A stretch of DNA of 37,947 nucleotides, taken from positions 1 to 37,947 of the forward strand of contig JAISZA010000142.1 in assembly GCA_031269535.1 (NCBI GenBank), read 5' to 3'. This stretch comes from Tannerellaceae bacterium. GTDB lineage: Bacteria; Bacteroidota; Bacteroidia; Bacteroidales; Tannerellaceae. Positions within the stretch are counted from its first letter, which is position 1. Each line of letters opens with the position of its first letter. The position numbers were made by a program, and so were the translations under genes. The notes beneath the pieces are model-generated. The model saw only the letters and a list, made by a program, of their open reading frames with translations, had not been told where the DNA came from and did not search any database. This document shows, one piece after another, positions 1-37,947 of this stretch.

Positions 1-2
1 AA

Positions 3-83
3 CGTGAAGAACGTGAAAAAGAACGTGAAAATCTTCTTGCAGAAATAGCAAAATTAAAGAAAAATGATTTACGTAACATATAA
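3..83 (+). CDS. 3' end of a charged-tail protein, possibly Rpn/PD-(D/E)XK transposase-like (partial)
   Basis: Frame 3 is open from the window edge to a TAA at 81-83 and encodes 26 residues. The first part is an Arg/Glu/Lys repeat (REEREKEREN), followed by an amphipathic stretch LLAEIAKLKK. Tails of this kind close many Bacteroidota Rpn-family (PD-(D/E)XK nuclease 'transposase') proteins, which is why I suggest that family, but no catalytic part is in the window. It could be any protein ending in a charged coiled coil. No terminator was recognised downstream. Confidence 0.45.
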   Translation, partial: REEREKERENLLAEIAKLKKNDLRNI

Positions 84-192
84 AGAAAAAAGGTCATTAA
101 ACAAAGAAGAAAATTTATATCTTTCTTTATTAAACTGACGTATATAATGGAATTTGATTTGCACAATAAAGACAGACTTTGCCTGTACAGTA

Positions 193-429
193 TTATCTTG
201 ATGACGACCCCAACCCCAACGCCGCTTCGTGGACAAAAATTGCCGAAAATACATTCGCCAGTTTCCTGTGCGACTCCATCAGGTTGTTGATCCGAGCGAG
301 AAGCAGTTGTGAACCGAACGGCTTGGTCAGGTACGAGTCGGCGCCGCTTTTGTAGCCTTCCGTCTTGTCCTGAGCGCTGTCTTTGGCGGTAAGAAGTATG
401 ACGGGAATATGGCTTGTACGCAGGTCTTC
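193..429 (-). pseudogene. Response-regulator receiver fragment (two-component or hybrid sensor remnant)
   Basis: Read on the minus strand this 78-codon stretch begins with [16 protein letters not shown] and continues through [11 protein letters not shown] to [20 protein letters not shown]. This is the second half of a receiver domain: the beta-strand with the conserved Thr/Ala, the KPF lysine-proline, and the last helix. An in-frame TAG lies directly upstream and there is no start codon. The half with the phosphorylated Asp is missing, and so is any output domain. Similarity fades after about 65 codons (near 235). It is therefore a remnant cut at both ends. The linker style ([12 protein letters not shown]) is typical of hybrid two-component regulators of Bacteroides glycan loci, which is an inference. 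Confidence 0.75.
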
Positions 430-442
430 CTAAAATTTTTAT

Positions 443-463
443 GGGTGCATTTCAAATTGTCGC
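443..463. repeat. 21-base repeat shared with the palindromic element at 37254
   Basis: The 21 bases here differ at one position from 37254-37274, which form the left end of the palindromic element at the far end of the window. Here only this end is present; the palindrome core does not follow. It begins 13 bases from the point where the receiver fragment stops matching its family, so it may mark a deletion or insertion boundary. Confidence 0.6.
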
Positions 464-513
464 ATTGATTGTTCGATTATGGTAAATTTTCTGATATTTT
501 TAACCCGACTACC

Positions 514-2172
514 CTACCCTGCTCCAATCAAATCTTTTGCATGTTCGATGGCGATGTCGGAGATTTTGCTACCACTGAGCATCTTGGCAATTTCCATAAT
601 ACGTTCGTCGTTGTTTAATTTTCGTACTTTAGTGAATGTTGTAGTTGCATTATCTTCTTTGTATACAAGATAATGGGACTCTCCTTTTGCTGCGATTTGC
701 GGCAGATGTGTGATATTGATGACCTGTGCCTTTTCGGATAATTCCTTGATGATATTTCCCATTTTATCAGCCACTTCTCCCGATACGCCGGTATCTATTT
801 CGTCGAAAATAATCGTTGGCAAGTTAGTTCCTTTGACCAATAATGATTTTAGAGCTAACATCAAACGCGATATTTCACCGCCCGATGCTACCTTCGATAT
901 TTCTCTTGGCAGCATATCCCTGTTTGCCGAAAACAAAAATGTAATACTGTCTGCTCCATCGGACGAAAAATGTTCGGAATAAGTCAGTTCTATTTTAAAC
1001 ACAATGTTTGGCATTCCTAATAATTTAAGTAACGTAGAAACATGTTTTTCGACAGAAGGAATCGTTTTTTGACGTAAAACGGAAATCTGTTGCGATAGTT
1101 CCCTTATTTTGTCAAAATTATCGTTTACAGCCTTTTGCGTTTTGGAAATCATTTCATCGAAATTCTCTATTTCAGTCAATGAAATACCATAATTTTCCCG
1201 TATTTCAAGTAATTCGGTTACAGTAGCGACACGATGTTTTTGTTGCAAATCGTATATGACATTAAGCCGTTTTTCGACAACAGCCAAGCGTTCGGGATTG
1301 ATTTCCAGTACATCATTGATATGGTTTGCCTCTTCGCTTATATCCTTTATTTCGATCAAAATATTTTTCAGTCTGACAACAAGGTCGTTCGATGACAAAT
1401 GCACCTTCGACAAGTGATTAAGAATATTTTCCGCTTCTTTCAACATGTTTACGACGGATATTTCTTCATTCGACAACAGCGCCGTTAATTTTTCATACCC
1501 CGATTTTATTTCTTCAACATTCGAAAGTTCTTGAATTTCAATTTCCAAATCATTCTGTTCATCCGCTTTGAGATCTGCCTGCTGCAACTGCTCGAACTGG
1601 AATTTTATATAATCGTAATCCGCTTTTGCTTTGGCGCTACGGACAAGCAAATCTTCCAATTTTTTTTCTTCTACCTTGTATGCGTTGAAATATTTAATAT
1701 ATTCGTCTTTCAAATTTCCAAATTCTGTTACGGCGTCAATCACAGAAAGCTGAAACTTACTGCTCGATAACAGCAAATTTTGATGCTGTGAATGTATATC
1801 AAGCAATCGGTGAGATATATCTTTGATTATCGCTGCATTAACAGGCATATCGTTGATAAACGCCCGTGATTTTCCAGCGGGATTAATTGTCCGGCGGATA
1901 ATCAAATCCGGTTCATAATCAATATCATTTTCCGACAAAAAAGATTCCAGACCGTAACCTTCGATATGAAAAACGCCTTCGACAATACAATTTCGTGCAG
2001 TGTCTTTCAGCACATTGGAATCGGCGCGACCACCCAAAACAAGAGATAAAGCTCCCAACAAAATCGACTTTCCGGCTCCCGTTTCTCCGGTGATAATGCT
2101 CATACCTTCTGAAAAACTGATATTTAACTTATCTATCAGCGCATAATTTTCTACATTTAATTCTTTTAACAT
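514..2172 (-). CDS. recN: DNA repair protein RecN
   Basis: RecN is an SMC-like ATPase acting in double-strand-break repair by homologous recombination. The 552-residue product has the expected family length. Residues 29-36 (GETGAGKS) are the Walker A loop. The ABC signature SGGE lies at about 430-433 and the Walker B acidic pair (FDEIDTG) at about 457-458. The central 150-400 region is coiled coil with the short RecN-type head-to-head architecture. I chose the ATG at 2172 because the protein then begins MLKELNVENYAL, the normal RecN start; an in-frame start at 2235 would add 21 residues unlike the family. It is the last gene of a probable four-gene minus-strand run, 59 bases after yggS. Confidence 0.96.
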   Translation of the reverse strand: MLKELNVENYALIDKLNISFSEGMSIITGETGAGKSILLGALSLVLGGRADSNVLKDTARNCIVEGVFHIEGYGLESFLSENDIDYEPDLIIRRTINPAGKSRAFINDMPVNAAIIKDISHRLLDIHSQHQNLLLSSSKFQLSVIDAVTEFGNLKDEYIKYFNAYKVEEKKLEDLLVRSAKAKADYDYIKFQFEQLQQADLKADEQNDLEIEIQELSNVEEIKSGYEKLTALLSNEEISVVNMLKEAENILNHLSKVHLSSNDLVVRLKNILIEIKDISEEANHINDVLEINPERLAVVEKRLNVIYDLQQKHRVATVTELLEIRENYGISLTEIENFDEMISKTQKAVNDNFDKIRELSQQISVLRQKTIPSVEKHVSTLLKLLGMPNIVFKIELTYSEHFSSDGADSITFLFSANRDMLPREISKVASGGEISRLMLALKSLLVKGTNLPTIIFDEIDTGVSGEVADKMGNIIKELSEKAQVINITHLPQIAAKGESHYLVYKEDNATTTFTKVRKLNNDERIMEIAKMLSGSKISDIAIEHAKDLIGAG

Positions 2173-2179
2173 ATAATAA

Positions 2180-2234
2180 TTTACGATTTTTGATTTACGA
2201 CTTGGTCGGAACGCCAATTTAAAATCGTAAATCA
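2180..2234 (-). other. Intercistronic inverted repeats with two alternative stems
   Basis: Between yggS and recN, 2180-2190 is an exact inverted repeat of 2221-2231 (11 bases), and 2191-2200 is an exact inverted repeat of 2225-2234 (10 bases). The two stems share the right arm, so they cannot form together. The yggS stop codon lies in that arm and the recN start is 8 bases beyond the structure. Neither stem is followed by a T tract in the direction of transcription, so it is not an ordinary terminator. It could influence recN translation or mRNA processing; that is inference. Confidence 0.5.
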
Positions 2235-2927
2235 ATTTCTGTTTCCAAATATTGCAGATCCAACTCTCACAATTGTAGCGCCTTCCTCGATTGCAATTTC
2301 GAGGTCGGCGCTCATTCCCATTGACAGTTCACTGCTTTCGGACGAAACGATTCCTTCGGCTATTGCCCTGTCTCTCAAATCTCTCAGTCGTATATATGAC
2401 AAACGGACAGCCTCTGTGTCGGAATCAAAAAGACCAATGGTCATGAAACCTTTTAGTTTCAATGCATCACAGTTTCTCAACTCTTTCAGAAATGCAAAAA
2501 CCTCGTCGGGATTTAATCCAAATTTGCTTGTTTCGAAAGATGTATTAACCTGTACCATAACATCTAATGACCGTCCTTCTGCCTGAAAACGCCGGTCGAG
2601 CCGGTGCATTAATTCGACGCTGTCTAACGATTGAACGCAGTCGATACCGTATTTAACAACATCCCTTACTTTGTTGATTTGAAGATGTCCGATAAAATGG
2701 CGTTCGTACTTTAAATCAGATAATTCTGGATTTTTGACTGCAAACTCCTGCATCCTGTTTTCACCGAGTAAAGTTTTGCCCGATTCAATTGCAATACGAA
2801 TCTTGTCAGGACTAATTGTCTTTGTAGCAAGCAGTAATCTCACAGAATCCGCATCTCTTCCGGCTTGTTCGCACGCTGAAGCAATGCGATTCTGGATGTT
2901 TTTGATATTGCTGACTATATCGCTCAT
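2232..2927 (-). CDS. yggS: YggS/PLPBP family pyridoxal phosphate-binding protein
   Basis: Members of this family bind pyridoxal 5'-phosphate on a TIM-barrel fold resembling the N-terminal domain of alanine racemase. They help balance cellular vitamin B6 and amino-acid pools, and have no established catalytic reaction. The 231 residues match the family's length. Lys36 in LLATKTISPDKI is the PLP-binding lysine. HFIGHLQINKV, QSLDS, VQVNTSFETSKFG, GFMTIG and the C-terminal SMGMSADLEIAIEEGAT / VRVGSAIFG are the conserved blocks, the last holding the phosphate group. The gene starts 22 bases after the flavoprotein gene and precedes recN on the same strand. Confidence 0.95.
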   Translation of the reverse strand: MSDIVSNIKNIQNRIASACEQAGRDADSVRLLLATKTISPDKIRIAIESGKTLLGENRMQEFAVKNPELSDLKYERHFIGHLQINKVRDVVKYGIDCVQSLDSVELMHRLDRRFQAEGRSLDVMVQVNTSFETSKFGLNPDEVFAFLKELRNCDALKLKGFMTIGLFDSDTEAVRLSYIRLRDLRDRAIAEGIVSSESSELSMGMSADLEIAIEEGATIVRVGSAIFGNRN

Positions 2928-2949
2928 AATTAAGAGTTAACCGTTCCAA

Positions 2950-3900
2950 TCACCATTCGTTTGTTGATTTCAATTTTTTTAGAGCATCGTTGTATTCCGT
3001 AATGAGAGTTTTCATAATCGTCTCAACCGGTTCGATTTCCCTGATTAACGATGCGATTTGCCCTATCTCAAGTTCTCCTTTATCTAAATCGCCTTCGAAC
3101 ATGCCGGTTTTTGTACGTCCGCGTCCGATAAATTCCAACAATTCGTCCGCGCTTGCGCCCTTATCTTCAAGTTCTTTGACTTTGTCGAAAAATTCGTTTT
3201 TGATTAAGCGCGTCGGCGACAATTTTTTCAATGACAAGAGCGTATCGCCTTCGTTGAGGGTTGTACACAGCCGCTTAAACTCCACATTTGCAGAACTTTC
3301 TTCGGACAAAGCAAAACGAGTTCCCATCTGTACTCCGTCTGCGCCCAAACTCATGGCTGCCAATATTCCTGCGCCTGTTCCTATGCCGCCCGCCATAATC
3401 AACGGCAACGATATTGCCTTGCGTACTTGCGGAATAAGAGCAAAGGCGCTTGTTTCCTCGCGTCCGTTGTGTCCTCCGGCTTCGAAACCTTCGGCTACGA
3501 CAGCGTCTACTCCGGCATCTTCGGCTTTTTTGGCGAACTTCGAACTCGAAACAACATGTACAACCGTAATTCCATTGTCTTTTAACAGTTTAGTCCATGT
3601 CTTGGGATTGCCCGCCGAACTGAACACAATTTTTACTTTTTCCTCAAGAATGACTTTAATTATTCCGTCTATCTCCTGATATATCAGAGGAATATTCACA
3701 CCAAAAGGCGATTCTGTAGCCGCTCGACATTTTACGATATGTTCGCGCAGAAGTTCCGGCGTCATCGAACCGGCGCCCAAAAGTCCCAATCCACCATTGT
3801 TGCTCACTGCCGATGCCAGCCTCCAACCGCTACACCAAACCATTCCACCCTGAATGATAGGGTATTTTATCTTTAATAAATCTGTAACTTTATTATTCAT
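2950..3900 (-). CDS. NAD(P)H-dependent flavin oxidoreductase, FabK / nitronate monooxygenase family
   Basis: A 316-residue FMN-binding TIM-barrel protein. Visible motifs are the N-terminal KYPIIQGGM (residues 13-20), the NNGGLGLLGAG loop (34-44), FGVNIPL (66-72), FEAGGHNGREETS (139-151, with the His seen in FabK and nitronate monooxygenases), IMAGGIGTG (168-176) and ADGVQMGTRF (187-196), which bind FMN phosphate. The family includes enoyl-ACP reductase II (FabK) and nitronate monooxygenases, and sequence alone does not separate them here. FabK is plausible if the genome lacks another enoyl-ACP reductase. It lies 9 bases after the carboxyltransferase gene and 22 before yggS, so co-transcription is likely. 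Confidence 0.85.
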   Translation of the reverse strand: MNNKVTDLLKIKYPIIQGGMVWCSGWRLASAVSNNGGLGLLGAGSMTPELLREHIVKCRAATESPFGVNIPLIYQEIDGIIKVILEEKVKIVFSSAGNPKTWTKLLKDNGITVVHVVSSSKFAKKAEDAGVDAVVAEGFEAGGHNGREETSAFALIPQVRKAISLPLIMAGGIGTGAGILAAMSLGADGVQMGTRFALSEESSANVEFKRLCTTLNEGDTLLSLKKLSPTRLIKNEFFDKVKELEDKGASADELLEFIGRGRTKTGMFEGDLDKGELEIGQIASLIREIEPVETIMKTLITEYNDALKKLKSTNEW

Positions 3901-3909
3901 CTTGTAAAT

Positions 3910-5691
3910 TTAATTCAAAAATGCAAGTACTTGATTTTTTTCAACTTTCGTTCCTTGCGCCGTTTCTATCTGGACAATTTTGCCATCAGACAGGGCTTTG
4001 ACAGGTTCCAAACCGTAATATGCTTCAATATAGCAAATTATGTCGCCTTTTTTAAATTCGGAACCAATTACAGGAGCGGTAGATTTGTTTTCGATATCAT
4101 ACTGCCAAACAACTGTTCCCTTGCATGTTGCCTGTACCGGCTGGGCTTTGGGATATAACTCCTGAACTTTGGCAACATCGAAATTCGGCACTTCGACAAC
4201 TGGACGCGAAACTAACTTCGGCGCGCCGGCTTTTTCTTTTGCTGCTTCCAATTCCTGCAAAAATCGCTGTTTTGCAATACCCGATTTGTAATCTCTGTAT
4301 TGCCGGTCGTGCATGGCGAGTTCGAACAGTTCTTCGTTGTCGGCTCCGAAATCCCAATTGTTTTCTTTCATTTCCTTTTTATATTGCTCTAATGCATCAG
4401 GATAAGGATCTTGCGGATCGCCAGTATAAAATTCCAGACCTTTTTCTTCGACAATCTTGACTATTTCGGGAGCAAGAACGCCGGGAAGTTTGCCCATTTT
4501 TCCGGTTATCATGTTCATACTGTCTTTGTCGATGTTCGAAAAACGGGGTTCGCCTTTTGCCATTGAGAAAATATTCATCAATGCTATGTTCTTGACATAC
4601 TGACTGAACGGAGTTACCAATGGAGGATATCCGAGTTTGGGCCATACATATTCGACTTCCTGAAACAGTTGTACAACAAGATTATTTAAGGAAACTTCGG
4701 GCTTATTATTCTGACGCAGAGCCATATTGATCGCATTATGCATTCCTTTCAAGTCTGCCATCATGGATCCCATCATTCCTCCTGGCAAGCCACATCCTAC
4801 TAATAACGAAGTCATTACCTTGTTAGAAGGATCGATGAAATATCCCAGAAAATCGTCGATAAACGATTGTGTGAGGCGATTTGCTTCCATATATGCTTCC
4901 ATATTGATGTCAGGCACTGAAAAGCCTGCATCCCTGAGCATTGCCTGTATAGTTATGATGTCGGGATGAACCATTCCCCACGAAAGTGGTTCCATTGCTA
5001 CGTCAATGAAATCGACGCCTGCTTTTGCAACTTCGAGCATCGAAGCGACAGAAAATCCCGGTCCGCTATGTCCGTGATACTGAACAATTATATTCGGATA
5101 TTTGTCTTTTATTCCTTTCACAATCTGTCCGTTACTGTGTGGACGTCCAATTCCTGCCATATCTTTCAGACAAATTTCTTCTGCCCCTGCTTCAATCAGT
5201 ATTGATGCCATATTTACATAATATTCAACAGTGTGAATCGGTGAATATGTGATACATAAAGCAGCCTGCGGAATCATTCCGCCTTCTTTCGCATATTTGA
5301 TTGAGGGGATAATATTTCTCACATCGTTCAACCCGCAGAAAATTCTTGTAATATCCACTCCTTGAGCCTTTTTCACTTTATACATCAATTTTCTGACGTC
5401 GGCAGGCACCGGATACATTCTGATACCGTTCAATCCTCTGTCAAGCATATGTGTTTCAATACCAGCTTCATTAAATGGTTTTGTAAAAATTCTTACCGAT
5501 TTGTTCGGATTTTCGCCATACAGCAAATTCACTTGCTCCGACGCTCCGCCATTGGTTTCGACTCTCGCAAAACAACCCATTTCTACAATTACAGGAGCAA
5601 TTTGCTCCATTTGATCCGCACGAGGCACATATTTTCCCGAAGATTGCCACATGTCTCTATACAAAAGACTAAACTTAATTTCTCGTCTCAT
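3910..5691 (-). CDS. Carboxyltransferase, oxaloacetate decarboxylase alpha / pyruvate carboxylase B type, with atypical biotinyl-like domain
   Basis: The N-terminal part (about residues 5-300) is the TIM-barrel carboxyltransferase domain shared by oxaloacetate decarboxylase alpha, transcarboxylase 5S and pyruvate carboxylase. RDMWQS places the metal-binding Asp at 13, KDMAGI the carboxylated Lys at 176, and HGH the metal-binding His pair at 206 and 208. A PYC/OADA-type domain follows to about 460. The last 75 residues fold-match a biotinyl/lipoyl domain (KGDIICYIEA...VEKNQVLAFL), but where the biotin-accepting EAMKM motif should be, residues 556-560 read EAYYG, so the lysine is a tyrosine. 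If biotin is needed, it would have to be carried by another subunit not seen here. The length of 593 suits the family. Probably first gene of the run to recN, with a good promoter at 5790-5822. Confidence 0.88.
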   Translation of the reverse strand: MRREIKFSLLYRDMWQSSGKYVPRADQMEQIAPVIVEMGCFARVETNGGASEQVNLLYGENPNKSVRIFTKPFNEAGIETHMLDRGLNGIRMYPVPADVRKLMYKVKKAQGVDITRIFCGLNDVRNIIPSIKYAKEGGMIPQAALCITYSPIHTVEYYVNMASILIEAGAEEICLKDMAGIGRPHSNGQIVKGIKDKYPNIIVQYHGHSGPGFSVASMLEVAKAGVDFIDVAMEPLSWGMVHPDIITIQAMLRDAGFSVPDINMEAYMEANRLTQSFIDDFLGYFIDPSNKVMTSLLVGCGLPGGMMGSMMADLKGMHNAINMALRQNNKPEVSLNNLVVQLFQEVEYVWPKLGYPPLVTPFSQYVKNIALMNIFSMAKGEPRFSNIDKDSMNMITGKMGKLPGVLAPEIVKIVEEKGLEFYTGDPQDPYPDALEQYKKEMKENNWDFGADNEELFELAMHDRQYRDYKSGIAKQRFLQELEAAKEKAGAPKLVSRPVVEVPNFDVAKVQELYPKAQPVQATCKGTVVWQYDIENKSTAPVIGSEFKKGDIICYIEAYYGLEPVKALSDGKIVQIETAQGTKVEKNQVLAFLN

Positions 5692-5789
5692 AAAACTACC
5701 AATTTAATTTCAAAAAATATTGTCTATTAATAATTTACTTGTCTTAGATTTTGTTTTTTATTACTACAAAATACAGTCTAAAACGGTAG

Positions 5790-5822
5790 CAAAGTTAATT
5801 ATTTTATTGTAAAAATGACAAA
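5790..5822 (-). promoter_or_regulatory. Bacteroides-type promoter for the carboxyltransferase operon
   Basis: On the minus strand TTTG (5822-5819) is followed after 21 bases by TAACTTTG (5797-5790). This fits the Bacteroides consensus of TTTG at -33 and TAnnTTTG at -7 with normal spacing. It lies about 100 bases before the start at 5691. Confidence 0.65.
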
Positions 5823-5827
5823 AATAA

Positions 5828-5857
5828 TTGCGAAAATAAAAATTATATGTAATTTTG
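5828..5857 (+). promoter_or_regulatory. Bacteroides-type promoter for rpsU
   Basis: TTG at 5828-5830 is followed after 19 bases by TAATTTTG at 5850-5857, matching the -33/-7 Bacteroides pattern. Transcription would begin near 5864, giving a leader of only about 24 bases that starts at the Shine-Dalgarno sequence. The promoter is divergent from that of the carboxyltransferase operon, their -33 elements lying 6 bases apart. Confidence 0.6.
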
Positions 5858-5865
5858 CGCCCCAA

Positions 5866-5874
5866 AAGGAGGTG
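5866..5874 (+). promoter_or_regulatory. Strong Shine-Dalgarno sequence of rpsU
   Basis: AAGGAGGTG ends 13 bases before the rpsU ATG. No other gene I examined here shows such a match to the 16S rRNA tail; most are preceded only by A-rich sequence, as is normal in Bacteroidota. In this phylum the ribosome hides the anti-Shine-Dalgarno sequence with the help of bS21, the product of this gene, so a strong site here suggests self-regulation. Confidence 0.75.
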
Positions 5875-5887
5875 TTTTTAGAAACGT

Positions 5888-6079
5888 ATGATTATAGTAC
5901 CTATTAAAGAAGGTGAAAATATAGAAAGAGCGCTGAAAAAATTTAAACGTAAATTCGAAAAAACGGGAGTATTAAGAGAACTACGGTCGCGCAAAAATTT
6001 TACAAAAAAATCGGTAGTGCGCAGAGATGAAATGAAAAGTGCAGTCTATCGTCAAAAACTGAAATCAGAAGATTTTTAA
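5888..6079 (+). CDS. rpsU: 30S ribosomal protein bS21
   Basis: bS21 sits on the 30S platform next to the 3' end of 16S rRNA. The 63-residue product is typical: MIIVPIKEGENIERALKKF at the start, the basic FEKTGVLRELRSRKNF segment, and a basic tail. The gene has its own promoter (5828-5857), a strong Shine-Dalgarno sequence (5866-5874) and a terminator (6107-6138), so it is a monocistronic unit. In Bacteroidota bS21 takes part in sequestering the anti-Shine-Dalgarno sequence, which makes a leader of this kind a plausible sensor of bS21 level. Confidence 0.97.
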   Translation: MIIVPIKEGENIERALKKFKRKFEKTGVLRELRSRKNFTKKSVVRRDEMKSAVYRQKLKSEDF

Positions 6080-6106
6080 GTTTAAGTTAATGAATAAATT
6101 TATCCA

Positions 6107-6138
6107 AAAAGAGTACGATATGAAAGTCGTACTCTTTT
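6107..6138 (+). terminator. Rho-independent terminator after rpsU
   Basis: A perfect 12-base stem (6107-6118 with 6127-6138) closes an 8-base loop. The 3' arm ends in TTTT and is followed by GTATTTTG. It lies 28 bases after the rpsU stop. The A-rich 5' arm may let it work in both directions, also ending the convergent transcript of the regulator at 6189-7799. Confidence 0.8.
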
Positions 6139-6188
6139 GTATTTTGATACGACGGAGATTACATTGTGAAAAACATCAATATCATTTT

Positions 6189-7799
6189 TTACAGTCCGAT
6201 TTTCAGTATTCTTTTATCAAATTCGTCGCGGGAAATGAAAGCGCTGTTTCGAGCTTTTACACGGTAATTGTAGATTGTGCTTAGAGAATATCGAAGAAAA
6301 CCGGCAATTTTAACATTGTCATTGATACCTAAACGAATTAGAGCGAAGATTCTCAGTTCGGTATTCAGGAGTTCTCCCGGTTTCAGGACAATTTGTTCCT
6401 CTTTGATGCGCAAAGCATTAAATTCTTCGACAAACGAAGGATAAAGGCTTAAAAATATGCTGTCGAACTTCTTGTACAGTTCTTCCAGTTCGTTTTCGAT
6501 GAATGATGTCGATTGCAGTATTTTGAATAACTCGTCTTTATTGTTGTTTTTAGCATGTTTATATAAGATTTTGCGATAATTTTCCTGTTTTGTGATATAC
6601 GAAGAACATACATTGAAAAAATGTGCAATATACTCTTCCTTAATATGATTTGATTCGTTCAGGCTATTGTTCGCCTCAAGCAATTCGTTATTTAAATTGC
6701 TAAGTTTCACATTAGTGAGACTTATTTCCTGTCGGATACGGTTTAATCTTTTCATTTGGATATAAATATAACTTATTCCGGCAATGAGAAAAACGGAAAG
6801 AACGCTGATTAGGATCAGGAATCGCTGGAGCCGGCTTTTCTGGATGATTTCTTTTGCCCGATATGTTTCGTTAATAATAGGATAAATCATCGAAGCCTCT
6901 GACATCCGGTAACGTACATTACAGAAGACAGCATCGTCGATTGCGGTATTGAAAAACCGGTATGCCTGATCGACGTCGCCAATCTGGTAGTAAGTTAAGG
7001 CGAGACTTTGCAGTGAAGCATTGTCTTTGATACAGTTAATGATGTCGGTAATAATCGAAACGGCATAATATTTTTTTTGAAGTTCGACTTCGCCTTTATT
7101 TTTGTATAAACTGCCTAACAGATAAGCGATTTCGGCGCGTTCCGGATTTTTATCCGTCGTTATATCCAGCAATGACAAAAGGATATTTTCGACCTCTTCG
7201 CCTTTGAAAAGCATACGTTTAGCCTGTTCGATCCGGTAATGCAGCGATTGTGTATCAAGTATGAACAGGAGAGTGTCACGGTAAAATTCGCTTTGTTTGT
7301 AATAGACATAACTTTGATTGCTTTGCCCGTAGTGACTGCAAAAATTGGTGTACGTGTCATAATAAACGGGAAGCAGTCTGTAAGGCAGAGCGGTTTTATC
7401 AATACTTTTGAGCATTTCTTTCGCTTCGATATACATTCCTTTGGTCGAGTACAATGACGCCAGCAGTACTTCGCTTTCATATTGCAGTTCCTCATCTTCT
7501 AAATAAGAAGCAATATTCTTATTTTCAATGATGTAATATTCAGCGGAATCGGACTGATATTTTTTATATTCCTCATACAGTTTCAGATTTATATCATATC
7601 GCTGCTTTTGCGATAAATTGTTGATATTAAACATCTGTTTAAGGTCACGGATATTCTGCTCTTTGATAATGGCATAAGAATCTTTGTTGTCGATTATTTT
7701 ATTCAATAACATAAAGATAGAATCGTTAGCATTGCGAGCGTGCAGCTCTATTTTAGCAAAAAACAAAATTGCAATAAGCAACAAAAAAGTATTTTTCAT
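6189..7799 (-). CDS. TPR membrane regulator, DUF6377-like
   Basis: A 536-residue protein with a signal peptide (residues 1-21), a helical repeat region of TPR type (about 70-315; ALTYYQIGDVDQAYRFFNTA is one clear repeat), one transmembrane helix (327-348), a cytoplasmic coiled coil (about 350-390), and a C-terminal helical domain ending in a LuxR-like helix-turn-helix (about 483-518: ELRIFALIRLG...IAGFLRYSLSTIYNYRVKARN). This is the layout of the DUF6377 proteins often found beside SusC/SusD genes. It likely senses a periplasmic signal through the TPR part and acts on DNA through the inner domain. It is divergent from the SusC operon at 8058, so that operon is the probable target (inference from position). 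Confidence 0.8.
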   Translation of the reverse strand: MKNTFLLLIAILFFAKIELHARNANDSIFMLLNKIIDNKDSYAIIKEQNIRDLKQMFNINNLSQKQRYDINLKLYEEYKKYQSDSAEYYIIENKNIASYLEDEELQYESEVLLASLYSTKGMYIEAKEMLKSIDKTALPYRLLPVYYDTYTNFCSHYGQSNQSYVYYKQSEFYRDTLLFILDTQSLHYRIEQAKRMLFKGEEVENILLSLLDITTDKNPERAEIAYLLGSLYKNKGEVELQKKYYAVSIITDIINCIKDNASLQSLALTYYQIGDVDQAYRFFNTAIDDAVFCNVRYRMSEASMIYPIINETYRAKEIIQKSRLQRFLILISVLSVFLIAGISYIYIQMKRLNRIRQEISLTNVKLSNLNNELLEANNSLNESNHIKEEYIAHFFNVCSSYITKQENYRKILYKHAKNNNKDELFKILQSTSFIENELEELYKKFDSIFLSLYPSFVEEFNALRIKEEQIVLKPGELLNTELRIFALIRLGINDNVKIAGFLRYSLSTIYNYRVKARNSAFISRDEFDKRILKIGL

Positions 7800-7807
7800 T
7801 TCTCTGT

Positions 7808-7864
7808 CAAATCTACGGTTGATAATTTCCGACTACAAAAGTAATATATTTTTTCTATATTCAA
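7808..7864 (-). promoter_or_regulatory. Two overlapping Bacteroides-type promoters for the DUF6377-like regulator
   Basis: Minus-strand TACTTTTG (7843-7836) is preceded at 18 bases by TTG (7864-7862). A second match, TAGATTTG (7815-7808), is preceded at 20 bases by TTTG (7839-7836), which is part of the first -7 element. The inner promoter would give an almost leaderless transcript (ATG at 7799), the outer one a leader of about 30 bases. Which is used cannot be told from sequence. Confidence 0.5.
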
Positions 7865-8006
7865 GACGCTTCACTATTTTTTTTCTACTTTTCTACTACT
7901 TTTTTCACACATATAAGCAAGGTCTAATAATTTGTATAGAATAAATTGACCTGCACAGGTAACTACTTTTTCATTTGTAGCTTAACTTAAGCGAAATCGT
8001 ATTGTT

Positions 8007-8014
8007 TACATTTG
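8007..8014 (+). promoter_or_regulatory. Probable -7 element of the first SusC operon
   Basis: TACATTTG matches TAnnTTTG and lies 43 bases before the susC ATG. No TTTG is found at the normal 19-21 base distance (the nearest, at 7973-7976, is 30 bases away), which suggests a weak promoter needing an activator. That fits a locus induced by its glycan. Confidence 0.5.
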
Positions 8015-8057
8015 TGTAGAATTTTATTATAAATAATGACTTAATAAAAATGAGAAA

Positions 8058-11033
8058 ATGAGTAGTATTTTAAAGAAGAAGTCTTTTTGTTATTTTCTGT
8101 TTACGATGGTATTTTTTGTTTCCATATCCGCTCAGGATGTGATAGATGTGATTATCGTTAGAGGGACGGTTGTCGATGCCGGTACGGGCGAAGCGCTTGT
8201 TGGAGTATATATTGCCGACGGGAGGAATTTGGGAAACGGAGCCATGACGGATTCGAAAGGACAGTTTACAATTAATGTTCCGCAAGGTGCGGATTTAGTA
8301 TTTTCGTACATCGGGTACGAATCGGCGACGCTTGGAGCGACGCCGGAGATGAATGTACGGTTGCAGGAATCGGCAGATGTGTTAGGCGATGTGATCGTAA
8401 TAGGCTATGGCGTTCAGCGCAAAGCCGATTTGACCACAGCGATATCCTCGGTTTCGACCGAAGATATTGAACGCCGACCCATTGTTTCGGCAGGGCAGGC
8501 GATTCAGGGAAAAGCGGCGGGAGTGATGGTTATCCAGCCAAACGGATCGCCGGGCGCCGATTTGACAATACGAGTGCGCGGAACAACCTCGTTCAACGCA
8601 AGTAACGACCCTCTTTACGTTGTTGACGGCGTCCCGGTTGATAACATCAGTTTTTTGTCGCCGAGAGATATTGCCGACATCCAGATTATGAAAGATGCTT
8701 CGTCGGCAGCCATTTACGGTTCGAGAGCGGCAAACGGCGTAATACTCGTTACCACGAAATCGGGGACTGCGAAAGAATCGAAAATCACTTTCAATGCGCA
8801 GTATGGCGTCAACCAAGTTGCCAACAGGATTCAGTCGTTGAACGCGGCTCAGTACAAGGAACTGATGGATGAAATCAGACCCGGAGCCATCCCCGATGGC
8901 ACAACCGACCTAATTGACTGGTTCGACGAAGTTTATCGTGCCGGAATCACACAAAACTATCAACTCTCCGTCGCCGATGGCAACGACAGATTGAATTATT
9001 ATCTCTCAGCCGGTTATCTCGACGAAAAAGGAGTTCTTAACGCTGCATTTTTCCGGCGTTATTCGTTCAGGGCGAATGCCAACAATCAGGTGCGCAAATG
9101 GTTAAACGTAAGTGCAAACGTTTCGTATTCCGAGAATCAGAAAAATGGAATCACTACCGGACAAGGTTCGAATCGTGGCGGAGTAGTGCTGGCTGTGGTC
9201 AATCTTCCGACGAGTATTCCGGCTATGAACGACAATGGTTTATACAACCGTGTATTTTACGGGCAAAACATCACCAATCCCGTCGAGGCGCTCGAAAACG
9301 GTAAGAACAACAAGGACAGGGAAAATAGAATAATCGCTTCGGGAAACGCAACGATTACTTTCATGCCCGATTTCACTTACAAATCGTCGTTTACTTTAGA
9401 CCGGAGGAATTATCTGCAAACAGGATTTACGCCGCCGGTTCATGCCGACGACCGTGACGACTGGGGTGCAGGTTGGGATAATCGTAACATGAACACAGTA
9501 TTAGTCTTCGACAATGTATTGAATTTCAATCGTACAATCGACAGGCACAGTTTTAGCGTAATGGCGGGGTCGTCGTGGACAGGTTCCGACTACACCAACA
9601 GTTGGATAAATGCAACGCATTATCTTGACAGCGAAATCAAAACGCTCAACGCAGCCAACAAAATTGCATGGAATAATACGGGAACAGGCGCTTCGCAATG
9701 GGCGATAATGTCGTATTTCGGAAGAATAACCTACAATTTCAACAATAAATATCTTGTCACTGCAAACGTACGCACAGACGGATCGTCGAAATTGCATCCC
9801 GATTATCGCTGGGGAACATTTCCTTCATTTTCTGCTGCATGGCGTATATCGTCCGAAGATTTCATGAAAGATATCGAATGGATTAACGACATGAAAATAC
9901 GCGGAGGATGGGGACAGACAGGTAATCAGTCGGGAATAAGCGATTACGCATATCTGCAACGTTACAGCACAGTGCGGCACGAATGGTGGATCACGGGACA
10001 AACCGACATCCTGCCAACGCTTGAGCAGGCAAATCTCAGAACGAAGGACTTGCGATGGGAGACGACCTCGCAGACCGATTTCGGAATTGACCTTACTCTG
10101 TTGAAACGACGGCTGACGCTCGCTCTGGATTACTATTACAAGACAACAACCGACATGTTGACAAATGTTTCGTTGCCGGCTTCCGGCTCGAGTTCCGTAC
10201 GCAACATACAGCGGAACGAGGGCGAAATGACCAACACGGGATTCGAATTTACGGCAAGTTCGCGGAATTTGCAGGGCGAGTTTTCGTGGAACACTGATTT
10301 CAATATTTCGTTCAACAAAAACAAGCTGAAGACGCTCGAATTTGCTCAGATATACTACGAAGCGGAAACAACCGACGCTCTTCATCAAACCCCGATTGTG
10401 CGCAACGAACCCGGACGTTCGATGGGTGGATTTTACGGATATATCAACGACGGAGTTGACCCCGAAACAGGCGAACTGATATATCGCGACATCAACAAAG
10501 ACGGCAAGGTAACGGCAAGTGATAAAACGTACATCGGCGACCCGAATCCCGATTTTACTTACGGTCTGACTAATTCGTTTTCGTGGAAAAACTTCAACCT
10601 GAATATATTTATCCAGGGGTCGTACGGTAACGATATTTTCAACGCTTCGAAAGCCGACGTCGAAGGAATGTACGATTTAAAGAATCAATCGACTAACGTG
10701 TTGAAGCGGTGGCGAACTCCGGGGCAAATCACCGACGTCCCCAAAGCGGGATTCAGGCTTGAGCCTTCGTCGTATTTCATCGAAAACGGAAGTTATCTCC
10801 GTGTAAAAGATATTTCGATATCTTACAATTTCAAGGGAAGTTTTCTGAATAAATTAGGGATAAGTCGGTTGCAACCGTATTTTACGGCGAGCAATCTGCT
10901 GACGTTCACAAAATACTCCGGCATGGATCCAGAAGTCAATCAGTGGGGCAACAGCGGTAGCGTTCAGGGAATCGACTGGGGAACTTATCCTCACAGTAAA
11001 TCATTTATATTTGGTATTAATGTTGAATTTTAA
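8058..11033 (+). CDS. SusC-like TonB-dependent outer-membrane glycan transporter
   Basis: This is the outer-membrane channel that, with the SusD lipoprotein after it, imports oligosaccharides using TonB energy. Of its 991 residues, 1-25 form a signal peptide, about 34-103 a carboxypeptidase-regulatory-like domain (RGTVVDAGTGEALVGV), and 111-120 (DVIVIGYGVQ) a TonB-box-like segment. The plug follows (125-236: IRVRGTTS, PLYVVDGVP, KDASSAAIYGSRAANGVILV), and the beta-barrel ends in an aromatic (GINVEF). It has no STN domain, so it is not the sigma-signalling kind, consistent with control by the divergent regulator. A three-codon open frame (ATG AGA AAA TGA, 8050-8061) ends in an ATGA overlap with the start. 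Confidence 0.95.
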   Translation: MSSILKKKSFCYFLFTMVFFVSISAQDVIDVIIVRGTVVDAGTGEALVGVYIADGRNLGNGAMTDSKGQFTINVPQGADLVFSYIGYESATLGATPEMNVRLQESADVLGDVIVIGYGVQRKADLTTAISSVSTEDIERRPIVSAGQAIQGKAAGVMVIQPNGSPGADLTIRVRGTTSFNASNDPLYVVDGVPVDNISFLSPRDIADIQIMKDASSAAIYGSRAANGVILVTTKSGTAKESKITFNAQYGVNQVANRIQSLNAAQYKELMDEIRPGAIPDGTTDLIDWFDEVYRAGITQNYQLSVADGNDRLNYYLSAGYLDEKGVLNAAFFRRYSFRANANNQVRKWLNVSANVSYSENQKNGITTGQGSNRGGVVLAVVNLPTSIPAMNDNGLYNRVFYGQNITNPVEALENGKNNKDRENRIIASGNATITFMPDFTYKSSFTLDRRNYLQTGFTPPVHADDRDDWGAGWDNRNMNTVLVFDNVLNFNRTIDRHSFSVMAGSSWTGSDYTNSWINATHYLDSEIKTLNAANKIAWNNTGTGASQWAIMSYFGRITYNFNNKYLVTANVRTDGSSKLHPDYRWGTFPSFSAAWRISSEDFMKDIEWINDMKIRGGWGQTGNQSGISDYAYLQRYSTVRHEWWITGQTDILPTLEQANLRTKDLRWETTSQTDFGIDLTLLKRRLTLALDYYYKTTTDMLTNVSLPASGSSSVRNIQRNEGEMTNTGFEFTASSRNLQGEFSWNTDFNISFNKNKLKTLEFAQIYYEAETTDALHQTPIVRNEPGRSMGGFYGYINDGVDPETGELIYRDINKDGKVTASDKTYIGDPNPDFTYGLTNSFSWKNFNLNIFIQGSYGNDIFNASKADVEGMYDLKNQSTNVLKRWRTPGQITDVPKAGFRLEPSSYFIENGSYLRVKDISISYNFKGSFLNKLGISRLQPYFTASNLLTFTKYSGMDPEVNQWGNSGSVQGIDWGTYPHSKSFIFGINVEF

Positions 11034-11048
11034 TAAAAAATTAAAGAT

Positions 11049-12599
11049 ATGAAACTAAGATATATATTTGGGAAATGTCTCCCGTTGTTAGTGGCGGTTC
11101 TGGCGTCGTGTTCGCTGGAGCGCGATCCGCTTGATTCGTATTCAGATGTTACCGAAGGAATTGAAACCGATTCCGTTCGTATTGTTTTTAAGGATAAAGC
11201 GGCGATTTTGTCACAACGTCAAACGCTGTACGACAAGCTGAGAGACGGTCAGGAACACTGGTATCTCGACATGCTGCTACTTGGCGACAGCCATTCGGAT
11301 AATGCGTACGCAGGTTCGCCAGGAAGCGAAACTACGCCTTTCGAAGTCAATTCCATCGAAGGATCGAACACTAATCTCCTTCGCGACTGGAACGGTCACA
11401 CAAGCAATATCGGGCAGGCAAATTTGTTGATAAACAACATCGACGACACGCCCGACCAGTCGTTGACCGCTGCCGAACGAGCGCAGTACAAGGCGGAAGC
11501 AAAGATTTTCAGAGCGATTGTTTTCTTCGATATGGTGCGTATCTGGGGGAATATTCCCGTCGTGACAATCAATGCCGACGATATCACATCCGACAATATC
11601 GACAAAATATATTCGCAACATTTTCCGTCGCAAAGTTCTGAAGAAGAGACGTACAAGCAAATCGAAAAGGATTTGCTGGAGGCTTTGCCCGACGCTCCGG
11701 CGACAAATTCCGACGATAAAAGGATTTTGTCGAAAGCGGTTGCCAACGCAATGCTGGCTAAGATGTATGCCGAAAAACCGTTGCGCGATTATGCAAAAGT
11801 CATACAGTACTGCGATGCGGTGGCTGCCGACGGTATTGATTTGGCAGACAATTTCGGCGATTTGTTCGGCGTGATTCTCACGGACGACAGTCAGCCGGCA
11901 AGCCAGAGCAATCCAGCAATCGACGCAAAAGCGCGAAATACCAAAGAATCAATCCTCGAAACGCAGTTTTTCTCAGGCAACACAAACTGGGTAACGTGGA
12001 TGTTCGGCAGGGCGCTGGAAAACTGGACGTTCTATTTCGAATGGGCAAAATGGATAACTCCTTCGCTTGATCTTATCAAGGCATTCAACAATGCCGGCGA
12101 CACAAAACGTTTAAACGAAACGGTTGTGTTCTATTCATGCGGCTGGAATATCTATTATCCGTCGGGCAGCTATGCGTTTATGTACAAGTGTCGTTCGGGA
12201 TTCAACAGTATCATCAAACTTCGCTATGCCGATATTCTCCTGCTTAAAGCAGAGGCTTTAATCATGGGCGACGGTAGCTTGAACGAAGCGGCGAATATTA
12301 TCAACCGCATCAGACAGCGCGCCGGGTTGCCGAATCTGTCCGGTTCGATTACAGGAAACAAAGATTCCATGTTAGATGCACTTTTAAACGAACGCCGTCT
12401 CGAACTTGCTCTGGAAGGTCAACGCTGGTTCGACCTCGTTCGTCTTGACAAAGTCGAAGAGGTGATGAACGCCGTTTATGCACAAGACAAACAACGACCG
12501 GCGCAAAAATACGCTTTCGACGTCAATTCGTACCGGCTTCCGATACCGCAGGTGGCAATTGACCAGAATCCGAATCTGATACAAAATCCAGGTTATTAA
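11049..12599 (+). CDS. SusD/RagB-like glycan-binding lipoprotein
   Basis: This is the surface lid of the SusC channel. The 516-residue product has a lipoprotein signal ending LASC, with Cys21 as the lipidation site. The RagB/SusD N-terminal helices appear at AEAKIFRAIVFFDMVRIWGNIPVV, the usual YKAEAKFLRA-type block. The C-terminal block has LRYADILLLKAEALI, IRQRAGL, LLNERRLELALEGQRWFDLVR and the closing LPIPQVAIDQNPNLIQNPGY. It starts 15 bases after susC and is clearly in the same operon. The bound glycan cannot be read from the sequence; the neighbouring GH30 enzyme suggests a beta-glucan. Confidence 0.95.
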   Translation: MKLRYIFGKCLPLLVAVLASCSLERDPLDSYSDVTEGIETDSVRIVFKDKAAILSQRQTLYDKLRDGQEHWYLDMLLLGDSHSDNAYAGSPGSETTPFEVNSIEGSNTNLLRDWNGHTSNIGQANLLINNIDDTPDQSLTAAERAQYKAEAKIFRAIVFFDMVRIWGNIPVVTINADDITSDNIDKIYSQHFPSQSSEEETYKQIEKDLLEALPDAPATNSDDKRILSKAVANAMLAKMYAEKPLRDYAKVIQYCDAVAADGIDLADNFGDLFGVILTDDSQPASQSNPAIDAKARNTKESILETQFFSGNTNWVTWMFGRALENWTFYFEWAKWITPSLDLIKAFNNAGDTKRLNETVVFYSCGWNIYYPSGSYAFMYKCRSGFNSIIKLRYADILLLKAEALIMGDGSLNEAANIINRIRQRAGLPNLSGSITGNKDSMLDALLNERRLELALEGQRWFDLVRLDKVEEVMNAVYAQDKQRPAQKYAFDVNSYRLPIPQVAIDQNPNLIQNPGY

Positions 12600-12619
12600 C
12601 ATTTAAAAATGATAAGAAA

Positions 12620-14026
12620 ATGAAAAGTATTACATACAAATCAGTCTCCCGCATCTGTATATTAGCGGTAATCGCAACGACGGCAATATTTTCGTCGTGC
12701 AACGACAGAGATTATGGAGAATTTATTTTGCCCGTTCCCGTGATAGAATCGTTTACGGTTAGTCCACAAACTTTCACTTTCGGCGACAATCTGCAACTGA
12801 CAGCCAAAGTTTCGGACGCAGAAATCGACATTGTCGCTTTAAATGTCAACATTACGGCAAACAATAAACTTGTCGCCTCGCAAACTTTGTCCGTTAAAAG
12901 CGACAAAACAGTTGAGGTCGATGCTTCGATTTTCGTTCCGTTAGCGAAAGATATATCCGATAATGCGGATGTTACGATTTCGTTGACAGCAATAAACCGG
13001 GCGCAGGGAGCAACAGTGCGCGAACTGACGGGTTTTACAGGTAAACGTCCCTATTTCGAACGGCTGTATTTAGTGACGGAATCCGGCGATGTTGGCGTTC
13101 TTGTTCCGCAATCGAGCAACAAAGACAGGTACGAAGCGTCGGAACTGTCGTTGCCGAAATCATTTCGTTGCCGTATAGCGCAGAAAATCACCGGCGACAG
13201 CCGAATTGACTACAGCAGTGCAGTGTGGGGCGAAAAAAACGGAAGAATAGAGCCGGTCGATGAATCGGGAGATTATATCTTTGTCTGGTCAGGCAATGGA
13301 AACTATACAACGAGTATAATTTTCGACAGTTATACATTTAAAACAATATCGGGCGGAGGCAGTTACCAGCCAGGCGACCTTCTTGTCGATAATTTCGAAA
13401 ACGCTATTATTGTTGATGGAGAAACATTGATGAAAACCTCCGTTAATCTGACAAAAAATCAGGAAATAAAAGTTTTCCACGAGTTGGCTTCTCCTGATGT
13501 GGTGTATAATCCCGATTTCTTTGAACGCATTGCTTTCAACAAAGTCAAATTTCTTGGCGAAACGGGAAATTACGACCTGTATTACAATGCAGGCAGGAAA
13601 AACGTGATAGTGGGCGTCGCCAGTCCTTCGTATCCCGATTATCTGGTCGCCTGCGGTTATGGACTTGGATATCCGAGCAAGGTTACTCCAACTCAGTTAG
13701 ACGCAGCCTATCCGGGTAAACATCTGGTTACTACCTCATGGGGATTCGATCATGTGTTGCAGTATATTCTGTTTCGTAAGACAGGCGACAATATCTTTCA
13801 GGCAACAGTCCTGATGCCCGGCGAACACGATAGGTATGCAGATTTCAAGCCTTTCGAAAATACGGACTGGGGAAATGAGAAAAAAGCTGGGGACTTCACT
13901 TTCACAGGCGAACGAATCATCGCCAGCGACGACAATTGGATAATCGCCGACGGAGAACAGGCTGTGTACAGGATTACTGTTAATTTGACTGCCATGACGG
14001 TTGATATCGTAAAAATAACAATATAG
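12620..14026 (+). CDS. Surface glycan-binding-type lipoprotein (SusE/F position), first of two
   Basis: A 468-residue lipoprotein with signal and lipobox FSSC (Cys27). After the lipid anchor comes a beta-rich domain of Ig type (VIESFTVSPQTFTFGDNLQL...), then further beta-rich segments with many aromatic residues. In location and layout it is a surface glycan-binding protein. It resembles the DUF5121/DUF5125 group that sits beside GH30 enzymes in Bacteroides loci, but I could not verify the family. It shares its plan with the product of 15560-16891: lipid anchor, N-terminal Ig-like domain, an internal 'DYLYLALV'/'ERLYLVTE' strand, and a C-terminal domain ending in a strand of V/I/T residues. 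It begins 20 bases after susD and ends 3 bases before the GH30 gene. Confidence 0.7.
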   Translation: MKSITYKSVSRICILAVIATTAIFSSCNDRDYGEFILPVPVIESFTVSPQTFTFGDNLQLTAKVSDAEIDIVALNVNITANNKLVASQTLSVKSDKTVEVDASIFVPLAKDISDNADVTISLTAINRAQGATVRELTGFTGKRPYFERLYLVTESGDVGVLVPQSSNKDRYEASELSLPKSFRCRIAQKITGDSRIDYSSAVWGEKNGRIEPVDESGDYIFVWSGNGNYTTSIIFDSYTFKTISGGGSYQPGDLLVDNFENAIIVDGETLMKTSVNLTKNQEIKVFHELASPDVVYNPDFFERIAFNKVKFLGETGNYDLYYNAGRKNVIVGVASPSYPDYLVACGYGLGYPSKVTPTQLDAAYPGKHLVTTSWGFDHVLQYILFRKTGDNIFQATVLMPGEHDRYADFKPFENTDWGNEKKAGDFTFTGERIIASDDNWIIADGEQAVYRITVNLTAMTVDIVKITI

Positions 14027-14029
14027 AAA

Positions 14030-15556
14030 ATGATGATTATGACGAAATTGAGAAGTAAACATTTGATTTGTGTTTTCGCAGGACTGGCAATACTGTTTGC
14101 CGCCTGCGGAGATGCAAACAACAACAAATCGAACGGCGAAACAGGCAGTGAAACAGAAGGAGACGTTACGCTATTTGTTACTACAAATACCCGTTCGTTC
14201 GATTTTAAGAAACAAACGGTTCGGTTCAGCGAAAAATCGAACATGGCGCCGGCGACCATCATTCTCGATCCATCGCAACGCTATCAAAGCATGGACGGAT
14301 TCGGCGCTGCGATAACCGGTTCGACCTCTTACAATCTGCTGAAAATGTCGTTCGAAAACAGAACGAAGTTTCTGAAAGAGACTTTTTCGCCCACCGAAGG
14401 CATGGGATATAGTTATATTCGTATATCTATCGGATGCTCTGATTTTTCGCTCAGCGAATACACCTGCTGCGACACTCCGGGAATAGAAAATTTTGCTCTG
14501 CAAACCGAAGAAATAGACTATGTGATTCCCGTAGTGAAAGAGATACTTGCCATCAATCCCGACGTCAAAATCATGGGGTCGCCGTGGACTTGTCCACGCT
14601 GGATGAAAGTGAACAATCTCACCGACCGGCAACCGTACAATTCCTGGACGGGCGGGCAACTCAATCCGGCTCACTTTGCCGATTATGCCGATTATTTTGC
14701 GAAATGGATTCTGGCGTTCAAAAATAAAGGAATCGACATCTATTCGATAACTCCGCAAAACGAGCCGCTGAACCGCGGCAACTCCGCTTCGCTGTTTATG
14801 GGATGGGACGAACAGCGCGATTTCGTGAACACAGCATTGACGCCAAAACTAAAAGCGGCAGGATTGAAGACGAAAGTGTATCTGTTCGACCATAATTACA
14901 ATTACGATGGCATGGGCGAGCAAAACGCTTATCCCGTGAAGATTTATGACGCAGGCGTCGATGAACTTGTGGTCGGAGCCGCTTATCATAATTATGGAGG
15001 CAGTCGCGACGAGTTGAACAGTATCCACAGCAAATATCCCGATAAGGAACTGTTATTCACCGAAACTTCGATAGGGACGTGGAACGATGGCAAAAATCTG
15101 TCGGTTCGTCTAACGGCTGATATGGAAGATATCGCGCTGGGGACGGTCAACAACTGGTGTCGAGCTGTGATAGTCTGGAATTTGATGCTCGACAGCGATC
15201 GCGGTCCAAATCGTGAAGGCGGCTGCCGGACGTGTTACGGCGCTGTAGATATCGACCGTACAAATTATACGAGTATTACAAAAAACTCTCATTACTATAT
15301 CATCGGACATCTGTCGTCGGTGGTTAAGCCGGGAGCCGTACGAATCGGCACAAAAGGCTACTCTGCCGCCGAAATCACATGTTCCGCATTCGAAAATCAG
15401 GACGGAACTTACGCTTTCGTGCTGCTAAACAGCGCGGACGAAAGCCGTAAGATTACTCTGAGCGATGATGTTCAGCATTTCAGTTACGAGGTTCCCGCAA
15501 AATCGGTGGTCTCATATTTGTGGAAAAAACATAATTCAAAAAAAGTAAAATTATAG
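14030..15556 (+). CDS. GH30 glycosidase, probable surface or periplasmic beta-glucanase
   Basis: A retaining glycoside hydrolase of family 30, a (beta/alpha)8 barrel with a flanking beta domain. The 508-residue product has a lipoprotein signal with FAAC (Cys26; Cys23 if translation starts at the ATG at 14039). Family blocks are YQSMDGFGAAIT (85-96), YSYIRISIGCSDFS (128-140), GSPWTCPRWMK (183-193), TPQNEP with acid/base Glu245, and LLFTETS with nucleophile Glu345. A C-terminal beta sandwich closes the protein. GH30 members include glucosylceramidases, endo-beta-1,6-glucanases and xylanases. Next to SusC/SusD and a lipoprotein, the subfamily for fungal beta-1,6-glucan (GH30_3) is the best guess; the sequence does not prove it. 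Confidence 0.9.
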   Translation: MMIMTKLRSKHLICVFAGLAILFAACGDANNNKSNGETGSETEGDVTLFVTTNTRSFDFKKQTVRFSEKSNMAPATIILDPSQRYQSMDGFGAAITGSTSYNLLKMSFENRTKFLKETFSPTEGMGYSYIRISIGCSDFSLSEYTCCDTPGIENFALQTEEIDYVIPVVKEILAINPDVKIMGSPWTCPRWMKVNNLTDRQPYNSWTGGQLNPAHFADYADYFAKWILAFKNKGIDIYSITPQNEPLNRGNSASLFMGWDEQRDFVNTALTPKLKAAGLKTKVYLFDHNYNYDGMGEQNAYPVKIYDAGVDELVVGAAYHNYGGSRDELNSIHSKYPDKELLFTETSIGTWNDGKNLSVRLTADMEDIALGTVNNWCRAVIVWNLMLDSDRGPNREGGCRTCYGAVDIDRTNYTSITKNSHYYIIGHLSSVVKPGAVRIGTKGYSAAEITCSAFENQDGTYAFVLLNSADESRKITLSDDVQHFSYEVPAKSVVSYLWKKHNSKKVKL

Positions 15557-15559
15557 ATC

Positions 15560-16891
15560 ATGAAAAGGCAAAAATATTTGTTTTTAATTCTAACCGGAGT
15601 CTTCTTCCTGACTGCATGCGACGAAGATATCAATAATAACGATTTCGCCGGTAATCCGGTTATCAAATCCGAAACTCAGTTTACCGGCGCTCTGTTTGGC
15701 GACAGCCTGACATTTACGGTCGAGGTAAACGACGAACTCCCGCTTTCGACATTGAAGACGTCGCTGTATTTCGGCGACGAAAAGGTGTCCGAAAAAATTA
15801 TCCGTACAAAAGAAAACGGAAAATATACGGGAAAAATATTCGTTCCCTATTACGTTGATATTCCCGACGGAACGGCTACGCTGGAATTTATTCTGCAAAA
15901 TACTCATCTGGCGACAGCCAAACTGTCGGTCGATGTGCCTGTTGCGCGTCCCGATTATCTGTATCTGGCGCTTGTTGCCGAAGACGCAGTATATGCAATG
16001 GAACGTACCGGACTGTATGAATACACTGCTACCAGAGCATTTCCGACTGAGTTCCCGGCGTATATCAAGGCGCCGGCGATGGGCGATGCAGGAAACGAAA
16101 TCCTGTTCGGCTGGGACAACAGCGCCGGAAAAATAACGCAGGGCGTTAACGAGTATATCCCGTTCGCTACCACGCAAAGCGGAAAATATTCAATCACATT
16201 CAACACCAAAACGTACGAGGCGACGCCTTTTGTCAGTTATCTCTGCAACAATACGGAAATGAGCAGAATAAATAACGACAATTTCGCTATCGACCTCGAA
16301 CTGACGCAAGGTCAGGACGTCGTTTTCGACGGTATAGGCGACATAGCTGAATGGTGGATCGACCCGGACTTTTTTACAAAGGCGTCCGACAACAGATTTA
16401 CTTTCGTCCCAATAGACGGTAAATATCGTATCATCGCCGATATTGCTCTGAAATACTTCAAGGTGGAGGCAATGCTCGGCTCCGAATTGGCTACTCTGCA
16501 AACCGACGGCTCAGGCGCTGTATGGATCATAGGCGACAATGTCGGAAAACCATCGGAAGAAGCAAACTACGTCGGATGGAACACCGATAAGGCGCTATGT
16601 ATGTCGCCAATCGGAAACAAAAAATACCAATTGACAGTAGTCGCCGGAAAGAGTATCAACAGGGAAAGTATCAACTTTAAATTCTTCCACCAGAAAGGCT
16701 GGGGCGGAGAATTTAATAACACAACCCTGACTGCTTCAGGCGATATTGTCATCGTCGGCGACGGCAGCAACGGCAGAGACCCGGGAAATCTGGGACTCGT
16801 CGAACCTCTCATCGAAGGACTTACTTACGTCTTTGTCGTAGATGTCTCGGCGGGAATCAATAACGCGGTATTGAATGTAACACGTTTATAA
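15560..16891 (+). CDS. Surface glycan-binding-type lipoprotein (SusE/F position), second of two
   Basis: A 443-residue lipoprotein with lipobox LTAC (Cys20). It repeats the plan of the product of 12620-14026: an N-terminal Ig-like domain (TQFTGALFGDSLTFTVEVND), a middle part starting DYLYLALVAED, and a C-terminal aromatic-rich domain (WIIGDNVGKP...EANYVGWNT, FFHQKGWGGEF) that looks like SusE/F-type starch-binding modules. The start is 3 bases after the GH30 stop, and it is the last gene before the terminator at 16923-16957. A role in holding glycan at the cell surface is inferred from location and lipid anchor. No catalytic motif was recognised. Confidence 0.7.
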   Translation: MKRQKYLFLILTGVFFLTACDEDINNNDFAGNPVIKSETQFTGALFGDSLTFTVEVNDELPLSTLKTSLYFGDEKVSEKIIRTKENGKYTGKIFVPYYVDIPDGTATLEFILQNTHLATAKLSVDVPVARPDYLYLALVAEDAVYAMERTGLYEYTATRAFPTEFPAYIKAPAMGDAGNEILFGWDNSAGKITQGVNEYIPFATTQSGKYSITFNTKTYEATPFVSYLCNNTEMSRINNDNFAIDLELTQGQDVVFDGIGDIAEWWIDPDFFTKASDNRFTFVPIDGKYRIIADIALKYFKVEAMLGSELATLQTDGSGAVWIIGDNVGKPSEEANYVGWNTDKALCMSPIGNKKYQLTVVAGKSINRESINFKFFHQKGWGGEFNNTTLTASGDIVIVGDGSNGRDPGNLGLVEPLIEGLTYVFVVDVSAGINNAVLNVTRL

Positions 16892-16922
16892 CTGATACAA
16901 CAGATTTACACAGATTTTTTAA

Positions 16923-16957
16923 CGGGCAGACTGTCGCAAACGACGACAGTCTGCCCG
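16923..16957 (+). terminator. Strong hairpin terminator of the first glycan locus
   Basis: A perfect 14-base GC-rich stem (16923-16936 with 16944-16957) encloses a 7-base loop. It starts 31 bases after the last stop codon of the operon. A run of T precedes the stem (16915-16920) and only a weak CTGTGTTTCT follows, so it may act as a terminator in both directions or as a 3'-end stabiliser. Confidence 0.7.
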
Positions 16958-17004
16958 CTGTGTTTCTATCAAGAAGAAGAATAAACAAACTATAACAATC
17001 AGCC

Positions 17005-17062
17005 ATTCTGAACTTCTTTCAGAATCCTCTACACAAAGGGAATTGCGGGTCAAGCCTGCAAT
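17005..17062. repeat. Remnants of dispersed palindromic repeats
   Basis: Two short inverted repeats follow each other: 17005-17011 with 17019-17025, and 17042-17049 with 17055-17062 (one mismatch). Both match motifs commonly dispersed between genes in many bacteria ('attctgaact..ttcagaat' and 'attgcgggtcaagcctgcaat'). The rest of the 17063-17238 gap shows nothing I can assign. Confidence 0.5.
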
Positions 17063-17238
17063 GATGGATTCCTATGGTTCCTATGGTTTGCTTTAACTGT
17101 ATATAAACCGTTATACCTTATTTATTTCGCATCTTCATTCGAGTCCCACATATCCGGTATATGTTTCAGTTTGACTGTCTGTTATTTTGCGTGTTATTTT
17201 ATAAAAATGGTTCTACTGGGAATTGTGTGGAAAAGCAT

Positions 17239-17286
17239 TATCTTTGCGGGATGAAAACTACGAATCCTAATCAAAAAAGGCAATAG
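17239..17286 (+). other. -7 element followed at once by an 11-codon open frame
   Basis: TATCTTTG (17239-17246) is a perfect Bacteroides -7 element. An ATG at 17251 opens a frame of 11 codons (MKTTNPNQKRQ) that stops at 17286. Transcription from this site would give a leaderless message. It may be the stub of a lost gene or a chance arrangement; no TTTG is found at -33 distance. Confidence 0.3.
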
Positions 17287-17342
17287 CGCCTCAAAAAAAG
17301 ATTTTGCCAAATAATTTTTTTTTCAAAATCAACATTTAATAT

Positions 17343-17350
17343 TACTTTTG
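17343..17350 (+). promoter_or_regulatory. Probable -7 element for rsmA
   Basis: TACTTTTG matches TAnnTTTG and lies 47 bases before the rsmA ATG. No good -33 element was seen in the very T-rich stretch upstream. Confidence 0.45.
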
Positions 17351-17397
17351 TATCCGGAACAAATGTGAATAATTTATTATAACACGTATAAAATAAA

Positions 17398-18189
17398 ATG
17401 ATTAGAGCGAAAAAGTTTCTTGGACAACATTTTCTGAAAGATAAAAATATTGCAAAAAAAATCGTTGATTCGCTCGACGCTGAAACGAAAAATATACTCG
17501 AAATCGGTCCGGGTACGGGTGTTTTGACTCAGTTTTTGCTTCAACGTCCCGAAAATTTAAAATTGGTAGAAATTGATAGAGAATCAATTGCTTTTTTGAG
17601 AGAAACATATCCCGAACTACGAGAAACTGCAATCGTAGAAAACAGAACAACAATTCTGTATCAGAATGATTTTCTCGAAATGGAACTCAATAATCTGTTC
17701 GACGGCGACAGTTTTTCCGTGACAGGAAATTTTCCGTATAATATTTCGTCGCAAATATTTTTTAAGGTGATAAAGTACAAAGAGATTATCCCCGAAGTAG
17801 TTGGCATGGTACAAAAGGAAGTCGCCGAACGTATGGTTGCAAGTCCGGGAAAGAAAACTTACGGTATCCTTAGCGTACTTTTGCAACGCTGGTATAATGT
17901 TGAATATATGTTTACTGTCGATGAAAATGTATTTGTTCCGCCTCCAAAAGTCAAGTCGGCGGTGGTAAAAATGACACGCAACGACCGTCAAGATATGCAA
18001 TGCGATGAAGAACTGTTTATTAGATTAGTCAAAACAACTTTTAACCAGCGGCGTAAAACTATCAGAAACTCAATAAAACCATTGCTCGGCGACAAAACAT
18101 ACGAGTGTGGGTTTATGAATCTGCGCCCCGAACAACTTACTATATCACAGTTTATTGACTTTACAAACGAATTGGAGAAAATTTTATGA
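17398..18189 (+). CDS. rsmA: 16S rRNA (adenine(1518)-N6/adenine(1519)-N6)-dimethyltransferase RsmA (KsgA)
   Basis: RsmA dimethylates two adjacent adenosines in the loop of 16S helix 45 late in 30S assembly; its loss gives kasugamycin resistance. The 263 residues begin RAKKFLGQHFLKDKNIAKKIV, the usual start of the family. EIGPGTG (35-41) binds S-adenosylmethionine, LVEIDRE (56-62) has the acidic ribose-binding residue, and NFPYNISS (111-118) is the catalytic motif (N-[LF]-PY). VFVPPPKVKSAVVKM and FNQRRKTIRNSIK are conserved in the C-terminal part. It overlaps the next gene by 4 bases (ATGA), so the two are translated together. Confidence 0.97.
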   Translation: MIRAKKFLGQHFLKDKNIAKKIVDSLDAETKNILEIGPGTGVLTQFLLQRPENLKLVEIDRESIAFLRETYPELRETAIVENRTTILYQNDFLEMELNNLFDGDSFSVTGNFPYNISSQIFFKVIKYKEIIPEVVGMVQKEVAERMVASPGKKTYGILSVLLQRWYNVEYMFTVDENVFVPPPKVKSAVVKMTRNDRQDMQCDEELFIRLVKTTFNQRRKTIRNSIKPLLGDKTYECGFMNLRPEQLTISQFIDFTNELEKIL

Positions 18190-18986
18190 CAAACTCGCTG
18201 CTTTGGAAAATAGAAAAAAACAACTGTCGCTCTCAATCGTTCCTCTTTGGAACTATACATGTCTATGATTCAAATGTTTTCAGGATTCCGGATATGTTGT
18301 ACCGGCTCATAGATTCGGTGGATATATATTTGCCCGAAACCGATAATCGACGGATTTCATACGCCAATATGCTGAATCACATCACGGTCGACGACCCCGA
18401 TTATTCTCTTAGGGATTATTTCAGCGCCGAAAACTATTCTAAAATATTTAATTTCACCGAAATAGATGCGAATATTCTGAACAGATACAAGCCGTTTTTT
18501 GTTTCGTCGTTGATACTGTCTAATAAGGACATGCCTGCGGATTCGATTGATTACGAATTGCTGGATTATGCTTTGTCTGCAAGCAAAACGATATGCGAAC
18601 TCGAAAGGTTTGAGGAACAAATAAATGCAATTAACAATATCCCCTACAAAGAACAAGCCGAAATCATCGAAAAGGCTATGCTCTCGCTCGACACAAAAAA
18701 TGACTTTAACAGGCTGATGAACAATTATAAAGAACAAAATTTACAGGCTTTAAAAGATAATCTTAAAGAAATAAATCCCACCGAAGTATTTATTGATTCT
18801 GTCCAGAAAAACAGGAACATAAACATGAGCAATAAAATCAATTCTCTGTTGTGCATGGGACATTCGCTGTTTGCTGCGGTCGGCGCCATGCATATCCCTG
18901 ATACGGAGAATGTAAAGGGGATTGTGTCTATTCTCGGCGACATGGGCTGCAAGGTCGAACCGATTGAATTTTCGTTTACATATTAA
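18186..18986 (+). CDS. TraB/GumN family protein
   Basis: A 266-residue protein with the two motifs of the TraB/GumN superfamily: LFGTIHVYDS near the N terminus (about 20-29) and GAMHIP near the C terminus (about 236-241). Their glycine/histidine residues, with conserved Glu residues between, are thought to form a metal site related to the Tiki/erythromycin-esterase fold. No signal peptide is seen, unlike many family members, so it may be cytoplasmic. Its function is not established. It starts inside the rsmA stop (ATGA) and its own stop overlaps the next start (TAATG), so the three genes form one operon. Confidence 0.85.
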   Translation: MTNSLLWKIEKNNCRSQSFLFGTIHVYDSNVFRIPDMLYRLIDSVDIYLPETDNRRISYANMLNHITVDDPDYSLRDYFSAENYSKIFNFTEIDANILNRYKPFFVSSLILSNKDMPADSIDYELLDYALSASKTICELERFEEQINAINNIPYKEQAEIIEKAMLSLDTKNDFNRLMNNYKEQNLQALKDNLKEINPTEVFIDSVQKNRNINMSNKINSLLCMGHSLFAAVGAMHIPDTENVKGIVSILGDMGCKVEPIEFSFTY

Positions 18987-19642
18987 TGATTTTTACAATG
19001 TTAACTTTTAACAAAGATTTTTCGAATTACATCTCATCGCACAGTTCGCCCGAAGACGCTCTGTTGCAGGAATTAACACGGACAACGCATCTTCACGCAA
19101 TGCAGGCGCGGATGTTGTCGGGACATATTCAGGGAAAATTTCTTGAGCTGATAAGCAAAATGATTTCTCCTACAAATATTTTGGAGATAGGCACTTTCAC
19201 AGGATATTCCGCTATTTGTCTGGCTAAAGGATTGACCGATAATGGAATTTTGCATACTATCGACATCGATGACGAATTACGGTATATCGCCGAAGATTTT
19301 ATCGGACGCTCATCGGTGGGCGATAAAATCCGCTTGTACACAGGCAACGCTTTAGAGATTGTCCCTCAAATGGATATGCTGTTCGACCTCGTCTTTATCG
19401 ACGGCGACAAACGAGAATATTCCGCATATTACAACCTTGTGATTGAAAAGGTTCGAAAAGGCGGATACATTATTGCCGACAACGTTCTCTGGTCAGGTAA
19501 GGTGCTTGACGAAAATGTAAAACCTAACGATAAATTTACTGCCGAATTGTTGGCTTTCAACGATCTTGTCCAAAACGACAGTCGCGTGGAAAACCTGCTA
19601 CTGCCTGTCCGCGATGGAATGATGATAATCAGAGTCTTTTAA
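18986..19642 (+). CDS. Class I SAM-dependent O-methyltransferase (COMT/CCoAOMT-like)
   Basis: A 218-residue enzyme of the small cation-dependent O-methyltransferase family. ILEIGTFTGYSAICLAKGL is motif I for S-adenosylmethionine, HTIDIDDE the ribose-binding acid, FDLVFIDGDKREY the metal-binding segment (Asp-Gly-Asp-Lys), and GGYIIADNVLWSGKV the second metal-ligand region with Asp-Asn. Substrates of bacterial members are mostly unknown. The start overlaps the TraB gene stop by one base; an internal ATG at 18998 would shorten the protein by 4 residues. It is followed by an A/T-rich stretch with a weak hairpin and a T run (about 19645-19670) that could end the operon. Confidence 0.92.
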   Translation: MIFTMLTFNKDFSNYISSHSSPEDALLQELTRTTHLHAMQARMLSGHIQGKFLELISKMISPTNILEIGTFTGYSAICLAKGLTDNGILHTIDIDDELRYIAEDFIGRSSVGDKIRLYTGNALEIVPQMDMLFDLVFIDGDKREYSAYYNLVIEKVRKGGYIIADNVLWSGKVLDENVKPNDKFTAELLAFNDLVQNDSRVENLLLPVRDGMMIIRVF

Positions 19643-19752
19643 AAAACGAGTTTTTGATTTTTTTTTGAAAACAATATCGCTAATATACAGACATGTATAT
19701 ATTCTTTTTAAAGAAAAATATTGAAAAATGTTAATGGTATTATTTTTTGTAT

Positions 19753-19760
19753 TATCTTTG
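19753..19760 (+). promoter_or_regulatory. Probable -7 element of the peptidase genes
   Basis: TATCTTTG is a perfect match to TAnnTTTG. The -33 position has no clear TTTG. The site would give a leader of about 120 bases before the ATG at 19885. Confidence 0.5.
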
Positions 19761-19786
19761 CAACGATTTTTATTCGGGGTTTTAAT

Positions 19787-19837
19787 GGGGATGTCGGCTC
19801 CCTATAAAAATAGACAAAATAGTTTTTAGGAGTCCCC
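19787..19837 (+). other. Possible structured leader upstream of the C69 dipeptidase
   Basis: In the leader, GGGG (19787-19790), CTCC and AAAAA can pair in order with TTTTT, GGAG and CCCC (19834-19837), leaving an asymmetric bulge. The right arm is followed by TTTT. It could be an attenuator-like hairpin, but the pairing is interrupted and no known riboswitch was recognised. The rest of 19643-19884 is A/T-rich without other recognisable signals. Confidence 0.3.
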
Positions 19838-19884
19838 TTTTCTATCTTTAGTGTCTCATTCTAACACCTTATAATTACAATATA

Positions 19885-21438
19885 ATGAATAAAGCGCTTA
19901 TCTTACTCTTTGTATGGATGATGGTTTCTTATGTGGCTCACACACAAGAGACTGATTTCTCCGCGCCGGCCCATTCGCCGGAAAGTTGTACCAGTATTAT
20001 GGTAGGGAAAAAGGCTTCGGCAGATGGTTCTGTCATCACAAGCCATACCTGCGACGGAAATTACCGTACGTGGATGAACGTTGTAGCAGCGCAGACGTAC
20101 GAACGGGATACACTGACAGGTATCTATACCGGGCGTATGCACACTGAATTTGCGGATGATGAGACAAAAGTGAAGCTGAAAGGAAGCATTCCACAGGCAC
20201 ACGCTACCTTCCAATACCTGAACACGGCCTATCCCTGCCTGAATGAAAAACAACTGGGAATGGGCGAAACAACTATCACCGGACGAAAAGAATTAGTCAA
20301 TCCCCAGGGAATGTTCATGATTGAGGAACTGGAGAAGATAGCCCTGCAGCGTTGCACAACGGCCCGCTCAGCCATCCGCCTGATGGGCGAACTCATACGG
20401 ATGTACGGATATGCGGATCAGGGAGAATGTCTGACCATTGCCGATCCACGGGAAGTCTGGCACTTTGAAGTCTTTGGCGAAGGCCCCGGTAAAACAGGCG
20501 GAGTATGGGCGGCAGTCCGCATCCCTGACGAGCATGTAGGCGTATCGGCCAATATCCCCCGCATCTCTTCACTCAACCTGAAAGACACGGCAAACTACAT
20601 GGCCTCGGCCAATGTCTATGAAGTGGCGAAAAAACTGGGATACTGGGATGGCAAAGAGCCTTTCTGCTTCTGGAAAGCATACGGAGGCGGGAAGAAGGCC
20701 TTCAATATCCGGGAATACATTATCTTTACCCGCCTGGCTCCTTCGCTGAATCTTTCGTACGAAGCGGAAGAACTGCCGCTTTCCGTCAAGCCGGAAAAGC
20801 CTGTAGCCGTCGCAGACGTGATGGCCCTGCTGCGGCAAACCTATGCCGACAGTCCCTGGGATATGACGCAGCACCTGAAAGGCTCCCCGTCGGCCAATCC
20901 CTGGATGACGACCGATATGGTGAATATGCTGAACGGAATAAAAGACAGCACCGTAGTGCGCTATCGCCTGGTAGCCGTCCCGCAGTGTTCGTACTCACAC
21001 GTCATCCAGCTCAGAGACTGGCTGCCCGATGCAGTGGGAGGCATTGCCTGGATGTCGTTCGATAACCCGGGGCAGAGCCCCCGCTTCCCTATCTTCTGCG
21101 GAACGACCCGCTTACCCCTTGCTTTCGGTATCTGCGGACAGCACCGCTTCCGCGAAGATGCGGCTATATGGACTTACCGCCGCGCCAACAAACTGGCGAC
21201 CGTCCGTTGGGGAGCGACAAAAGAAAGCATAAACAAAGCCGTCGCACACTTTGAAGAGAAAGGACAGAACGAACTGACATTTGTGGAAAATCAATACACC
21301 AGACTTCTTCAGACAGAAGGCCCGGAGAAAGCAAATGAATTTCTGACAGGCTATACAGCCGATTTTACAGGAGCGACCCTGCTACGCTGGAAAGAAATGG
21401 GTGATACTTTCTGGGCTATGTTTGCACGCGGATTTTAA
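19885..21438 (+). CDS. Secreted C69 family dipeptidase
   Basis: Peptidase family C69 enzymes are Ntn hydrolases that cleave dipeptides. The 517 residues have a signal peptide (1-20). ESCTSIMVGKKASADGS follows at 33, where Cys35 is the expected N-terminal nucleophile exposed after removal of a short leader. Other family blocks are SHTCDGNYRTW, QLGMGETTITGR, YADQGECLTIADPREVWHFEV, PRISSLNL and the C-terminal RWGATKESINKAV. The full family length is present. It sits 30 bases before a second secreted peptidase, suggesting joint use of peptides as nutrients. This is the first gene after the composition change near 19.65-19.88 kb. Confidence 0.92.
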   Translation: MNKALILLFVWMMVSYVAHTQETDFSAPAHSPESCTSIMVGKKASADGSVITSHTCDGNYRTWMNVVAAQTYERDTLTGIYTGRMHTEFADDETKVKLKGSIPQAHATFQYLNTAYPCLNEKQLGMGETTITGRKELVNPQGMFMIEELEKIALQRCTTARSAIRLMGELIRMYGYADQGECLTIADPREVWHFEVFGEGPGKTGGVWAAVRIPDEHVGVSANIPRISSLNLKDTANYMASANVYEVAKKLGYWDGKEPFCFWKAYGGGKKAFNIREYIIFTRLAPSLNLSYEAEELPLSVKPEKPVAVADVMALLRQTYADSPWDMTQHLKGSPSANPWMTTDMVNMLNGIKDSTVVRYRLVAVPQCSYSHVIQLRDWLPDAVGGIAWMSFDNPGQSPRFPIFCGTTRLPLAFGICGQHRFREDAAIWTYRRANKLATVRWGATKESINKAVAHFEEKGQNELTFVENQYTRLLQTEGPEKANEFLTGYTADFTGATLLRWKEMGDTFWAMFARGF

Positions 21439-21468
21439 TTCTTTTAATTACTTTAATATTATTACTTA

Positions 21469-22638
21469 ATGAGAACACTTATCATTGCCTGTATGCTTGC
21501 TTCGGGCACAACGGGACTCTTCGCGCAAGCCTATCAGTTTACGGAGATAAAGAAATGGGAGGCAACTCCGGTTAAAAATCAGGCTTCTACCGGCACATGC
21601 TGGTGCTTCGCAACCGTCTCCTTCATGGAGTCTGAACTACTACGCATGGGAAAGGGGACATACGACCTTTCGGAAATGTTCATCGTCCGCCAGAAGTATC
21701 TCAACCAGCTGCAGGATAATTATATCCGCCAGGGAAAAGGGAATATCGGACAGGGAAGCCTTGCCCATACCTTCAAAAACGTTTTCAGGCAGATCGGAAT
21801 CGTACCCGAAGAAGTCTATCATGGGATCAATTACGAGTCCGACAGGCATAACCACAGCGAAATGCTGAAATACCTGCACGCCCTTGCCGATGTCGCCGTC
21901 AAAGCCAAACAGCGCAGCCCGGAATATTATGAATTGATAGATAACCTGTTCGATACTTACTTAGGCAAACTCCCCGGGAAATTCACGTATCAGGGAAAAG
22001 AATACACCTCCGGCTCATTCGCCGCTTCGCTGGGGCTGAATCTGGACGATTATATCGAACTGACCAGCTTTACACACCATCCCTACTATGTGAAATTCGA
22101 CCTGGAAGTACCCGATAACTGGGAACATCAGCTGATGTACAACCTTCCTCTGGACGAACTGATGCAGGCTTTGAATCATGCGCTGGATAAAGGCCATACG
22201 GTATGCTGGGACGGCGATGTGAGTGAGAAGGGATTTTCTTTTGTAAACGGCATAGCCATTCATCCGGAAGTAAAAAATGTGGACGACTATGCCTCTACCG
22301 ACCGCGCCCGTTTTGAAAAGTTAGACGAAGCAGGACGGCTGGAAGAGGTGTACAAATTTGAACGCCCCTATCCGGAAGTAAAAGTAAGCCCCGAAATACG
22401 CCAGAAAGGCTATGAATCGTTTGTTACAACCGACGATCACCTGATGCATATCACAGGCATAGCCAAAGATCAGAACGGAACAACGTATTATATCACCAAA
22501 AACTCATGGGGAACAGAGCGTAATGCCTCCGGAGGATACCTGAATATGTCGGAAAGTTTTGTACGTGCAAAGACCATTTATATCATGCTGCATAAAGATG
22601 CGATACCTGAAGCGACAAAAGCAAAGTTGGGTATCTGA
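21469..22638 (+). CDS. Secreted C1 family peptidase, aminopeptidase C / bleomycin hydrolase type
   Basis: A papain-like cysteine peptidase of the PepC/bleomycin-hydrolase subfamily. The 389-residue protein has a signal peptide (1-19, FAQ), then VKNQASTGTCWCFATVSF with the oxyanion Gln38 and catalytic Cys44. The catalytic His is at 324 (DDHLMHITGIAK) and the Asn at 345 (TKNSWGTE). Classical PepC is cytoplasmic and about 450 residues; this one is shorter and exported, as is common in Bacteroidales. It lies 30 bases after the C69 dipeptidase gene and is probably co-transcribed with it. Confidence 0.92.
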   Translation: MRTLIIACMLASGTTGLFAQAYQFTEIKKWEATPVKNQASTGTCWCFATVSFMESELLRMGKGTYDLSEMFIVRQKYLNQLQDNYIRQGKGNIGQGSLAHTFKNVFRQIGIVPEEVYHGINYESDRHNHSEMLKYLHALADVAVKAKQRSPEYYELIDNLFDTYLGKLPGKFTYQGKEYTSGSFAASLGLNLDDYIELTSFTHHPYYVKFDLEVPDNWEHQLMYNLPLDELMQALNHALDKGHTVCWDGDVSEKGFSFVNGIAIHPEVKNVDDYASTDRARFEKLDEAGRLEEVYKFERPYPEVKVSPEIRQKGYESFVTTDDHLMHITGIAKDQNGTTYYITKNSWGTERNASGGYLNMSESFVRAKTIYIMLHKDAIPEATKAKLGI

Positions 22639-22657
22639 AGAAAACAAATATTTCGCT

Positions 22658-22665
22658 TATCTTTG
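22658..22665 (+). promoter_or_regulatory. -7 element of the GroES-like / Nfn operon
   Basis: TATCTTTG matches TAnnTTTG and lies 27 bases before the ATG at 22693. Because it contains the TTG at 22663, a start of the next gene at that TTG is excluded. Confidence 0.6.
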
Positions 22666-22692
22666 CGCTCTATAAAGTTAAACAATTCGAAT

Positions 22693-23076
22693 ATGCAACT
22701 GTCGATTGAACGGAAAGACATGGATAAATTCCTGATGATTGGGGATAAAGTACTGATTAAACCCAAGAATCCACAGAGCCAGACCAAATCAGGCCTCTAT
22801 CTGCCGCCTACGGTTCAACAGGGTGAAAAAATACAATGCGGATATATCATAAAAACAGGGCCGGGATATCCCTTGCCTTCGCAAACGGACGAATCCGAAG
22901 TGTGGAAAAAGAAAGAAGAGGAGGTGCATTATCTCCCCTTACAGGCACATGAGGGAGACCAGGCCGTTTATCTGCAAAGTATGGCATACGAAATCAAATT
23001 CAACGACGAACCCTATATGATAATCCCTCATTCGGCTATTCTGATGCTCATCAGGGATGAGGGATTATTTGAATAA
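22693..23076 (+). CDS. GroES-like (Cpn10 fold) protein, divergent paralogue
   Basis: A 127-residue protein that follows the GroES pattern at both ends: MIGDKVLIKPKNPQSQTKSG LYLPP matches the GroES 'GDRVLIKP...T-SGI-LP' strand and mobile loop, GYIIKTGPG the next strand, and GDQAVYLQ...YEIKFNDEPYMIIPHSAILMLI the C-terminal 'GD.V.Y....E......Y.I....ILA' block. Between them is a charged insertion (SQTDESEVWKKKEEEVHYLPL) longer than in GroES. No groEL is next to it, so it is not the housekeeping groES. The ATG at 22693 is chosen since upstream sequence is the promoter. The gene heads an operon with nfnA, nfnB and a TPR gene (28-base gaps). Its role is unknown. Confidence 0.75.
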   Translation: MQLSIERKDMDKFLMIGDKVLIKPKNPQSQTKSGLYLPPTVQQGEKIQCGYIIKTGPGYPLPSQTDESEVWKKKEEEVHYLPLQAHEGDQAVYLQSMAYEIKFNDEPYMIIPHSAILMLIRDEGLFE

Positions 23077-23104
23077 GCCCGGAGTTGAGAAAATAAGCTG
23101 GATA

Positions 23105-23890
23105 ATGAATAAAATTGTAAGCAAAGAACAATTCTCTGCGAATGTAGTGAAACTGGAAGTGGAAGCTCCGCTCATTGCCCGCTCGCGCAAGGCCGGCCAT
23201 TTCGTTATTGTGAAATTAGGCGGGAAAGGTGAACGCATCCCTCTCACGATCGCTGGCTCAGACCCTGAAAAAGGGACTATTACGCTGGTCGTACAGGCCG
23301 TGGGAAACTCATCGGCAAAGATATGCGGGTTAAAGGAAGGCGACCTGATTACCGACCTGGTAGGGCCATTGGGACAGGCAACCCATATCGAAAAGCTGGG
23401 AACGGTAGTCTGCGCCGGAGGAGGCGTGGGAGTTGCCCCCCTGATGCCTATCGTGGAAGCCTTTCACGAAGCCGGCAACCGCGTCATTGTCGTTCTGGCG
23501 GCACGTACCAGAGAACTGATCATCCTCGAAGAACAGATGAGAGCTTGTTCCGACGAAGTAATCATCCTAACCGACGATGGCTCGTATGGCACGAAAGGCC
23601 TGGTAACAAACGGAGTGGAAAGCGTCATCCTGCGGGAGAAGGTAAACTTATGCGTCACTATCGGGCCTGCAATCATGATGAAGTTTGTTGCTGCTCTCAC
23701 CCGGAAATACGAGATTCCCACCGTCGCTTCGCTGAATACCATCATGGTCGATGGAACCGGCATGTGCGGAGCCTGCCGGGTCACCGTAGGCGGAAAGACC
23801 CGCTTCGTCTGCGTGGACGGCCCTGAGTTTGATGCCCACCAGGTGGATTTCGATGAGATGCTCATGCGTCTGAGAGCATATAATAGTTGA
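23105..23890 (+). CDS. nfnA: NfnA-type ferredoxin-NADP+ reductase / sulfide dehydrogenase subunit (FAD, [2Fe-2S])
   Basis: The small subunit of an NfnAB-type, flavin-based electron-bifurcating transhydrogenase (also annotated as ferredoxin-NADP reductase alpha or sulfide dehydrogenase beta). It would link NADH, NADPH and ferredoxin pools. The 261 residues comprise a ferredoxin-reductase-like FAD domain (HFVIVKLGGKGERIPLTIA), the nucleotide site (VVCAGGGVGVAPLMPIVEA) and a C-terminal [2Fe-2S] site with Cys221, Cys224 and Cys236 (DGTGMCGACRV...FVCVDGPEFD). The preceding Asp216 fits the unusual Asp/Cys coordination described for NfnA. The start at 23105 is preferred over 23057, which lies inside the GroES-like gene. 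The next gene, 28 bases on, is the large subunit. Confidence 0.85.
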   Translation: MNKIVSKEQFSANVVKLEVEAPLIARSRKAGHFVIVKLGGKGERIPLTIAGSDPEKGTITLVVQAVGNSSAKICGLKEGDLITDLVGPLGQATHIEKLGTVVCAGGGVGVAPLMPIVEAFHEAGNRVIVVLAARTRELIILEEQMRACSDEVIILTDDGSYGTKGLVTNGVESVILREKVNLCVTIGPAIMMKFVAALTRKYEIPTVASLNTIMVDGTGMCGACRVTVGGKTRFVCVDGPEFDAHQVDFDEMLMRLRAYNS

Positions 23891-23918
23891 AAAAGAATAA
23901 AATCCCCCTGACACACCC

Positions 23919-25391
23919 ATGACAACAGAAGATTTAATAGCTGCACGCCGTTCGGAACCCTGGAGAGAGGAACTGAGAAAGGCTCGGAAAAATAAGGAAC
24001 GCACCGACATCCCACGGGTACGTATGAACGAACGGGATGCCGTCTGCCGCAGCCGGAATAACGAAGAAGTTAATCTCGGACTTACGGCCGGACAAGCCGT
24101 GCGCGAAGCCGGACGCTGCCTCGACTGCCCAAGCCCGGCCTGTATGAGCGGCTGCCCGGTAAGCATTCATATCCCTACGTTTATTAAGTATATCGAAGCC
24201 GGAAAGTTTCTCGAAGCAGCGAAAACCCTGAAAGAGACCAGCGCATTGCCTGCCGTCTGCGGACGGGTATGCCCGCAGGAGAAACAATGCGAAGCCCGCT
24301 GCCTCCACCTGAAGATGAAGAAAGAACCGGTAGCGATTGGTTACCTCGAACGCTTTGCCGCCGACTACGAACGCGAAAGCGGACAAATGTCGGTTCCCGA
24401 AACAGCCGCTCCCAATGGTATCCGGATTGCTGTGATAGGCTCCGGCCCGGCAGGACTGTCGTTTGCCGGAGACATGGCGAAGCGGGGATACGACGTGACT
24501 GTGTTCGAAGCCCTGCACGAGATTGGAGGGGTGCTGAAGTATGGTATCCCGGAGTTCCGACTCCCCAACCGCATCGTGGATGTTGAGATTCATACGCTGA
24601 AACAAACGGGAGTGAAGTTCATAAACAACTGCATCGTAGGCAAAACAATTACTTATGAAGACCTGCATACGGATGGATTCAGAGGCATCTTCGCCGCCAG
24701 CGGAGCGGGATTGCCCAATTTTATGAATATCCCCGGCGAGAACCTGATTGGCGTCATGTCGTCGAACGAATACCTCACGCGCGTCAATCTGATGGATGCC
24801 GCCAACCCGGAAACCGATACCCCCGTATGGATCGGAAAGAAGGTAGCCGTGATAGGAGGCGGAAATACGGCGATGGACTCTGTACGCACCGCCCGCCGCC
24901 TCGGAGCCGAACGGGCCCTCATTGTCTATCGACGCAGTGAAGAGGAAATGCCGGCACGTATCGAAGAAGTGAAACATGCCAAAGAAGAAGGCGTGGAGTT
25001 TCTCACGCTCCATAATCCCATCGAATACATCGGGGATGAAAAAGGACGTGTCGTACAAATGCGCCTGCAAAAGATGGCCTTAGGCGAACCCGATGCTTCC
25101 GGGCGACGGCGCCCCGTCGCCATCGAAGGCGCTGTGGAAACCCTGGATGTGGACGAAGTGATTGTCAGCGTGGGCGTATCGCCTAATCCGCTGATCCCGG
25201 CTACATTTAAAGGACTGGAGGTAAGTAAATGGGGTACTATCCTGGTAAACGAAGCAACCATGCAGTCTGCCCTGCCCGATGTCTATGCGGGAGGCGATAT
25301 CGTAAGAGGAGGAGCAACCGTTATCCTTGCGATGGGGGATGGGCGCAAGGCTGCCGCCGCGATGGATGCTGCACTGAAAGCAGAAAAATGA
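23919..25391 (+). CDS. nfnB: NfnB-type large subunit / glutamate synthase small-subunit-like oxidoreductase
   Basis: A 490-residue two-flavin-domain protein of the GltD/NfnB family, often annotated as homotetrameric NADPH-dependent glutamate synthase (gltA). The N-terminal Cys pattern CLDCPSPACMSGC (Cys67, 70, 75, 79) and CGRVCPQEKQCEARC (Cys114, 118, 124, 128) holds two [4Fe-4S] clusters. IRIAVIGSGPAGLSFAGDMA is the FAD dinucleotide fold, GKKVAVIGGGNTAMDS the NAD(P)H fold, and DVYAGGDIVRGGATVILAMGDGRKAA the second FAD contact. Pairing with nfnA directly upstream supports a transhydrogenase rather than a stand-alone glutamate synthase subunit; no GltB-like gene is in the window. The stop overlaps the next start by 4 bases. 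Confidence 0.88.
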   Translation: MTTEDLIAARRSEPWREELRKARKNKERTDIPRVRMNERDAVCRSRNNEEVNLGLTAGQAVREAGRCLDCPSPACMSGCPVSIHIPTFIKYIEAGKFLEAAKTLKETSALPAVCGRVCPQEKQCEARCLHLKMKKEPVAIGYLERFAADYERESGQMSVPETAAPNGIRIAVIGSGPAGLSFAGDMAKRGYDVTVFEALHEIGGVLKYGIPEFRLPNRIVDVEIHTLKQTGVKFINNCIVGKTITYEDLHTDGFRGIFAASGAGLPNFMNIPGENLIGVMSSNEYLTRVNLMDAANPETDTPVWIGKKVAVIGGGNTAMDSVRTARRLGAERALIVYRRSEEEMPARIEEVKHAKEEGVEFLTLHNPIEYIGDEKGRVVQMRLQKMALGEPDASGRRRPVAIEGAVETLDVDEVIVSVGVSPNPLIPATFKGLEVSKWGTILVNEATMQSALPDVYAGGDIVRGGATVILAMGDGRKAAAAMDAALKAEK

Positions 25392-26206
25392 AATATACGA
25401 TCCTGATTCTTTCGCTCTTGTCGTGCCTGACTGTTCGGAGCCAGACCTACGAAGAGCTGATTGAGAAAAGCTATGACTATCTGGAAAAAGAAGACCTCCC
25501 TGCCGCCGAAGTAAGCCTGAAAGGAGCCCTGCGCCTGGAACCGGGCAATCCGAACAACTATGCCCTGCTGACCAATTTAGGCACTATTCAGCGCAGGCAG
25601 GGAAAGAAGGAAGAAGCGATTGTTTCCTATACTGCCGCCCTGAGCCGGCATCCGGATAACATCACGATCCTGGAAAACCGCGCTTCGCTGTATCTGGAAA
25701 CAGGAGAAACAGACAAGGCGCTGAACGATTACAACCTCCTACTACTGAAAGACCCCATCAACGAAGAAGCACTCTACAGCCGGGGAATGATCTTCCTTCA
25801 GCAGGAGCATTTCCTCTGGGCCGAACAGGATTTCGACAAAATGCTGGAAGTAAACGAGGCTTCTTTCTATGGCCGCCTGGGGCATGCCGTCCTGGAAAAG
25901 ACACGAGGTAATTACGATGAGAGCGAACGCATCTACAACTACCTCATCGACAAACTCCCCGGCGAATGGCAACTCTACAAAGGACGAGCCGACCTCTACT
26001 TCCGGATGGGTAAAAACGCCCGTGCCATGAACGACATCAATAAACTATTCTTCGAAAGCACTCCTGATGCCGGCCTCTACGTCCTCCGGGGCAAAGTAAA
26101 ACTCGCTTTATACGAGCGCGAATCCGCCGCCAGAGATTTCCTCAAAGCCAGAGAAATGGGCTACGATTCCCGCATAACAGACGAACTGCTCCTCATGGCC
26201 CAATGA
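25388..26206 (+). CDS. Exported TPR-repeat protein
   Basis: A 272-residue protein with a signal peptide (about 1-19, LTVRSQ) and tandem tetratricopeptide repeats through its full length, for example LPAAEVSLKGALRLEPGNPN, KKEEAIVSYTAALSRHPDNI, TDKALNDYNLLLLKDPINEE and HFLWAEQDFDKMLEVNEASF. It has no catalytic domain and probably acts as a periplasmic or outer-membrane scaffold. The ATG at 25388 is chosen since it overlaps the nfnB stop (ATGA) and opens a clean signal peptide. It is the last gene of this operon and its 3' end overlaps the convergent GH92 gene by 14 bases. Confidence 0.85.
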   Translation: MKYTILILSLLSCLTVRSQTYEELIEKSYDYLEKEDLPAAEVSLKGALRLEPGNPNNYALLTNLGTIQRRQGKKEEAIVSYTAALSRHPDNITILENRASLYLETGETDKALNDYNLLLLKDPINEEALYSRGMIFLQQEHFLWAEQDFDKMLEVNEASFYGRLGHAVLEKTRGNYDESERIYNYLIDKLPGEWQLYKGRADLYFRMGKNARAMNDINKLFFESTPDAGLYVLRGKVKLALYERESAARDFLKAREMGYDSRITDELLLMAQ

Positions 26207-28430
26207 CCGAAGCCCATTGCAGGTCAGCAGGAGTGGCTCCCATTTGTAAAACAAGTCTGCCTCCTTGCATAAGTTCCGCATGAGTAAACCAGGGTTTGTT
26301 CAGAAGTTTTCCGTTCAGGATAGCCGATTGGATAAATTTATTGTTTACCGAATTATTTCTGGCTACGACGGAAAACGTCTTTTCCCCAGGGAGAGACAAG
26401 GTCACCTTGTCGAATAACGGACGCCCGATCGAATACTCCGGCATACCCGGGCAGAAGGAATAGAATCCCATGGCATTCAATATATACCAGGCCGACATTT
26501 GTCCGCAATCTTCATTTCCGGAAAGTCCGTCGGGATCATTGAAATACAAGGAGTGCAGGATCGAATCGACCAACGCCTGGGTTTTCCAGGGTTCACCCAG
26601 GTAATTGTATATATGTGTGATGTGGTGGCTGGGTTCGTTCCCATGCGCATATTGACCGATCAGCCCTGTGGCATCGGCCAGGGTATGCTCTCCTTTGATA
26701 TAGGAAGGAACGGAGAACAAGGAATCCAGTTTCCGGGTAAAGATATCTTTTCCTCCCATCAATTCGATGTATCCGGGTAGGTCTTGCGGAACAAACCAAC
26801 TCCATTGCCAGGCATTACCCTCCGTGTAGTTGCGTCCGGGCAACCGGGGATTGAAGGGTGTATCCCAACTCCCATCGGCTTTTTTCCCTCGCATAAATCC
26901 CGTTTCCGGATCAAAATAGTTTTTATACTTCATCGCCCGCTTCATATAGGCATCGTAAATGTCCCAATCGTTTTTGTCTTTTGCCATTTGTGCAATGCAC
27001 CAATCGCAATAGGCATATTCCAATCCCTCCGATACGGAACGGTATGCCCAATCTGCCGGGATATAATCCTGTTCGTTATGATACTTACGCGCAATAGGCA
27101 TGAGTTTATTCCTGACTACTTCCGAAGGGAAAAATATCCGGGTCGTATCATATAGCGAGCTAGCAATACAGGCGAGGTATGCCTTGTTTACATCGTAATT
27201 GCGTATGCCTTTCATATAGGCATCCACAATCACTGAGACCGCATGATAGCCGATCATGGTTCCTGTATAATTTGCCGCTAATTCCCACTTCGGAAGAATC
27301 CCCCCTTCATCGTATTTACTCAGCAGTGCCCGAATAAAGTCATTATCCCGTTCGGGATCCCAAATGGTCAGCAACGGATGGAAAGCCCGGTAGGTGTCCC
27401 AGAGCGAAAAAATTGTATAATTAGTGAAATTCTCCGCGGTATGGATTTTCTGATCCATACCTCTGTAACGTCCGTCTGCATCCGAGAAGACATTGGGACT
27501 GATAGAACAGTGGTAAAGAGCAGTATAAAAGATTTTTCTTTCGTCTTCAGTTCCTCCTTCCACTTTGATTTTCCCCAATTGAGCTTCCCATTGCTGCTTT
27601 GCATTTGCCACAATGCGATTGAAGTCCCAATGTGGTATTTCCGTATCCAGATTATTTTTAGCTCCTTCTATATCGACGGCAGAAATCCCTACTTTGGCAA
27701 GCACCGTCTCACCGGCATTCAGGTCGAATGTCAAGACGGCTTTCTGATTATCCTCATAGAGTTTGCAGCTGAATGGTTTGTTAAATCTGGCATAAAAATA
27801 AATGTATTGATGAGTTGCCCAGCCATTGGTACACTTGCCTCCGGCAATCTCCGTATCGCTAATTACATGCAATTCAACCTGTTCATTGGTATGCCCATGC
27901 AATGTATGTGTCATATCAATCAATACGCCCGAAGCCCCTCCCTGCCGATAAGTGTATTTATGGAAACCCGACCTTACCGAAGCACTTAGCTCCACTTCCA
28001 CATCATAATCTTTCAGGTGGACGGCATAATATCCCGGTTCGGCTTTCTCATCCTGATGCGAGAACCTGGAACGGTAACCATCGTCAGGCGTTTTCTCATC
28101 TCCTGCATATAAAGGAACCGTTCCCCGGAAAGGCATGAACAGCACATCCCCGTAGTCTCCGATCCCCGTACCGCTCAGATGTGTGTGGCTGAAGCCAATG
28201 ATTGAACTGTCCGAATAATGGTAACCGCTGCAGGCATCCCAACCTATCGTACGGGTATCGGGACTCAATTGAACCATCCCGTATGGAATCGTAGCGCCGG
28301 GAAACGTATGTCCATGCCCTCCCGTTCCGATAAAAGGATCCACCCAATCAGACACATGCATGTTCTGCTGTCTATCGATACATGAGAAAAACAGCAGGGC
28401 CACAGGAAAACACATAATCACTTTATTCAT
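26193..28430 (-). CDS. GH92 alpha-mannosidase lipoprotein
   Basis: Family 92 enzymes are calcium-dependent, inverting exo-alpha-mannosidases that act on N-glycans and yeast-type mannans (alpha-1,2, -1,3, -1,4 or -1,6). The 745-residue protein has a lipobox FFSC (Cys17). The family starts with VDPFIGTGGHGHTFPGATIPYGMVQ (residues 31-55), followed by SGYHYSD and GFSHTHLSGTG. The catalytic part includes TIFSLWDTYRAFHPLLTI and, near the C terminus, GNEDCGQMSAWY (from about 638), whose Glu-Asp act at the calcium/catalytic centre. It is the last gene of the second glycan locus, 7 bases after the ceramidase-like gene. The exact mannose linkage is not predictable from sequence. Confidence 0.95.
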   Translation of the reverse strand: MNKVIMCFPVALLFFSCIDRQQNMHVSDWVDPFIGTGGHGHTFPGATIPYGMVQLSPDTRTIGWDACSGYHYSDSSIIGFSHTHLSGTGIGDYGDVLFMPFRGTVPLYAGDEKTPDDGYRSRFSHQDEKAEPGYYAVHLKDYDVEVELSASVRSGFHKYTYRQGGASGVLIDMTHTLHGHTNEQVELHVISDTEIAGGKCTNGWATHQYIYFYARFNKPFSCKLYEDNQKAVLTFDLNAGETVLAKVGISAVDIEGAKNNLDTEIPHWDFNRIVANAKQQWEAQLGKIKVEGGTEDERKIFYTALYHCSISPNVFSDADGRYRGMDQKIHTAENFTNYTIFSLWDTYRAFHPLLTIWDPERDNDFIRALLSKYDEGGILPKWELAANYTGTMIGYHAVSVIVDAYMKGIRNYDVNKAYLACIASSLYDTTRIFFPSEVVRNKLMPIARKYHNEQDYIPADWAYRSVSEGLEYAYCDWCIAQMAKDKNDWDIYDAYMKRAMKYKNYFDPETGFMRGKKADGSWDTPFNPRLPGRNYTEGNAWQWSWFVPQDLPGYIELMGGKDIFTRKLDSLFSVPSYIKGEHTLADATGLIGQYAHGNEPSHHITHIYNYLGEPWKTQALVDSILHSLYFNDPDGLSGNEDCGQMSAWYILNAMGFYSFCPGMPEYSIGRPLFDKVTLSLPGEKTFSVVARNNSVNNKFIQSAILNGKLLNKPWFTHAELMQGGRLVLQMGATPADLQWASVIGP

Positions 28431-28437
28431 AATCTTA

Positions 28438-29763
28438 TCATTTACTGTCTGTAATCAGTTTGACTTCCCACCGGGGACCGCGTGTAAAGCCGGAAGGACC
28501 AATCTGGTTACGCATGAGTCCGGATAACTTAAAGTAGTTTGCATACTGCCGGTTCATTAATTGCTCACCGGCGCCCACTTCGATGCCTTTGTCATTTTGG
28601 TCGGCGCCAAAACCTCCCAGAGCGGCCCCCTTGATGTCGGGCACATATCCGGGTGACTTCCCTGCTATCCATGTATAACCAAAGAATAAAGGATGGGCTA
28701 CTTCTCCTCCGATCTTCTTTTTCCAGTCGATTGCCAGTTGGGCGAATAATTCGCCGGGAGAAAGGGCGATCAGTATGTCATCGTTAATAAGCATCGTAGC
28801 GATGTGAACATTGAATGAAATTGTTTTATCAAATCGCCCTGTAAACAGAAGGGAATCCTCTATATAACATATGGAGGTTTCCGGGCTTTGCGGTTGGATA
28901 GCTTTCGCCACTTTGACGGTTTCGTAAGCAAGAATTTCTCCCATCTTCTCCATTTGTGAGTAGTCGGTTTTTAGAGGATCATCGGGACCGGTTCGCCGGG
29001 GGACGGTAAAAAGAGGAGCCACATTGCCGCCGGCACCGTTTACAAAAAGGCAGTTTACCTGATGCCCGAAAGCCTCTTCCACACGCCGGGCAGCTGCTCC
29101 GGGATAATCTGCCGATACCTCGTAATTATCACAAACGGCATCGGCATGGCAGGCATAGTTCATCAGAATCACTTTCGGATTTCCCTTCATATCAGATATT
29201 TTGACAACACCTACTTCATCATCTACCGGTCCGTAAGGAATCCGTTCCCGATTCAGGTAACTATGCAATTCATCGTAATACCACGACTCACGGGCATGTC
29301 CGTCATCACGTACAATCAAGCGGATAAAACCTAATTGCGGAAAACTTTTATGGCCTGCACAGATGGTCGCTTCAAACAATCCGGACAAGGCTGCCTGTAC
29401 ACAAATAATCACCTGTTCTTCGTAGAAAGCTGAATAATTGGTTTTTGAAAACCGAAAAGGTGCCGAATGATTATGAGAAGCGCAGATGAGCAGATGGTCT
29501 ATCCCATACCGTTCCTTACATAACTGCTTCACCCGGTCGCTTTCCATGCCGGGTAAATCAACCGATACAAAAGCAAATCGCTTTTCTTGATTTTCCAGTA
29601 CAAGACACCGGGCATAGATAGAATCATGTACCGGTTCCGTGATGGGAGTAATATTCACTTTGGCTGTTCCTGCCAGTAACTTATTTTTTTTAGGAATTAT
29701 CTGACCATTCGACACAAAAGGGAACAGCAAACAAATAAATAAAAAGATGGAATATGTTTTCAT
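28438..29763 (-). CDS. Neutral/alkaline ceramidase-like hydrolase
   Basis: A 441-residue exported protein (signal peptide 1-20, SNGQ) of the neutral/alkaline non-lysosomal ceramidase family. LAGTAKVNITP begins the domain, CASHNHSAPF supplies the zinc-binding His pair (His97 and His99), and NYACHADAV and FVNGAGGNVAP contribute the remaining zinc and oxyanion residues of the family. True ceramidases are 640-750 residues with a C-terminal Ig-like domain that is missing here, so the enzyme is of the short Bacteroidota type whose substrate is not established. It sits between a gene remnant and GH92 in the SusC/SusD operon, suggesting a lipid- or amide-linked glycan target (inference). Confidence 0.8.
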   Translation of the reverse strand: MKTYSIFLFICLLFPFVSNGQIIPKKNKLLAGTAKVNITPITEPVHDSIYARCLVLENQEKRFAFVSVDLPGMESDRVKQLCKERYGIDHLLICASHNHSAPFRFSKTNYSAFYEEQVIICVQAALSGLFEATICAGHKSFPQLGFIRLIVRDDGHARESWYYDELHSYLNRERIPYGPVDDEVGVVKISDMKGNPKVILMNYACHADAVCDNYEVSADYPGAAARRVEEAFGHQVNCLFVNGAGGNVAPLFTVPRRTGPDDPLKTDYSQMEKMGEILAYETVKVAKAIQPQSPETSICYIEDSLLFTGRFDKTISFNVHIATMLINDDILIALSPGELFAQLAIDWKKKIGGEVAHPLFFGYTWIAGKSPGYVPDIKGAALGGFGADQNDKGIEVGAGEQLMNRQYANYFKLSGLMRNQIGPSGFTRGPRWEVKLITDSK

Positions 29764-29770
29764 ACTGTAT

Positions 29771-29953
29771 TTATTTTAGAATATGTAATTGATTATCCAA
29801 ACGGATAGTCTGGCCGGGTGTCAGATCGACTTCAACCAATTTATCCCGGTAATGGATACGGGTGTGTTGTGCTGTTTTGCCCCGGATGCCTGCTCCTGAT
29901 ACCTGAAGCAGGCAAATCAGCATACCATATATTTTTCTCTTATTTATGATCAT
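29771..29953 (-). pseudogene. 60-codon gene remnant: 3' end of a larger glycosidase-type protein
   Basis: The open frame of 60 codons begins with a signal-like stretch (KIYGMLICLLQVSG) and ends TRIHYRDKLVEVDLTPGQTIRLDNQ. The last 30 residues resemble the closing beta strands of many large Bacteroidota glycosidases ('Y.DK.V.IDL.PGE.I.L'), which are normally preceded by hundreds of residues. It lies 14 bases after SusD and 7 before the ceramidase-like gene, exactly where an enzyme gene would be expected. I read it as an internal deletion that left the two ends of such a gene; a genuine small secreted protein is the alternative. Confidence 0.5.
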
Positions 29954-29967
29954 TGTTATCTGAAGAA

Positions 29968-31674
29968 TTAATATCCCGGATTTTGTTCCAAAATCCTATC
30001 CACATTCCGGTCTATTTCAGATTGAGGGATAGGCCAGAGATTATGGTAATCCTGTATATTGAGTCCGGGGCGGAGCGGATTATCGTTGTATTTACGTACT
30101 CTTTCGGCGAGTTTACCCATTCGCATTAATGTAATCATGCGCCATTCTTCCGTATATAATTCTCGGGTGCGTTCGTCCAGAATATAATCCATGGTGACTT
30201 CATCCGGCTTCACAGGCATTGCCTGGGCACGATTACGCACGACGTTGATGTCGTCGGCTGCTTTGTCCTTCATGCTAAGCCCCAGATAAGCTTCGGCCCG
30301 GATCAGATAGGTTTCAGCAAGGCGGAAAGCATACACATCTTTATGGTTGACACCTCCCCCCGATCGGGCCAGGTCCGTGAAATGTTCAAGCGGAGCTGCT
30401 ACTTTCATAAAATAAGGAAATAAATAGTGACAGGTATCATCTAAAGGACTCACTCTCTCTCCTGGTTTATAAAGCGACCATTCTATTTTTTTGCCATGGT
30501 ATTTTGAAGCCGGATTGTCGAAATAGTAAGTACGTTTGATGTTGTGCTCTGCATTGCGCTGATCTTTGTCCCAGTTACCTCCTCCCCATATATCATACAA
30601 TACATAACTGGTAGGTCTGTTCCATGAAACCGGTCGTCCTAACGTGTCGCTATAGCCGGTATAAATGCCATCGGAAAATTCACCCCGGAATGCAAGGAAT
30701 CCATCCGGTGTATTCCCCATTCTGAAATAAGCGGCTCCATACATACGTTCACCTGGATAGGCGTCTCCCCCGGTGATATTGGGGTCTATCTGGATAACCC
30801 AGATTCCTTCTGTGTTTTCCGGGAGATTGTGATTACCATAGCCAAAAAGGTCAAAATAGGGATCGCCTGAGCCAAAGATGTCTTTCCCCAGCTTCGTACC
30901 GAACCTGTGGTTCATCAGTGCATACCCATAATTGTCAATCACATGGGATGCAGCCGTTACACATTCCTGGAACTCCGATTGGATGAGGTGTGTTTCACTC
31001 AGGAGATGCCATGCCGCTCCCTGTGTGATACGTCCAGATGCCTTCTCTTTTCCGCGTACGGGAAGATACTGCGTGGCAAATGCCAAGTCGCTTTCCATCA
31101 AGGCATATATTTCGGCTTTGGGAGCCCGGACGAAATCAGTCTTTACATAATCGAAGGCTTCTGTTACGAGCGGTATATCTCCAAAAAGAACAACCAGATT
31201 CCGATAAGCAAATGCTCTGAAAAACATAGCTTCGGCAAGCATCATGTTTTTTTCATCCTGGTTGAGCCAAATGTCATCATCCGAATTAGTGATGGCATTT
31301 ATCAGTACATTCGCTTTCTGAACACAGCTATAAAAATTATTCCAAAAGGCACCCGAACCACTGGTAGGAGATAAGTTACTTACGTAATTCGACATTGTAC
31401 CTCCTCCTGGATTTTCTCCCTGGTAAGAAAGATCGGTTCCAAGCGTAAACATAATTGTCGTATTAGGTGCATTTTCCGTCCACCAAAGTCTTACATGCTG
31501 ATGCAAACCTACAATACCCTGCTCAATATAGGCAGGTTTTGAATACGCATTTTCAGGAGTTAAAAAATCTTTGGGGTTCTCTTCCAGCAAATCCCCGCTA
31601 CATGCATTAAGCAGAAGAAAGGAGAGACTTCCTGCTATAAAGAATTTACCTGATTTAGTTATAATCTTTTTCAT
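29968..31674 (-). CDS. SusD/RagB-like glycan-binding lipoprotein (second locus)
   Basis: Partner lipoprotein of the SusC transporter at 31698-35090. It has 568 residues with lipobox LNAC (Cys25). N-terminal SusD helices are seen in MMLAEAMFFRAFAYRNLVVLFGDIPLV, and the RagB C-terminal block in FRLAETYLIRAEAYLGL, VRNRAQAM, DYILDERTRELYTEEWRMITLMRMG and LWPIPQSEID...LEQNPGY. Its gene begins 23 bases after the susC stop. It shares little sequence with the first SusD beyond these motifs, in line with a different glycan. Confidence 0.95.
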   Translation of the reverse strand: MKKIITKSGKFFIAGSLSFLLLNACSGDLLEENPKDFLTPENAYSKPAYIEQGIVGLHQHVRLWWTENAPNTTIMFTLGTDLSYQGENPGGGTMSNYVSNLSPTSGSGAFWNNFYSCVQKANVLINAITNSDDDIWLNQDEKNMMLAEAMFFRAFAYRNLVVLFGDIPLVTEAFDYVKTDFVRAPKAEIYALMESDLAFATQYLPVRGKEKASGRITQGAAWHLLSETHLIQSEFQECVTAASHVIDNYGYALMNHRFGTKLGKDIFGSGDPYFDLFGYGNHNLPENTEGIWVIQIDPNITGGDAYPGERMYGAAYFRMGNTPDGFLAFRGEFSDGIYTGYSDTLGRPVSWNRPTSYVLYDIWGGGNWDKDQRNAEHNIKRTYYFDNPASKYHGKKIEWSLYKPGERVSPLDDTCHYLFPYFMKVAAPLEHFTDLARSGGGVNHKDVYAFRLAETYLIRAEAYLGLSMKDKAADDINVVRNRAQAMPVKPDEVTMDYILDERTRELYTEEWRMITLMRMGKLAERVRKYNDNPLRPGLNIQDYHNLWPIPQSEIDRNVDRILEQNPGY

Positions 31675-31697
31675 TACTTGATTGTTTTAACAGATTA

Positions 31698-34600
31698 CTA
31701 AAAACTTACTCTCAGTCCGCCAATGATACTTCTCATCATGGGGGTATTGTCATCCTCAGGATCCCATCCCGGCCAATTTGTCCAGGTATAGAGATTCTTT
31801 CCGCTGACATATATCCGGAAACTATTCAGACCGATCTTATTCAATACCGGTTTGCCAAATGAATAGGAAAGTGAAACGTCCTGCAGGCGGATAAAACTTC
31901 TGGACTGATAAATTCCCGGATTTAAGGGTGGAACATAAGAGATAGCAGGGACATTGTTCACAGGATTATCCGGTCTCCAATAGGGATATACAGAAGGTCT
32001 GTTATACCGTATGGCACCATAATCACCTCCAGAGACAATTAATCCAAAAACATTATCCTGATAGAATCCGTTTCCTCCCTGGATTGAATTAACAAAGAAA
32101 GAGAGATCAAATCCTTTGTAGGCAAAAGAATTGTTGATACCCCAACGATAGTTGGGCGTTTTGTATCCCACAATTGTCCTGTCGTTAGTTGCATCTACCA
32201 CATTATCGCCATTTATATCTACCAGTCTATACATTCCCGGATAGTACCCCGACATGATAGAACCATTGAAGAAATCTTCCTCCTGCCATACACCATTTAC
32301 TACATAATCGTACAGAGCGCTGATGGGCTTTCCTTTAAACCATGAATTTCCCAGATCCTGCTCACTTCCGTCTCCGTAAAGTTCGATAATTTTATCCCGG
32401 TTTAAAGAAAATAAAAACCTTGACTGCCACAAGAAATCCCGGTTTTTGATATTAACGGAAGTCAACGCTGTTTCTATACCTTTATTGTTTATTCCGCCGA
32501 TGTTTGTCCACACGCTACTATAACCCGATATCTGGGGAATATTTCTTTTCACAAGTACATCCTTTGTTTGCGTATTATACACATCAATCTCAGCCGTAAG
32601 CCGTTGATTGAGTACAATCAAGTCAAGTCCTAAATTGGTAGAAGAGGTGGATTCCCATCCCAAATCAGAATTACCCATAGAAGATGGAAATACTCCCACT
32701 GCTGTACTTCCGTTAAAAGCGTAAGTTGTGCTTTCTACTCTTGACAAGCTGGCATAACGACCGATTCCCTGATTCCCATTTAACCCATACGAAAGCCGGA
32801 GTTTTAATTGATCGAGCCAAGGTATTTCATTTAAAAACTTTTCACGTGAAAGAACCCATGCCAGGGAAACAGAAGGGAAGCCGGCATACTTTTTATTTTT
32901 CCCGAATCCGGAATAACCATCGCGACGATAGGTTGCCGTAAGAAGGTATTTGCTATCGTAGGCGTAATTCAGGCGGGTCATGAACGAAATACTGCCTTCT
33001 TCCCAGGCATTTGATGAAACCGATTGTGTCTCACCTGATTGCAGGGAATTATATCCCAGGACAGGATTCTGAAAGCCGTAGGCAACCAACTTACTCTCTT
33101 CTCCCTCCCTCTTCTCTCCACTGTACAGCAAGGTTCCGTTCAGACTATGGACATTATTGAATATCCCGGAATAAGACAGGATATTATTTATCAACCAGTC
33201 ACGTCCTTCTTTCAAATTTTTCATCCCATAATTGTTGAAAATGGAACCTTCAAAAGTGGTGGTCGGGAAGAAATTATTTTGCTTGCGGATATTATATGTT
33301 TCGGAATAGTTTACCTCATACCGAAGTCCTTTTACAAATGGCACATCAATTTTTGCAGACAAGACATAAAACACTCTGTTTGCAATATCTTTATCATCTA
33401 CATACTTGTTAATAAGCGGATGACGCTGCATACTTTCGTTGGCAAGATAAATAGGATAATTTCCTTTCTCATCGGTTGTATTAGCCAGCGGACTTGCTCT
33501 TAATACATACGTCATAGCTGCTGCATTATAAAATCCATCCATAGATACGGTTTCTTCATTATTATAATATCCCGAATAATCCAGGCGGGAAACAGTTGTA
33601 TTTAATCCAAGGCTAAACCATTCCGTTATTTTGTTTTCAAAATTAGCCCGTAAAGAGAATCGTTTAAAATCATCACCTTGAATAATACCATCCTGACGCA
33701 CATACGAACCCGACAAATAATAATTGGTACGATTTGTCTGCCCCGATACACTTAAATTATAGCTCTGAACCGGAGCTGTATTTTCGATCAGATCAATCCA
33801 GTCCACTGTTCGTCCTGCGAGGTAATTTTCCTGTTCTTCTACGGAACGCAAGCTTTTGGCAACCAGGTTCCGATCAGTAATGTCCGGACGAGCCGGGCGA
33901 CCTGCCACGCTGGTTGGATTCGTCCTATACCAAGGCAGAAGGTCTTGCTGGTAATAGTTATAGTCAACAATACGAATTGCAAATTCATCCGCGTTCATTA
34001 CTTTAGTACGTTTGGTCGGCGCCATTCCCTGAATACCATAATACATATTGAAATTGAATAGTGGCTTCTCACTCTGCCCTCTTTTAGTGGAAATAATAAT
34101 GACACCGTTAGCCGAACGCGATCCATAAACAGCTGCTGCGCTCGCATCTTTCAATATATCAATCTTCTCAATGTCGTTGATATCCATATCCGACAGGCTG
34201 CCGTTATAGATTATTCCATCCACAACTAATAAGGGTTCTTCGCTTGCCGACAGCGAGGTTTTTCCACGGATGGAGATTGCTCCCGATTCACCAGCCCTGG
34301 AGGCGCCACCCACATTCACACCTGCCATATAGCCCTGTAAAGCTTGCGACAGGTTTACATTGGCTGCCATTTCTTTATCATCCATTTTCAGACTCACAAC
34401 GGAGCCGGTCAAATCACTTTTTCGTATCGTGCCATAGCCAATAACGACCACCTCTTCCAGGAGAGATAAATTCTCCGATAATGTGATATGGTAGACCGTG
34501 TTATTACCTATATGCACTTCGGCGGGCGTATATCCGATGAAACTGATTTGAACGATACTTCCGGTATTTACCTGGAGGGTAAACTTTCCATCCGTGTCTG

Positions 34601-35090
34601 TAATGACTCCGTTGCCGGTTCCTTTTTCCAGAATGTTTGCGCCAATGACAGGTTCACCGGCTTCGTCTGTCACGGTGCCCGAAATGGTTTTTTTCGCTTG
34701 CTGGGGTAGAGGTACATTCGAGTATTTTATGAGCATGATACTATGCCCTTCGATGAGGTATGTAATATCTGTGCCGTTGAATACTGCTTTCAGGACATCT
34801 TCAACCACTTTGTTTTTTAATCTGACGGAAACAGTTTGGTTCAGATTCACTTCATTCGGTTTGTAAACAAACAGATAATCCGATTGTTTCTCAATCTCGG
34901 TCAGGACTTCTTTCAGACTGATGTTTTCTACTTCCAGACTCACTCTTGAAATCTGAGAGTGAGTTTCTGTTGCCATTAATCCTGTTGTAACAAGTAGTAG
35001 AAAAAAAGTAGGTAGTCTCATTTTTCTATATACATTTTTTATGAATGGCTTAAACAATAATTGTATTATCCAGGTTGATTTTTTTTTCAT
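31698..35090 (-). CDS. SusC-like TonB-dependent transporter with STN signalling domain
   Basis: A 1130-residue outer-membrane transporter of the signalling kind. After a long N-terminal signal region (hydrophobic core about 24-40, ending THSQ at 46) come an STN domain (about 50-125: VSLEVENISLKEVLTEIEKQSDYLFVY), a carboxypeptidase-regulatory-like domain (about 135-205: ISGTVTDEAGEPVIGANI) and a TonB-box-like EEVVVIGYGT (212-221). The plug and barrel follow. STN domains contact the periplasmic part of a FecR anti-sigma, so the FecR/ECF pair encoded upstream is the expected partner. A start at 35021 (MRLPTFF) would also leave a signal peptide. The sigma-to-susC gap carries the fecR scar. Confidence 0.95.
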   Translation of the reverse strand: MKKKSTWIIQLLFKPFIKNVYRKMRLPTFFLLLVTTGLMATETHSQISRVSLEVENISLKEVLTEIEKQSDYLFVYKPNEVNLNQTVSVRLKNKVVEDVLKAVFNGTDITYLIEGHSIMLIKYSNVPLPQQAKKTISGTVTDEAGEPVIGANILEKGTGNGVITDTDGKFTLQVNTGSIVQISFIGYTPAEVHIGNNTVYHITLSENLSLLEEVVVIGYGTIRKSDLTGSVVSLKMDDKEMAANVNLSQALQGYMAGVNVGGASRAGESGAISIRGKTSLSASEEPLLVVDGIIYNGSLSDMDINDIEKIDILKDASAAAVYGSRSANGVIIISTKRGQSEKPLFNFNMYYGIQGMAPTKRTKVMNADEFAIRIVDYNYYQQDLLPWYRTNPTSVAGRPARPDITDRNLVAKSLRSVEEQENYLAGRTVDWIDLIENTAPVQSYNLSVSGQTNRTNYYLSGSYVRQDGIIQGDDFKRFSLRANFENKITEWFSLGLNTTVSRLDYSGYYNNEETVSMDGFYNAAAMTYVLRASPLANTTDEKGNYPIYLANESMQRHPLINKYVDDKDIANRVFYVLSAKIDVPFVKGLRYEVNYSETYNIRKQNNFFPTTTFEGSIFNNYGMKNLKEGRDWLINNILSYSGIFNNVHSLNGTLLYSGEKREGEESKLVAYGFQNPVLGYNSLQSGETQSVSSNAWEEGSISFMTRLNYAYDSKYLLTATYRRDGYSGFGKNKKYAGFPSVSLAWVLSREKFLNEIPWLDQLKLRLSYGLNGNQGIGRYASLSRVESTTYAFNGSTAVGVFPSSMGNSDLGWESTSSTNLGLDLIVLNQRLTAEIDVYNTQTKDVLVKRNIPQISGYSSVWTNIGGINNKGIETALTSVNIKNRDFLWQSRFLFSLNRDKIIELYGDGSEQDLGNSWFKGKPISALYDYVVNGVWQEEDFFNGSIMSGYYPGMYRLVDINGDNVVDATNDRTIVGYKTPNYRWGINNSFAYKGFDLSFFVNSIQGGNGFYQDNVFGLIVSGGDYGAIRYNRPSVYPYWRPDNPVNNVPAISYVPPLNPGIYQSRSFIRLQDVSLSYSFGKPVLNKIGLNSFRIYVSGKNLYTWTNWPGWDPEDDNTPMMRSIIGGLRVSF

Positions 35091-35151
35091 ACATTTGTCA
35101 TGTAAATAAAGTTAATATTAAAATAGATTGTTTCACGTATGACTTTATTTG

Positions 35152-35177
35152 CCGGGAGGTATTGCCGTACCTTCCGG
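35152..35177 (-). other. Hairpin in the leader of the second susC
   Basis: 35152-35161 pairs with 35168-35177 (10 bases, one G-T wobble), 62 bases before the susC start. In the minus direction it is not followed by T residues (a T run lies on the other side), so it is not a normal terminator for this operon. It may lie in the susC leader RNA. Confidence 0.45.
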
Positions 35178-35230
35178 TTTTTCGTTTCATCTGATCTTAT
35201 TTATTCCATAGGCATCTCCATTTAAAAGAT

Positions 35231-35323
35231 TATTCATATACAGTAATTATCCAGACTCGTTATCGTGTGCATAAGCGTGTCTTTACATCTTTGCTTTATG
35301 AAAAGGAACTTTCCGCCCTTTCA
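35231..35323 (-). pseudogene. Collapsed fecR: only the two ends remain
   Basis: Between sigma and susC, 35231-35269 closely matches the last codons of the intact fecR (36073-36115). Read with one missing base it gives DNES..IITVYE and a stop, against DNESNIITIYE in FecR. 35281-35323 matches the bases just before the intact fecR start (37009-37052). The gene body of about 900 bases is gone. It is thus the remains of a second fecR in the normal sigma-fecR-susC order. Confidence 0.75.
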
Positions 35324-35944
35324 TTAATAAAACGATTGAAAGAGACAAGCTGCTAGTGCACGGATTGTTAAAAACAAAAAAAGAATGGGAAAATAATCCG
35401 CCAGATTGGCACGTAAATGTTTTAGTGTTTTGGAAAGGTGGTAGTTTACTCCTTTAATGCTGATCCCCCATGCTTCGGAAATTTCTTTCTTGCTGAGGTT
35501 CTGAAAACGGTGCATAAAGAAGATTTCTCTGGTCTGGCGGGGGAGGCCTGACAGGGTAGAGGCAATGATTTGCCGGATATCGTCTGCAAAGATTTTTTCC
35601 GGGTCACAGGCTTTCAAAGTCGATATACGTATTTCGAGTTCCCGTTTCCCGTCTTCCGAAAGATTAAGAATGACATTCTGCCGGATAGATTCACGATTCA
35701 AATGATCCAGGGCTTTGTTCTTCAGGATAGTAAATAAAAGACTTCCGGGATGCTCAATCTCTTTCAATTGTCCGATTTCCCATAATTTTATCAAAGACTC
35801 GGATGCAATGTCTTCCGCTATCCAATCATCGTGAACATACGATTTGGCAAATAGAAAACATTTATTGTAATAAGTCGTGTAAAACTTTTTGAAACCCGAT
35901 GACTCCGAACTGTCCATGTTTATTGTTTTCGTACAATTAACCAT
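35324..35944 (-). CDS. ECF-type RNA polymerase sigma factor
   Basis: A 206-residue (197 if from ATG at 35917) extracytoplasmic-function sigma factor. Region 2 is about residues 20-88, with the -10-recognition stretch DDWIAEDIASESLIKLW and FTILKNKALDHLNRE. Region 4 is about 125-180, with LSGLPRQTREIFFMHRF and the helix-turn-helix LSKKEISEAWGISIKGVNYHLSKTLKHLR. A hydrophobic tail (FPILFLFLTIRALAACLF) follows, as in many Bacteroides ECF factors. It should switch on the SusC/SusD operon when FecR releases it. Unusually it lies downstream of fecR; normal order is sigma then fecR. The 3' end is duplicated upstream of fecR. Confidence 0.94.
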   Translation of the reverse strand: MVNCTKTINMDSSESSGFKKFYTTYYNKCFLFAKSYVHDDWIAEDIASESLIKLWEIGQLKEIEHPGSLLFTILKNKALDHLNRESIRQNVILNLSEDGKRELEIRISTLKACDPEKIFADDIRQIIASTLSGLPRQTREIFFMHRFQNLSKKEISEAWGISIKGVNYHLSKTLKHLRANLADYFPILFLFLTIRALAACLFQSFY

Positions 35945-36072
35945 ACCAGAGCCGGGACGGGAGGCTCCGGTTTGAATCTTCCCGCAATGCGGTTATCGCT
36001 ACATTCCCTCCAATAGGAGAAATTTGTTTTTTCATGGGAGATAAGCTTTTTAAAAGGTTTACAAATGATGAT

Positions 36073-37008
36073 TTATTCATATATGGTAATTATATTAGAC
36101 TCGTTATCACGTGTGTATTTGAATTTATATCTGAGTTTGAGTACTTTTAAAACATGCTCTATTCCGTCTTTGGTACGGAACTTGCCGGAATAGCGTTCGC
36201 CATACAAAGTTTGATTTTTCACGTCGATGCGGATGTCGTAATAGAGTTGCATTTTCTCAAGGACATCTGTAATCGGTTCATCTTCGAAAGCGATAATGCC
36301 TTCCCTCCACAGGAAATGGTTGTGGTTTTGCAGATAAGCCAGTTTCAGCTGTTTATTTTCCGTATAGACATATTGGTTCGGCATCAAACGGATGGTTTCA
36401 GAGGTATGTCTGGATATCACTTCCACGGAGCCTTTCAGCAGCGCTGTTTCGAAATACGCTTCTATCCTGTATGCATTCACATTAAATTCCGTGCCCAGCA
36501 CCTTTATCTGATAATCCCGGGTGGTGACAATAAAGGGTTTGCTTTTATCTTCCGGCACTTTAAAATAGGCCTCTCCATCCAACTCCACTTTTCGTTCTGT
36601 CCCTTCGAACCGGTTGGGAAACGTAAAGCGTGTCTTTGCATTCAGTATCACCTGTGTACCATCTGTCAGTGTGATCTCTGTCCGTTGTCCTTCAGGTGTA
36701 TAAACGGTTTGCGAAACAGCCAGATCCTCCTTCCGGGAAGACAGAAAATAGCAGAATGCAAATGCCAGCAAGAAGATTGCCGCTACTTTCAGGCATTCAG
36801 ACGCTATCTTTACGGATAACTTCCGTTGCACCGTTTTTCCGGATGCCACAGACTCAGTTTCGCTCCACAAGGTGGCATCATACATATGGCGCAGGAGCAG
36901 AAACTCCCGTCTGTTCTCTCTGCCGGCATCCAGCCATTTAGCTACAGCTTCTTTTTCTGCCTGCGAAGCGTTTCCTTCAATATAACGCTGCAATATATCT
37001 GTATCCAT
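36073..37008 (-). CDS. FecR family anti-sigma factor
   Basis: A 311-residue single-pass inner-membrane protein that holds the ECF sigma factor until the STN domain of SusC signals. Residues 1-70 form the cytoplasmic sigma-binding part (DTDILQRYIEGNASQAEKEAVAKWL). The membrane helix is about 72-90 (CLKVAAIFLLAFAFCYFL), the FecR domain about 104-200 (VYTPEGQRTEITLTDGTQVILNAKT, GEAYFKV, VLGTEFNVNAY), and a C-terminal DUF4974-type domain about 245-311 (FEDEPITDVLEKMQLYYDIRI). The ATG at 37008 is chosen because an upstream ATG at 37050 lies in the sigma remnant. Only 128 bases separate it from sigma, on the same strand. Confidence 0.94.
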   Translation of the reverse strand: MDTDILQRYIEGNASQAEKEAVAKWLDAGRENRREFLLLRHMYDATLWSETESVASGKTVQRKLSVKIASECLKVAAIFLLAFAFCYFLSSRKEDLAVSQTVYTPEGQRTEITLTDGTQVILNAKTRFTFPNRFEGTERKVELDGEAYFKVPEDKSKPFIVTTRDYQIKVLGTEFNVNAYRIEAYFETALLKGSVEVISRHTSETIRLMPNQYVYTENKQLKLAYLQNHNHFLWREGIIAFEDEPITDVLEKMQLYYDIRIDVKNQTLYGERYSGKFRTKDGIEHVLKVLKLRYKFKYTRDNESNIITIYE

Positions 37009-37051
37009 ACCTCTTTGTTTTATGAAAAGGAACAAATATCTCCCTCCCATT

Positions 37052-37120
37052 ATAATAAAACGATTGAAAGAGGCAGCCTACTAGTGTACGGATGACAAAA
37101 ATAAAAAAAAACACTTTGGT
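37052..37120 (-). pseudogene. 3' remnant of a second ECF sigma gene
   Basis: Upstream of fecR the minus strand reads FFFIFVIRTLVGCLFQSFY, matching the end of the intact sigma factor (LFLFLTIRALAACLFQSFY). A 2-base insertion removes the stop codon. The DNA match continues from here towards the fecR start, paralleling the bases after the intact sigma gene. Nothing of the rest of this sigma gene is recognisable up to the repeat at 37254; the 37121-37253 stretch is A/T-rich and otherwise unassigned. Confidence 0.75.
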
Positions 37121-37253
37121 TACTATGTCAATAAACATTAACTGATTCCAAATCCAGTTAATTCGTATGCTTTTTTAATAGTTGAATGAATATTTTTCCT
37201 GCCATATTGTCATTGTATTTTAAAGTTAATTCAGACAGAACATCCAAATATTA

Positions 37254-37399
37254 GGGTGCAATTCAAATTGTCGCCTCGTCATTGCGAACCCGCAGGGTGA
37301 AGCAATCCGGTCTGGGCGTACCCCGGATTGCTTCGTACCTTCGCAATGACGGGAATCTGCGACAATCTGAACTGAAAACCGACGTAGTCAGATGCACCC
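37254..37399. repeat. Long palindromic dispersed repeat (MITE-like)
   Basis: The core has CGTCATTGCGAA (37277-37288) pairing with 37340-37351, and GAAGCAATCCGG (37299-37310) pairing exactly with 37323-37334. Outside these, 37260-37274 pairs imperfectly with 37359-37373, and gggtgca (37254-37260) with tgcaccc (37393-37399). The core is a repeat seen between genes of many bacteria. No open frame here is credible; the frames across it are products of the palindrome. It could move as a non-autonomous element with a transposase elsewhere. Confidence 0.75.
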
Positions 37400-37431
37400 C
37401 TTTCAGGCAACCTTTACAGGTTAAAAATTTT

Positions 37432-37686
37432 TCATCCCGTAAAGAGTTTACAGCATACGGATATCCCTTTATCCGTATGCAACCTGTATCCCCGCGGGTC
37501 ACCCCAAAAGTCGCGGCCTGTGCAAGCGAGGTAGCCGGCTTTTTCCAGACGGGCGGCTAACCAGCCGAGCTCGTTGGGGGAGAGGCGGACTGTTTTCAGT
37601 ATCCTGCGGTACGTCATGCACCTGTCATTTTCCCCGTCAAGCCGGTTCAGGAGGGAGCAGATTTCTTTCAGTTTTCCGGACAGCAT
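37432..37686 (-). CDS. Small protein, possibly winged-helix; unknown function
   Basis: An 84-residue open frame (MLSGKLKEICSLLNRLDGEN...). The middle (YRRILKTVRLSPNELGWLAARLEKAGYLAC) resembles a winged-helix recognition unit: helix, turn, helix, then a strand, with the LEKAGYL phrase common in MarR/Lrp-like domains. I do not recognise the family. A perfect 10-base inverted repeat (37453-37462 with 37471-37480) lies inside its 3' part, which weakens the case for coding there. It stands alone between a mobile repeat and hairpins. Confidence 0.4.
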   Translation of the reverse strand: MLSGKLKEICSLLNRLDGENDRCMTYRRILKTVRLSPNELGWLAARLEKAGYLACTGRDFWGDPRGYRLHTDKGISVCCKLFTG

Positions 37687-37769
37687 CCATCGTTCAACGG
37701 GTTATAATTGATTGTTATTCAGTGTTTAAAAGGGTTTTTGACGGTTGCCGCCCTTACGTGGCAAAGCTC

Positions 37770-37795
37770 GTCAGTCCCATCTTTTCCGGACTGAC
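37770..37795 (+). terminator. Terminator-like hairpin
   Basis: An 8-base stem (37770-37777 with 37788-37795) is followed by TTTGTCTCTTTTT. It would end a plus-strand transcript, yet no plus-strand gene precedes it in the window. 37687-37769 and the spaces between the hairpins to the edge show no gene. Confidence 0.5.
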
Positions 37796-37835
37796 TTTGT
37801 CTCTTTTTCTGTGTTTTTAAACTTTCCTTAAAATT

Positions 37836-37856
37836 CCGCTTCTTATAAGGAAGCGG
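37836..37856 (+). other. Second hairpin near the right edge
   Basis: CCGCTTC (37836-37842) pairs with GAAGCGG (37850-37856) around a short A/T loop, followed after a few bases by a C/T-rich run ending in seven T. It is terminator-like, 40 bases after the previous one, and may belong to a small untranslated transcript. No product was recognised. Confidence 0.35.
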
Positions 37857-37931
37857 ACTTAATCTTCCCCTCTTTTTTTGTTTTTTATAGCGGACATTTG
37901 CCGGCCTGAAGCAAGGGGACTTCCCTTTTCT

Positions 37932-37947
37932 CTGGATTGCTTCGTGC
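37932..37947. repeat. Start of another copy of the palindromic repeat (cut by window edge)
   Basis: The final 16 bases, CTGGATTGCTTCGTGC, match the inner arm of the palindrome at 37324-37337 nearly exactly, then run off the window. This supports the element being multi-copy in this genome. Confidence 0.6.

Follow-up and report, generated by a model that had tools for sequence, protein, structure and literature searches.

Background

Cell-surface signalling of the FecI-FecR-FecA kind and the ECF-sigma/anti-sigma regulators of Bacteroides polysaccharide utilization loci are the closest described systems (PMC11658791, PMC3243724). They consist of an ECF sigma factor, a FecR with a FecR_C domain, a SusC with an STN domain, SusD and enzymes. 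All of these are present in the window, by which we mean the whole 37,947-nucleotide stretch of a Tannerellaceae genome analysed here. The window differs from those regulators in having the order fecR-sigma-susC, and in carrying what is left of a second set together with a gutted DoxX gene. A second point of comparison is the DonS-type RNAs of Bacteroides susC homologues (PMC7366714). The nearest relative of the locus itself is on contig C62 of a genome from the same genus, G017. This locus has the closest sigma and FecR and a homologous susC leader, but its sigma, fecR and susC are intact and in canonical order, with no duplication and no scars.

Results

The genes run along the minus strand as fecR (36073-37050), sigma (35324-35944), susC (31698-35090), susD and then enzymes. 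The sigma factor scores 150 bits against TIGR02985 (cutoff 126.4), which places it in the Bacteroidota ECF subfamily. FecR has both of its periplasmic domains, FecR (PF04773, 68.3 bits) and FecR_C (PF16344, 58.9 bits). SusC is a receptor of the TIGR04056 family (817 bits) with an N-terminal STN signalling domain (PF07660, 49.1 bits). Since all these parts are present, trans-envelope signalling as in FecA-FecR-FecI (PMC11658791) would be expected, with FecR translated before sigma. The probable start of sigma is M10 at 35917, and that of fecR, by comparison with G017, is M15 at about 37008. Elsewhere in the genome there are further homologues, about 20 of fecR and 20 of sigma.

The sequence-only reading held that fecR-sigma-susC swaps the normal order, and we agree. 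Among 116 other fecR genes, a sample picked by similarity and not a census, sigma lies upstream in 96, of which 78 also have susC downstream, and not one is directly followed by sigma. Because G017 has an intact sigma-fecR-susC and none of the 116 precedes a sigma, the order in the window is the derived state. The usual order is not strictly defining, so we count the locus as a variant of the module.

The same reading described a sigma 3' end before the intact fecR, at 37052-37120, and a fecR remnant between sigma and susC, at 35231-35323. Both hold up. The truncated sigma tail (37120-37052 on the minus strand, within a feature at 37050..37120) has a local score of 69 against the end of the intact sigma. 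The two fecR pieces, also on the minus strand, score 42 for the start side (35285-35323) and 49 for the end side (35231-35276). The maximum among 830 control pieces taken from the same window is 27, and Markov shuffles (2000, two regions) agree, as their maximum of 28-32 is below every scar. The alignments proposed by that reading come out above chance, with 82 of 96 aligned bases identical in the stretch from the sigma tail to the fecR start (10 gap columns) and 38 of 45 at the fecR end. The truncated tail encodes FVIRTLVGCLFQSFY, and its counterpart in the intact sigma is FLTIRALAACLFQSFY. By these comparisons the sigma and fecR scars are real and far above chance. If fecR truly starts near 37008, the start-side scar is probably mostly sigma-fecR spacer plus the first few bases of the gene, scarcely touching the start codon.

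The susC leader tells which copy is the native one. The G017 leader aligns with the window just upstream of susC, at about 35060-35213. Because this leader is common to both genomes, the side made of sigma, gutted fecR and susC is the native site, and the intact fecR lies in an extra copy upstream. This fits the earlier proposal that the survivors were taken from different copies, namely a native sigma and an extra-copy fecR. A C-terminal extension of sigma (…CLFQSFY) and a sigma-fecR spacer of roughly 40 bp are common to the two copies in the window. G017 lacks the two features, so the duplication is later than the split from G017.

It had also been suggested that the surviving FecR and sigma may not be original mates. 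They do seem to come from different copies, but the worry is weakened by the trees. In trees of 36 sigma/FecR pairs the window sigma is sister to the G017 sigma (support 99/95, 71% amino acid identity) and the window FecR is sister to the G017 FecR (96/87, 58-59%). The two trees are congruent, since each protein groups with the same G017 module. The surviving pair has thus co-descended and is probably still compatible. Even if the two genes come from different copies, those copies would be paralogues of one module that was duplicated after the split from G017. The NG86 dS is saturated, so we used codon-position identities alone. Identity to G017 at position 3 is far below that at positions 1 and 2 in the two genes (0.45 vs 0.76/0.84 and 0.41 vs 0.68/0.77). 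This argues for protein-level constraint on both sigma and fecR since the split, measured over the entire branch to G017 and not the period after the swap alone.

Between fecR and sigma lies a third gutted gene, which the sequence-only reading overlooked, in place of a simple tandem junction. In a search of the genome's own DNA, 35938-36094 matched both ends of a 1.6-kb gene of 526 codons on contig C68. The first ~120 residues of its product hold a DoxX domain, and the remainder has no confident Pfam or NCBIfam assignment. The remnant (35937-36080, minus strand) matches the intact gene at 90% over 113 bp and 91% over 46 bp, with the first ~100 bp joined to the last ~46 bp and the middle gone. 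What is left is a 47-codon ORF with an 8-bp overlap into each neighbour, fecR and sigma. Close to the joint is a shared CGG (…GCATTGCGG abutting GAAGATT…), as would be expected of a short-homology deletion. On C68 a piece of fecR tail and 22 bp resembling the sigma tail lie ahead of the intact DoxX gene, and a LytTR gene comes after it; the sigma-tail match was equalled by 10 of 5000 shuffles. The junction of a fecR end overlapping a DoxX start is found in both the window and C68. We found no DoxX relatives in viral contigs.

The region upstream of DoxX on C68 (2340-2700) also holds a fragment that by eye resembles an RHS-repeat protein, and with its sigma and fecR tail pieces it is a patchwork of gene remnants much like that of the window. 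A second gutted DoxX after the native fecR scar, suggested by GCCTATGGAATAA, was considered and rejected. The stretch aligns instead with the susC leader, which is conserved in G017 and other loci.

At the outer border the sigma tail of the extra copy is cut off where it abuts a dispersed repeat of ~110 bp (37118-37245, no strand assigned) with roughly 25 copies in the genome. Across 19 genomes of the genus, only G017 shares it, in weaker copies. The natural inference is that the rest of this sigma was lost by a repeat-linked rearrangement. With the upstream sigma lost at the repeat edge, the promoter of fecR-sigma is presumably new. The TTTG/TANNTTTG promoter pattern has no match close to fecR and occurs at chance frequency across the window, and a sigma-70 scan, which is poorly suited to Bacteroidota, gave no recognisable promoter either. 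Repeats have replaced the region upstream of fecR, and no Bacteroides-type promoter was matched there. The first repeat holds a TTAACTG...CAGTTAA inverted repeat, and its copies are often near contig ends. Beyond it, at 37250-37400, is a second dispersed palindromic repeat (GGGGTGCATCTGACTACGTCGG ... GAAGCAATCC/GGATTGCTTC) that sits beside several copies of the first.

The susC leader (35090-35213, minus strand) was aligned in the window and 15 relatives. It has a GCCTATG box, a hairpin and a TATTAAC box directly before the susC start codon, and this arrangement is found in most other aligned sigma-fecR-susC loci. The GCCTATG box (35207-35213, minus strand) lies ~120 bp before susC in most close loci and is rare upstream of sigma genes (2 of 112). 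It may belong to the promoter from which the ECF sigma transcribes susC.

On the strand opposite susC, alifold of the 16 leaders gives a conserved terminator hairpin with a U-run and an upstream stem, and a plus-strand hairpin followed by a U-run is present in nearly all 16. In the window the terminator-like site is at 35151-35178 on the plus strand. In the upstream stem, 14 sequences form a U-G pair at a position where the other 2 have U-A, whereas on the sense strand those 14 would carry a C-A mismatch. Because of this asymmetry the conserved structure points to a candidate antisense RNA of the DonS kind at 35100-35187 on the plus strand. The DonS class is defined by a 78-128 nt transcript that represses susC. 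Like those RNAs (PMC7366714), the candidate lies antisense to the leader of a susC homologue and ends in an intrinsic terminator; unlike them, it is known only from conserved sequence and structure. An Rfam search of 35000-37947 found no match at E 0.1. The candidate consists of a paired stem, AAGUUAAUAC/GUAUUGACUUU, and then the covarying terminator hairpin with its U-run, and it is also seen in the fecR-susC gaps of loci L122, L205, L208, L021-L025, L166, L170, L214, L219 and L220.

It is true, as had been noted, that susC lost its directly preceding fecR, but the consequence is doubtful. Since the susC leader is intact and conserved, including the antisense candidate, control of susC at the leader may survive the rearrangement and the missing fecR may matter little.

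Discussion

We argue that the locus is probably a SusC/FecR/ECF-sigma surface-signalling module pieced together from two copies. The native copy would have read sigma-fecR-susC until a deletion took out the interior of its fecR on the spot and left both gene ends behind. Directly upstream, a second copy would have kept its fecR intact, with its sigma cut to a 3' tail at the repeat edge and the DoxX gene after fecR gutted. The upstream FecR would now most likely regulate the native sigma. Ligand-bound SusC would contact FecR through the STN domain, FecR would release or activate sigma, and sigma would transcribe susC and susD from the intact leader. The 47-codon DoxX ORF may hand ribosomes from fecR to sigma, a translational coupling that we offer as a hypothesis. 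One can extend this to say that gutted genes are kept because short start-to-stop ORFs pass ribosomes to the next gene, with the DoxX remnant coupling fecR to sigma and setting the anti-sigma:sigma ratio. We think that version quite improbable. If it were true, deletions that spare the ends would be favoured inside tightly overlapping operons. In the literature covered, we found no paper on a reversed order of FecR and sigma, nor on gutted genes that act as coupling elements.

The sequence-only reading proposed a tandem duplication of sigma-fecR followed by the loss of one sigma and one fecR. Duplication with opposite gene losses is supported by the comparisons above. A plain tandem duplication is unproven and would be incomplete as a history, because a gutted DoxX lies between the copies and the fecR-end/DoxX junction recurs on C68. 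That reading pointed to relatives for an undisturbed version; G017 has the intact sigma-fecR-susC, but we found neither the intermediate sigma-fecR-sigma-fecR nor a full set of intact genes in any genome. On the alternative that denies a duplication, fecR and sigma arrived separately and are unrelated, and the scars are spacer sequence that is alike by chance or convergence. It can appeal to nothing beyond AT-rich spacers, it is refuted by alignments that score 42-69 where controls stop at 27, and sigma and FecR are both sister to one G017 module. We give it almost no credence.

Two routes to the two copies deserve more weight. The duplicated unit may have been DoxX-sigma-fecR, with the overlap as the junction and with DoxX1, sigma1, DoxX2 and fecR2 lost later. 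The shared junction on C68 and a DoxX end that directly adjoins sigma are what this would leave behind, and we regard it as plausible, if somewhat short of likely. It is hard to reconcile with the relatives, none of which was found with DoxX upstream of sigma. No strong DoxX match was found in G017, there is no sigma within about 1.5 kb of DoxX in the family relatives that carry it, and on C68 the next gene is LytTR and not sigma. One can also imagine a dispersed duplication, where a sigma-fecR copy came to lie beside DoxX at the C68 locus and sigma'-fecR-DoxX' was later inserted upstream of the native genes by short-homology or repeat recombination. The tail pieces directly before the intact DoxX suggest this, as do the dispersed repeat bordering the extra copy and the GTATGG common to the DoxX end and the region upstream of the G017 sigma. 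Against it, the C68 sigma-tail piece is only 22 bp. We hold this route possible but rather doubtful. The assembly is 87.5% complete in 251 contigs, which leaves room in principle for C68 and the window to belong to different strains.

A different objection is that the pair no longer functions and the locus is decaying, with another FecR or sigma running susC or susC expressed constitutively. Three gutted genes within 2 kb, repeats in place of a recognizable promoter upstream of fecR, and the many other fecR and sigma homologues in the genome are all in line with this. However, neither surviving ORF is disrupted, their family scores are strong, they show protein-level constraint relative to G017, and the susC leader is intact. 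We therefore consider decay unlikely.

The locus looks like everyday molecular evolution, in which a familiar type of module was duplicated, genes decayed and an unusual order was the outcome. Its value is as an intermediate stage of signalling-module reshuffling that can still be read, with sigma and FecR derived from two copies of one ancestral module. This bears on how far cis-linked sigma/FecR partners exchange after duplication, a practical matter in a genome with some 20 pairs.
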